Shown: one piece after another, positions 1-43,340 of the stretch
How the letters are laid out: every line of letters begins with the position of its first letter
Position numbering within the stretch: position 1 is the stretch's first letter
Source: Candidatus Acetothermia bacterium
GTDB lineage: Bacteria > Bipolaricaulota > Bipolaricaulia > Bipolaricaulales > Bipolaricaulaceae
Length of the DNA stretch: 43,340 bases
Reading direction: 5' to 3'
NCBI GenBank assembly: GCA_024653305.1
Contig: JANLFW010000011.1
Coordinates: 1,950-45,289, forward strand
Program-made: the position numbers and the translations under genes
Notes under the pieces: model-generated
What the model saw: the letters and a program-made list of their open reading frames with translations, nothing else
Told to the model about the DNA's origin: nothing
Databases searched by the model: none

Positions 1-1035
1 GCCCTGCGCGTGGTGCGGACGCCGGCCGAGGTGTTGCCTATGGCCCTCGCCTACTTGCGCATCGAGTGCCTAGGGCTCCCGATGATGTTCGGCACGTTCG
101 CGTTCACCGGGCTCCTCCTTGGGGTCGGGGACACCCGAACCCCGATGTACCTCATGGGCACCTCCGTTCTCGCCAATGCCATGTTGGACCCGTTCTTCAT
201 CTTTGGGTGGGGGCCGTTCCCCGCGCTTGGGGTGGCCGGAGCGGCCATCGCCACCGTGCTTTCCCGCGGGCTGGCGGCCCTGGTCGGGCTGTGGCTCCTC
301 ACCACAGGGAGGGTGGGACTCCGGCTGCGGCGGGACCGGCTCCTGCCCCGCTCTGCCCGGGTGCGCGAGATCGGGCGCGTGGGGATCCCCAACGTCCTCG
401 ATCAAGCGGGCACTTCGTTTGGGTTCGTGATCCTGATGGCCCTCGTGGCCGGGTTTGGGACCACCGTGGTCGCTGCGTACGGTGTAGGGAACCGGCTCAT
501 CAACCTGCTCAACGTGGCGATCTGGGGAGCGACGAGCGCCTTGGTGGCGATGGTGGGGCAGAACCTGGGCGCCGAGCAGACGGCGCGGGCGGAGGAGATC
601 GCGCGGCGGGGCGTCCGGGCCACGTTCCTCGTCCTGGGGGGTCTATCCCTCCTGACGTTCCTCGTTCGGGAGCCGCTGTACCGGGTGTTCATCGCCGATC
701 CGGCGGTGATCGAAGAGGGGGCACGGTTCCTGGCCATCTTCGGGTTCTCGGTGCCGTTCTTCGGCCTGTTCGCCGCCGCGGGCGCCGTGTTCCGGGGATC
801 TGGGCACACCGTGCCCCCGATGGTGTTCTCCCTGATCCGGCTGTGGGGTCTGCGCATCGGGATGTCCTGGCTCCTCGCCTACCTTTGGGGCTTGGGACCG
901 ACCGGCTTGTGGATGGGCATGGCCCTCAGCAACGCGGCGGCCGGGGTGGGGCTCCTCGCGTGGCTCCGCCGCGGGACTTGGAAGCGCAAGGTGATCACGG
1001 CCCCCGCCGCGGTGGAACGAGGCGCCACCCCTTGA
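1..1035 (+). CDS. MATE family efflux transporter, 5' end cut by window edge
   Basis: Inner-membrane MATE (multidrug and toxic compound extrusion) antiporter, probably exporting organic cations or drugs with Na+ or H+ influx. The frame is open from base 1, so the GTG at 10 is not the true start. Alignment by eye with the complete paralogue at 12329 puts the first visible residues near its residue 135, so roughly 130 residues are missing. Shared landmarks are the GLP segment, a DP-x-F-I-x-GWGP loop, and a late RGSGH motif followed by RLW-x-LRI. Repeated hydrophobic stretches indicate about nine remaining membrane segments. The stop codon lies inside the TTGACA of the next promoter. Substrate cannot be told from sequence. 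Confidence 0.9.
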   Translation, partial: ALRVVRTPAEVLPMALAYLRIECLGLPMMFGTFAFTGLLLGVGDTRTPMYLMGTSVLANAMLDPFFIFGWGPFPALGVAGAAIATVLSRGLAALVGLWLLTTGRVGLRLRRDRLLPRSARVREIGRVGIPNVLDQAGTSFGFVILMALVAGFGTTVVAAYGVGNRLINLLNVAIWGATSALVAMVGQNLGAEQTARAEEIARRGVRATFLVLGGLSLLTFLVREPLYRVFIADPAVIEEGARFLAIFGFSVPFFGLFAAAGAVFRGSGHTVPPMVFSLIRLWGLRIGMSWLLAYLWGLGPTGLWMGMALSNAAAGVGLLAWLRRGTWKRKVITAPAAVERGATP

Positions 1036-1061
1036 CAGGGAGCCCCGGATCGGCGTATATA
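1032..1061 (+). promoter_or_regulatory. Promoter, TTGACA-18-TATATA
   Basis: A perfect -35 box TTGACA (1032-1037) is followed after 18 bases by TATATA (1056-1061), predicting a start near 1068-1069. It directly precedes the structured leader RNA and the ABC importer operon. The -35 box contains the stop codon of the upstream MATE gene. This is the only near-consensus two-box promoter I found in the window. Confidence 0.75.
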
Positions 1062-1068
1062 TAGGTGC

Positions 1069-1202
1069 GATGTGCAAGCTCGTTCTAGCGGAGGAGGTGA
1101 TCGCCGGGAAGCCTAGCTTCTGCGGGTACTGGTTCGCATAGGGGCGTGACCTCTCGCTGAGAGGGAGCGCCCGTTCACCGCAAGCTCAGCTTGCGGGTTT
1201 TT
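1069..1202 (+). ncRNA. Structured 5' leader with terminator switch, candidate riboswitch or attenuator
   Basis: Between the promoter and the binding-protein gene lies about 130 nt with dense pairing. GCAAGCT (1074-1080) can pair with AGCTTGC (1188-1194), closing a large domain. Inside it are GGTGA (1096-1100) with TCACC (1175-1179); GAAGC-CTA-GCTTC (1108-1120); and GGGCG (1142-1146) with CGCCC (1168-1172), extended by CCTCTC-GCT-GAGAGG (1150-1164) across a symmetric TGA/GAG loop suited to tandem G-A pairs. The closing helix uses the 3' arm of the terminator at 1178-1196, so the two are mutually exclusive. That is the expected layout of an ON switch by antitermination. It does not match the class consensus motifs I know (TPP, SAM, glycine, ykkC/guanidine, T-box). 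The ligand is unknown. Confidence 0.55.
1178..1202 (+). terminator. Rho-independent terminator inside the leader
   Basis: CCGCAAGC (1178-1185), loop TCA, GCTTGCGG (1189-1196), then G and five T (1198-1202): an 8-bp perfect stem with a T tract. It lies 24 bases before the ATG of the downstream gene, so it can only act as an attenuator for that gene. Its 3' arm can alternatively pair with 1074-1080. Confidence 0.8.
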
Positions 1203-1225
1203 ATTTGCCCGAAGGGGAGGTAGAC

Positions 1226-2194
1226 ATGCGAAAGCTTGTATTAGCCGCAGTGCTAGCAGCTTTTGGACTCCTCAGTCTGGGCCGGCCGATCGTGATCGGC
1301 ATCACCCAGATCGTGGACCACCCCGCCCTGAACGCGGTGCGCGATGGGGTGATCGCGACCCTGCGCGAGGCGGGCTACGTGGACGGACAGAACGTGCGGT
1401 TCATCCTGGGCAACGCCCAAGGGGACTTCTCGGTGGCCATCGCCATCGCCCAGAACTTCCTCGCCCAAGGGGTGGACCTCGTGGTGTCCATCGCTACCCC
1501 CACTTCCCAGGCCGCCGTTCAGGTGTTCAAGGACACCGGGATCCCCGTGGTGTTCTCGGCGGTGACGGACCCGGTGGGGGCTGGTCTCACCGGTTATCCC
1601 AATGTGACCGGGCTTTCTGACCTGATCGATGTTCGGGCGGACCTAATGCTCCTGCAGGAGTTGGTGCCTGGGGCCAAACGGGTGGGGATGGTGTACAACC
1701 CCGGGGAAGTGAACTCCGCGATCCTTACGGCGATGGCGGAGAAGGCGGCCCGGGAGTTGGGCCTCACCATCGTGGCTGCAGCCGCCGAGAACACGGCGGC
1801 CGTGCCCCTGGCCGCCCAGTCCCTCATCGGCCGGGTGGATGCCCTCTACGTGACCACCGACAACACCGTAGTTGCGGCATTGGAAGCAGTGGTAGATGTG
1901 GCGAACCGGGAGCGCCTCCCGTTCCTGGTGGCCGACCCCACGAGCCTGGAGCGGGGGGCCCTGATGTGCACGGGATTCGACTACTACGACCATGGCCTCA
2001 TGACCGGGGAAGTGGTGGCCAACGTCCTCGCTGGCGTTGCGCCCAAGGACATCCCCATCACCTACCAGAGGGGCACCCAGGTCTGGCTCAACTTGGACAT
2101 GGCCCAGCGGATCGGGTTTGCCTTCCCGACCTCGGTGGTGGGGAAGGCCACCGGGATCCTCCTCGGGGGCCGGCGGTTCGTAGCCGAGGAGTAG
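1226..2194 (+). CDS. ABC transporter substrate-binding protein, TrpX-like
   Basis: Periplasmic or lipid-anchored solute-binding protein of the ABC_sub_bind (TrpX-like, periplasmic-binding type 1) family, 322 aa. The start is ATG 1226, preceded by GGGGAGG at good spacing; an upstream in-frame TTG at 1205 lies in the terminator tail. The N-terminus is a signal peptide (MRKLV followed by a hydrophobic run to about residue 20). Family landmarks include GITQIVDHPALN near the start, VSIATPTSQA and the later VADPTSLERGA. It heads an operon with a permease and an ATPase. Family members have been linked to tryptophan or other small amino-acid-like solutes, but specificity is not predictable here. Expression is likely controlled by the preceding leader. 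Confidence 0.88.
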   Translation: MRKLVLAAVLAAFGLLSLGRPIVIGITQIVDHPALNAVRDGVIATLREAGYVDGQNVRFILGNAQGDFSVAIAIAQNFLAQGVDLVVSIATPTSQAAVQVFKDTGIPVVFSAVTDPVGAGLTGYPNVTGLSDLIDVRADLMLLQELVPGAKRVGMVYNPGEVNSAILTAMAEKAARELGLTIVAAAAENTAAVPLAAQSLIGRVDALYVTTDNTVVAALEAVVDVANRERLPFLVADPTSLERGALMCTGFDYYDHGLMTGEVVANVLAGVAPKDIPITYQRGTQVWLNLDMAQRIGFAFPTSVVGKATGILLGGRRFVAEE

Positions 2195-2204
2195 GAGCGC
2201 CAGG

Positions 2205-3092
2205 GTGACGCTGGTCCTTCCCGCGGTGGAGCAGGGGCTCATCTACGGCCTCATGGCCCTGGGGGTGTACCTTTCATTCCGAGTCCTCGCGTTCCCCGAT
2301 CTGTCCGTGGACGGGACGTTCCCCCTTGGGGCGGCGCTGGCCGCGGCCCTCATCACCGCGGGATGGGACCCGTTCCTGGCGAGCCTGGTGGCGCTGGGGG
2401 CCGGGGCCGCGGCCGGGGCCTTCACCGGGGTCCTCGCCACCAAGTTTCGCATCCAGGGGCTCCTCGCTGGTGTGCTCACCATGATCATGCTGTATTCCCT
2501 GAACCTGCGGATCATGGGGCGACCCAACCTCGCCCTCCTCGGCCGCCCCTCGGTCCTCCGCCTCGCCACCGGGGCGTTGGGGTTGCCCAACCCGTGGGGG
2601 TTGGTCGTCGTGGTTGCGATCTTGGCGTTGGCGCTGAAGTTCCTGTTGGACACGTTCTTCCACACCGAGCTGGGGATGGCCCTGCGGGCTACGGGGGACA
2701 ACCCGGATGTGGTGCGGGCGTACGGGGTGAGCCCGGAGGGGATGACGATCCTCGGGCTCGCCCTGTCCAACGCCCTGGTGGCCTTGGCCGGGGCCTTGGC
2801 CGCCCAGTACTCGGGGTTCGCCGACGTGGGGATGGGGGTGGGGACCATCGTGGCCGGGCTGGCCTCGGTGATCGTGGGGGAGATGCTCCTCCGTCCCCGG
2901 TCGGTGGGGTGGGCCACGGCCGCGGTCCTCCTCGGGTCGTGCCTGTACCGGGGGGCGATCCTCGTCGCCCTTCGGTACGGGGGGGCGCTGGGATTCACCC
3001 CCTCCGACCTCAGGCTCCTCACCGCCCTCGTGGTGCTGGGGGCCCTGATGGCCCCGGCCCTGCGGACCCGCATCAAGGGGGAGGAGGCATGA
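2205..3092 (+). CDS. ABC transporter permease, TrpY-like (branched-chain type)
   Basis: Integral membrane subunit (295 aa) of the importer whose binding protein lies just upstream; it belongs to the BPD_transp_2 group used with TrpX-like proteins. The GTG start follows the upstream stop by 10 bases. The sequence is a series of hydrophobic helices with a GDNPDVVRAYG stretch about two thirds in, characteristic of this permease group's cytoplasmic ATPase-coupling loop. Its last codons overlap the ATPase start by 4 bases (ATGA), indicating translational coupling. There is a single permease gene, so the transporter should be a homodimer in the membrane. Confidence 0.88.
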   Translation: MTLVLPAVEQGLIYGLMALGVYLSFRVLAFPDLSVDGTFPLGAALAAALITAGWDPFLASLVALGAGAAAGAFTGVLATKFRIQGLLAGVLTMIMLYSLNLRIMGRPNLALLGRPSVLRLATGALGLPNPWGLVVVVAILALALKFLLDTFFHTELGMALRATGDNPDVVRAYGVSPEGMTILGLALSNALVALAGALAAQYSGFADVGMGVGTIVAGLASVIVGEMLLRPRSVGWATAAVLLGSCLYRGAILVALRYGGALGFTPSDLRLLTALVVLGALMAPALRTRIKGEEA

Positions 3093-3883
3093 TCCTGGAA
3101 CTGCAGGGGATTTCCAAGACGTTCGCCGTGGGGGCAGAGCGGGTGGAGGCGCTGGCAGGGGTGGACCTGGCCCTGGAGGCCGGGGAGTTCGTGACCGTGA
3201 TTGGCTCCAACGGGGCCGGGAAATCCACGCTGCTTAACGTGATCGCCGGCACATGCCGTCCGGCCCGAGGTCGGGTGCGGATCGCCGGGGTGGACGTGAC
3301 CCGGTGGCCAGCCCACCGCCGGGCCCGCTGGATCGGACGGGTGTTCCAAGACCCCCTGCGGGGCACGGCCGCCCACATGACGGTGGCGGAGAACCTTGCC
3401 CTGGCCCAGCGCAAGGGGCGGCGGGGGCTGGGGCTCCCCCTCACCCAGGCCCGCCGGCGGGCCTTGGCCGCGGCGGTGGCCCACCTCGGGATGGGGCTGG
3501 AAGGGCGCCTGACCGAGCGGGTGGCCCACCTCTCTGGGGGGGAGCGCCAGGCCCTCACCGTCCTCATGGCCACCCTGTCCGGACCGAAGATCCTCCTCCT
3601 CGACGAGCACACGGCGGCTTTGGACCCGGCCAATGCCGACCGGGTGCTCGCCATCACCGCGCGGCTCGTGCGGGAGAAGGGCATCGCCACCCTCATGGTC
3701 ACCCACCGCATGGACCAGGCCCTCCAGGTGGGGGACCGCCTCATCATGATGCACAAGGGGCGGATCGTCCTGGACCTGGGGGCGTCCCAGAAAACCAGCC
3801 TTGGCGTGGAGGACCTCGTGGCCCTGTTCAAGCGGGCCGGGGTCACGGACGACGAGCTCCTCCTCGAGGCCCCCGTGCGCTAG
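3089..3883 (+). CDS. ABC transporter ATP-binding protein
   Basis: Cytoplasmic ATPase (264 aa) powering the importer. The start is ATG 3089 in the overlap with the permease stop, preceded by GGGGGAGGAGG. Walker A GSNGAGKST is at residues 39-47, Q-loop VFQD near 89, signature LSGGE near 148-152, Walker B ILLLDEH near 170-175, and the switch histidine in THRMDQ near 204. Walker B is followed by the TAALDP D-loop. Length and motif spacing are standard for a single-domain ABC ATPase. It completes a three-gene importer. Confidence 0.92.
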   Translation: MILELQGISKTFAVGAERVEALAGVDLALEAGEFVTVIGSNGAGKSTLLNVIAGTCRPARGRVRIAGVDVTRWPAHRRARWIGRVFQDPLRGTAAHMTVAENLALAQRKGRRGLGLPLTQARRRALAAAVAHLGMGLEGRLTERVAHLSGGERQALTVLMATLSGPKILLLDEHTAALDPANADRVLAITARLVREKGIATLMVTHRMDQALQVGDRLIMMHKGRIVLDLGASQKTSLGVEDLVALFKRAGVTDDELLLEAPVR

Positions 3884-3887
3884 TGCC

Positions 3888-4691
3888 ATGCGGATCGGCG
3901 TGATCGGGGTGGGCACGATCGGAGCGGCCCTGGTGGAGGGGCTCCTCCGGGCTGGGGCCGCGGAGCCCCAAGACATCGCGGGCACCACCGGCCATCCCGA
4001 ATCGGCCATGGAAGCCAAGCGGCGCCTTGGGATCGACGTGCACACCGACAACCGCGCCCTGGCCAGGGACCGGGACGTGGTGATCCTGGCGGTGAAACCG
4101 GCCACGATGCCGAAGGTGCTCGCAGAGGTGAAGGACCTGCTTTCGCCCAGCCAGGTTGTGATCACGCTCGCCGCTGCTACCCCCATCCGGTCGGTGGAGG
4201 AAGCCCTCGGCCGGCCCATTCCCGTGATCCGGGCCATGCCCAACACCCCGTGCCAGATCGGCCAGGGGATGACCGCCCTCTGCCCGGGGCGCCACGCGGG
4301 GCCCCACCACCTGGCCCTGGCCCGGGCCGTGTTCTCCCCCCTCGGGCGCGTGGCCACTGTGGACGACGAGGGGCTCATGGACGCGGTGACCGCCCTTTCC
4401 GGGTCCGGGCCGGCCTACGCCTACATCATCATCGAGGCCCTGGCCGAGGGCGGGGTGAAGATGGGGCTTCCCCGGAAGCTCGCCACAGAGCTCGCGGCCC
4501 AGGCCCTCCTCGGCGGGGCCGCCCTCGTCCTCCAGTCCGGCCAACACCCGGCCGTGCCTAAGGCCGATGTCACCACCCCCGCCGGTGTCACCATCGATGG
4601 CCTCATGGCCCTGGAGGAAGGGGGGCTGAGGGTGGCCCTGATCAAAGCGGTGGTGGCCGCCACCGAGCGGGCGAAAACCCTCGCCCGCTGA
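3888..4691 (+). CDS. proC: Pyrroline-5-carboxylate reductase
   Basis: Cytoplasmic enzyme reducing 1-pyrroline-5-carboxylate to L-proline with NAD(P)H, the last step of proline synthesis. It is 267 aa, the family's normal length. The N-terminal Rossmann motif is MRIGVIGVGTIG. AVKP and RAMPNTPC are in the middle, and ALSGSGPAY near residue 168 leads into the C-terminal dimerisation domain, which ends with the TTPAGVTIDGL block. The ATG lies 4 bases after the ATPase stop, so it is probably the last gene of the ABC operon. A link between the importer and amino-acid metabolism is suggested only by this adjacency. Confidence 0.95.
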   Translation: MRIGVIGVGTIGAALVEGLLRAGAAEPQDIAGTTGHPESAMEAKRRLGIDVHTDNRALARDRDVVILAVKPATMPKVLAEVKDLLSPSQVVITLAAATPIRSVEEALGRPIPVIRAMPNTPCQIGQGMTALCPGRHAGPHHLALARAVFSPLGRVATVDDEGLMDAVTALSGSGPAYAYIIIEALAEGGVKMGLPRKLATELAAQALLGGAALVLQSGQHPAVPKADVTTPAGVTIDGLMALEEGGLRVALIKAVVAATERAKTLAR

Positions 4692-4746
4692 ACCTAGCAG
4701 CCCATGTGAGCATAGCCCGCTTCCGCGTTCAAGCGCCTGCAGAACT

Positions 4747-4781
4747 GTGATTCGTGACGCGTCATGTATGATGCGTTACGG
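4747..4781. repeat. Degenerate 7-base tandem repeat, five units
   Basis: GTGATTC, GTGACGC, GTCATGT, ATGATGC, GTTACGG in perfect 7-base register. Similar 7-base-period runs lie at 11049, 27130, 27197, 29700 and 32993. It sits in the 376-base non-coding spacer between proC and the nif3-like gene. Confidence 0.6.
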
Positions 4782-4790
4782 GTGTTTTTG

Positions 4791-4812
4791 TGCCGCAGGT
4801 CCACGGACCTCG
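4791..4812. repeat. Palindrome GGTCCACGGACC in a dispersed repeat
   Basis: The run GTGCCGCAGGTCC followed by A/G and CGGAC occurs here and again at 39718-39735 beside the GxxExxY gene. The core GGTCC-AC-GGACC (4798-4809) is a perfect palindrome. Confidence 0.55.
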
Positions 4813-4826
4813 GTTTCCCACGCAGC

Positions 4827-4910
4827 CTACTCGCCCTCGTCGTCGGAAAGAAGGGCCAGGGCCCGCAGGCCCTTCGCCCCCAGGCCCGGTGTGGCAAGGA
4901 GCGTCTCGAA
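4827..4910 (-). pseudogene. Possible C-terminal fragment of a DUF763-like protein
   Basis: On the minus strand a short open stretch reads FETLLATPGLGAKGLRALAL and then stops (TAG at 4829-4827). It resembles the helix-hairpin-helix block of DUF763 proteins (PGVGPKTVRALAL), known mainly from thermophiles. The match ends abruptly where the REP-like hairpin at 4915 begins, and nothing upstream continues the protein. It is only about 27 residues, so chance similarity is possible. Confidence 0.25.
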
Positions 4911-4914
4911 GCAT

Positions 4915-4946
4915 AACGTCGTCCATAAAGGACGACGCTACGCCCC
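4915..4946. repeat. REP-like hairpin, GTCGTCC-ATAAA-GGACGAC
   Basis: A perfect 7-bp stem (4918-4924 with 4930-4936) with loop ATAAA, followed by GCTACGCCCC. The same unit with compensatory stem changes occurs at 42913-42942 (GTCGGCC-ATGGA-GGCCGAC, then GCTACACCCC), and a third hairpin is at 42890-42908. Paired base changes show that the hairpin itself is conserved. Confidence 0.7.
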
Positions 4947-4956
4947 GCGGGCCTCC

Positions 4957-4979
4957 CCCTCTCCCCGTGTGGGAGAGGG
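4957..4979. repeat. CCCTCTCCC hairpin repeat
   Basis: CCCTCTCCC-CGTGT-GGGAGAGGG forms a perfect 9-bp stem and is followed by CTGGGGTGAGGGG. Relatives occur at 30640-30663 and 32357-32380, both inside or next to coding sequence. Repeats of this composition are common in many bacterial genomes. Confidence 0.65.
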
Positions 4980-5052
4980 CTGGGGTGAGGGGACCACCCT
5001 CTCCCTGAGCCATGGTACCCCGCGCTCCTTGCGGGACAAGCGTCCGGAACGC

Positions 5053-5058
5053 TACACT
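5053..5058 (+). promoter_or_regulatory. -10 box TACACT of a probable leaderless promoter
   Basis: TACACT ends 9 bases before the ATG of the nif3-like gene and no Shine-Dalgarno sequence precedes that ATG. Transcription would begin at or next to the start codon. The same arrangement is seen at 12315, 14609 and 16441. Confidence 0.45.
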
Positions 5059-5067
5059 AACGCGGTC

Positions 5068-6129
5068 ATGCTTCGGCAGGACGTGGTCGCCTTCTTGGAG
5101 GAGCGCTTCCCGCAGGCCCTCGCCGAGCCCTGGGACCGGACCGGGCTTCAGGTCGGCCCACTGGACGCCCCTTGTCGGCGGGTCCTCGTGGCCCTGGACC
5201 TCGACCTCGGGCTGGTCCCCACGCTTCAGGGCGTCGATCTCCTCATCACCCATCACCCCCTGCTCTTCCGTCCGCTCGACCGGCTGTTGCCGGGGACACC
5301 GCTTGGGGACAAGGTCCGCGCCCTCCTCGCCGACGGGGCCGCGTGCTACGCCGTGCACACCCCGTACGACGTCGCTCGGGGAGGCCTGGGCGAGGTCCTG
5401 GCCGATCTCTTGGGGCTCCAGGGGCCGCGCCCGCTCGTCCCACGGGGGAGGTTGATCAAGCTCGCGGTGTTCGTGCCCGAGAGCCACGCAGACGCGGTGG
5501 CCGCCGCAGTGTTCGCCGCCGGGGCCGGGCAGATCGGGCGCTATGGGCATTGCTCGTTCCGTGCCCGCGGCACGGGGACCTTCCTCCCCGAGGAGGGGAC
5601 TCGCCCTTACATCGGTGCGATCGGGCGGGAGGAGCGCGTGGACGAGGTGCGCCTGGAGACGGTGGTCCCGGCCGAGCGGCTCACCCAGGCCCTTTCCGCC
5701 CTGCGCGCCGCCCACCCCTACGAGGAAGTGGCGTACGATGTGTACCCCCTCGAGAACGCGGCCGCGTGGCACGGCCTGGGCCGGGTGGGGGACTTGCTTC
5801 AGGAGACCCCGGCGCGGGAGGTGGCCGCCCGCCTGGCCTGCGCGCTGGGGGCGTCCGGTCCCAGGTCCACCTACGGCGACCTCGACCGCCCAGTGCGGCG
5901 GGTCGCGGTCTGTGGAGGGGACGGCGGTGACCTATGGCGAGACGCCTTCACCGCTGGAGCCGAGCTTTACCTCACCGGGGAGATCGGGTACCACCAGGGC
6001 CTGGAGGCAGCCGAATCCGGCCTTGCCGTGGCCGCGCTAGGCCACCGGGAGACGGAGCGCCCGTTCGTGGGGCACGTGGCCGGCCTCCTTCGGGAGCAGT
6101 TCCCGTCGCTCGAGGTGATCGCGGCATGA
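5068..6129 (+). CDS. Nif3-like dinuclear metal center protein (YbgI/YqfO family)
   Basis: 353-aa protein of the NIF3/DUF34 family, cytoplasmic, often annotated as GTP cyclohydrolase I type 2-like; its true reaction is unsettled. The start is ATG 5068 (MLRQDVVAFLEERFP); the open frame upstream runs through repeats. Metal ligands are visible: THHPLLF near residue 60 and GHRETERPF near 324. The length exceeds the about 250-aa short form because of a central inserted domain (about residues 130-235), as in the YqfO-type long form. HPYEEVAYDVYPL matches the end of that insert. The stop overlaps the next ATG by 4 bases; nif3-like and C4 zinc-ribbon genes are common neighbours in bacteria. Confidence 0.88.
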   Translation: MLRQDVVAFLEERFPQALAEPWDRTGLQVGPLDAPCRRVLVALDLDLGLVPTLQGVDLLITHHPLLFRPLDRLLPGTPLGDKVRALLADGAACYAVHTPYDVARGGLGEVLADLLGLQGPRPLVPRGRLIKLAVFVPESHADAVAAAVFAAGAGQIGRYGHCSFRARGTGTFLPEEGTRPYIGAIGREERVDEVRLETVVPAERLTQALSALRAAHPYEEVAYDVYPLENAAAWHGLGRVGDLLQETPAREVAARLACALGASGPRSTYGDLDRPVRRVAVCGGDGGDLWRDAFTAGAELYLTGEIGYHQGLEAAESGLAVAALGHRETERPFVGHVAGLLREQFPSLEVIAA

Positions 6130-6833
6130 CCGACCAGCTTCAGCAGCTGCTCGCGCTCGCGGAGGTGGACAACGCCATTCGCACCGTGGACGGCCGTCTC
6201 GCCGATCTCGCCGCGGAGGAGGCGCGGCTGCGTGACCGGCTGGCTCAGGAAGAGGAGGCGTTTCGCAAGCGCCAGGAGGCACACCGGCGCCTGCGGCACG
6301 AGGCCCTCACCAAGTCCACCGAGGTCGATGCCACCGATGCCAAGATCCGCGGGTATCAGAAGAAGCTCGACCACGAGATCATCCCGTACAAGGAGATGGA
6401 GTACCTGCGGGAGCAGGTGGCCCTCCTTCGTGCCCGCCTGGATGGGCTTGCCGAGGAGGCGCTCCGGCTCATGGAGGAAGCGGAACAGGATGGGGAGCGG
6501 CTGCGGGAGGACGAGGCGCGCCACCGGGAGCGGGTCAGGTGCATCCAGGACGACCTCGCCGAGGTGGGCCGTCAGCGGGACGGGCTTCTCAAGCAAAAGG
6601 ATGACCTCAACGCGAAGAGAGAGGTCCTGGCCGCGGAGGTCCCTCCCCACCTGCACCAGCACTACGAGCGCCTGCGGGGGAGCGTGTCCAGCCCGGTGGT
6701 TCCGGTGGATGGGGGCACGTGCGGGGGGTGCCACCTGCGCCTGGCCGATACCACCCTCGAGCGGGTCCGGGAGGGCCGGGAGGTGGTGACCTGCGAAAAC
6801 TGCTCGCGGTTCCTGTACTGGCGGTGGCGCTGA
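6126..6833 (+). CDS. C4-type zinc-ribbon coiled-coil protein (COG1579/DUF164)
   Basis: 235-aa cytoplasmic protein with a long charged coiled coil (about residues 1-185, rich in E, R, L and A) and a C-terminal zinc ribbon with CGGC (C199, C202) and CENC (C223, C226). This is the standard COG1579 layout. A nucleic-acid or rRNA-related role has been proposed for the family, but the function is not established. It is coupled to the upstream nif3-like gene by an ATGA overlap. Its last 43 bases overlap the start of the TPM-domain gene in another frame. Confidence 0.88.
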   Translation: MTDQLQQLLALAEVDNAIRTVDGRLADLAAEEARLRDRLAQEEEAFRKRQEAHRRLRHEALTKSTEVDATDAKIRGYQKKLDHEIIPYKEMEYLREQVALLRARLDGLAEEALRLMEEAEQDGERLREDEARHRERVRCIQDDLAEVGRQRDGLLKQKDDLNAKREVLAAEVPPHLHQHYERLRGSVSSPVVPVDGGTCGGCHLRLADTTLERVREGREVVTCENCSRFLYWRWR

Positions 6834-7483
6834 CCGTTGCCACTCCCCTTCTTCCTGACCCGATCGGCTCGATCAACGACTACGGCCAGACCCTGGAGCG
6901 GGCGGAGCGGGAGCGGCTGAAGGAGATCATCGCCGCCCTCGAGGGTCATGGGCTCGCTCTCGTGTACTTGGCGAGCTGGCGCGATCCGTTCGGGAACCCC
7001 AGTGTCTACGCCCATGAGGTGTTCCGGGCGTGGCGCCTTCCCCCGGAGGCGGTGCTGGTGGTGCTCCTCCGGGTCGAGGGGGTGGGGTGGCGAGCGGTCG
7101 CCCAGCTCGGGGCCAAGGCCCAGGGGGCGATCCCGGCTGGGCCGTGGGAGGCCCTCCTCGACCGCGCGGAGGTGGAGGCCAACCGCGGGCGGACGGCCTC
7201 GGCCGTGCTCAAGTTGGCCCAGGGGCTCCTGGAACTCGTCACCACAGGCCCGAAGGACGAGGGGAGGACGCTGGGGGTATGGCCGTACGTGATCGTCGGT
7301 GTGGGCGGCGCAGCTGGGGCCGTGTTCTTCATCGCCCGACGGGTCTGCCCGCGGTGCTTGCGACCGCTGCGCCGCCGGGAGTCATTGGGCGGTATAATGT
7401 GGGTGTGCCCCCGTTGTCGATGCACGAGGGCACCCGCGCGGTGGGGGAGACGGCCAGGGGGCCGCGGGGGTGTTTACCCCTGA
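6791..7483 (+). CDS. TPM-domain membrane protein with C-terminal zinc ribbon, probable CTG start
   Basis: Secreted or membrane-anchored protein of the TPM (YgcG/Psb32/MOLO-1) family. The best start is CTG 6791: GGGAGG lies 7 bases upstream and the product begins M/L-RKLLAVPVLAVALTVA, an excellent signal peptide. In-frame GTG codons (6719, 6728) would add a Pro/Gly-rich tail before it, and GTG 6824 would remove the signal. The TPM domain spans about residues 20-150 (INDYGQTLE, LALVYLASW, VLVVLLRVEG). A membrane segment (VWPYVIVGVGG) follows, then two CPRC motifs. The last 43 bases, including the stop, lie inside the RNase P RNA gene, so the C-terminal dozen residues are encoded by rnpB sequence. 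Confidence 0.75.
   Translation: MRKLLAVPVLAVALTVATPLLPDPIGSINDYGQTLERAERERLKEIIAALEGHGLALVYLASWRDPFGNPSVYAHEVFRAWRLPPEAVLVVLLRVEGVGWRAVAQLGAKAQGAIPAGPWEALLDRAEVEANRGRTASAVLKLAQGLLELVTTGPKDEGRTLGVWPYVIVGVGGAAGAVFFIARRVCPRCLRPLRRRESLGGIMWVCPRCRCTRAPARWGRRPGGRGGVYP
7393..7398 (+). promoter_or_regulatory. -10 box TATAAT upstream of rnpB
   Basis: Consensus TATAAT 42 bases before the P1 helix of RNase P RNA, inside the TPM gene. No good -35 box is seen at 16-18 bases. The predicted transcript would start near 7405 and carry a short hairpin (GGGTGTGCCC at 7401-7410 with GGGCACCC at 7428-7435) before the mature RNA. Confidence 0.5.
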
Positions 7484-7776
7484 GGAAGGTCCGGACTCCG
7501 CCGGGCAGGCCGCTCGGGGCAACCCGAGAGGGGGCGACCCCTGGAAAGTGCCACAGAGAACAGACCGCCAGCGGCCCACACGGGTGCGGGCAAGGGTGAA
7601 ACGGTGGGGCAAGAGCCCACCGCCGGGGCCGCGAGGCTCCCGGGCACGGTAAACCCCGGCCGGAGCAAGGCCAAATAGGGAGGCGGTTGAGGGTGGCCCG
7701 CCCGATGCCTCCGGGTAGGCCGCATAGATGGATGGCCCCCCTCGACAGAATCCGGCCTATGGCCCTCTCCCCCAGC
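7441..7776 (+). ncRNA. rnpB: RNase P RNA, bacterial type A
   Basis: Catalytic RNA of RNase P, which trims the 5' leader of tRNA precursors. All conserved core blocks are present in order: GAGGAAGGTCCGGACTCC near 7483, CAGAGAACAGACCGCC near 7552, GGGTGAAACGGTG near 7594 followed by GCAAGAGCCCACCG, CACGGTAAACCCC near 7645, and GACAGAATCCGGCCTAT near 7744. P1 can be drawn as GGGGGAGA (7443-7450) with TCTCCCCC (7766-7773), which fixes the ends. The GGTAA loop that recognises tRNA CCA is present. Its 5' 43 bases overlap the TPM gene; YugP-like follows. No T-rich terminator is evident. Confidence 0.95.
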
Positions 7777-7781
7777 ACGGC

Positions 7782-7787
7782 TATAAT
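7782..7787 (+). promoter_or_regulatory. -10 box TATAAT before the YugP-like gene
   Basis: Consensus TATAAT directly after the 3' end of rnpB, 34 bases before the ATG. No clear -35 is visible. The gene has a normal ribosome binding site (GGAGGT). Confidence 0.45.
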
Positions 7788-7821
7788 TCACGCCTGAGGT
7801 TGATCAAGGAGGTGCAAGACC

Positions 7822-8502
7822 ATGTTCGGGCTCTTCTACCCGGAGACGCTGATCATCCTCCTCCCTGCCCTCATCCTCGCCATCTACGCCCAGCACAAGG
7901 TGCGGAGCACGTACGCCAAATACCTCCAGGTTCCGACCCAGCGTCGGGTGACCGCCGCTCAGGTGGCGGACGAGATCCTGGCCCGGGCCGGGGTGAGCGG
8001 GGTCAAGATCGAGGGCACGGGCCGCGCCCTCGGCGACCACTACGACCCGCGCTCCCGCACCCTCCGCCTCTCCGCCGCCGGCTCGGCGTCGGTGGCGGCG
8101 GTGGGCGTGGCCGCCCACGAGGCCGGACACGCGATCCAGCACGCCCAGAGGTACGCCCCCCTCGCCCTACGCTCGGCGGTGGTCCCAGCGGCGATGTTCG
8201 GTTCCCAGCTCGCGTTCCCGTTGTTCTTCATCGGCCTCTTTATGCGCGCCGATCCTCTGGTGAACATCGGGATCATCCTGTTCTCGGCGGCGGTCCTGTT
8301 CACCCTAATCACCTTGCCCGTGGAGTTCAACGCCTCTAGGCGGGCGGTGGCGGCGCTGCGCACGAGCGGGCACGTGACCCAGGAGGAGCTCGGCGCGGTG
8401 AAGGAGGTCCTGACCGCGGCTGCCCTGACCTACGTCGCTGCCGCAGCGATGGCCGCCCTCCAGCTCCTCTCGATGCTCATGGTCGCCAACCGGCGTCGAT
8501 GA
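7822..8502 (+). CDS. Zinc metallopeptidase, YugP family
   Basis: 226-aa integral membrane metallopeptidase (Zn_peptidase_2 family). The ATG is preceded by GGAGGTGCAAGACC. An N-terminal membrane helix (LIILLPALILAIYA) is followed by the KVRSTYAKYLQVP region, the catalytic HEAGHAIQH motif near residues 99-107 with two zinc-binding histidines and a glutamate, then two or three more membrane segments. NASRRA near residue 170 is a further family signature. The physiological substrate of YugP is unknown. It overlaps rpe by 4 bases. Confidence 0.9.
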   Translation: MFGLFYPETLIILLPALILAIYAQHKVRSTYAKYLQVPTQRRVTAAQVADEILARAGVSGVKIEGTGRALGDHYDPRSRTLRLSAAGSASVAAVGVAAHEAGHAIQHAQRYAPLALRSAVVPAAMFGSQLAFPLFFIGLFMRADPLVNIGIILFSAAVLFTLITLPVEFNASRRAVAALRTSGHVTQEELGAVKEVLTAAALTYVAAAAMAALQLLSMLMVANRRR

Positions 8503-9155
8503 AGCTGGCCCCGTCTCTCCTCTCCGCCGACTTCGGCCGCCTCGCCGAGGAGGTGAAACGAGTCGAGGGGGTAGTCGACTACCTCCATCTCGACGTGATG
8601 GACGGGCACTTCGTGCCCAACCTCACGTTTGGCCCGCCCGTGGCCAACGCCTTGCGCCGGCACACCCCGCTTCCGTTCGACATCCACCTCATGATCGACC
8701 GCCCGGCCCTCTATGCCCCGCAGTTCAAGGTGGGTCCTGAGGACATGATCACGTTCCACGTGGAGGCGAAGGATCCACCGGACCAGACGATCCGCGTCAT
8801 CCGCGGCCTGGGGTGCCGGGTGGGGATCTCCGTTCGGCCCGGCACGCCCCTGGACGCGATCCGCCCCCACCTGGGGGACGTAGATCTGGTGCTGGTGATG
8901 AGCGTGGAGCCGGGGTTCGGCGGGCAGGCGTTTAACCCTGAGGCGGTGGACCGCATCCGGCGCCTGCAGGGGGAACTCCGGGGGCGGCCGGTGGTCATCG
9001 CCGTGGACGGGGGGATCGGCCCGGAGAACGTGCGCCAGGTGGTGGAGGCGGGGGCGGAGGTGGTGGTGGCCGGTTCGGCGATCTTCGCTCAACCCGACCC
9101 CCGGGCGGCGGCGCTCGCCCTATGGAAGGCGGCGGGGTACACGAGAGGTTCATGA
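8499..9155 (+). CDS. rpe: Ribulose-phosphate 3-epimerase
   Basis: Cytoplasmic TIM-barrel enzyme interconverting D-ribulose 5-phosphate and D-xylulose 5-phosphate in the pentose phosphate pathway. 218 aa, normal length. Motifs are MKLAPSLLSADF at the N-terminus, HLDVMDGHFVPN near 31-42 (metal ligands and catalytic Asp), HLMI, MSVEPGFGGQ near 133-142, and VDGGI near 168 with the second catalytic Asp. Translationally coupled to the YugP-like gene and overlapping ribD by 34 bases. Confidence 0.96.
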   Translation: MKLAPSLLSADFGRLAEEVKRVEGVVDYLHLDVMDGHFVPNLTFGPPVANALRRHTPLPFDIHLMIDRPALYAPQFKVGPEDMITFHVEAKDPPDQTIRVIRGLGCRVGISVRPGTPLDAIRPHLGDVDLVLVMSVEPGFGGQAFNPEAVDRIRRLQGELRGRPVVIAVDGGIGPENVRQVVEAGAEVVVAGSAIFAQPDPRAAALALWKAAGYTRGS

Positions 9156-10312
9156 GGCGGGCCCTGGAGCTGGCGCGGCAGGGCGAGGGCTGCACGCGGC
9201 CCAACCCACTCGTGGGGGCGGTGGTGGTGCGGGAGGGGGCGGTGATCGCCGAGGGGTACCACACCCGGTGCGGCGGCCCCCACGCCGAGGCCGTGGCCTT
9301 GGAGAAGGCCGGGGACCGGGCCCGTGGGGCCGACCTCTACGTGAACCTGGAGCCCTGCGTTCATCGGGAGAAGAAGACCCCGCCCTGCACCGAGGCCATC
9401 ATCGCCTCCGGAATTCGCCGGGTCATCGTGGCCATCCGCGACCCTAACCCCCTTGTGGACGGAAAGGGGATCGCGCGGTTGCGGGCAGCGGGGATCGAGG
9501 CCGTGGAGGGGGTGCTCGCCGACGAGGCCCGCCGCCTGAACGAGGCTTTCTTCCACTGGATTCGTAACCGAACTCCATTCGTGGTCCTCAAGCTGGCGAT
9601 GTCCCTGGACGGGAAGATCGCCACGGCCACAGGCAGGTCCCGGTGGCTGACCGGGCCCGAGGCGCGGCGGCTCGTCCACGCCCTGCGCCGCCGCTACGCC
9701 GCGGTCCTGGTGGGGGTGGGGACGGTGCTCGCCGACGACCCGGAGCTCACGGTGCGCGAGGTCCCGGGCCCGCAGCCGCTCAGGATCGTGCTCGATTCCC
9801 GAGGGCGGATCCCCGTTGGGGCCAAGGTCCTGTCCCCGGGCGCGCCCACCCTGATCGCTGCCACCGAGGCGATGCCCGCGGAGGTCGAACGGGGGTTGCG
9901 GGCACGGGGGGCGGAGGTGTGGCGGCTGCCGGCGCGGCAGGGGCGCGTGGACCTCCGGGAGCTCCTCATGCGTCTGGGGGAGCGGGAGGTCGACTCGCTG
10001 CTCGTGGAGGGCGGGGCGGAGGTGGCCTGGTCGTTCCTCTCCCAGGGGCTTGTGCACAAGATCGTGTTCTTCTACGCCCCCCTCGTCCTCGGGGGGCGCG
10101 ACGCAGTCCACGCCGTAGGCGGGGAAGGGGTCCCCGATCCGAGCGAGGCGATCCGGATCCACGACCTCGCCGTGGAGCGGGTTGGCGACGACCTCCTCGT
10201 GAGTGGCTATCCAGTTGCACCCGCTCCTGGAGAGGAAGGACGAGGTTTGCTGTCCGAAGGAGCAGGCGGTGGAGTGCGTTGCGGCGGTCAGGGAGAGGGG
10301 AACTCCTGCTGA
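9122..10312 (+). CDS. ribD: Bifunctional riboflavin biosynthesis deaminase/reductase
   Basis: Two-domain enzyme of riboflavin synthesis: deamination then side-chain reduction of the pyrimidine intermediate, in the cytoplasm. The N-terminal deaminase has MRRALELA, PNPLVGAVVV, zinc ligands H54 in HAEA, and C79/C88 in EPC-x8-C. The C-terminal reductase starts near LKLAMSLDGKIAT (about 158) and ends at the family's usual end, DDLLVSGYP (about residue 363). The remaining 33 residues are Gly-rich and look like read-through: the frame runs into the decayed ATPase gene downstream and overlaps it by 25 bases. ATG 9152 is an alternative start, but HERFMRRAL upstream fits the family. No other rib gene is in the window. 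Confidence 0.92.
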   Translation: MEGGGVHERFMRRALELARQGEGCTRPNPLVGAVVVREGAVIAEGYHTRCGGPHAEAVALEKAGDRARGADLYVNLEPCVHREKKTPPCTEAIIASGIRRVIVAIRDPNPLVDGKGIARLRAAGIEAVEGVLADEARRLNEAFFHWIRNRTPFVVLKLAMSLDGKIATATGRSRWLTGPEARRLVHALRRRYAAVLVGVGTVLADDPELTVREVPGPQPLRIVLDSRGRIPVGAKVLSPGAPTLIAATEAMPAEVERGLRARGAEVWRLPARQGRVDLRELLMRLGEREVDSLLVEGGAEVAWSFLSQGLVHKIVFFYAPLVLGGRDAVHAVGGEGVPDPSEAIRIHDLAVERVGDDLLVSGYPVAPAPGEEGRGLLSEGAGGGVRCGGQGEGNSC

Positions 10313-11057
10313 ATCCAGCGTTGGAAGAACACGTCGGTGAACTGGTGGACTCCGTTCGTCCTCTCCAGGATCTCGTCCGCGAGCAGCCGGGCGACGACCC
10401 GCTGGACACTGGAGGCAGGTCCGAGGTTGTGGTTGAGCAAGAACTCGCTTGCGTAGATTTGGACCGCGGGACCACCCGCATGGGCCAAGACAACCAAGAG
10501 CCGTCGGCTCGGGAGGGCAACATGTCCCATAGGTCATGGAACGCGTGCGCCTCACGCAGGAAGACCTCCCGCACCCCGGCGGCCACATCGTCTTGGGCGA
10601 GGGCTCCCTTATCCCGAAACCGGTCCCACAGGATGTGGCACAGAAGCTGGGTGTAGTAGGGATGGTTGTCGGTGATCCGCAGGATCTCCAGCACCGCTTC
10701 CCGCTCCACCCGAACCCCCGTCTCCCGGAACCGCCCTTCGATGAACTGGGCGAACCGGTCCGCGGGGATGCGGTTCTTGTTCTGGAAGACCTCCTGCATG
10801 AGGTGGCGTTTGCTGCCCAGGAACACGTAGGATACGTGCGCGTGGAGCTGGGAGTGGCTCCGCATCCGGCGTTCCACCTGTCCTCCCTCGTCCCAGTTCG
10901 CGAGCTCCTGGAACTCGTCGAACGCCACCACACCCCGCTTCCCTTGCTGGCGGCACACCCTCTCCGTTGCCGCAAACAGGTCGTCGAGGAGCGGGGCCTG
11001 GTCGCTGCGGGGATCAAACTCGAACTCGAGCTCGGCCCGTTCCCCCTTGATACGCAA
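10288..11057 (-). pseudogene. Truncated, frameshifted archaeal-type AAA ATPase
   Basis: Minus-strand remnant of an archaeal-type ATPase (PF01637-like). The first part contains a Walker B-like GVVAFDEFQELANW, the YVFLGSKRHLMQEVF sensor region, and the ITDNHPYYTQLLCHILWD block. The frame is then lost near 10515 and continues in another frame with IYASEFLLNHNLGPASSVQR and DVFFQRWI, the winged-helix end of this family. The N-terminal third with the P-loop is missing: the gene is cut at about 11057, next to a 7-base-period repeat containing a palindrome. It has one frameshift plus a 5' truncation, so it is non-functional. Confidence 0.8.
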
Positions 11058-11083
11058 TCACCGTTACGCACAATGCGTAACCA
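11049..11083. repeat. Degenerate 7-base repeat with palindrome at a gene break
   Basis: GATACGC, AATCACC, GTTACGC, ACAATGC, GTAACCA in 7-base register. Within it GTTACGCA-CAA-TGCGTAAC (11063-11081) is a perfect hairpin. It coincides with the point where the ATPase remnant is truncated. Confidence 0.5.
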
Positions 11084-11173
11084 TCCTGCCGGAAATGTCC
11101 CCTCGGTCAAGGCGCAGTCGCAAAGTACCGCCGAAAGCCGGCAAGCCGCGAGGGCCCCCTGACGCAATCATAC

Positions 11174-12226
11174 CTACTTTGACCAGAACCTCCGCTTGCG
11201 GCCGTAGGCCGCAAGCAGCGCTTTCTTGTACTCATCGTGCGGGAGGACGCCGCGCCAGTCCCCGATCTTGGCAGCCAACCCGTCCAGCTTCTTCGGGTAA
11301 CGGACCCCATGATGGTAGTGTCGCGACTGCGCTCGACTCAGGATCGATTCGAGCAAAGCGCGGTAGACACAGCCGCCCCCACCGGGCGTCCGGCCTTTTC
11401 CAAACCCTTCGCCAGGGGCTGCAGGTACATGTATACGACCAAGAAGGCGGCGTCGCCCTCGGAGAGCCGCGCGCCTCTCAGGATCTTCTGCACCTCGTCC
11501 TCGATCACGCGGTCCCGCTCGGACTCCCCGATCGCCCGAAGTAGCATGTCCAGTGTCTCCCTGCTGCGACGGTTCAGGAACAGGCGCCAAGCCGTTCATG
11601 GATGGCGTAGAGAAGCCGGTCTCGCTCGACGGCGTCGAACCGATCCCCATGGGGAATTCGCTCCATCCAGAACAGGGCCATCTCGGCGTCGCCGGTTTCG
11701 AGGTAGACTCTCGCGATCTCCGTGCACGTTGTGGCTGAAAGCTCGGGATGCGAGGTCAACCTTGCCCTCTCGAACAGGAGCTCCACCCCAAGCCACCGGT
11801 GGTTCGCTTTCGCCTCGTTCCCAGAAGCGGGAGGCGAGGGCGCGCGCCTCCTCCTCCGGCAGGAACTTCGCGGCGGCCTCCACCAGCTCCGCCCGCACCC
11901 CGTAGTCGTCCTGCTCGTAAAGCCGGAACAGAAGATCGGCTACCCCAGGCTTTGTCCGTGCACGCGGCTGCATAGTGGACGAAAAGCTCCCTGGCGTCGT
12001 AGCGAAACACGTCGCCGATTGCCCCGTTTGAGTCATCGCACCGCTCGAAGATCGCCCGGTCGCACTCGAAGAACTCCGCCAGCAACCGAAGGCATGTCTT
12101 CCGTTTCAACCCGGAAAGCCCGTCTTTGAACCGCTCGACGCTCTCTTCAGGGGTGGAGAGCAACCTCTCGACGTGCTCGGCGGCCTCATCCGAGCGCGAG
12201 GCGAGGTAGAACAGGGCGTCCGCCAA
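11174..12226 (-). pseudogene. Decayed gene, possibly DUF6880-like, four frameshifts
   Basis: A minus-strand protein can be followed through five frame segments: MADALFYLASRSDEAAEHVE to the HYAAA region (12226 to about 11960), LFRLYEQDDYGVRAELVEAA (to about 11785), LLFERARLTSHPELSA (11786-11574), LLRAIGESERDRVIEDEVQK (11547 to about 11390), and ALLESILSRAQSRHYHHGVR to a stop at 11174. Together they give about 340 residues of a helical, charged protein. The C-terminal SRHYHHGVRYxKKLDxLAxxIxDW block resembles the end of DUF6880 proteins; I hold that name loosely. Frames are conserved within each segment, so decay is recent. Function unknown. Confidence 0.65.
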
Positions 12227-12314
12227 AGAAGACCTCAGCCGAGTGGTTAGCAGTCTCCTTCCTCGTGTGACCGTACCGGTGATAGGCCTGGGGCGATCGC
12301 GGTATCCCTGCGGT

Positions 12315-12320
12315 TATACT
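12315..12320 (+). promoter_or_regulatory. -10 box TATACT of a probable leaderless promoter
   Basis: TATACT ends 8 bases before the ATG of the MATE gene, with no Shine-Dalgarno sequence possible in between. No clear -35 box. The 100-base spacer upstream holds nothing else I recognise. Confidence 0.5.
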
Positions 12321-12328
12321 TCACTCCC

Positions 12329-13738
12329 ATGAAGTTCAAGACCCCGTCGCGGGAGGAAATCCTCACCGGGCCACCCCTCCGGACGATGGCCCGGATCGGT
12401 GGGCCAGCCGTCATCTCCTCCCTCATCTTCACCCTGTACAACCTCGCCGACGCGTTCTGGATCGGCCGCCTCCCCAAGGCCGAGTCCGCGGCGGCGGTGG
12501 CCGGGATCCAGGTGTCCTGGCCGATCGTGTGGTTCCTCATTTCGTTCATATCCGGGTTTGGCGGGGCGGCGGTAAGCGCGCTCGTGGCCCAGTACGTGGG
12601 GGCCGGCCGGCCCAAAGAGGCCAACTACGCCCTGAACCAGCTCCTCTCCCTTTCCGCGGTGTCCGGGATCATGTTGGGGGTGGCCGGCTACTTCCTGTCC
12701 CCGTGGCTTCTCGCCCTCCTCATCGGGGAAGGCACGGTGGCGAGCGCGGCGTCCCTGTACATCCAGATCATCTTCCTTGGGCTTCCCACCATGGTCCTGC
12801 CCGGCCTCTTCTATTCCGCCCTCGCTGCCACCGGGGATACCTTAACCCCGCTCCTCGTGAACGGGGGCGGAACCCTCCTCAACATGGCCCTCGATCCCCT
12901 GCTCGTCCTGGGGTGGGGGCCGGTGCCGCGGATGGGGATCCTCGGCGCCGCTTACGCCACCGTGGCCGCGCAAGGGCTGGTGATGCTCGCGTTCCTCGCC
13001 CTCCTTTGGCGGGGGAAGGGCCTTCTGCGCCTCGACCCAAGCGCCCTCCTCCCGTGGTGGGGATGGATGGTCAAGGGCCTCAGGATCGGGGTCCCGGCAG
13101 CGATCGGCCAGTCGAGCATGGCGTTCGGGTTCGTGATCATGACCGCGGTCATCGGCCGGCTCCCCAATGCCGAGGCGGCCCTGGCCGGGTATGGAATTGG
13201 CGATCGGGTGCTGGGGATCCTGTTCATCGTCACCGAGGGGCTCGGCACCGGGCTCACGACGATGGTCGGCCAGGCCCTGGGGGCAGGGGCGATGGACCGC
13301 GCCCAGGAACTCGTGCGCAAGGGACTACGGGCGCTGATCGTGATCCTCGCCGCGGAGGCTGGGCTCCTTTGGCTGATCCGCTATCCGGCCGTGGCGATGT
13401 TCATCCCGGGGAGGGAGGACGTGATCGAACTCGGGGCCCGGTTCATCGGGGCATTTGCGGTGAGCATGCCGTTCTTGGGCACGTTTTTCGCGGCGATGGC
13501 CATCTACCGCGGTTCCGGGCACAACGTGCCGACGATGGTGCTGGGGGTCGTGCGGCTGTGGGTCCTGCGGATCCCGCTTTCCTACCTTTTTGGGTTCCCG
13601 CTTGGGCTTGGGGCCGACGGGGTGTGGTGGGGGATGTCCCTCTCCAACGTGATCGCGGGGCTGATCGCGCTCGGATTCCTCCTCAGCCGCAGCTGGCAGC
13701 GGTCGGTGGTGGAGGAGTCCAAGGGGATTCCGGGCTGA
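12329..13738 (+). CDS. MATE family efflux transporter
   Basis: Complete 469-aa inner-membrane MATE antiporter with about 12 predicted membrane segments in two related halves. The first half has the IGGPAVISSLIFTLYNLADAF entry typical of the family, then GQ- and GAG-containing loops. The second half has GIPAAIGQSSMAFGFVI, GQALGAGAMDRA and the RGSGHNVP motif. It is a clear paralogue of the partial transporter at the left edge, and both share GWGPVP and RLWVLRI-like motifs. It stands alone between decayed genes and has its own promoter with a leaderless-type start. Substrate unknown. Confidence 0.92.
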   Translation: MKFKTPSREEILTGPPLRTMARIGGPAVISSLIFTLYNLADAFWIGRLPKAESAAAVAGIQVSWPIVWFLISFISGFGGAAVSALVAQYVGAGRPKEANYALNQLLSLSAVSGIMLGVAGYFLSPWLLALLIGEGTVASAASLYIQIIFLGLPTMVLPGLFYSALAATGDTLTPLLVNGGGTLLNMALDPLLVLGWGPVPRMGILGAAYATVAAQGLVMLAFLALLWRGKGLLRLDPSALLPWWGWMVKGLRIGVPAAIGQSSMAFGFVIMTAVIGRLPNAEAALAGYGIGDRVLGILFIVTEGLGTGLTTMVGQALGAGAMDRAQELVRKGLRALIVILAAEAGLLWLIRYPAVAMFIPGREDVIELGARFIGAFAVSMPFLGTFFAAMAIYRGSGHNVPTMVLGVVRLWVLRIPLSYLFGFPLGLGADGVWWGMSLSNVIAGLIALGFLLSRSWQRSVVEESKGIPG

Positions 13739-13742
13739 GGGC

Positions 13743-13908
13743 CTACTTTCGCCGGAGCTTCACGACGGTCCCGTAGGCCACGATCCCAGGGGCCCCGGAC
13801 ATGGTCTGGGCGCTGGCGAGCATCTCCGCGTAGTCCTTGATCTCGCCCCCCACGCCCGATGTGCCTCGCCCGGATGGTGTTCCCCGTGACCAGGCCCAGC
13901 GCCTCCAC
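13743..13908 (-). pseudogene. Broken YbjQ-like (DUF74) heavy-metal-binding-domain gene
   Basis: Minus-strand pieces read EALGLVTGNTIRARHIGR, then after a frameshift GGEIKDYAEMLASAQTM, then GAPGIVAYGTVVKLRRK and a stop. These are the start, middle and end of a YbjQ-family protein, normally about 105 aa. The segment between RHIGR and GGEIK and about 30 residues before the final AYGTVV block are missing, so there is a frameshift plus two internal deletions. Upstream on the same strand (to about 14074) a hydrophobic stretch (FCSLLGAAGLLLTVTGLV) may be the remains of an N-terminal membrane segment or of a different gene. Confidence 0.6.
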
Positions 13909-14166
13909 GATCTATCCTGGGCCTGGTCAATCGTCCGTCCCCAGCACCGCGCGCCTCGTTCCACCTCTCCTGAACAAGCCCGGTCACCGTGAGGAGGAGC
14001 CCCGCCGCCCCGAGCAAGGAACAGAAGGGCCGACCCCACGACCAGCCCATACCCCAGTTTGAGAGTTTAAGCATTCGCCCATTATGAGGTCGATCCCCCA
14101 CGGCCACCCGGGCCGGACCGGTATGCAGCCTTCTTCAAGTGTTTTAGCACGGGATCCCGAAACCGA

Positions 14167-14397
14167 ATGCTCCAGCTGTTGGCCGAGCACGGGGAGCTTG
14201 CGGTGGAGGAGATCGCCCGCCGGTTGGGACTCAAGGAGCCCACCGTGTCCCGCCATCTGCAGCTCCTCAGGCTCCACGGACTGGTGAACGTGCGCGCACG
14301 GGCCCAGCTTCACTACTACTCCATAAACAAGGAGCGCATCGCCCAACAGATGCGCGCGTTCCTCGACCTCCTTCGGATCCCGGGCGCGTCGCCGTGA
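14167..14397 (+). CDS. ArsR-type winged-helix regulator, N-terminally short
   Basis: 76-aa DNA-binding protein with a clear ArsR/SmtB winged helix: LLAEHGELAVEEIARRLGL then KEPTVSRHLQLLRLHGLV, and a wing ending YYSINKERI. No metal-binding CxC is seen. The frame is open upstream to a TAA near 14068, and the translated upstream codons (FFKCFSTGSRNRM) look like the usual FKALSDPTRLRIL start of the family, but there is no ATG, GTG or TTG in that stretch. So either translation starts at ATG 14167, losing the first helix, or the gene is losing its start. It lies in a region of broken genes. Confidence 0.6.
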   Translation: MLQLLAEHGELAVEEIARRLGLKEPTVSRHLQLLRLHGLVNVRARAQLHYYSINKERIAQQMRAFLDLLRIPGASP

Positions 14398-14447
14398 CCG
14401 CCAGGAACGGCTCCCGGCGAGAGCAAGCGAAGGGTACAGGTGTTGGC

Positions 14448-14573
14448 CTATAACTGTGTTTGTCCCTTCCGCCGGCGGACGATCTTGCCCACGGCGGAGT
14501 GGAGGCCAAGCGTCCGCCCGATCTCGCTCAACGTGGACCCGTGTTCCATCGCGGCCTCGTAGATCCGCAGCAT
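14448..14573 (-). pseudogene. C-terminal fragment resembling a REP-associated tyrosine transposase
   Basis: A 41-aa minus-strand open frame begins MLRIYEAAMEHG and continues STLSEIGRTLGLHSAVGKIV before a basic tail and TAG. The pattern matches the helix-turn-helix at the end of REP-associated Y1 transposases, usually HGYTLxEIAxxLGxHYSTVSRxxRR; here the HYSTVSR core is degraded to HSAVGK. No HUH nuclease domain is found upstream. REP-like hairpins at 4915 and 42890-42942 would suit such an enzyme. Some regulators have a similar C-terminal helix-turn-helix, so the family call is tentative. Confidence 0.45.
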
Positions 14574-14608
14574 GCCCCTAGCTCCCCTGTGCGTTCAGAT
14601 CACCGCCG

Positions 14609-14614
14609 TATACT
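14609..14614 (+). promoter_or_regulatory. -10 box TATACT of a probable leaderless promoter
   Basis: TATACT ends 6 bases before the GTG start of the csaB-like gene, leaving no room for a ribosome binding site. It would drive the csaB-rsmH pair. Confidence 0.5.
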
Positions 14615-14620
14615 CCCGGT

Positions 14621-15541
14621 GTGGCCCGCGCGATCGTGCTCTACGGGTACTTCGGGCACGGGAACCTTGGGGACGAGGCGATCCGGGAGGCGTGGACGGA
14701 GCTCCTTGCCCCGGAGTGGACCGTGCGCCCCCTCGCCCCGCCCCGCCTCCCCAGCCGAAGGGCTCCGATCCTCTTCACCGGGGGCATCCTCCAGGACCGC
14801 ACCTCCCGCCGGTCGCTCCTCTTCTACGCGCTCGCCATCCGGGCCGCCCCGCGGCCGGTGGGGCTCGCCTGCGTGGGGGTGGACGTGCGTTCCCCCCTCT
14901 CCCGCCGGGTCCTCCGGGCCGTCCTGCCCAACGTGGACTTCCTCTCCGTGCGCGATCCGCCGTCCCGGGAGGCCCTCGCCGGGCTCGGGATCCCCGCCCG
15001 AGAAGGCCGCGACCCCGTCCTGGCCCTCCCCCCGGTCCCCCACCGTGGCGGCGGGCCTGTCCTTGTGAACCTGGTCCCCGCGCTCCCCCGCTCGATTCGG
15101 GATCGCGCCCTTACCGCGGCCCAGCGGATCGCGGACCGGTTGGATACTCGCCCGTTGGGGCTGGTCTTGGCCCGGGGCGAGGACGAGCGGGCCCTGCCCG
15201 AGCTGCCCCTGGTCGTCCCGGCAGGCCCGCGGGAGGCGCTCGACCTCCTCGCCCAGGCTCCTCTTCTGATCGGAAGCCGCCTCCACGCCCTGGAGCTCGC
15301 CCTCCTTGGCGGGACCCCGTTCCTCGCCGTCCCGTACGCCCCAAAAGTGGAGTCCTTCCTCGACCTGGTGGAGAGGGACCTTCCTCGTGCCGTGCCCCGC
15401 CTGCCCGGGGATGAGGGACAATGGGAGACGGTGCTCTCGCCCGGGTGGGCGCGGGCCCTGGTTCGGACCCGGGGGCACCTGCAGGAAGAGGCCTGGGAGG
15501 GGATCGACGATGTCCGGCGGTGGCTACGAGACCTGGCATGA
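14621..15541 (+). CDS. Polysaccharide pyruvyl transferase family protein, CsaB-like
   Basis: 306-aa cytoplasmic transferase of the polysaccharide pyruvyl transferase (CsaB) family, which transfers a ketal pyruvyl group from phosphoenolpyruvate to a cell-wall or surface polysaccharide; in several bacteria this modification anchors S-layer proteins. GTG start. Motifs are LYGYFGHGNLGDEAI at the N-terminus, LFTGGILQD (the family's GGG-x-xQD position), SVRDPPSREAL near 112, and LIGSRLHALELALLGGTPFLAVPY near 230-255. It overlaps rsmH by 32 bases and lies at the head of a cell-wall/division gene run, consistent with envelope assembly. Confidence 0.85.
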   Translation: MARAIVLYGYFGHGNLGDEAIREAWTELLAPEWTVRPLAPPRLPSRRAPILFTGGILQDRTSRRSLLFYALAIRAAPRPVGLACVGVDVRSPLSRRVLRAVLPNVDFLSVRDPPSREALAGLGIPAREGRDPVLALPPVPHRGGGPVLVNLVPALPRSIRDRALTAAQRIADRLDTRPLGLVLARGEDERALPELPLVVPAGPREALDLLAQAPLLIGSRLHALELALLGGTPFLAVPYAPKVESFLDLVERDLPRAVPRLPGDEGQWETVLSPGWARALVRTRGHLQEEAWEGIDDVRRWLRDLA

Positions 15542-16421
15542 GCCGGTGCTGGTGGCGGAGGCGCTCGCCTTCCTCGCACCCGGCCCGGGAAAGCTCTTCG
15601 TCGATGCCACCGTGGGCACCGGCGGCCACGCCGAGGCCCTCCTCGCCCGCGGGGCGGCGGTGGTGGGGGTCGACCGGGATCCGGAAGCGCTCAAGGTCGC
15701 CCAGGACCGGCTTTCCCCGTTTGGGGACAGGGTACACCTCGTGCGCGGGGACTTCCGGGACCTCCGGGACATCCTGACCCGACTAAGGGTAGCCAGGGCC
15801 GATGGGTTCCTGTTCGACCTCGGGGTGTCCTCCCTCCAGCTGGGCCAGCCGGAGCGGGGGTTCTCGTTCCAGGCCGATGGCCCCTTGGACATGCGGATGG
15901 ACCCGGAGGGCCCCGTCACCGCCGACGACCTCGTGAACCGGCTCCCAGAGCGGGAACTGGCCCGCATCCTTTGGGAATACGGGGAGGAGCGGCACGCCCG
16001 GCGGATCGCCCGGGAGGTGGTGCGGGCCCGCCCCATCCATACCACCGGGGAGCTGGCCCGCCTCGTAGCCCGCCTCTACCCCCCGGGCCATCACCGCATC
16101 CACCCCGCCACCCGGACCTTCCAGGCCCTGCGGATCGCCGTGAACGACGAGCTCGCCGCCCTGGAGGCGGGCCTCGCCGCTGCCATGTCCCACCTCCGGC
16201 CCGGCGGGGTGCTGTGCGCGATCTCGTTCCATTCCCTCGAGGACCGGATCGTCAAGCGCGCCTTCCGCCAGGCAGCCCTCGCCGGCCGGCTGGAGGTCCT
16301 CACGAAGAAGCCGATCCAGCCAGGCCCGGACGAGGTGGCCCGGAACCCCCGGGCGCGGTCGGCCAAGCTCCGCGCCGCATGGGTGCCCGAGGTCGCCCCC
16401 GGTCTGGTCACCTGTCCCTGA
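15510..16421 (+). CDS. rsmH: 16S rRNA (cytosine-1402 N4)-methyltransferase
   Basis: RsmH (MraW) uses S-adenosylmethionine to methylate N4 of C1402 in 16S rRNA. 303 aa from ATG 15510. Motifs are HEPVLVAEAL near residue 10, DATVGTGGHAEALL (SAM-binding loop), GVDRDPEAL, FDLGVSSLQL, RGFSFQADGPLDMRMD, and near the C-terminus ISFHSLEDRIVKRAF and NPRARSAKLRAA. The gene is the classic first member of the division and cell-wall (dcw) cluster; here it is followed by ftsL and ftsI as expected. mraZ is absent and a csaB-like gene takes its position. Confidence 0.96.
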   Translation: MSGGGYETWHEPVLVAEALAFLAPGPGKLFVDATVGTGGHAEALLARGAAVVGVDRDPEALKVAQDRLSPFGDRVHLVRGDFRDLRDILTRLRVARADGFLFDLGVSSLQLGQPERGFSFQADGPLDMRMDPEGPVTADDLVNRLPERELARILWEYGEERHARRIAREVVRARPIHTTGELARLVARLYPPGHHRIHPATRTFQALRIAVNDELAALEAGLAAAMSHLRPGGVLCAISFHSLEDRIVKRAFRQAALAGRLEVLTKKPIQPGPDEVARNPRARSAKLRAAWVPEVAPGLVTCP

Positions 16422-16440
16422 GCCAGAGGCCGGCCTGATC

Positions 16441-16446
16441 TACCCT
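16441..16446 (+). promoter_or_regulatory. Possible -10 box TACCCT before ftsL
   Basis: TACCCT ends 7 bases before the ftsL ATG; no Shine-Dalgarno is visible. Same geometry as the boxes at 5053, 12315 and 14609, but a poorer match, so weak on its own. Confidence 0.3.
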
Positions 16447-16453
16447 TGTTGCG

Positions 16454-16804
16454 ATGCGGCCGGTCGTGCAGGAAGCGGTGGCCCGCCGTGTGCGGGCGAG
16501 GGCGATGCCTGCCCTATGGGTGGACGTCCTGGCCGTGATCGGGGCGGGGATCGTCGTGGCCGGGCTGGTGTTCCTGTACCTGTGGCAGGGAGCCATTCTC
16601 GTCCAGCTCCGGGCGGAGCGGGCCCAGGCCCTGCTCGCCGTGGAGGAGCTGGAGCGGACCCGGGTCTACCTGGAGTACCAACGAGCACGTGCCTACGCCC
16701 CGGACGTGATCGCCGAGCGGGCCCGGGGGCTCGGGATGGGCCCGTTCGACGCCAAGCGCACCCGATACCTGACCCTGGACGATGACCAAGGAGGCGGGCA
16801 TTAA
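16454..16804 (+). CDS. ftsL: FtsL-like cell division protein
   Basis: 116-aa bitopic inner-membrane protein: a basic cytoplasmic N-terminus, one membrane helix (VDVLAVIGAGIVVAGLVFLYL, about residues 23-43), then a short leucine-rich coiled coil and a C-terminal LGMGPFDAKRTRYLTL stretch like FtsL/DivIC proteins. Sequence identity in this family is low, so position between rsmH and ftsI is the main support. In other bacteria FtsL joins DivIC/FtsB and activates FtsW-FtsI at the septum. It overlaps ftsI by 23 bases. Confidence 0.8.
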   Translation: MRPVVQEAVARRVRARAMPALWVDVLAVIGAGIVVAGLVFLYLWQGAILVQLRAERAQALLAVEELERTRVYLEYQRARAYAPDVIAERARGLGMGPFDAKRTRYLTLDDDQGGGH

Positions 16805-18458
16805 GCGGGCCACGGTCGTGTTCCTCCTCCTGGCGCTGGGGGGGCTGGCCGTGGTGGGGCGCCTGGTTCAACTCCAAGTGGTGGAACACGGGCGGTGGGT
16901 GACCGTGGCCCAGTCCGTGCAGGAAGACGTGATCGAACTCCCCGCCCGTCGAGGCACCATCTACGACCGCCACGGCAGTCCGTTGGCTTGTGATGTCCCC
17001 GCCTACTCCATTGCCCTCGACGGCTTCCACGTGACCAAGCCCGAGCTCCTGGTGGACCTGCTCGTGGAGGAGCTCGGAATGGCGCGCGAGACCGCGACGG
17101 ACAAGGTGTACCGTGCCGCCTATTTCACGTGGCTCGCCCGGGGCGTGGATCGGGAGGTGGGGGCGCGCTTCCGGCGCCGGGCAGCGGAACTGGGCATCCA
17201 CGGCCTCATGTTCTTCGACACCTGGAAGCGGGTCTACCCCCAGGGACCGCTGGCCCTGGCCGTGTTGGGGGTCGTGGGGGTGGACGGACAGGGACTGGAG
17301 GGGCTGGAGTACGCGTACGATGAGACGCTGCGGGGGAAACCGCGCCGGCTGCGGCTCCTGCGCAGCCGCGCTGGCCGGGTGTACGACCTGTGGGAGGAGG
17401 ACCCCGGATGTCCGGGGAAGGATCTGCATCTCACGCTGGACGCTCGGATCCAGTGGATCTGCGAGCAGGAGGTCACCCAGGGGGTCCAGAAGTACGTGGC
17501 GGATCGGGGGTTCGCCCTGGTCATGGATCCCCGCACCGGGGCCATCCTCGCCCTCGCCCAGGCCCCACGGTACGACCTCGACCGCCCTGACCCGAGCCTC
17601 CTCCACGCATGGGCGGTGACGGACGCGTTCGAGCCGGGCTCGACGTTCAAGGCGCTGATCGGGCTGGCCGCGGTGGATCAGGGATTGGTCGGCCCGGAGG
17701 ACACGTTCTCCGGGGATTCCCCGATCCTCGTGGCCGGGGTCCCCATCCGCAACGCCGAGGGCAAGAGCTATGGGCTTCGCACGTTCAGGGCGGCCATGGC
17801 CCAGTCCATCAACACCGTGCTCGTCCAAGTTGCCGGGCGGCTGGGCATCGAGCGGACTTACGCCTACCTCAGCCGGATGGGGTTCGGACGCCCGACCGGG
17901 GTGGGCCTGCCCGGGGAGTCCGCGGGCATCCTGCGCCCGCCGGAGCGGTGGACGGAGGTGGACCTGGCCACGTCCTCGTTCGGCCAGGGGGTGGCCGTGA
18001 CCGGGGTGCAACTGGCGGCGGCGTTCTGCGCCCTGGCCAACGGGGGGACCCTGTACCGCCCGTACCTGGTCCAAGGCCCGCCTGAGGCGAGGGGGCGGGT
18101 GGCTTCGGTGGAGGCGTGCGCGACGATGCGGGAGATCCTGGGGTACGCGGTAAACACGGGCACCGGAAACCTCGCGGCCGTGCCCGGGTTCAAGGTGGGG
18201 GGGAAGTCCGGCACCGCCCAGATCGCCCTCCCCGGACGGGGGTACGTCCCAGGCCACATCACCGCCGCCATGGCCGCCTTCTTCCCGTGGGACAACCCGG
18301 AGTACGTGGTCATGGTGGTCTACCAGACGAGCCGCTCCGAGGAGTTCTGGAGCGGCAGCACCGCTGTGCCCACGGTGGGGGCGATCGTGCGGGGGATGGC
18401 GGGACTGGGGATCGTGCGCCCTTACGAGGACACCACCGCGCTCGGCCGGTCCGGATAG
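16782..18458 (+). CDS. ftsI: Septal peptidoglycan transpeptidase (class B penicillin-binding protein)
   Basis: FtsI/PBP3-type transpeptidase cross-linking septal peptidoglycan; membrane-anchored with a periplasmic catalytic domain, 558 aa. The N-terminal membrane helix (VVFLLLALGGLAVVGRLVQL) is followed by ARRGTIYDRHG of the PBP dimer domain. The transpeptidase domain carries all three catalytic motifs: S287-T-F-K290, S342-I-N, and K475-S-G-T. The GQGVAVTGVQLAAAF block precedes the third motif. There is no C-terminal PASTA domain. The stop codon is 37 bases inside the 3' end of the convergent MBL-fold gene. Confidence 0.93.
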   Translation: MTKEAGIKRATVVFLLLALGGLAVVGRLVQLQVVEHGRWVTVAQSVQEDVIELPARRGTIYDRHGSPLACDVPAYSIALDGFHVTKPELLVDLLVEELGMARETATDKVYRAAYFTWLARGVDREVGARFRRRAAELGIHGLMFFDTWKRVYPQGPLALAVLGVVGVDGQGLEGLEYAYDETLRGKPRRLRLLRSRAGRVYDLWEEDPGCPGKDLHLTLDARIQWICEQEVTQGVQKYVADRGFALVMDPRTGAILALAQAPRYDLDRPDPSLLHAWAVTDAFEPGSTFKALIGLAAVDQGLVGPEDTFSGDSPILVAGVPIRNAEGKSYGLRTFRAAMAQSINTVLVQVAGRLGIERTYAYLSRMGFGRPTGVGLPGESAGILRPPERWTEVDLATSSFGQGVAVTGVQLAAAFCALANGGTLYRPYLVQGPPEARGRVASVEACATMREILGYAVNTGTGNLAAVPGFKVGGKSGTAQIALPGRGYVPGHITAAMAAFFPWDNPEYVVMVVYQTSRSEEFWSGSTAVPTVGAIVRGMAGLGIVRPYEDTTALGRSG

Positions 18459-19159
18459 GTCAAGTAAAGGTGCCCGTCCCAGCCCGGCAATGCCCGGGCC
18501 ACCGTCTCCAGCGCCAGCGCCGGGGTGTTGTTCTCTTGGGAGAGGTGGGCGAGGAGCACCGCCCGGAGGCCATCGCCCCTGAGGAGCGTGAGCGCCCGCC
18601 CGGCCTCGTCGTTGGCGAGGTGCCCCTCCGGTCCCAGGATCCGCAGCTTCAAGGGCCACGGATAGGGCCCGGCGAGGAGCATCCCGAGGTCGTGGTTGGC
18701 CTCCACCACCAGCACCTGGCATCCCCGCAGCGAGGACAGCACCGACTCGGTGACCTGGCCGAGGTCGGTGGCGATCCCAACCCGGGCCCCGTTCACCTCA
18801 AGCATCAGTCCCACTGGCTGGGCGGCATCGTGGCTGACCGGGAACGAAAACAGCTTGATCCCCGCGAGTTCCAGCCCCGGCTGAAGCGGGGTTCCCGCGA
18901 TCCCGAGGGCGCGGAGGGTACCTGCACTGGCTGCGATCTGCACCCCCCGGCGGAGGAGCGGCTCCAGCCCGCGCACGTGGTCGGCGTGCTCGTGGGTCAC
19001 GACCGCCCACCGGAGGCCCTCCAAGGAGAACCCAACCCGCCCCGCCCGCGCCCGCAGGTCCCGCCACGGGAGGCCGGCGTCGACGAGGAGCAGCCCCCGC
19101 GGGCCCTCCACGAGGAGGGCGTTCCCCGCCGAGCCGCTCCCCAGGGCGCAGACCCTCAA
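18422..19159 (-). CDS. MBL-fold metallo-hydrolase, YycJ/WalJ-like
   Basis: 245-aa cytoplasmic metallo-beta-lactamase-fold protein. The proposed start is TTG 19159, overlapping the SPFH stop (TTGA), giving [19 protein letters not shown], the exact start pattern of YycJ proteins. Metal ligands are THEHADH near residues 55-61, the SHDAAQPVG histidine, the ATDLGQ aspartate and the LAHLSQENN histidine. YycJ homologues are believed to act as nucleases in DNA repair or cell-wall/replication coordination; the exact role is unsettled. Cotranscribed with the SPFH gene. Confidence 0.87.
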
Positions 19160-19905
19160 CCCTGGTCGCGCCCGGGCAGGGCAGCGAGGAGGTCGATGGG
19201 CACCGGGAACACGATCGTGGTCGCGTTCTCGGTGGCGATCTCGGACAGGGTCTGCAGATACCGGAGCTGGAGCGCTCCCGCCGACCGCTGCATGATCTCC
19301 GCCGCCTCCCGCAGCTTCTCCGCGGCCTGAAGTTCCCCCTCCGCGTTGATGATCTTGCTCCGCCGTTCCCGCTCCGCCTCCGCCTGACGGGCGATGGCCC
19401 GCTGCATGTCGGTGGGGATCTTTACGTCCTTGATCTCCACCGTGATGACCTTGATCCCCCACGGGTCGGTGTGCTCGTCGATGATCTCCTGGAGCTGCTG
19501 GTTGAGCTTCTCCCGCTCGGACAGGATGTCGTCGAGCTCAGCCTTGCCCAGCACGGACCTGAGGGTGGTCATGGAGATCTGGCGGGTGGCCTCGATGAAG
19601 TCCAGCACCTCCACCACCGCTGCCTGGGGGTCCATGACCCGGAAGTACACGACCGCGTTCACGTTCACCGGCACGTTGTCCCGGGTGATGACCTCCTGGG
19701 GGGGGACGTCCAAGGTAATCGTCCTGAGGTCCACCTTGACCATCTTGTCCACGATGGGGATGATGAGGAACAGTCCCGGCCCCTTGGCCCCCACCAACCG
19801 CCCGAGGCGGAAGATCACGCCCCGCTCGTACTCTCGCACGATCTTGATGGCGCTGGCGAAGAACAGAACCACCAGCGCCACGATGATTGCCGCCGTTATG
19901 CCCAT
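19156..19905 (-). CDS. SPFH/band 7 (stomatin-like, slipin) membrane protein
   Basis: 249-aa stomatin-like protein. The start is ATG 19905 with an excellent AAGGAGGGG before it; an earlier in-frame ATG at 19932 lacks one. An N-terminal membrane helix ([18 protein letters not shown]) is followed by the SPFH domain: [48 protein letters not shown] helical oligomerisation region ([32 protein letters not shown]) comes next. Slipins form membrane microdomain oligomers and often pair with NfeD proteases, but no nfeD gene is adjacent. Role in this organism unknown. Confidence 0.93.
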
Positions 19906-19976
19906 CGTCCCCTCCTTGGTTGTCTTTTCCATGATAGGCGTTTAGGATGGGCCTTGTCAATCGGAAAGGGGGACGG

Positions 19977-20726
19977 ATGCGGGTGCCCATCGTCGCCGCC
20001 AACTGGAAGATGCACAAGACGGCAAGCGAGGCCGAAGCGTACCTCGAACGCCTGGTGGAACTGGTTGGGGAGAAGCCTCCGGTGGAACTGGTGGTGTTCC
20101 CCTCGTTCACTGCCCTTCCCATGGCGGGGAGGCTCCTTTCCGGCACGCCCATCGCCTGGGGCGCACAGAACGCCCACCCGGAGCGCCAGGGCGCGTTTAC
20201 CGGCGAGGTGTCCGTGGCCCAGGTGGCCGACCTCGGGGCGCGCTTTCTCATCTGCGGCCATTCCGAGCGTCGACACCTGTTTGGCGAAAGCGACGCGTTC
20301 GTGGGGGCCAAGGTCCAGGCGGCCTTGGGTCATGGGTTGGTGCCCATCCTGTGCGTGGGGGAGACCCTGGACGAGCGGCGGGCCGGCCGGGCGTGGGCGG
20401 TGGTGGAGCGTCAGCTCGCCGCGGCCTTGGCTGGGGTTGCCCTCGCGGACGGGCGGAACCTGGTGATCGCCTACGAGCCGGTGTGGGCGATCGGCACCGG
20501 GGTCCCCGCCCGACCGGAGGACGCCCAGGCGATGGCGGGCCGCATCCGGGCCTGGCTGCGGCAGGCGTTCGGGAAGGTCGCCGAAGGGATTCGCATCCAG
20601 TACGGGGGGTCGGTGAAGCCGGGCAACGCCCGGGAGTTCCTGGTGCTCCCCGACATCGACGGGGCCCTGGTGGGCGGGGCGTCCCTGGATCCGGACGAAT
20701 TTTGGGCCATCGCCCGGGCCGCCTAG
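19977..20726 (+). CDS. tpiA: Triose-phosphate isomerase
   Basis: Glycolytic and gluconeogenic TIM-barrel enzyme interconverting dihydroxyacetone phosphate and glyceraldehyde 3-phosphate. 249 aa from ATG 19977 (MRVPIVAANWKMHKT), preceded by GAAAGGGGGA; the in-frame ATG 19947 would add an atypical tail. Catalytic residues are the lysine in NWKMHK, the histidine in CGHSERR near 94, and the glutamate in AYEPVWAIGTG near 164. The phosphate-binding YGGSVKPGN loop and a final GALVGGASL are present. Divergent from the SPFH gene across about 70 bases. Confidence 0.97.
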   Translation: MRVPIVAANWKMHKTASEAEAYLERLVELVGEKPPVELVVFPSFTALPMAGRLLSGTPIAWGAQNAHPERQGAFTGEVSVAQVADLGARFLICGHSERRHLFGESDAFVGAKVQAALGHGLVPILCVGETLDERRAGRAWAVVERQLAAALAGVALADGRNLVIAYEPVWAIGTGVPARPEDAQAMAGRIRAWLRQAFGKVAEGIRIQYGGSVKPGNAREFLVLPDIDGALVGGASLDPDEFWAIARAA

Positions 20727-20774
20727 CCCCAGTCCGGAAGCCCTCGAAGAGGGCCGCGGGTCCCCCTCCGTCCG

Positions 20775-21983
20775 TTACACGAGTTCCGCGAGCAGCCGCA
20801 GCCAGTCCAAAAGCAAGCGGGGCATCAGGAAGTGCTCACGCACGTGGGCCTGACCCTGGCTGCCAAGCTTGTGCCGAAGCTCCGGGTCTTGAAGGAGCTT
20901 CACCACCTGCGCCGCCGCCCCGTCGTAGTCCCCCGGCTCCACGAGATACCCGGTCTGGCCATGGATCACCTGGAGCGGGATCCCACCCACGTTGGTCGCC
21001 ACCACCGGCGTCCTCTTCCACAGGGCCTCGGACACGGTGAGGCCGAACCCCTCGCGCAGGGAAAGCTGGAGCGCCACCGCCGCTTCTTCCTGGAGGGCGT
21101 TCACGAGGAGGGGGTCGGTCTCGGTGATGAGGTGCACGTCCTCCATTCCCCCGACCTGCTCCTGGACCTGAGCAAAGATGCGGGGTCCCTCGGGGTCATC
21201 GGTGGCCATGTTCCCCACCATCACCAGCCGGCAATCCACTGCCTCCTTCACCCGCTGGAACACCTGGAGCACCCCGAGCGGGTCCTTCCACTTGTCGAAC
21301 CGCGACACCTGGAGGAGGATGGGCTTGTCGCGGGGGATCTCGTATTGGTCGAGCTTCCGCCCCACCTCGGCCGCGGAGAGTTCCCGGTTGATCTCGGATA
21401 AGGGGTCGATGGCCGGGGGAATGACGTGGGTCTCCACCGGGAGGTCCAGCTTGCGGAACGCCTCCGACGAGGCCACCACCGCATCGTAGCGGAGGATGAA
21501 CGGCTTGAGCGTCTCCCACACCGGCTCATGAGGGGTGGAGAGGTCGATGTGGCACCGCCACACCCACGGGTTCCCCTTCTGCAGATAACGGATCATTGGG
21601 AGGGGTTGAGGATCGTGGACGATGATCACGTCGTAGCCAGCGGCGACTGGACTGTACCGGGCGAACGCCTCGTTCACGCGCAGGTAGTTCGCTATGTCCT
21701 GCTCGTTCAGGGAGACGGGCTCCCCCTGGAGGGCGTTGTGGAGCTTCTTCGTGACCTGAAACAGGGAGGGGTCGCCGTAGAGAAGGCTCCAGTCGGCGTT
21801 GATGCCCACGTCGTTCATCAACGGGACCAGGGAATGGAGCATCCCCGCCACCCCGCCGCCGTGGAAGGTGGCGTTCACCTCGAGCACCCGTAGCCCGTAC
21901 AGGGGCCGGGCCGCCTTGAACACGGCCGCTACCATCCCTTCACCCACGTGCTTCGTGTACCGCTCGATGCCCAGCAATTCCAT
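20775..21983 (-). CDS. treT: Trehalose synthase-type glycosyltransferase (GT4, TreT-like)
   Basis: 402-aa cytoplasmic retaining glycosyltransferase closely resembling TreT, which reversibly makes trehalose from NDP-glucose and glucose. Family-typical points are VNATFHGGGVAGMLHSLVPL near residues 36-55, VTKKLHNALQGE, VIIVHDPQPLP, WRCHIDLSTP, and the C-terminal donor-site block SLREGFGLTVSEALWKRTPV with VGGIPLQVIHGQTGYLV. It ends a malE-malF-malG-like operon, the same order as the trehalose/maltose cluster of Thermococcus. This suggests imported trehalose is split to NDP-glucose and glucose. No Shine-Dalgarno is visible; a GGGGCT-AGCCCC hairpin lies just before the ATG. Confidence 0.85.
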   Translation of the reverse strand: MELLGIERYTKHVGEGMVAAVFKAARPLYGLRVLEVNATFHGGGVAGMLHSLVPLMNDVGINADWSLLYGDPSLFQVTKKLHNALQGEPVSLNEQDIANYLRVNEAFARYSPVAAGYDVIIVHDPQPLPMIRYLQKGNPWVWRCHIDLSTPHEPVWETLKPFILRYDAVVASSEAFRKLDLPVETHVIPPAIDPLSEINRELSAAEVGRKLDQYEIPRDKPILLQVSRFDKWKDPLGVLQVFQRVKEAVDCRLVMVGNMATDDPEGPRIFAQVQEQVGGMEDVHLITETDPLLVNALQEEAAVALQLSLREGFGLTVSEALWKRTPVVATNVGGIPLQVIHGQTGYLVEPGDYDGAAAQVVKLLQDPELRHKLGSQGQAHVREHFLMPRLLLDWLRLLAELV

Positions 21984-22012
21984 GTGTTGGGGCTAGGGCA
22001 GAGCCCCGTTGT

Positions 22013-22270
22013 TCACCTCCGATGGCAAGCTGATGAAACCCGTCCGGGACCGCGAAGCCCTTCGTCTTGGTCCCAATAGAATAGCTCCACGAAGTCAAGC
22101 TGCGCAAGCGCCTGGAGCACCTGGCCAGCGGTGGACAACCGCGGGAAGTTCAAGGAGGCGGTCTCCCCAGGCATGGGTACGGAACCCGTGGGGGTGGAAC
22201 TCGTCGTTCCGCCCAGCGAGGAACGGGTCTTTCCGGCGTCCTGGGGAAGGGGCACCTTGGACATCGTCAT
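22013..22270 (-). CDS. Small hypothetical protein in the trehalose operon
   Basis: 85-aa open frame starting MTMSKVPLPQDAGK, whose ATG overlaps the stop of the upstream permease (ATGA) and which ends 30 bases before treT. The first half is Ser/Thr/Pro-rich and looks disordered; the second contains LSTAGQVLQALAQLDFVELF with helical character and ends in a basic tail. I do not recognise the family. Its position and coupling argue for translation, but a decayed remnant of a larger gene cannot be excluded. Confidence 0.5.
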   Translation of the reverse strand: MTMSKVPLPQDAGKTRSSLGGTTSSTPTGSVPMPGETASLNFPRLSTAGQVLQALAQLDFVELFYWDQDEGLRGPGRVSSACHRR

Positions 22271-23124
22271 CCCTTGAGGGCTCCGGCGAGGATCCCCCGC
22301 ACGAAGTACCGCTGCAGCGAGAAGAACACGATCATCGGGACGATCATGGACACGAACGCCGCGGCGGTGAGGAGGTGCCAATCCTGGCCGCGGGACCCCA
22401 CCAGGTTCGACAGCTGGACTGTGAGCGGGGCGACCCGGGCGAACCCTCCGAGGTACACCAGGCTCACCAGAAGGTCGTTCCACACCCACAGGAACTGAAA
22501 GATCGCCGCCGAGGCCAAGACCGGCACCGACAACGGGAGCGTCAAGCGCAGGAATGCGGTGAACGGGCTGGCCCCATCGATGAACGCGGACTCGAAGAGC
22601 TCCCGAGGCAACGCCCCGAAGAAGTTGCGCAGGAGGTAGATCATCAGGGGGAGCCCATAGCCGGTATGGGCCAGCCACACCCCGGGGAACGTGCCGGAGA
22701 TCTTGAGGGCGTTGAACATCCGGAGCACAGGGATCAGCGTCATTTGAAGGGGGATCACGATGAGGCCGATCACCGTCATCAGGAGGAGCTGGCGCCCGCG
22801 GAAGTTCATCCATGCCAGGGCGTACGCGGCCAACGCGGCGATGGAGAGGGTGATCAAGGTGGTGGGCACGGTGATGATGAAGCTGTTGAGGAACGCCCGT
22901 CCCATCCCCTGCCGGAACAGGACATCCCGATAATTGTCGAGCGTGAAGCGGGGCCAGTAGCTCGGGTTGACGAGCGTGGTCCACCACCCCGAGGCGAGGA
23001 GGTCCTGCCGGGGGCGGAACGAGCTCACGAGGAGCCCGAGGGACGGGGTGAGCCAGATCGCGGCCAGGGCGATCACGACAAGATGCACGGGAAGCAGCTT
23101 GAGCAACTGGCGCCATCGCCTCAT
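22267..23124 (-). CDS. Sugar ABC transporter permease, MalG-like
   Basis: 285-aa inner-membrane permease of the carbohydrate uptake-1 group. It has six predicted membrane helices; the family's EAA coupling loop is visible as ELFESAFIDGASPFTAFLRLTLPLS-type sequence near residue 170. The N-terminus includes LVSSFRPRQDLL and a periplasmic loop PRFTLDNYRDVLF typical of MalG-type subunits. It pairs with the MalF-like permease whose stop overlaps its ATG. The required ATPase (MalK/MsmX type) is not in this window. Confidence 0.9.
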   Translation of the reverse strand: MRRWRQLLKLLPVHLVVIALAAIWLTPSLGLLVSSFRPRQDLLASGWWTTLVNPSYWPRFTLDNYRDVLFRQGMGRAFLNSFIITVPTTLITLSIAALAAYALAWMNFRGRQLLLMTVIGLIVIPLQMTLIPVLRMFNALKISGTFPGVWLAHTGYGLPLMIYLLRNFFGALPRELFESAFIDGASPFTAFLRLTLPLSVPVLASAAIFQFLWVWNDLLVSLVYLGGFARVAPLTVQLSNLVGSRGQDWHLLTAAAFVSMIVPMIVFFSLQRYFVRGILAGALKG

Positions 23125-23987
23125 CGCACCGCCTCCTGGGCCCGGAACCGACGGACGTTGATGACGAGGAATGGGATGATCGCCAAGAACAGGATCACGG
23201 CGATCGCACTGGCCAAACCATAGTTGTGAAAGTAGAACATCTCGTTGTACATGCGGTTGGCGATCACGTCGGTGTCGTAGGCGCCGTTCGTCATCACGTA
23301 CACGATGTCGAACACCTTGAGCACGAACACGATCATCGTCGTGGTGACCACAGCGAGCGTGGACTTGAGGAACGGAATGGTCACGTGGAGGAACAACTGC
23401 CACTCGTTGGCCCCGTCGATCCGCGCCGCCTCCAGCATCTCCCTGGGGATCCCCTTGTACGCCGCGGAGAGGATCACCATGCAGAACCCAGTCCACACCC
23501 ACACCCCGACCGCGATCAGGGCCAGGTTGTTGACCCACGGCCGCTCGATGAGCCATCCAATGGGGTTCCCACCCACGGCCACCACGATCGCGTTGAGGAG
23601 GCCGATTTGAGGGGCGACCGCCGGCCGGAACGTGTACATGAACCTCCAGATCACCCCGGCCGCCACATAGGAGATGGCCATCGGGAGGAAGATCACCGAC
23701 TTGATCACCGTCTCGTAACGAACGCGGTCGAGCAGCACCGCGAGGAGGAGGCCCATCCCCACGGTGAACAGGGTGAACACGACCAACCACAAGAGATTGT
23801 TGCGGAACGCGATGAGCATGGGCTGAGAGGTGAATGCCTGCACGTAGTTCTGGAAGCCCACGAACACGTCGGACCTGGGGCCGTAGAAGCTAAGGCGGAC
23901 CGTCTCCGCAGTGGGGTAGATGAGGAACAGGCCCAGCATGAGGAGGGCAGGGGCCAAGTACAGCCAGTGGACCCGTCCCATGTTCAT
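23121..23987 (-). CDS. Sugar ABC transporter permease, MalF-like
   Basis: 288-aa inner-membrane permease, partner of the MalG-like subunit. It starts MNMGRVHWLYLAPALLMLGLF, with the classical LAPAL first helix and a VRLSFYG loop. The coupling loop reads EMLEAARIDGANEWQLFLHVTIPFLK-type sequence near residue 180. The IGLLNAIVVAVGGNPIGWL loop resembles trehalose/maltose MalF-type permeases of thermophiles. Overlaps the next gene by 4 bases. Confidence 0.9.
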   Translation of the reverse strand: MNMGRVHWLYLAPALLMLGLFLIYPTAETVRLSFYGPRSDVFVGFQNYVQAFTSQPMLIAFRNNLLWLVVFTLFTVGMGLLLAVLLDRVRYETVIKSVIFLPMAISYVAAGVIWRFMYTFRPAVAPQIGLLNAIVVAVGGNPIGWLIERPWVNNLALIAVGVWVWTGFCMVILSAAYKGIPREMLEAARIDGANEWQLFLHVTIPFLKSTLAVVTTTMIVFVLKVFDIVYVMTNGAYDTDVIANRMYNEMFYFHNYGLASAIAVILFLAIIPFLVINVRRFRAQEAVR

Positions 23988-24061
23988 ACCGGTCCCTCCC
24001 TAATCTAAGGATACCGGGGCGGGGTGTCCCCCGCCCCGGTCCAGGGGAAAAAGGCGATGGA

Positions 24062-25312
24062 CTATGGACCGTAGGCAGCGCGAGCGGCAGCCTCGATGTC
24101 CGCAAGCACCCGGTCCAACGGCACTCCCGATACGTAATCGAGGACGCCCTTCCAGAACGCCCCCGCCCCCACCGCCGCCGGCATGAGGTCCGAGGCGTCA
24201 AACCGGAAGATCTCGGCGCCCTTCAGGATCTCGGCGGCTTCGGCGGTGAGCTTGTCCGGGTAGATCCCAGGGTCGACGTTGACGTTGGTGGCAAGCTTCC
24301 CCAGCGCCCCGCACCAGATGCCCTGGGCCTCAGGCGAGGCCAGGTACTGGAGGAACGACCGCACCTCCGCGGTATCCCGGAACGCGGAGATGAGGTCCCC
24401 GGCCCCGAGGAGCGGCGTCCCCCACTTCGGGTCGATGGGTGGGAACACGAAGAACGCCACATCCCGGTCCAGGTCGAGCTCGGGGTGGGCGCCCGCGATG
24501 AAGCTCTTGATGAACGTGGCCTGGCGGTGCAGGTACGCGCCCGGGGGCTTGTCCCACAGGACCGCCGGAGAGTCGCCGAAGTTGATGGACAGGGCCCCGG
24601 TGGTGCCGCCGTACACGTAGGCCTCGTTGCGCACGATGGCCCCGAACAGCTCAAATGCCCGTTTCACCGCAGGATGCGTCCACGGGATCTCGTGGTTGAC
24701 CCACTGGTCGTAGAGCTCGGGCCCGGCGGTGCGGAGCATGATGTCCTCGATCCAGTCCGTTCCCGGCCAGCCGGACGCGGCTCCGCTCTCCAGGCCCACC
24801 GCCCATGGGGTCTTGCCCCGGGCGGCCAACTTCTGGGTGATGTATATGAGCTCGTTCCAGGTATGGGCCGGGGCGAGCCCCTCCGCGTACAGGGCATCCG
24901 GGTTGTACCACACGAGGCTCTTGAGATCAGCGGAGATGAAGATCCCGTATACTTTCCCGTCCACGGTGGCGAGGTCAACGAACGCCTTGGGGAACTGGGT
25001 CAAGTCCACGATCCCGCCCACGGGGATCAGGGCGCCCCGGGCCACGAACTCCGCCATCTGCCCGGGGTTGGGCATCGCCGCCAGGTCCGGCGGGTTCCCG
25101 GCCGCCACTCGGGTGGCCAGGATCCCCGGGAGCTCACGGCCCACGCTCTCCACCCGCACCGCGATCCCGGTCTTGGCCTGGAATGCAGCCGTCACCTTCT
25201 GGAATGCCTCGAGCTCGGCCCCGCTCCACAGGACCATGATCGTCACCGCGCCCTGGGCGAGGCCGGCCACCAATCCGACCAGCAGAAGTCCAACCGCCAA
25301 TCGCTTAACCAT
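24062..25312 (-). CDS. Sugar ABC transporter substrate-binding protein
   Basis: 416-aa extracytoplasmic solute-binding protein of family 1 (MalE-like). The start is ATG 25312 with GGGAGGTG upstream; a longer in-frame ATG at 25342 lacks one. Signal peptide KRLAVGLLLVGLVAGLAQG, no lipobox cysteine. Typical features are MVLWSGAELEAFQKV near the start, GNPPDLAAMPNPGQM, YGIFISADLKSLVWYN, and FKAKTG-like AFQAKTGIAV. By operon context the ligand is probably trehalose, maltose or a related glucoside; this is inference. Second gene of the operon, after the ROK regulator. Confidence 0.9.
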   Translation of the reverse strand: MVKRLAVGLLLVGLVAGLAQGAVTIMVLWSGAELEAFQKVTAAFQAKTGIAVRVESVGRELPGILATRVAAGNPPDLAAMPNPGQMAEFVARGALIPVGGIVDLTQFPKAFVDLATVDGKVYGIFISADLKSLVWYNPDALYAEGLAPAHTWNELIYITQKLAARGKTPWAVGLESGAASGWPGTDWIEDIMLRTAGPELYDQWVNHEIPWTHPAVKRAFELFGAIVRNEAYVYGGTTGALSINFGDSPAVLWDKPPGAYLHRQATFIKSFIAGAHPELDLDRDVAFFVFPPIDPKWGTPLLGAGDLISAFRDTAEVRSFLQYLASPEAQGIWCGALGKLATNVNVDPGIYPDKLTAEAAEILKGAEIFRFDASDLMPAAVGAGAFWKGVLDYVSGVPLDRVLADIEAAARAAYGP

Positions 25313-25372
25313 CGGACACCTCCCTAGTTCGTGAGTTGTCACCGCATTGCTCGTTGGCGTGTTCTCCTGGTC

Positions 25373-26422
25373 TCACCCCCTTTGGGCCAGAAGTGGCGCT
25401 GGGTTAGCGTACAGGTCTCGTACCACGGCGATGGCCGCCCCGAGAGCGGCGGTCGGCCCCCGCGCCCGGGCCGGGGCCACCTCCACCACGTCCGGGAACT
25501 CCCCCTCCAGGGCCTTCTGAACCCGGCGGCGACAGCCCTCGATGAACAATGGCTCCTGCTCGCCCAGCATCTCGGCGTGGATCACCACCCGTCCCGGGTC
25601 GAACAGGGTCACCGCGTGCACCAAGGGGTCGGTGACCCGATCCACCAAGAGGTCGATCTGTTTACGGGGGGAAAGGCCGGCCAACCCTCCCGGCTCCACG
25701 AACGCCCGGTACAAGGCTCCACCGTGGCCATGAGCGCCAAGGTACACGTCTCCGTCCACCAGTACGCTCGCCCCAACTCGGATGTCCCCGTGCAGTCCGG
25801 GCCGGAGGGCGAAGTAGAGGAGGACGTCGTCGTCCCAACCCCCCTGATGGGCCTCGGCCAAGGCCATGAGGTGCATGTCGTGGTGGATGCGCACCGGGAT
25901 GGGAAACTCCCGTTCCAGGATCTGCCGGGCCGGGACCCGGTGCCAGGCGGGCAAGGTCTGGCCCACGAAGTTCGCCGTTCCGTCGGTGAGGAACGCGGGC
26001 AGGCCCAACCCGATCCCGGCCACCTTGGGCCAACGAAGGCCGACCTCGTTGGCCCATCGGCGGAGCTCCTCCGCCACATGGCGCAGCACCGTGGCTGGGC
26101 CGGCGAGGCCCTCGACGGTGAGGCTTTTGGCGTGGAGCGCAGTGCCCCACAGGTCGGTGAGGACGAACTTCAGGCGGGGAAGTTCCACGTCCACCCCCAA
26201 CGCCAGTCGGGCCTCCCCGTGGACGCGGAACACCACGGCCGGGCGGCCGCCCCACGGGGCCCGCGTCCCACACGGATGCACCAGGTCCAGACGCCGCAGC
26301 TCGCCCAGCGCCTTGTCCACCGTGGGGCGGGACAGGCTGAGGTTGACCTCCAGTTCCCGGCGGGTGACCCCAGCCGGAGTCCACGCCGCGCGCAGCACGT
26401 CGGCCAACGACTTCACCGCCAT
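25373..26422 (-). CDS. ROK-family transcriptional regulator
   Basis: 349-aa cytoplasmic regulator with an N-terminal winged helix (GVTRRELEVNLSLSRPTVDKALGELRRLDLV, about residues 17-47) and a C-terminal ROK sugar-kinase-like domain (LALGVDVELPRLKFVLTD, VAGIGLGLPAFLTDG, GAHGHGGALY). The family's zinc-binding CxCGxxGC motif is missing in the ROK domain, and the phosphate-binding and catalytic positions look eroded. Start chosen at ATG 26422 (MAVKSLADVL); the frame remains open to 26461. It heads the sugar operon and probably represses it and itself in response to a sugar. Confidence 0.82.
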   Translation of the reverse strand: MAVKSLADVLRAAWTPAGVTRRELEVNLSLSRPTVDKALGELRRLDLVHPCGTRAPWGGRPAVVFRVHGEARLALGVDVELPRLKFVLTDLWGTALHAKSLTVEGLAGPATVLRHVAEELRRWANEVGLRWPKVAGIGLGLPAFLTDGTANFVGQTLPAWHRVPARQILEREFPIPVRIHHDMHLMALAEAHQGGWDDDVLLYFALRPGLHGDIRVGASVLVDGDVYLGAHGHGGALYRAFVEPGGLAGLSPRKQIDLLVDRVTDPLVHAVTLFDPGRVVIHAEMLGEQEPLFIEGCRRRVQKALEGEFPDVVEVAPARARGPTAALGAAIAVVRDLYANPAPLLAQRG

Positions 26423-26433
26423 TTGGACAAGAT

Positions 26434-26443
26434 TTTTGCAAAA
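26434..26443. promoter_or_regulatory. Palindrome TTTTGCAAAA, candidate operator
   Basis: A perfect 10-base AT-rich palindrome 11 bases before the ROK regulator start, in the divergent spacer shared with korC. It stands out in GC-rich DNA and sits where an autoregulatory operator would. No second copy was seen upstream of the binding-protein gene. Confidence 0.35.
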
Positions 26444-26539
26444 CCATTGTAAGAGAGCCACGGAGCCCCGTCAAGTGGACAGAGGGGGGCAGGTTCTCCT
26501 GGTTCGGGCCGGGGCGGTTGAGCGGGATCAGCCCGAGGG

Positions 26540-27133
26540 ATGATCTTGGTCATGGAAGGGCGGACTTCCGTTCCCTATCGTTATAGCGTGCGCCAGGAGA
26601 TACGGTTCGCCGGCTTTGGCGGCCAGGGGATCATCTCCGCCGGCCGCATCACCGGGCAGGCCGCGGTCATCTACGACGGCAAGCACTCCGTCCTCATCCA
26701 GTCCTACGGCCCGGAGGCCCGCGGCGGGGCATGCGCGGCCGAGGTCATCGTGTCCGACCGACAGGTGGACTACCCGATGGTGGTCCAGCCGGATGTCGGG
26801 GTCATCATGTCCCAAGAAGGCTATGAGAAATACGGCCATGACCTGCGTCCCGGGGGCCTCCTCCTCGTAGACCAAGACCTGGTCCAGCACGAGCCCCGCT
26901 CCGATGTGCAGGTGGTGGAGGTCCCGGCGACCCGCCTCGCCGAATCCTTGGGCCGCAGGATCGTGGCCAACGTGGTGATGCTCGGGGCGCTCGGGGCGGC
27001 ATGGCCCACCGTGTCCCGGGATGCCCTGCTCAAGGCGGTCCTCGCCGCTGTCCCCCCCCACACCCGCGACCTCAACCAGCGGGCGTTCGAGGAGGGCTAC
27101 AACTACGTGAAGGAGAACTTCCATGAACCGTAA
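26540..27133 (+). CDS. korC: 2-oxoacid:ferredoxin oxidoreductase gamma subunit
   Basis: Gamma subunit (197 aa) of a four-subunit 2-oxoacid:ferredoxin oxidoreductase, most like the 2-oxoglutarate (Kor) type. Motifs are RFAGFGGQGIISAGRI near residue 22, SYGPEARGGACAAEVIVSD near 55-75, and NVVMLGALGA near 145. ATG 26552 and GTG 26588 are alternative starts, the latter giving the family-typical VRQEIRFAGFGGQG. It is separated from korDAB by the 9-kb hdr/mvh/frd block, although kor genes normally lie together. The first 11 bases of hdrA overlap its end. Confidence 0.9.
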   Translation: MILVMEGRTSVPYRYSVRQEIRFAGFGGQGIISAGRITGQAAVIYDGKHSVLIQSYGPEARGGACAAEVIVSDRQVDYPMVVQPDVGVIMSQEGYEKYGHDLRPGGLLLVDQDLVQHEPRSDVQVVEVPATRLAESLGRRIVANVVMLGALGAAWPTVSRDALLKAVLAAVPPHTRDLNQRAFEEGYNYVKENFHEP

Positions 27134-27150
27134 TCCGTTACCCGTGGGTC
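27123..27150. repeat. 7-base repeat at korC/hdrA junction
   Basis: ATGAACC, GTAATCC, GTTACCC, GTGGGTC in register; the first unit contains the hdrA start codon. Confidence 0.5.
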
Positions 27151-29213
27151 GCCATTCTTCAAACACTGATCGCGGCCCCCAGTCAGCACCTTATGGATCA
27201 CGGATTGCGGATCACCGGTCACGGATCACGGATCACGGATCACGCCCCAGGATTGGAGTGTTCGTCTGCCACTGCGGCAAGAACATCGCCGGCACGGTGG
27301 ACGTGGCCCGGGCAAGCGAGGTCCTGGCGCGCCATCCGGGGGTGGTCTACGCCACCCACCACGAGTACATGTGCTCCGACCCCGGCCAGGAGCTCCTCCG
27401 GCGGGCGATTCGTGAACACCGCCTCACCGGAGCGGTGGTGGCTGCGTGCTCGCCGTCCATGCACGAGACCACGTTCCGCCGGGCGGCAGCCGGTGCTGGG
27501 TTGAACCCGTACCTTGTGGAGATCGCCAACATCCGCGAGCAGTGCTCGTGGGTGCACGAGGGCCCAGCGGCCACGGACAAGGCGATCCGGGTGACCCGGG
27601 CGATGGTGGAGAAGGCCAAGGGCAACCACCCCCTGACCCCGATGGAGGTGGGGCACGCCACGAAGTGCCTGGTGGTCGGTGGGGGGATCGCCGGGATCCA
27701 GGCCGCCCTGGACGTGGCCGACGCCGGGTTCGAGGTCCTGCTCGTGGAGAAGAGCCCCACGATCGGGGGGCGCATGGCCCAGCTCTCGGAGACGTTCCCC
27801 ACCCTCGACTGCTCCCAATGCATCCTTACCCCGAAGATGGTGGAGGTCGCCCATCACCCGCGGATCCGGCTCCTCACCTATTCCGAGGTGGAGGAGGTGT
27901 CCGGGTTCATCGGGAACTACCACGTCCGCATCCGCAAGAAGCCGACCTATGTGGACCCGGACAAGTGCAACCTGTGCGGGGAGTGCGCCAAGGTCTGCCC
28001 GATCCGCGTTCCGAGCGGGTTCGACTGCGGGCTCTCCGAGCGGGCGGCGATCTACATCCCGTTCCCCCAGGCCGTGCCCTCCTCGTACACCCTGGACGAG
28101 GGAAGCTGCTTGGGACTCGTGCCGCTCCGGTGCGGGGAGTGCGCCAAGGTCTGCGAGCCCAGGGCCATCGACTTCGACATGCACGAGGAGCTCCTGGAGG
28201 AGGACGTGGGGGCAATCATCCTCGCCACCGGGTACGAGCTCTACCCCAAGGAGGCGATGGCCGAGTACGGCCACGGGACGATTCCCGACGTGATCGACGG
28301 CCTCCAGTTCGAGCGGATCCTCTCGGCGTCCGGACCCACCCGGGGCGAGGTGCGGCGGCCGTCCGACGGCCGGGTGCCCAAGGAGGTCGTGTTCATCCAG
28401 TGCTCCGGGTCCCGCGACCCCGAGCTCCACAAACCGTACTGCTCGAAGATCTGCTGCATGTACACCGCCAAACACGCCCTTCTTTACCGCCACGCGGTCC
28501 ACGACGGAAAGGCCTACGTGTTCTACATCGACATCCGCGCCGGGGGGAAGGGGTACGAGGAGTTCGTGAACCGGGCGATGGAGGAAGAAGGGATCCTCTA
28601 CCTTCGCGGCAAGGTGGCCAAGGTGTTCCGCGAGGGGGACAAGGTCATGGTGTGGGGGGTGGATACCCTGACCGGAAAGCGGGTCGAGGTGGCGGCGGAC
28701 CTGGTGGTGCTCGCCCAGGCGGTGGTGCCGACGACCGGGGCGCCGGAGCTCCCCCGCAAGCTGCGGGCCGCGGTGGATGCCCATGGGTTCCTTCAAGAAG
28801 CCCACCCCAAGCTGCGGCCGCTGGAGGCGCTCACCGGTGGGATCTTCCTCGCCGGGGCGGCCCACGCCCCTAAGGACATCCCGGAGGCGGTGGCCCAAGG
28901 ATCAGGGGCAGCGGCGAAGGCGGTGGCGATCCTTGCGGCCCCGGTGCTCACCCATTCCCCGGAGGTGGCGGAGGTGGACGAGGCCCTGTGCTCCGGTTGC
29001 CGCATCTGCGCCCCACAGTGTCCGTACACGGCGATCACCGTGGACGAGGTGGCCCACGTGAACGAGATGCTGTGCGAAGGGTGCGGCACGTGCGTCGCGG
29101 CCTGCCCGAGCGGGGCGATGACGATGCGCAACCTCTCCGACGTCCAGGTCCAGAGCATGATCCGCGCCGCCTTGAGCGAGGTCCCCGAGCCCGCGGAGGT
29201 GAAGGGTGGCTGA
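27123..29213 (+). CDS. hdrA: Heterodisulfide reductase-like FAD/iron-sulfur subunit A
   Basis: 696-aa cytoplasmic HdrA, the FAD subunit that performs electron bifurcation in HdrABC-MvhADG complexes. From about residue 42: RIGVFVCHCGKNI, the CSDPGQELL and CSPSMHE region with cluster-binding cysteines, FAD motif VVGGGIAGIQAALD near 180, the CSQCILTPKM cysteine pair near 235, then CNLCGECAKVCP, a CGECAKVC motif, and C-terminal ferredoxin clusters CSGCRICAPQCP and CEGCGTCVAACP. The first 41 residues have no family counterpart and are translated from 7-base repeats; no start codon lies after them. It is also a few tens of residues longer than usual because of this tail. Coupled to korC. Confidence 0.93.
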   Translation: MNRNPLPVGRHSSNTDRGPQSAPYGSRIADHRSRITDHGSRPRIGVFVCHCGKNIAGTVDVARASEVLARHPGVVYATHHEYMCSDPGQELLRRAIREHRLTGAVVAACSPSMHETTFRRAAAGAGLNPYLVEIANIREQCSWVHEGPAATDKAIRVTRAMVEKAKGNHPLTPMEVGHATKCLVVGGGIAGIQAALDVADAGFEVLLVEKSPTIGGRMAQLSETFPTLDCSQCILTPKMVEVAHHPRIRLLTYSEVEEVSGFIGNYHVRIRKKPTYVDPDKCNLCGECAKVCPIRVPSGFDCGLSERAAIYIPFPQAVPSSYTLDEGSCLGLVPLRCGECAKVCEPRAIDFDMHEELLEEDVGAIILATGYELYPKEAMAEYGHGTIPDVIDGLQFERILSASGPTRGEVRRPSDGRVPKEVVFIQCSGSRDPELHKPYCSKICCMYTAKHALLYRHAVHDGKAYVFYIDIRAGGKGYEEFVNRAMEEEGILYLRGKVAKVFREGDKVMVWGVDTLTGKRVEVAADLVVLAQAVVPTTGAPELPRKLRAAVDAHGFLQEAHPKLRPLEALTGGIFLAGAAHAPKDIPEAVAQGSGAAAKAVAILAAPVLTHSPEVAEVDEALCSGCRICAPQCPYTAITVDEVAHVNEMLCEGCGTCVAACPSGAMTMRNLSDVQVQSMIRAALSEVPEPAEVKGG
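27197..27245. repeat. 7-base tandem repeat (ATCACGG), seven units, inside hdrA
   Basis: Units are ATCACGG, ATTGCGG, ATCACCG, GTCACGG, ATCACGG, ATCACGG, ATCACGC. They encode the SRITDHGSR-like N-terminal tail of HdrA, just before its first conserved residue. This is the cleanest copy of the family in the window. Confidence 0.8.
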
Positions 29214-29628
29214 GGCCGGGTTCGAGCCGCGGATCGTGGCGTTTCTCTGTCGGTGGTGCGCCGGGGCCGGGGCCGATCTCGCCGGCACCAGCCGCCTCCA
29301 GTACCCACCCAACGCGATCCCGATCCGGGTCAACTGCTCGGGCCGGGTCGAGCCGAGCTGGGTCGTGGACGCCCTGCGATCCGGAGCGGACGGCGTGCTG
29401 ATCGGCGGCTGCCACCCCGGGGACTGCCACTACGTGGTGGGGAACTACAAGGCCCGCCGTCGCGTGTACCTCCTCCGCAAGGTGCTCGAGGAGCTCGGGG
29501 TGGAGCCGGAGCGGGTGCGCCTGGAATGGGTGTCGGCCACCGAGGGGGCCCGGTTCGCCCGGGTGATGACCGAGTTCGTGAAAGAGTTGCGGAGGCTCGG
29601 CCCACTGCAGGGAAATGGACAAGGGTGA
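29206..29628 (+). CDS. mvhD: Hydrogenase/Hdr electron-transfer subunit D (MvhD-like)
   Basis: 140-aa cytoplasmic MvhD-type [2Fe-2S] protein that links the NiFe hydrogenase MvhAG to HdrA. GTG start overlapping the hdrA stop. Cluster cysteines are visible in FLCRWCA, RVNCSGRVEP and GGCHPGDCHYVVGN, followed by the family's NYKARRRVYLLRKVLEELG. Size and order (hdrA-mvhD-mvhG-mvhA) match the methanogen and bacterial complexes. Confidence 0.92.
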   Translation: MAEAGFEPRIVAFLCRWCAGAGADLAGTSRLQYPPNAIPIRVNCSGRVEPSWVVDALRSGADGVLIGGCHPGDCHYVVGNYKARRRVYLLRKVLEELGVEPERVRLEWVSATEGARFARVMTEFVKELRRLGPLQGNGQG

Positions 29629-29634
29629 TGGGCG

Positions 29635-30687
29635 ATGACTGAAAAACTCGAACGTATGAGCCCTAGAGGTCAAGAAAACTCGCCGCGCACTTCCGATTTG
29701 TCACCCGTCACCCATCACCCATCGCTGAAGCTCGCCGTGTATTGGACCGGAAGCTGTGGGGGGTGCGACGTCTCGTTCCTCGAGCTGGGGGCGGCGCTCC
29801 TCGACGTCCTTTCCAAGGTGGAGATCGTGTTCTGGCCGGCGCTGGTGGACGCGAAGCGCGCCGACGTCGAGGCCCTCCCGGCGGGGGCGATCGACGTCGC
29901 CCTCATCAACGGGACCCTACGCACCGAGGAGAACCGGGAGATGGCCGAGCTCCTGCGGGAGAAATCCAAGCTCATCGTGGCTTATGGGGCGTGCGCCCAC
30001 CTCGGGGGGATCCCGGGGCTGGCCAACCTGTCCCAGCGTGAGGAGATCCTGGCTGCCGTGTTCGGGGATGGGTTCCGGCCGACGCCACCCCCGGGAGGAT
30101 CGCCGGAGGATGCCCCCCCGGAGCTCCTCGCCGAGGCGCTGCCCCTGTCGGCGGCGGTTCGGGTGGACTACGTCGTCCCCGGCTGTCCTCCCCCGCCGGG
30201 GTTGATCTCCCGGGCCTTCGACGCCCTCCTCGGGGAGCTGCCACCAACCGGGCACGTGTTCGCCCCCGAGAAGGCCCTGTGCGAGGAATGCCCCCGGACC
30301 AAGGAGGAGCGGAGGCTGACCCAAGTGGTGCGCCCCCACGAGGTGCTTCCGGACCCGGAGAAGTGCCTCCTCGATCAGGGGATGATCTGCCTCGGGCCGG
30401 TGACGCGGGGCGGGTGCGACGCCGCCTGTCCCAAGGCCGGGATGCCCTGCACCGGCTGCCTCGGCCCCACCCCCAATGCCGGCGACCAGGGGCTGGCGAT
30501 GCTCTCGGCTCTGGCCTCCCTGGTACGGGCCGGGGAGGAGGGTGAGGCCGCGTTCGCTTCCGAGGACAAGGTCCTCGACGCGATCGTCGACCCGGTGGGG
30601 ACGTTCCACAAGTACGCCCTCCCCGCGACGTGGAGGGTCCCCTCCCCCCTTCGTGGGGGAGGGTCAGGGAGAGGGGGGCGCCCGTGA
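29635..30687 (+). CDS. mvhG: NiFe hydrogenase small subunit (MvhG-like)
   Basis: 350-aa iron-sulfur small subunit of a group 3 (F420-non-reducing type) NiFe hydrogenase, relaying electrons from MvhA to MvhD. Conserved: YWTGSCGGCDVSFLELG (proximal cluster CxxC), YGACAHLGGIPG, VPGCPPPPGL, and the C-terminal cluster region CLGPVTRGGCDAACPKAG with PCTGCLGP. The N-terminus (about 29 residues before LKLAVYW) contains 7-base-repeat sequence (SPVTHHPS), and TTG 29698 is an alternative start. The C-terminus after ATWR is translated from a CCCTC hairpin repeat (SPLRGGGSGRGG). No twin-arginine signal, so cytoplasmic. Confidence 0.92.
   Translation: MTEKLERMSPRGQENSPRTSDLSPVTHHPSLKLAVYWTGSCGGCDVSFLELGAALLDVLSKVEIVFWPALVDAKRADVEALPAGAIDVALINGTLRTEENREMAELLREKSKLIVAYGACAHLGGIPGLANLSQREEILAAVFGDGFRPTPPPGGSPEDAPPELLAEALPLSAAVRVDYVVPGCPPPPGLISRAFDALLGELPPTGHVFAPEKALCEECPRTKEERRLTQVVRPHEVLPDPEKCLLDQGMICLGPVTRGGCDAACPKAGMPCTGCLGPTPNAGDQGLAMLSALASLVRAGEEGEAAFASEDKVLDAIVDPVGTFHKYALPATWRVPSPLRGGGSGRGGRP
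29700..29727. repeat. 7-base tandem repeat at the 5' end of mvhG
   Basis: GTCACCC, GTCACCC, ATCACCC, ATCGCTG. Two further units (GTGATGG, GCGATGA) lie at 29625-29638, spanning the mvhD stop and the mvhG start. Confidence 0.65.
30640..30663. repeat. CCCTCCCCC hairpin repeat at the mvhG/mvhA junction
   Basis: CCCTCCCCC (30640-30648) pairs with GGGGGAGGG (30655-30663), loop CTTCGT, followed by TCAGGGAGAGGGGGG. It codes for the last residues of MvhG and lies 20 bases before the mvhA GTG, where it supplies purine-rich sequence. Confidence 0.65.
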
Positions 30688-32135
30688 AGAAGATCGCCAT
30701 CGACCCCATCACGCGCCTGGAGGGGCATGGGAAGATCCTCCTCTACCTGGACGAGGAGGGAGGCCTCAAGGGGGCGGTGCTCCAGGTGCCGGAGCTGCGG
30801 GGGTTCGAGCGGTTCTGCCGCGGCCGTCGGGCCGAGGAGATGCCCCAGACCACCGAGCGCATCTGCGGGGTGTGCCCAGAGGCCCATCATCTCGCGTCCG
30901 CCAAGGCCCTGGACGTCGCGTACGGAGCGGAGGTCCCGCGGGCGGCCCGCCTCCAACGGGAGCTCTTCTACAACACCTACATCTTCTCCGATCACCTCCT
31001 CCACCTCGTGTTCCTCGGCGGGCCCGATTTGCTCCTCCCCAAGGACACCCCGAAGTCCGAACACAACGTGCTCGGGGTGCTCAAGGCGTTGCCCGAGCTG
31101 GGAAAAGAGGTGGTCACGGTACGGGCCCGCGCCCAGCGGGTCCTCGAGCTGATCGGGGGGAAGGCCATCCACCCCGTGTTCGCCCTGCCCGGGGGGGTAG
31201 CCAAGCCGCTTGCGAAGAAGGACCAGGAGGAGATCCAGGGCCATGCACAGGTGATGGTGGAACTGAGCCAGCGGATGGTGGCGTTCTTCCACGAGGAGGT
31301 GCTGCCGGATCCGGAGCTCCAAAGCCTGCTCCTGGCGGAAGAGGCCCGCCTTCCCACCCACTACCTGGGGACGGTGGACGAGAACGGGGCCCCGAACTTC
31401 TACCACGGAAAGGTCCGCGCTGTTTCTGCAGACGGGGACGAGCTGTTCCAGCTCGACCCCGCGGGCGCCATGGCCCGGATCGCCGAGCGCGCCGAGCCCT
31501 GGACGTACGTGAAGTTCCCGTACCTCAAGGACATCGGCTGGTCTGGGTTTGAAGGCGGCTCCCGATCGGGGATCTACCGGGTGGGACCACTGGCCCGGCT
31601 GAACGTCGCCGAGCGGATGGCCACCCCGCTCGCCCAGGAGGAGTTCGAGCGGTTCCTCGATTTCTTCGGGGAGCGGCCGGTGCACGCCACGTTCGCCTAC
31701 CACTGGGCGCGCCTCGCGGAGATGGTCCAGGCGGCGGAGGCCGCCGCCGCCCTGGCCCAGGACGAGGGGCTCACCGGGGCGGACGTGCGGGGCAGACTCG
31801 GTCAGCCCGGGGAGGGGATCGGCGCCGTGGAGGCGGCCCGAGGGACCCTGTTCCATCATTACCGTCTGAACGGGGAAGGGTTGGTGGAGTGGGTGAACCT
31901 GATCGTGGCCACCACCCACAACGCTGCGGGGATCGGGCTCTCGGTGAAGCAGATGGCGGAGGCGGTGGTCCGGCAAGGCAACTTGGACGAGGAGCTCCTC
32001 AACCGGGTGGAAATGGCGTTCCGGGCCTACGACCCGTGCCTGGCCTGCGCCACCCACTTCCTTCCCGGGGAGACCCCGCTTGTCCTGGAGGTGTACGATG
32101 CTTACGGGAACCTCGCCCGCCGTATTGGCCGATAG
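30684..32135 (+). CDS. mvhA: NiFe hydrogenase large subunit (MvhA-like)
   Basis: 483-aa catalytic subunit oxidising H2 at a NiFe centre. GTG 30684 gives VKKIAIDPITRLEGHGKI, the standard start. Both nickel-binding motifs are present: RICGVCPEAHH near residues 56-66 and DPCLACATH near the C-terminus. The residues after the histidine (FLPGETPLVLEV and on) mean a C-terminal extension of about 25 aa, some or all of which a maturation protease would remove; the protease gene follows directly. Group 3 assignment rests on the hdrA-mvhD context and lack of export signals. Overlaps mvhG by GTGA. Confidence 0.94.
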   Translation: MKKIAIDPITRLEGHGKILLYLDEEGGLKGAVLQVPELRGFERFCRGRRAEEMPQTTERICGVCPEAHHLASAKALDVAYGAEVPRAARLQRELFYNTYIFSDHLLHLVFLGGPDLLLPKDTPKSEHNVLGVLKALPELGKEVVTVRARAQRVLELIGGKAIHPVFALPGGVAKPLAKKDQEEIQGHAQVMVELSQRMVAFFHEEVLPDPELQSLLLAEEARLPTHYLGTVDENGAPNFYHGKVRAVSADGDELFQLDPAGAMARIAERAEPWTYVKFPYLKDIGWSGFEGGSRSGIYRVGPLARLNVAERMATPLAQEEFERFLDFFGERPVHATFAYHWARLAEMVQAAEAAAALAQDEGLTGADVRGRLGQPGEGIGAVEAARGTLFHHYRLNGEGLVEWVNLIVATTHNAAGIGLSVKQMAEAVVRQGNLDEELLNRVEMAFRAYDPCLACATHFLPGETPLVLEVYDAYGNLARRIGR

Positions 32136-32616
32136 GGTCGTGGTGGTGGCCCTGGGGAACCCCGACCGGAGCGATGACGGCGTTGGCCCGGCGGTGATTC
32201 GGGCCCTTGAGCCGCGCCCGAATGTGGAGGTGTGGGAGGCGATCAAGGGGGGCCTCCCCCTGGCCCACGCCCTGGTGGGGTTCCCGCGGGCGCTGATCGT
32301 GGACGCGGCCCCGTTCCTGCCGGTGGGGGAGGTGGCCCTGTTCCCCCTCATCCCGACCCTCTCTCACGGAGGGGAGAGGGGGAGGGGGGAAACCCTTCCC
32401 CGCAGTAGGGGAGGACCAGGGGCCGGCTGGCCGCACGGCCTGGGCCTCGCCCGGGCCCTGGCCGCCTTGCGCGCCGCGGGCCTGGACATCCCCGAGGCCT
32501 GGGCGCTGGGGATCGGGATACCCCCGGATCCCCCGTTCCGGCGCGGCTTGTCTCCGGAGGTCCGCCGGGCGGTGCCCCGGGCGGTGGCAGAGGTGAGACG
32601 ATGGCTGATGAGCTGA
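32098..32616 (+). CDS. Hydrogenase maturation endopeptidase, with an in-frame repeat insertion
   Basis: 172-aa protease of the HycI/HoxW/FrcD type that cleaves the C-terminal peptide of the NiFe large subunit after nickel insertion. GNPDRSDDGVGPAVI near residues 21-35 holds a nickel-sensing acidic residue, and VDAAPFLPVG near 62 holds the second. The usual later histidine is probably that of WPHGLGLARAL. Between these, about 24 residues (LIPTLSHGGERGRGETLPRS) are encoded by a CCCTC/GAGGG hairpin repeat and are foreign to the family. The gene starts inside mvhA (37-base overlap). Activity seems likely because insertion falls in a loop, but this is untested. Confidence 0.82.
   Translation: MLTGTSPAVLADRVVVVALGNPDRSDDGVGPAVIRALEPRPNVEVWEAIKGGLPLAHALVGFPRALIVDAAPFLPVGEVALFPLIPTLSHGGERGRGETLPRSRGGPGAGWPHGLGLARALAALRAAGLDIPEAWALGIGIPPDPPFRRGLSPEVRRAVPRAVAEVRRWLMS
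32357..32380. repeat. CCCTCTC hairpin repeat inside the maturation protease gene
   Basis: CCCTCTC (32357-32363) pairs with GAGAGGG (32374-32380); flanking G-rich sequence extends to about 32410. It has inserted without breaking the reading frame. Confidence 0.6.
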
Positions 32617-32996
32617 GGCTTTCCCGGGAGGCGCTCGCCGCCCCGTTCGTGCGCAAGGTGGAGGAACTGTCCGGCCAGAACCTGTACGCTTGCTACCAGT
32701 GCGGCAAGTGCGCCGCAGGGTGCCTGTTCACCGAGGCCATGGACGCCCTCCCCAACCAGGTGCTGCGCCGGGTCCAGCTTGGGGACGAATCGGTGCTCGC
32801 CGCCTCTGCCCCGTGGGCGTGCGCCTCCTGCCTGGCGTGCGCGGTGCGTTGCCCGAAGGGGGTGGACGTGGCCCGGGTCATGGAGGCGCTGCGGCTCCTC
32901 TCCCTGCGCCGCGGCCTGCCGCACCTCGACCCGAGGGCGACGGCAGGGGTCCCCCAGATCGCCCTGGTGGGGGCGTTTCGCAAATTGACCCCGTGA
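32601..32996 (+). CDS. hdrC: Heterodisulfide reductase-like subunit C
   Basis: 131-aa dicluster ferredoxin that carries electrons between HdrA and HdrB. Two CxxCxxCxxxC motifs: YACYQCGKCAAGCL near residues 29-42 and CASCLACAVRCPKG near 74-87, with the family's EAMDALPNQVLRRVQLGD between them. Small, like standalone HdrC (usual 130-190 aa). ATG overlaps the protease gene by 16 bases. Its stop codon is part of a 7-base repeat unit. Confidence 0.93.
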   Translation: MADELRLSREALAAPFVRKVEELSGQNLYACYQCGKCAAGCLFTEAMDALPNQVLRRVQLGDESVLAASAPWACASCLACAVRCPKGVDVARVMEALRLLSLRRGLPHLDPRATAGVPQIALVGAFRKLTP

Positions 32997-33013
32997 ACCG
33001 TGATCAGTGGGGG
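32993..33013. repeat. 7-base repeat at hdrC/hdrB junction
   Basis: GTGAACC, GTGATCA, GTGGGGG in register, spanning the hdrC stop codon. Related sequence (GATCACGGATCC) recurs at 33103-33114 in the hdrB N-terminal coding region. Confidence 0.5.
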
Positions 33014-33021
33014 AAGGAAGA

Positions 33022-33966
33022 ATGAGCGGAGTTGAAAACCGGCGACAGGAACGGAAAAGCGAGGAGGCGGCGGTGGCTCGCGGCCCTCAGGAACGGAACT
33101 TCCGATCACGGATCCCGTACTTCCCCGGCTGCGCGATGAAGGATCAGGCCCGGGACTACGAGCGGGCCGCCCAGGCCGCGCTCGCCGCCCTCGGCTGCGA
33201 GCTCGTCGAGCTCCCCCGTTGGAACTGCTGCGGCACCGTGTACTCCCTGGCCAACGATGACCTGATGCGCCACGTGGGCCCGGTGCGGAACCTGATCCGC
33301 GTCCAGGACATGGGCGAGTCCCGGGTCCTCACCCTGTGCGCGATGTGCTACGGGACCCTCAGGCGGTCGGCCCGGTTCGTGGCCGCCGACCCGGAGCGGC
33401 TCTCGCGGATCAACGCGTTCATGAGCGACGAGCACGACTACCGCGGCGGGGTGGAGGTGCTCCACCTCCTCGGGTTCCTGCGGGACGTGGTGGGATACGA
33501 AAACCTGGCATCCAAGGTTGTCCGCCCCCTCACGGGGGTGCGGGCCGCGCCGTACTACGGGTGTACCCTGGTGCGGCCGCGGGAGGTAGGGGTGGACGAC
33601 CCCGACCGGTCGGAGGTCCTCGAGCGGGTGCTCTCGGCCCTGGGGGCGGAGGTCGCCGAGTTCCCGTACAAGGTGGAGTGCTGCGGGGCGTACCTGACGG
33701 TGGGGGCGCCGGCGATCGTGGCGGGGCGGGTGAGGGACATCGTCGCTTCGGCCGCGGCCAATGGGGCGGACCTGATCGTCACCAGTTGTCCACTCTGTCA
33801 GTTCAACCTGGAGGCGCGCCGGCCGGGGACCGGGCCGCGGCTGCCCGTCGTGTACCTGGGCCAGCTCCTGGCCTGGGCCCTAGGGGCGGACGCCTGCCTC
33901 CCGCCCGAGGCGGAGGCCCTGATCCAGGGGACCACCCCGGCGGCCGCCGGTGCGCAACAGAGGTGA
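33022..33966 (+). CDS. hdrB: Heterodisulfide reductase-like subunit B
   Basis: 314-aa HdrB with both CCG domains that bind the special catalytic [4Fe-4S] clusters: IPYFPGCAMK, WNCCGTVYS, LCAMCYG, then YYGCTLVRP, VECCGAYLT and SCPLCQFN. Start ATG 33022 preceded by GGGAAGGAAG. About 30 residues before the first conserved block (RQERKSEEAAVARG) have no family counterpart and contain repeat-like DNA. In methanogens HdrB reduces CoM-CoB heterodisulfide; here, where fumarate-reductase-like genes follow immediately, the acceptor may differ. A thiol/disulfide or an electron-transfer role to the Frd pair are both possible. Confidence 0.93.
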   Translation: MSGVENRRQERKSEEAAVARGPQERNFRSRIPYFPGCAMKDQARDYERAAQAALAALGCELVELPRWNCCGTVYSLANDDLMRHVGPVRNLIRVQDMGESRVLTLCAMCYGTLRRSARFVAADPERLSRINAFMSDEHDYRGGVEVLHLLGFLRDVVGYENLASKVVRPLTGVRAAPYYGCTLVRPREVGVDDPDRSEVLERVLSALGAEVAEFPYKVECCGAYLTVGAPAIVAGRVRDIVASAAANGADLIVTSCPLCQFNLEARRPGTGPRLPVVYLGQLLAWALGADACLPPEAEALIQGTTPAAAGAQQR

Positions 33967-33970
33967 GGGG

Positions 33971-34654
33971 ATGACCAGAGATCAAGGGATGCTCACCGTG
34001 TACATCATGGGCAAGGGGTACCGCGTGCCCGCAGGCCTCACGATCATGAAGGCCATGGAGTACGCGGGGTACCGCCTGGTGCGGGGCTGTGGGTGCCGCG
34101 GCGGCTACTGCGGGGCCTGCGCCACCGTGTACCGTCTGCCCGGGGATTACCGCCTCTACGCCGATCTCGCTTGCCAGACCACGGTTCAGGACGGCATGTA
34201 CATCGCTCAACTGCCGTTCACACCGGCCGAGCGGGCCGACTACCAGCTGTCCCAGCTGGCCCCCCGGGGGGAAACGCTCCTCGCCCTGTACCCGGAGCTG
34301 GCGCGGTGCGTGGCCTGCAACACGTGCACCAGGGCCTGCCCCCAGAAGCTGGAGGTGATGGACGCCGTCCAGGCCGCCCTGCGTGGGGATATCCGGCAGG
34401 TGGCCGAGCTCACCTTCGACTGCGTCCAGTGCGGCCTGTGTGCCATGCGCTGTCCGGCGGAGATCGCCCACTACCACGTGTGGCAGCTCGCCCGGCGCCT
34501 CTGCGGGGCCTACCTCACCCCCCGCGCCCAGCACCTGGCCCGGCGGGTGGCCGAGGTGGAGTCCGGGGCTTTCGACGCTGAGCTGGACCGGCTGATGGGC
34601 ATGGGCAAGGACGAGTTGGCCAAGGCATACCAGGCCCGGGACATCGAGCCCTGA
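33971..34654 (+). CDS. Fumarate reductase-like iron-sulfur subunit
   Basis: 227-aa protein with an N-terminal [2Fe-2S] ferredoxin domain (CGCRGGYCGACA, then LACQT) and two complete CxxCxxCxxxCP motifs (CVACNTCTRACP near 108-119, CVQCGLCAMRCP near 148-159). It resembles FrdB/SdhB, but both C-terminal sites are full [4Fe-4S] motifs instead of one [4Fe-4S] and one [3Fe-4S], closer to the FrdB-like part of methanogen thiol:fumarate reductase TfrB. In TfrB this part is fused to an HdrB-like domain; here hdrB is the separate gene just upstream. No membrane-anchor gene exists nearby, so the enzyme is soluble. Confidence 0.75.
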   Translation: MTRDQGMLTVYIMGKGYRVPAGLTIMKAMEYAGYRLVRGCGCRGGYCGACATVYRLPGDYRLYADLACQTTVQDGMYIAQLPFTPAERADYQLSQLAPRGETLLALYPELARCVACNTCTRACPQKLEVMDAVQAALRGDIRQVAELTFDCVQCGLCAMRCPAEIAHYHVWQLARRLCGAYLTPRAQHLARRVAEVESGAFDAELDRLMGMGKDELAKAYQARDIEP

Positions 34655-34665
34655 GGAGGGAGCGG

Positions 34666-36321
34666 GTGGCCACGTATCCGAAGGAGATGCAGGAATCGAT
34701 CGCGCGGGTGGAAGCAACGCGCCCCCAGCGCATGAAAGCGGGGTTTCCCCGCCTTTCCCTGGCCGAGCAGGAGGCGCTCCTCAGGGGGTTTCACCCCGAC
34801 TACAAGGAAGGTGGCAAGCGCCCACTCCGAGTGGGGCCGTCGCAGGGGGAGTTCGTGCCCCATGAGGTGGCCGACCTCCTCGAGGCCTACCCCCTCCTCG
34901 ACCCACGGGAGGTGGACCTAAGCGAGGTGGACTACGACGTGGACGTGCTCGTGATCGGGGGCGGCGGGGCGGGAACGGTGGCCGCGCTGTGGGCGTGCGA
35001 AGCTGGCATCCCCGCCAACCGCATCCTCATCGCCACCAAGCTCCGCCATGGGGACTCCAACTCGATGATGGCCCAAGGGGGCATCCAGGCCGCGGACAAG
35101 CCCCACGACTTCCCGGCCATCCACTACCTGGACGTGATCGGCGGGGGGCACTTCGCGGGCGATCCCAAACTGGTACGGGCCCTGGTCCAGGACGGCCCGA
35201 TGATCATCCGCTGGCACGAGGCGCTCGGGGTGATGTACGACAAAGGTCCCGATGGGACGATGATCACCATCCACGGCGGGGGCACGTCGAGAAGGCGCAT
35301 GCACTCGGCCAAGGACTACACGGGGATGGAGATCATGCGGGTGCTGCGGGACGAGGCGAGGAGCCGGGGGATTCCCGTGCTCGAGTTCTCCCCGGCGGTG
35401 GAGCTCCTCACCGATGTCCACGGCCAGGTGGCCGGAGCGGTGCTGTGGAACCTGGAGACGGAGGAGTACCTGATCGTGCGGGCCAAGGCCACCGTGCTCG
35501 CCACCGGCGGTTGGGGGCGCTTGCACATCCAGGGCTTCCCCACTACCAACCACTACGGGGCGACCGCCGATGGCCTGGTGCTCGCGTACCGGGTGGGAGC
35601 CAGGCTACGCGACCTGGATTCCGTACAGTACCACCCGACCGGGGCAGCGTATCCGGAGCAGCTCGTGGGCCTGCTCATCACCGAGAAGGTGCGGGGTTTG
35701 GACGCCCAGCCGGTGAACAGGGATGGGGAGCTCTTCGTGCACCCGCTTGAGCCGCGGGACGTGGAGTCGGCCGCGTTCATCCGGGAGTGCATGCCCCTGG
35801 AGCAAGGTGGGCGGGGCCTCGGGGTGGTGACCCCCACCGGGATGGTCGGGGTGTGGCTGGACACGCCGATGGTGGATATGATCCACGGCAAGGGCACGTT
35901 CCAGCGGGCCCTTTCCAGCATCTGGCGGATGTACGTGCGGTTCGACATCGACCCCACCCGCGAGCCGATCCTCGTCTACCCCAGCCTCCACTACCAGAAC
36001 GGGGGGGTGGCGATCGACGAGAACGGGTGGACAGGGATCCCGGGCCTGTTCGCCGGGGGGGAGGTGGAGGGCGGCGTTCACGGCAAGAATCGGCTGATGG
36101 GGAACTCGCTTCTTGACTACAACGTGTTCGGTCGCCGGGCTGGGCTCGCTGCCGCAGCTTGGGCCAAGGAGGCCCGCGTGGGCCGCCTGACCCTGGCCCA
36201 CGTCAAGCGGTACGTGGAACAACTCAAGGCGGCGGCGGTCCCCAAAGAGCGGCGGGCGCCGCTGCTCCTGCCCGACTACCGCGGCGAGCGGGTCCTGGCA
36301 CGGATGGTGGACCTCCTATGA
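34666..36321 (+). CDS. Fumarate reductase/succinate dehydrogenase-like flavoprotein
   Basis: 551-aa FAD protein of the FrdA/SdhA/TfrA superfamily, likely reducing fumarate to succinate in the cytoplasm. GTG start after GAGGAGGGAGCG. Features are VIGGGGAGTVAAL near 96-108 (FAD), HGDSNSMMAQGGIQAA near 127, QYHPTG with H323, LLITEKVRG with the probable catalytic arginine, LHYQNGGVAIDENG near 440 and RLMGNSLLDYNVFGRRAG near 475. Differences from true FrdA/SdhA: a roughly 90-residue N-terminal extension, and the usual RGEGG is RGLDA. Both make the substrate assignment less than certain. Confidence 0.8.
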   Translation: MATYPKEMQESIARVEATRPQRMKAGFPRLSLAEQEALLRGFHPDYKEGGKRPLRVGPSQGEFVPHEVADLLEAYPLLDPREVDLSEVDYDVDVLVIGGGGAGTVAALWACEAGIPANRILIATKLRHGDSNSMMAQGGIQAADKPHDFPAIHYLDVIGGGHFAGDPKLVRALVQDGPMIIRWHEALGVMYDKGPDGTMITIHGGGTSRRRMHSAKDYTGMEIMRVLRDEARSRGIPVLEFSPAVELLTDVHGQVAGAVLWNLETEEYLIVRAKATVLATGGWGRLHIQGFPTTNHYGATADGLVLAYRVGARLRDLDSVQYHPTGAAYPEQLVGLLITEKVRGLDAQPVNRDGELFVHPLEPRDVESAAFIRECMPLEQGGRGLGVVTPTGMVGVWLDTPMVDMIHGKGTFQRALSSIWRMYVRFDIDPTREPILVYPSLHYQNGGVAIDENGWTGIPGLFAGGEVEGGVHGKNRLMGNSLLDYNVFGRRAGLAAAAWAKEARVGRLTLAHVKRYVEQLKAAAVPKERRAPLLLPDYRGERVLARMVDLL

Positions 36322-36644
36322 TCGTGGATGAGAAGGCGGTGGCGAAGCGGTGGCGGGTGCCCAAGGGCCACGTGTACGTCCTGGAGGACGTGTGCAAAGG
36401 GTGCGGGTTCTGCATCGAGTTCTGCCCCCGGAAGGTGCTCGTCCGGGCTGATCACTACAACGCGAAAGGGTACCACCCCCCCGAGGTGGTCGACGCCGAG
36501 GCGTGCGTGATGTGCGGGTTCTGCGAGCTCATCTGCCCGGATTTCGCCATCTGGACGGAGAAAGGCGAGACAGGCAAGTTGGCGTCGGGGATGAACCCCG
36601 ACGACGGACGCCCAACCGGGGAAGGCGGTAACGGTGCCAGGTAA
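36318..36644 (+). CDS. korD: 2-oxoacid:ferredoxin oxidoreductase delta (ferredoxin) subunit
   Basis: 108-aa dicluster ferredoxin subunit. VCKGCGFCIEFCPRKVL near residues 28-44 and ACVMCGFCELICPDFAIW near 66-83 bind two [4Fe-4S] clusters, passing electrons from the thiamine diphosphate centre in KorB to external ferredoxin. ATG overlaps the flavoprotein stop (ATGA), so the frdA-like gene and kor genes are translationally coupled. Its hydrophilic C-terminal tail overlaps korA by 11 bases. Confidence 0.92.
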   Translation: MIVDEKAVAKRWRVPKGHVYVLEDVCKGCGFCIEFCPRKVLVRADHYNAKGYHPPEVVDAEACVMCGFCELICPDFAIWTEKGETGKLASGMNPDDGRPTGEGGNGAR

Positions 36645-37785
36645 GGCGATCCTCTCCGGCGTGCACTTCATGAACGGCGACGAGGCCATCGCCGAGGGGG
36701 CGATCGCCGCCGGGTGCCGGTTCTTCGCGGCCTACCCGATCACCCCCCAGTCGGAGATCGCGGAGCGGCTGGCGTGGCGGCTGCCCCGGGTGGGGGGGAT
36801 GTTCATCCAGATGGAGGACGAGCTAGGGGCGATGGCGGCGGTGGTCGGGGCGGCGTGGGGCGGGGCCAAGGCGATGACGGCCACCTCCGGTCCCGGGTTC
36901 TCCCTGATGATGGAAAACCTAGGCCTGGCGATCATGACCGAGACCCCGTGCGTGGTGGTGGACGTGCAGCGGGGCGCGCCCTCGACCGGCCTCCCCACCG
37001 CGGTGGGCCAAGGGGACATGATGCAGGCCCGCTGGGGATCCCACGGCCACTACGAGATCATCGCCCTCGCTCCTTCCTCCCCCCAGGAGTCGTTCGACCT
37101 CGCCGTGCGCGCGTTTGCGCTCTCGGAGCGGTTCCGGGTGCCGGTGCTCCTCCTCACCGACGAGGTCGTTGGCCACATGTACGAGCGGGTGGAGATCCCG
37201 GAAGAGGTGCCGATCGCCCCCCGCCGCCGGCCCCAGGTGCCCCCGGACCGGTTCATCCCCTACCAGCCCGATCCCGATCTCGTGCCCCCCATGGCCTGTG
37301 CCGGGGAAGGGTACCGCATCCACGTCACCGGCCTCACCCACGACGAGCGCGGCTACCCGGACATGTCCGCCGAGGCCCACGACCGACTGGTGCGTCGCCT
37401 GTGCGACAAGATCCTGCGCTTTCGGGACGAGTTCACGTTCTACGAAGCGGTCGACCTAGATGACGCCGAGATCGCCGTGGTCTCCTACGGGATCTCGGCC
37501 CGGGTCGCCCATGGGGCGCTGGCCCTGGCCCGCGAGCAGGGGATCAAGGCCGGCATGCTCCGCCTGATCACGGCGTGGCCGTTCCCCGATCCTGTGGTGC
37601 GGTCCCTGGCCGATCGGGTCCGGGGGATCGTGGTGGTGGAGCTGAACTTGGGGCAGATGTCGCGGGAGGTGGAGCGGGCCGTGCGGGGGAAGGTCCCGGT
37701 GATCGGGGTCTACCACGCCGGGGGGCGGATCCACACCCCGGAGGAGGTGCTCTCCGGGATCGAGGAGGTGGTGCGATGCCGGTGA
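36634..37785 (+). CDS. korA: 2-oxoacid:ferredoxin oxidoreductase alpha subunit
   Basis: 383-aa alpha subunit, pyrimidine-binding half of the enzyme. MNGDEAIAEGAIAAGCRFFA then AYPITPQSEIAERLAWRLP, MEDELGAMAAVVGAAWGGAK, TATSGPGFSLMMENLGLAIM, QRGAPSTGLPT are all conserved. Size is typical for KorA/VorB-type alpha chains. The reaction is 2-oxoacid + CoA + oxidised ferredoxin to acyl-CoA + CO2 + reduced ferredoxin, or the reverse. 2-oxoglutarate is favoured over branched-chain or other acids because of the fumarase/fumarate reductase neighbours; sequence alone does not settle it. Confidence 0.92.
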   Translation: MPGKAILSGVHFMNGDEAIAEGAIAAGCRFFAAYPITPQSEIAERLAWRLPRVGGMFIQMEDELGAMAAVVGAAWGGAKAMTATSGPGFSLMMENLGLAIMTETPCVVVDVQRGAPSTGLPTAVGQGDMMQARWGSHGHYEIIALAPSSPQESFDLAVRAFALSERFRVPVLLLTDEVVGHMYERVEIPEEVPIAPRRRPQVPPDRFIPYQPDPDLVPPMACAGEGYRIHVTGLTHDERGYPDMSAEAHDRLVRRLCDKILRFRDEFTFYEAVDLDDAEIAVVSYGISARVAHGALALAREQGIKAGMLRLITAWPFPDPVVRSLADRVRGIVVVELNLGQMSREVERAVRGKVPVIGVYHAGGRIHTPEEVLSGIEEVVRCR

Positions 37786-38639
37786 AGACGAAGCCGATCC
37801 CCGAGGCGGTGCCCGGGGTGCGACACCCGATGGAGAAGTACCTGCGCACCGACCGCCTCCCCCACATCTGGTGCGCCGGCTGCGGGCTGGGCTCGGCCCT
37901 GTCCTGCTTCCTGTACGCGCTCGATGAGCTGGGGTGGGATCCGAACTCGGTGGCGGTGGTGTCCGGGATCGGCTGCACCGGGCGCATCGCCGGCTACGTG
38001 CGCCTGGACTCCTACCACACCACCCACGGCCGGGCGATCCCGTTCGCCACCGGGCTTAAACTCGCCAAGCCCGATCTTCACGTGGTCGTGTTCTCCGGGG
38101 ATGGGGACCTGTTCGCCATTGGCGGCAATCACTTCATCCACGCCGCCCGGCGCAACGTGGACCTCACCATCCTGTGCGTGAACAACTTCAACTACGGGAT
38201 GACCGGGGGCCAGGTGGGGCCGACGACCCCGCTCGAGGGCTTGACCACCACCACCCCGTACGGGAACTTCGAGCACCCGTTCAACCTCGTGCACCTGGCC
38301 GCCTCGGCCGGGGCGAGCTACGTGGCCCGGTGGACGGCCCTCGACGGCCGGCGACTTCAGCGGGCGATGGTGGAGGCGATGTCCAAGAAGGGGCTCACGT
38401 TTGTGGAGATCCTGTCGCCTTGCCCCACCAACTACGGCCGGCGCAACAAGCTGGGGGAGGGCCTCGATGAGCTCCGCTACTACGCCCAGCACGCCCTGAT
38501 CCGCCACGGCGCCGATCCCAAGGAGGCGGAGATCGTCCCGGGGAACGACTTCCTCGTGGGGAAGTTCGTGGACGTGGAGAAGCCGACCTACCTCGAGATG
38601 TACGAGGCCAAGGTCAGGGAACTGGGAGGGAAGCGATGA
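37776..38639 (+). CDS. korB: 2-oxoacid:ferredoxin oxidoreductase beta subunit
   Basis: 287-aa thiamine-diphosphate-binding beta subunit. WCAGCGLGSALSCFL near residue 30 gives cysteines for the proximal cluster, VSGIGCTGRIAGYV, THGRAIPFATGLKLA, and the TPP motif GDGDLFAIGGNHFIHAAR to LCVNNFNYGMTGGQ near 110-150. SPCPTNYGRRN occurs near 214. Overlaps korA by 10 bases and the fumarase alpha gene by 4, indicating one transcript and coupling. Confidence 0.93.
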   Translation: MPVKTKPIPEAVPGVRHPMEKYLRTDRLPHIWCAGCGLGSALSCFLYALDELGWDPNSVAVVSGIGCTGRIAGYVRLDSYHTTHGRAIPFATGLKLAKPDLHVVVFSGDGDLFAIGGNHFIHAARRNVDLTILCVNNFNYGMTGGQVGPTTPLEGLTTTTPYGNFEHPFNLVHLAASAGASYVARWTALDGRRLQRAMVEAMSKKGLTFVEILSPCPTNYGRRNKLGEGLDELRYYAQHALIRHGADPKEAEIVPGNDFLVGKFVDVEKPTYLEMYEAKVRELGGKR

Positions 38640-39487
38640 AGCTTGTGGAGGCGCTGGTCGCGGCGGTGGCCAAGGCGGCCGTGGATCTACCGGCGGACGT
38701 GGTACGGGCGCTTGAGCGGGCCCGGGATCGGGAGGAAGGCCCTGCCCGAGTGCAGCTCGAGGCGATCCTCCGGAACGTCGAGATCGCCCGCGAGGGCCGG
38801 GTTCCGATCTGCCAGGACACGGGCACGCTCTCGTTTTTCGTCCGGTTCGGCGTGGGGTTCCCTCATCTTGCGGAGCTGCGGGCGGCGCTTCCCGGGGCGG
38901 CGCGGGCGGCCACGAAGGTGGTGCCCCTGCGGCCGAACACGGTCCACCCGCTCACCGGGGGGAACCCCGGGGACAACACCGGCCGGCTCATACCGGCCAT
39001 CACCTGGGAGCCGGTGGATGGGAACGAAGTGGAGATCTACGTCCTCCCCAAGGGCGGGGGATCGGAGAACTGCTGCGCCCTCCGGATGCTTCCTCCCGGG
39101 GTGGGCCTCAAGGGGGTGAAGGAAGCGGTGGTGGAGCACGTGGTGGGATGCGGGGGCCTCCCCTGTCCACCCACGGTGGTCGGGGTCGGGATCGGCGGTG
39201 GAGCCGACCTCGCCCTCAAGCTCGGGAAGGTGGCCCTCCTCCGCCCGGTGGGGGAGCGCCATCCCGAGCCCCAAGTTGCTGCCCTGGAGGCGGAGCTTGA
39301 GGAGCTGATCAACGGCTCTGGGGTGGGTCCGATGGGGCTTGGGGGCAACACCACCGTGCTCGCCGTGCATGTGGAGTACGCCCATCGCCACCCGGCGTCG
39401 CTCCCGGTGGGGATCGTGGTCCAGTGCTGGGCCGACCGCCGCGCCACGGTTCGGGTGCGTCCCGATGGGACGGTAGAGGTGCTATGA
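38636..39487 (+). CDS. Class I fumarate hydratase alpha subunit
   Basis: 283-aa catalytic subunit of the two-subunit [4Fe-4S] fumarase (FumA N-terminal/TtdA type), interconverting malate and fumarate. Cluster cysteines: ICQDTGTLSFF near residue 60, GGGSENCCALRML near 142, and CGGLPCPPTVVGVGIGG near 182. Also GPMGLGGNTTVLAVH near 228. Fumarase rather than L-tartrate dehydratase is favoured by the malic-enzyme and fumarate-reductase-like neighbours. ATG overlaps korB by 4 bases. The beta subunit is displaced by an inserted segment, unlike the usual adjacency. Confidence 0.9.
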   Translation: MKLVEALVAAVAKAAVDLPADVVRALERARDREEGPARVQLEAILRNVEIAREGRVPICQDTGTLSFFVRFGVGFPHLAELRAALPGAARAATKVVPLRPNTVHPLTGGNPGDNTGRLIPAITWEPVDGNEVEIYVLPKGGGSENCCALRMLPPGVGLKGVKEAVVEHVVGCGGLPCPPTVVGVGIGGGADLALKLGKVALLRPVGERHPEPQVAALEAELEELINGSGVGPMGLGGNTTVLAVHVEYAHRHPASLPVGIVVQCWADRRATVRVRPDGTVEVL

Positions 39488-39500
39488 ATGCCCCGCTGGT

Positions 39501-39590
39501 CCTTCGGCCACGCGGACAACTTCGGAACGCCGCGGCTAGAAATCCACATAGGAATGGGCCCCGGAGCCTCCGGTTACGCGGAGAACTTCC
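39501..39590. repeat. Imperfect direct repeat in the fumarase spacer
   Basis: CCTTCGGCCACGCGGACAAC (39501-39520) and CCTCCGGTTACGCGGAGAAC (39567-39586) align, as do the bases after each (TTC with GGAA / CGAT). The copies are 66 bases apart in the non-coding stretch after the fumarase alpha gene. Confidence 0.55.
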
Positions 39591-39716
39591 GATCCCCACG
39601 GCTCGACGACGTCCCGGCTCAGAGATGGACGTCTCCAACAGGAGAACCCAGGCATTGCTGAGGTCAACCGTTTCTGGGTATCATGAAACCGACTTGCCGA
39701 AGCAGTGGAAATCCGC

Positions 39717-39735
39717 GTGCCGCAGGTCCGCGGAC
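39717..39735. repeat. Palindrome GTCCGCGGAC left of the GxxExxY gene
   Basis: Perfect 10-base palindrome (39726-39735) within GTGCCGCAGGTCC-G-CGGAC, the same unit as at 4791. Matching stems lie on the other side of the GxxExxY gene. Confidence 0.6.
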
Positions 39736-39771
39736 TCAAAAACCGTCAGGAAGGCTCCCGGGTGCCCAACC

Positions 39772-40266
39772 ATGGCACTGAAGCACCGAGAGATCACCGA
39801 GCAGATCCTCCAGGCCTTCTACAAGGTGTACCACGTCTTGGGCCATGGCTTCCTGGAGAAGGTCTACGAGAACAGCCTGGCGGTTGAGCTCCGCGAACGA
39901 GGCCTCGCCGTCCAGCAGCAGGCTCCGATCCGTGTCCTCTACAATGGGCACCCGGTGGGAGAGTACTTCGCCGACCTGCTCGTGGAAGGAGGCGTGATCG
40001 CCGAGATCAAGGCTGCTCAGGCGCTGACAGACGAACACTTCGCCCAACTCATCAACTGCCTCAAGGCCACCGGGATCGAGGTCGGCCTGCTCCTCAACTT
40101 CGGACCCAAACCTGAAGTCAAGCGCAAGGTCTTCGAGACGGCGGAGAAGAAGGCATCTGGAGAGGAGGCACGCCGCGGCGATCCGCGGACGACAGTCCGC
40201 GTGCGAAGTCCGCGGGCTGTTCAAGATCCGGGGGGAGAAGATGGTGCTGACGACACCGATCGCTGA
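39772..40266 (+). CDS. GxxExxY protein inserted between fumarase subunit genes
   Basis: Protein of the GxxExxY family (PDDEXK_3, nuclease-like fold, function unknown). ATG 39772 gives ALKHREITEQILQAFYKVYH, then the naming motif GFLEKVY within HVLGHGFLEKVYENSLAVEL near residues 24-36, VGEYFADLLVEGGVIAEIKA near 62-81 with the D and ExK catalytic-like residues, and a normal end near KRKVFE (about 123). The last 40 residues are charged, derive from a palindromic repeat, and run 26 bases into the fumarase beta gene. These genes often sit in mobile or repeat contexts. It splits two subunits of one enzyme. Confidence 0.85.
   Translation: MALKHREITEQILQAFYKVYHVLGHGFLEKVYENSLAVELRERGLAVQQQAPIRVLYNGHPVGEYFADLLVEGGVIAEIKAAQALTDEHFAQLINCLKATGIEVGLLLNFGPKPEVKRKVFETAEKKASGEEARRGDPRTTVRVRSPRAVQDPGGEDGADDTDR
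40184..40217. repeat. CGCGGAC-GACA-GTCCGCG hairpin right of the GxxExxY gene
   Basis: CGCGGAC (40184-40190) pairs with GTCCGCG (40195-40201), followed by TGCGAAGTCCGCGGG. With 39726-39735 it brackets the GxxExxY gene with GTCCGCG/CGCGGAC sequences. Confidence 0.6.
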
Positions 40267-40819
40267 GAAGGACGCCCGGGCGCTCAAGGCTGGGGACGTG
40301 ATCTACGTTTCCGGGACGATGTTCACCGCCCGGGACGAGGCCCATCGTCTGATGCTTGAGCGGGGGGCGCCGCTGCCGGTAGAGGGGTTGGCCCTGTTCC
40401 ACTGCGGCCCGGTGGTGCGAGAAACGGACGGCGGCTGGGAAGTGGTCGCGGCCGGGCCGACCACGTCGGCGCGGATGGAGCTCTTTGAGGCCGATTTTCT
40501 GCGCAAGTTCCGGACCCGAGTCATCGTGGGCAAGGGCGGCATGGGCGAGAAGACCCTGGCCGCCCTCGGCGAGGTGGGGGCGGTCTACACCCATTTCACC
40601 GGCGGGGCCGGGGCGCTTGCTGCCCAAGCCGTCCGCCGGGTCCGGGAGGTCCACTGGCTCGAGGAGCTCGGGATCCCTGAGGCCGTCTGGATTCTAGAGG
40701 TAGACCGGTTCGGGCCCCTGGTGGTGGCGATGGACGCCCACGGCCGGTCCCTCTACAAGGACCTCGCGGCCAAGGTTGAGGAGAACATGAAGGGGATCCG
40801 CGCCCGCATTCGGGGTTAG
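40241..40819 (+). CDS. Class I fumarate hydratase beta subunit
   Basis: 192-aa beta subunit (FumA C-terminal/TtdB type). Motifs are KDARALKAGDVIYVSGTMFTARDEAH near the start, HCGPVV near 54, AGPTTSARMELFEADFL near 70-86, and VGKGGMGEKTL near 95-105, with YTHFTGGAGALAA. The ATG is preceded by GGGGGAGAAG and lies within the end of the GxxExxY frame. It must pair with the alpha subunit encoded 750 bases upstream. Confidence 0.9.
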   Translation: MVLTTPIAEKDARALKAGDVIYVSGTMFTARDEAHRLMLERGAPLPVEGLALFHCGPVVRETDGGWEVVAAGPTTSARMELFEADFLRKFRTRVIVGKGGMGEKTLAALGEVGAVYTHFTGGAGALAAQAVRRVREVHWLEELGIPEAVWILEVDRFGPLVVAMDAHGRSLYKDLAAKVEENMKGIRARIRG

Positions 40820-40846
40820 GTGGGGGTCATACAAAGGGAGGTGGAG

Positions 40847-42205
40847 ATGAAAGAGCAAAAGCCCAACGTGGAGGAGCTCCTGGCCAAAGCCGGGGAGCCG
40901 GGGAGGAAGGCCCCCCCGTGGCACGCGTTCTACCGGGGCAAGGTCGGGGTGACCCTGAAGTGCGCGATCACCGGGTACGACGACTTCGGGATCTGGTACA
41001 CCCCCGGCGTGGCCCAACCGTGCAAGGAGATCGCCGCCGACCCGGACAAGGTGTTCACGTACACGAACAAGGGGAACTTCGTGGCCGTGGTGTCCGACGG
41101 CACGCGCGTCCTGGGCCTCGGGGATATCGGCCCGGAGGCGGCGCTCCCGGTAATGGAGGGCAAGGCCTTGCTCTTCAAGTACCTGGGCGGGGTGGACGCA
41201 TTCCCGGTGACCATCGACACGAAAGACCCCGACGAGCTCATCCAGGCCGTGAAGTGGATCGCCCCCGCGTTCGGGGGGATCAACCTGGAGGATATCTCCT
41301 CCCCCAAGTGCTTCTATGTGCTAGATAGGCTTCGCAAGGAGCTTGAGATCCCGGTGTGGCACGACGACCAGCAGGGCACGGCGGCGATCACCCTCGCCGG
41401 AGCCCTCAACGCCCTCAAGGTGGTGGGCAACGACCCGAAGAAGGTGACCTACGCCGTGATCGGGTCCGGGGCGGCGAACATCGCCTTCGTGCGGGTGCTC
41501 CTCACCTACGGGGTCCCGCCGGGCAACGTGATCATGGTGGACTCAAAAGGCATCCTCCACCCCGGCCGCGAGGACCTGGAAGCGAAAAAGGACGAGAACC
41601 CGTACAAGTGGGACTACGCGAACAGGACCAACGCCGAGCGGAGGACCGGCGGGATCAAGGAGGCCCTGGAAGGGGTGGACGTGTGCGTGGCCGCCTCCAA
41701 GCCCGGCCCGGGGACCATCAAGCCCGAGTGGGTAGCCGGCATGGCCAAGGATGCCATCGTGTTCGCCTGCGCCAACCCGATCCCCGAGATCTGGCCGTGG
41801 GAGGCGAAGGAGGCGGGGGCGGGGATCATTGGCACCGGCCGGTCGGACTTCCCGAACCAGATCAACAATTCCCTCGGGTTCCCCGGGATCTTCCGCGGGA
41901 CCCTGGACGTGTTCGCGCGCACGATCACCGACGAGATGGCCATCGCCGCGGCGGAGGCCATCGCGGCCACGGCGGAGGAGAAGGGCCTCTCCGAGGACTA
42001 CATCGTCCCCACGATGATGGAGTGGGAGGTTTTTATCAACGAAGCAGTGGCCGTGGGCAAGAAGGCGATCGAGCAGGGAGTAGCCCGGCGGATCCTCAGC
42101 GAATCGGAGCTCGAGCGAGAAGCTACGCGGATGATCCGCTACGCCCGCGAGGAGACGGAGATCCTGATGAAGGCCGGCCACATCGCCCCTCCTCCGGCAG
42201 TCTGA
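40847..42205 (+). CDS. Malic enzyme (malate dehydrogenase, decarboxylating)
   Basis: 452-aa malic enzyme, interconverting malate and pyruvate + CO2 with NAD(P). Start ATG 40847 with GGGAGGTGGAG. Motifs: GIWYTPGVAQPCKEIA near 46-61, VSDGTRVLGLGDIGPEAALPVMEGKA near 80-105 (catalytic and nicotinamide region), FGGINLEDISSPKCF, VWHDDQQGTAAITLAGALNA, and GSGAANIAFVRVLLTYG (Rossmann). ANPIPEIWPWEAKEAG and GRSDFPNQINNSLGFPGIF follow. NAD versus NADP use is not clear. As the last gene of the cluster it can feed malate to fumarase from pyruvate and CO2, or run in reverse. A strong terminator follows. Confidence 0.93.
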   Translation: MKEQKPNVEELLAKAGEPGRKAPPWHAFYRGKVGVTLKCAITGYDDFGIWYTPGVAQPCKEIAADPDKVFTYTNKGNFVAVVSDGTRVLGLGDIGPEAALPVMEGKALLFKYLGGVDAFPVTIDTKDPDELIQAVKWIAPAFGGINLEDISSPKCFYVLDRLRKELEIPVWHDDQQGTAAITLAGALNALKVVGNDPKKVTYAVIGSGAANIAFVRVLLTYGVPPGNVIMVDSKGILHPGREDLEAKKDENPYKWDYANRTNAERRTGGIKEALEGVDVCVAASKPGPGTIKPEWVAGMAKDAIVFACANPIPEIWPWEAKEAGAGIIGTGRSDFPNQINNSLGFPGIFRGTLDVFARTITDEMAIAAAEAIAATAEEKGLSEDYIVPTMMEWEVFINEAVAVGKKAIEQGVARRILSESELEREATRMIRYAREETEILMKAGHIAPPPAV

Positions 42206-42230
42206 GCCACCCCTGAGCCGGCAAATGGAG

Positions 42231-42260
42231 CGGGGCCAGCAGGAGCTGGCCCCGTTTTTT
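42231..42260 (+). terminator. Rho-independent terminator of the kor-hdr-fum-mae cluster
   Basis: C plus GGGGCCAGC (42232-42240), loop AGGA, GCTGGCCCC (42245-42253) plus G, then six T. It has a perfect 10-bp GC-rich stem and is the clearest terminator in the window. The stop codon of the minus-strand ATPase remnant lies in its T tract. Confidence 0.9.
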
Positions 42261-42727
42261 AGGCCCGGGCAAGAAGGGACCACGGCAGGGCCACGATCCT
42301 CTCCCCGAGGCGGATGACCTCCTCCCCACAGTAGAGAAGCACTCCAGCCCGGGCCTCCGGATACTCCTTTGCGAAGACTTCAAGCCCCTTGACATCGGAA
42401 TAGTGCGCCCGGGGCCCCAACTTGGCCTCCACGCTTCACCGCCAAGAACAGCTCCGGTACCCGCTGGGCCTCGTCGATCACCACCTCCTGGGCCCCGGCC
42501 CACAGGGCCTCGGGCTCGCGCTCGGCCTGGGCCAACACATCGAGATCGTCCAGGGAGCGGTAGCGCCAGTTCCTCACCGGGTCGGAGTGGCGGAGGAGCG
42601 TGGTCTTCCCGGTCTGGCGGGCTCCGGTGAGTACCACCACCGGATGGGCGGCCACCGCCTCCGCCAGCCGCGGTTCCACCCACCGCCGTCTGTACAACAG
42701 TTCATGCAATGAACGATTATCGTTCAT
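42259..42727 (-). pseudogene. DUF4143-type AAA ATPase with internal deletion
   Basis: The N-terminal part is intact: LHELLYRRRWVEPRLAEAV, Walker A LTGARQTGKTTLLR and Walker B VVIDEAQRVPELFLAVKR. Directly after VKR (about 42433) the frame changes to VEAKLGPRAHYSDVKGLEVF followed by the family's C-terminal GVLLYCGEEVIRLGERIVAL and a stop at 42259. About 230 residues, the end of the ATPase domain and most of DUF4143, are missing. Full proteins are about 380-420 aa and are often linked to toxin-antitoxin-like or mobile contexts. A deletion plus frameshift makes this non-functional. Confidence 0.82.
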
Positions 42728-42853
42728 GCCTTGAACTATCTAGGACTTGTGCAGTTGGGACAAACCCGTAAAGCAGGATGAGCCAGATGGGTTCGGATAG
42801 CATCTCGAATGACCGCCGCCTTCGCCTCACCACTTTCGGGGTTGCCCAAGGTC

Positions 42854-42966
42854 GTAGCGTCGGGGTTTATCCCCGGCGCCCAATGCGGCGTCGCCCATAA
42901 AGGGCGACAACAACGTCGGCCATGGAGGCCGACGCTACACCCCAGGCCTGTAGCGTCGGGGTTTAT
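42854..42966. repeat. REP-like cluster: two direct repeats and two hairpins
   Basis: GTAGCGTCGGGGTTTAT occurs exactly at 42854-42870 and 42950-42966. Between them are hairpins GTCGCCC-ATAAA-GGGCGAC (42890-42908) and GTCGGCC-ATGGA-GGCCGAC (42915-42933) followed by GCTACACCCC. The direct repeat is partly the reverse complement of the hairpin tail (GTAGCGTCGGGG versus CCCC and CGACGCTAC), so units alternate in orientation. Related to the copy at 4915. Confidence 0.75.
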
Positions 42967-43062
42967 CACCGATGTTGTTGTTGCGTAATATTTCGAAAGA
43001 CGCGCTGGGGACAAAGGGTTAGAGCGCGGACGATAAGCGACAAGGGACTGGGGAGGTGCGTC

Positions 43063-43340
43063 ATGGGCGGAGCAGGGTTCCGCGACCTCAGGCGGGCGAT
43101 GTTCCGGTTCTACGAGGAAGGGCGGTACCGCGACGCCTTGGAGGCAGCTTGCCAGGCCGGCGTCGTCCACCAGGGTCACCCGGATCCGGTGGCGTCCGGG
43201 CTGCACCCTGAGGGCGAAGTCGAACGATCCTTCGGTCTTGCCCCGCACCGCCGCAGCATAAGGGGGCTTGGTGAGGTCGAGGGCGAAGCTCGGGAGCGGG
43301 CCTTCCAGAACCTCGAACTTTGCTTGGGCGATGTCGCCGT
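43063..43340 (+). CDS. Hypothetical ORF with TPR-like start, chimeric, runs off the window
   Basis: ATG 43063 has an excellent GGGGAGG 6 bases upstream and begins MGGAGFRDLRRAMFRFYEEG followed by RYRDALEAA, a pattern like the first TPR-type helix pair of many proteins. From about 43147 the plus-strand frame is simply the antisense of another protein fragment, so genuine coding probably ends there even though the frame stays open to the window edge. Either this is the start of a gene cut off by a rearrangement or the frame continues meaningfully beyond the edge. Confidence 0.4.
   Translation, partial: MGGAGFRDLRRAMFRFYEEGRYRDALEAACQAGVVHQGHPDPVASGLHPEGEVERSFGLAPHRRSIRGLGEVEGEARERAFQNLELCLGDVA
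43147..43340 (-). pseudogene. Fragment of an Ig-like-domain protein, partial
   Basis: Reading in from the right edge on the minus strand, the frame gives FEVLEGPLPSFALDLTKPPY and then SFDFALRVQPGRHRIRVTLVDDAGLAS, a beta-sandwich pattern like C-terminal Ig-like or bacterial surface domains. After LAS the protein-like character ends, exactly where the plus-strand TPR-like start begins. The frame continues without a stop to 42736 through REP repeats, which is not believable coding. Probably a 3'-truncated remnant. Confidence 0.45.

Follow-up and report, generated by a model that had tools for sequence, protein, structure and literature searches.

A probable leader-peptide attenuator upstream of a TrpX-like importer in Bipolaricaulota

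The structured leader ahead of a putative aromatic amino-acid importer in a Bipolaricaulota (Acetothermia) genome is very probably a transcription attenuator, which would read the supply of charged tRNA through translation of a leader peptide. Judged from its homologues, what is conserved in the 5' half of this leader is no aptamer but a coding sequence that closes with aromatic codons; covariation supports two independent hairpins downstream of it rather than a switch helix. By sequence comparison the arrangement is trp-attenuator-like, but our search did not turn up the mutually exclusive antiterminator characteristic of the classical type. The analysed stretch of DNA, here called the window, is 43,340 nucleotides long. 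Its relevant features follow each other in the order promoter, leader ORF, hairpin H1, hairpin H2, ribosome site, trpX, permease and ATPase (Table 1).

Table 1. Positions in the window of the leader elements and the importer genes
Feature	Position	Strand	Detail	Basis
Promoter	1033-1038, 1057-1062	+	TTGACA, 18-bp spacer, TATATA	sequence
Leader-peptide ORF	1070-1141	+	MCKLVLAEEVIAGKPSFCGYWFA, then stop TAG (1139-1141); predicted to be essentially leaderless	ORF and homologue comparison
Shine-Dalgarno-like motif within the ORF	1090-1102	+	GGAGGAGGTGATC	complementary to 16S 3' tail
Candidate sensor codons	1127-1138	+	Tyr-Trp-Phe-Ala, immediately 5' of the stop	synonymous variation
Hairpin H1	1142-1172	+	pairs 1142-1147:1167-1172 and 1150-1155:1159-1164	covariation, swap test
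H2, intrinsic terminator	1178-1202	+	CCGCAAGC (1178-1185)-TCA-GCTTGCGG (1189-1196)-G-TTTTT (1198-1202); stem 1178-1185:1189-1196	covariation, swap test
trpX-like substrate-binding protein gene	1226-2194	+		PF04392 E 6e-73; matches 3lkv, 6hni, 3lft
Permease gene	2205-3092	+		PF02653 E 3e-29
ATPase gene	3089-3883	+		PF00005 E 2e-28

The leader ORF and the importer genes

The original prediction had described, from the letters of the window, a near-consensus promoter, a structured leader with a terminator and an ABC importer downstream, and these elements are all borne out by our analysis. What it lacked is the ORF of 23 codons, encoding a peptide of 23 residues, which starts about 8 nt past the -10 box and occupies the 5' half of the structured leader. 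The -35 and -10 boxes are likewise present ahead of nearly all relatives' leaders. As the distance from the -10 box to the start codon is mostly 4-12 nt, the mRNA 5' end is expected at the ATG or within a few bases of it, and the leader mRNA should be essentially leaderless.

A DNA search in 60 relatives and a covariance model run across 100 genomes of the class returned 26 strong copies, every one within the bacterium's own family, and protein matches in public genomes assigned these to Bipolaricaulota or Acetothermia. Of 40 family genomes searched with the TrpX protein, 24 contained full-length trpX loci, 25 in total, and comparison of positions showed the leader in front of all 25. The 26th copy is the sole strong trp-type leader that does not precede trpX; it lies ahead of a trpB-like gene in genome G010, where a second leader copy sits between the trpB-like gene and trpX. 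At locus L021, two aromatic leaders lie about 1.5 kb apart in one genome (1960-2100, ahead of a trpB-like gene; 3464-3591, between the trpB-like gene and trpX).

The leader ORFs of the relatives keep a length of 22-27 codons and end in Tyr-Trp-Phe, rarely Phe-Tyr-Phe. Tryptophan occurs within the last eight codons in all 25 distinct trp leader copies, and aromatic residues take up 5.1 of the eight final positions, compared to 5.6% of residues in neighbouring proteins (p ~1e-74, a statistic that ignores shared ancestry). The residues at the ORF end are kept while the codons vary synonymously (TAC/TAT, TTC/TTT, GCA/GCG), and the stop alternates between TAG and TGA.

The Shine-Dalgarno-like motif inside the ORF pairs with the 16S tail GGATCACCTCCTTT, observed in relatives, at -17 to -25.5 kcal/mol in all 38 leaders, some of which were found by a pattern that itself contained the motif. 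The bases RRGGRGGTGAT are retained although the residues they encode may be Lys, Arg, Glu or Gly, which places the constraint on the bases. No conserved start codon follows the motif in the sequences listed. Since it lies 30-45 nt 5' of the leader stop, a ribosome held there would sit just short of the sensor codons and leave H1 free. The motif is missing from the ilvD leaders described below, so that it probably serves for timing and is not itself the switch. These observations also bear on a nascent-peptide arrest that senses free tryptophan, as in TnaC, instead of codon starvation. A short, Trp-containing leader peptide would suit such an arrest, but the residues 10-14 before its end are chemically variable over constrained bases, Phe and Tyr are conserved besides Trp, and analogous leaders for branched-chain amino acids exist; we therefore regard arrest as very unlikely.

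By their domain matches, the three downstream genes are an ABC importer. The TrpX-like protein matches NF041285 (TrpX) with an E value of 2e-66 and 224 bits, which is under the curated cut-off of 390, and passes for PF04392; we infer that the substrate is tryptophan or aromatic amino acids. The TrpX of streptococci is a tryptophan uptake protein that is induced at low tryptophan and controlled by a T-box (PMC9382623). The window's genome, which is 95% complete, gave no match to TrpE, while several relatives gave clear matches; tryptophan import is therefore probably important for this bacterium. The start of the leader peptide, MCKLVLAEE (1070-1094), resembles that of TrpX, MRKLVLAAV (1226-1250), possibly through local duplication or by chance.

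Two hairpins and the search for an antiterminator

In the window, the first base of H1 directly follows the leader stop codon. Across all 40 leaders measured, 0-3 nt separate the stop from H1 and 0-7 nt separate H1 from H2, and H2 starts 29-45 nt past the stop (for the G031 ilvD leader, the downstream part alone entered the counts). All 11 modelled pairs of H1 have changed on both sides, and 0 of 500 shuffles were as good. For H2, 98% of cells are paired and 7 of 8 pairs covary. Taken together, both partners have changed in 18 of the 19 pairs, and none of 500 shuffles reached the observed values, in an alignment that was fitted to this very structure and has two partial rows. A swap test, in which the pairing of native segments is compared with that of segments exchanged between species, agrees: native exceeds swapped pairing for the H1 arms (z -5.7 to -9.6) and the H2 arms (z -4.4 to -8.9). 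The two hairpins share no bases. The original prediction was to be abandoned if homologues showed no covariation; H1 and the terminator covary strongly.

The swap test gave a strong signal solely for the H1 arms and the H2 arms, and no conserved antiterminator helix was found. The original prediction had placed its switch in the pairing of 1074-1080 with 1188-1194. This 7-bp match is literally there, but solely in the window genome (G000) and its sister G001 of the same genus, and over 17 representative trp leaders the 5' part of the ORF matched the 3' arm of the terminator no better in native than in swapped combinations (p 0.34). Nor did the proposed symmetric TGA/GAG loop with tandem G-A pairs hold up among relatives, as it is fully paired in G012 and a bulge in G003. 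Two further pairings, an antiterminator of 1114-1126 with 1178-1187 and the ORF motif with the bases immediately before the terminator, are found in some species and are not conserved.

A ligand-binding riboswitch, with a 5' aptamer domain and the 1074-1080:1188-1194 pairing breaking the terminator, would agree with the stable fold, the terminator and the transporter downstream. The transcript 1060-1225 does fold more stably than expected at random (-73 kcal/mol, z -2.65, 2 of 200 shuffles equally good), but this fold is built on coding sequence. The synonymous drift in the 5' half, the failure of the switch helix in the swap test, the variable H1 internal loop and the lack of a credible Rfam match all speak against such a riboswitch, and we consider it highly improbable. 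The original view that no known riboswitch class fits by eye is in line with our Rfam searches at gathering and relaxed thresholds, in which no known covariance model gave a credible match in the leader; a T-box match at gathering score was likewise absent from it. The sole above-threshold Rfam match in the window is a bacterial RNase P class A RNA at 7446-7774.

A classical four-segment attenuator is a sub-case of leader-peptide attenuation and overlaps with our preferred explanation. Its antiterminator could be species-variable, or a pseudoknot invisible to the pairing test, and the ORF motif with the H1 5' arm could be the protector (1:2) helix. The order of sensor codons, stop and hairpin is as in trpL, and the motif has strong complementarity to the 5' arm of H1 (mean -14 kcal/mol), with covariation that is weak at best (p 0.03 over all classes), for which reason this helix was set aside as a candidate. 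When a ribosome was placed in the folding simulations at the start, on the Shine-Dalgarno motif, over the sensor codons or at the stop, H2 still formed in most species, and in G012 some ribosome positions lowered the terminator probability. However, no segment pair but H1 and H2 pairs strongly in native over swapped combinations, these two have no bases in common, and neither the simulations nor the swap test revealed an antiterminator mutually exclusive with the terminator. We find the four-segment form unlikely, though clearly less so than a riboswitch or peptide arrest.

Proposed mechanism and relation to known attenuators

In leader-peptide attenuation as we propose it, scarcity of aromatic aminoacyl-tRNA would stall the ribosome at the Tyr-Trp-Phe codons, immediately upstream of H1, RNA polymerase would pass H2, and the importer would be made. 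With plentiful charged tRNA, the ORF would be completed, the ribosome would reach into H1 at the stop or leave, and transcription would end at H2. By slowing the ribosome shortly before it reaches the sensor codons, the Shine-Dalgarno-like motif probably keeps translation in step with the polymerase. The footprint of a ribosome on the mRNA extends about 10 nt past the A site (PMC4824070). A ribosome at Tyr20/Trp21 should therefore touch the start of H1 only, while one at the stop should melt its lower half, so that the place of the ribosome would decide H1 folding. Against this model stand the lack of a conserved antiterminator, the simulated H2, which persisted in most species wherever the ribosome was placed, and the absence of the Shine-Dalgarno-like motif from the ilvD leaders. 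We tentatively suggest, as a possibility that we do not favour strongly, that these leaders form a Bipolaricaulota family of leader-peptide attenuators which switch a terminator without an antiterminator helix, the ribosome at the first of two independent hairpins deciding termination at the second.

A direct steric block of the terminator is unlikely, because H2 begins past the 27-nt limit reported for pyrBI-type control, in which a coupled ribosome directly represses the terminator (limit in that study's system; PMC4824070). The leader shares with pyrBI a terminator that would be governed by ribosome position on a leader ORF, but differs in this longer distance. Stop readthrough or frameshifting, by which a ribosome would translate into the terminator and melt it, could draw on the frame after the stop, which remains free of stops across the terminator in 17 of the 18 trp leaders considered. 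This frame is closed in relative L041 and in several Liv, LivG and Opp leaders, and its register to the terminator is not conserved; readthrough thus seems most improbable.

Ribosome-mediated attenuation of the trpL type is known from E. coli trp and from Corynebacterium and Streptomyces trp (PMC1262725). The present leader resembles it in its short ORF with Trp codons just 5' of the stop, a post-stop hairpin, an intrinsic terminator between the ORF and the first gene, and tryptophan-related genes. It differs in the essentially leaderless ORF with an internal Shine-Dalgarno-like motif, in the lack of terminator/antiterminator overlap, and in that it precedes transporter rather than biosynthesis genes. 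The original call of an ON-type attenuator stands in so far as this is a regulated terminator leader of an ABC importer, but the sensor is very probably a coding sequence with an aromatic end, and the exclusive helix is not conserved. The ilvB-II motif of Corynebacterium was similarly a riboswitch candidate first and was later ascribed to a uORF (PMC10272879). It too drew attention as a structured RNA and proved to be an attenuator with a uORF and a pair of stem-loops, of which the second is the terminator, but there the P1 loop can pair with the terminator's right shoulder (PMC10272879), and no such overlap was found here. In the streptococcal trpXYZ T-box, a related binding protein is under tRNA-charging control via a terminator (PMC9382623), but the T-box binds tRNA directly.

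Leader peptides of Bipolaricaulota did not turn up in a limited literature search, and our results apparently offer an initial look at how amino acids are sensed in this almost uncultured phylum. The roughly 40 natural variants offer material for asking whether a terminator can be under ribosome control when it has no bases in common with a competing helix. They also call for caution, as structured leaders may conceal essentially leaderless uORFs, which standard gene callers can miss.

Leaders of the same layout before other genes

Weak covariance-model hits and a pattern search yielded further leaders of the same order, whose downstream LivK-, LivG- and SBP_bac_5-like genes were named from their sequences alone. 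Leaders before LivK-like genes end, for example, in TLVVVLM, TLVIFVLM or TVYLFLMV. Val, Ile, Leu and Met make up 29 of 56 positions in leader endings before LivK-like genes and 10 of 136 in trp leaders (p 4e-11). A model built from Liv leaders alone retrieves further Liv leaders as well as trp leaders (best E 4.8e-11). In three genomes, the biosynthetic gene ilvD is preceded by leaders ending in SVVLVLIS, SVIVLIS or SVILIS, each followed by two hairpins. As far as the sequences tell, the leader-peptide endings match the downstream product, and they may help to name the substrates of several importers.

The same layout before a biosynthetic gene argues that the ON state is starvation, and we infer the same direction for the importer. 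A search for leaderless uORFs ahead of trpE gave no convincing leader.

Individual loci show the layout as follows. L185, L184, L142, L152, L186, L188, L144, L203 and L205 carry leaderless uORFs with Val/Leu/Ile/Met/Phe-rich ends, a hairpin at the stop and a terminator before LivK-like genes. The ilvD leaders (L220/L230, SVIVLIS; L229, SVVLVLIS; L231, SVILIS) are leaderless uORFs with H1 and a terminator in tandem. LivG-like ATPase genes follow the layout at L192, L193, L223 and L225 (EEFFWFTG, QGLHWFMG, HYLFVMA and WYLLFVTW), and genes similar to SBP_bac_5-type (oligopeptide) binding proteins at L191 and L195 (EFFSLWF and RDSFSMRL). In another family (G088, L136/L153), a uORF encoding MVLTSSLEVRSSSSVLFVYFMMITIV up to its stop has its own upstream Shine-Dalgarno sequence and is followed by a hairpin and a terminator before a LivG-like gene.
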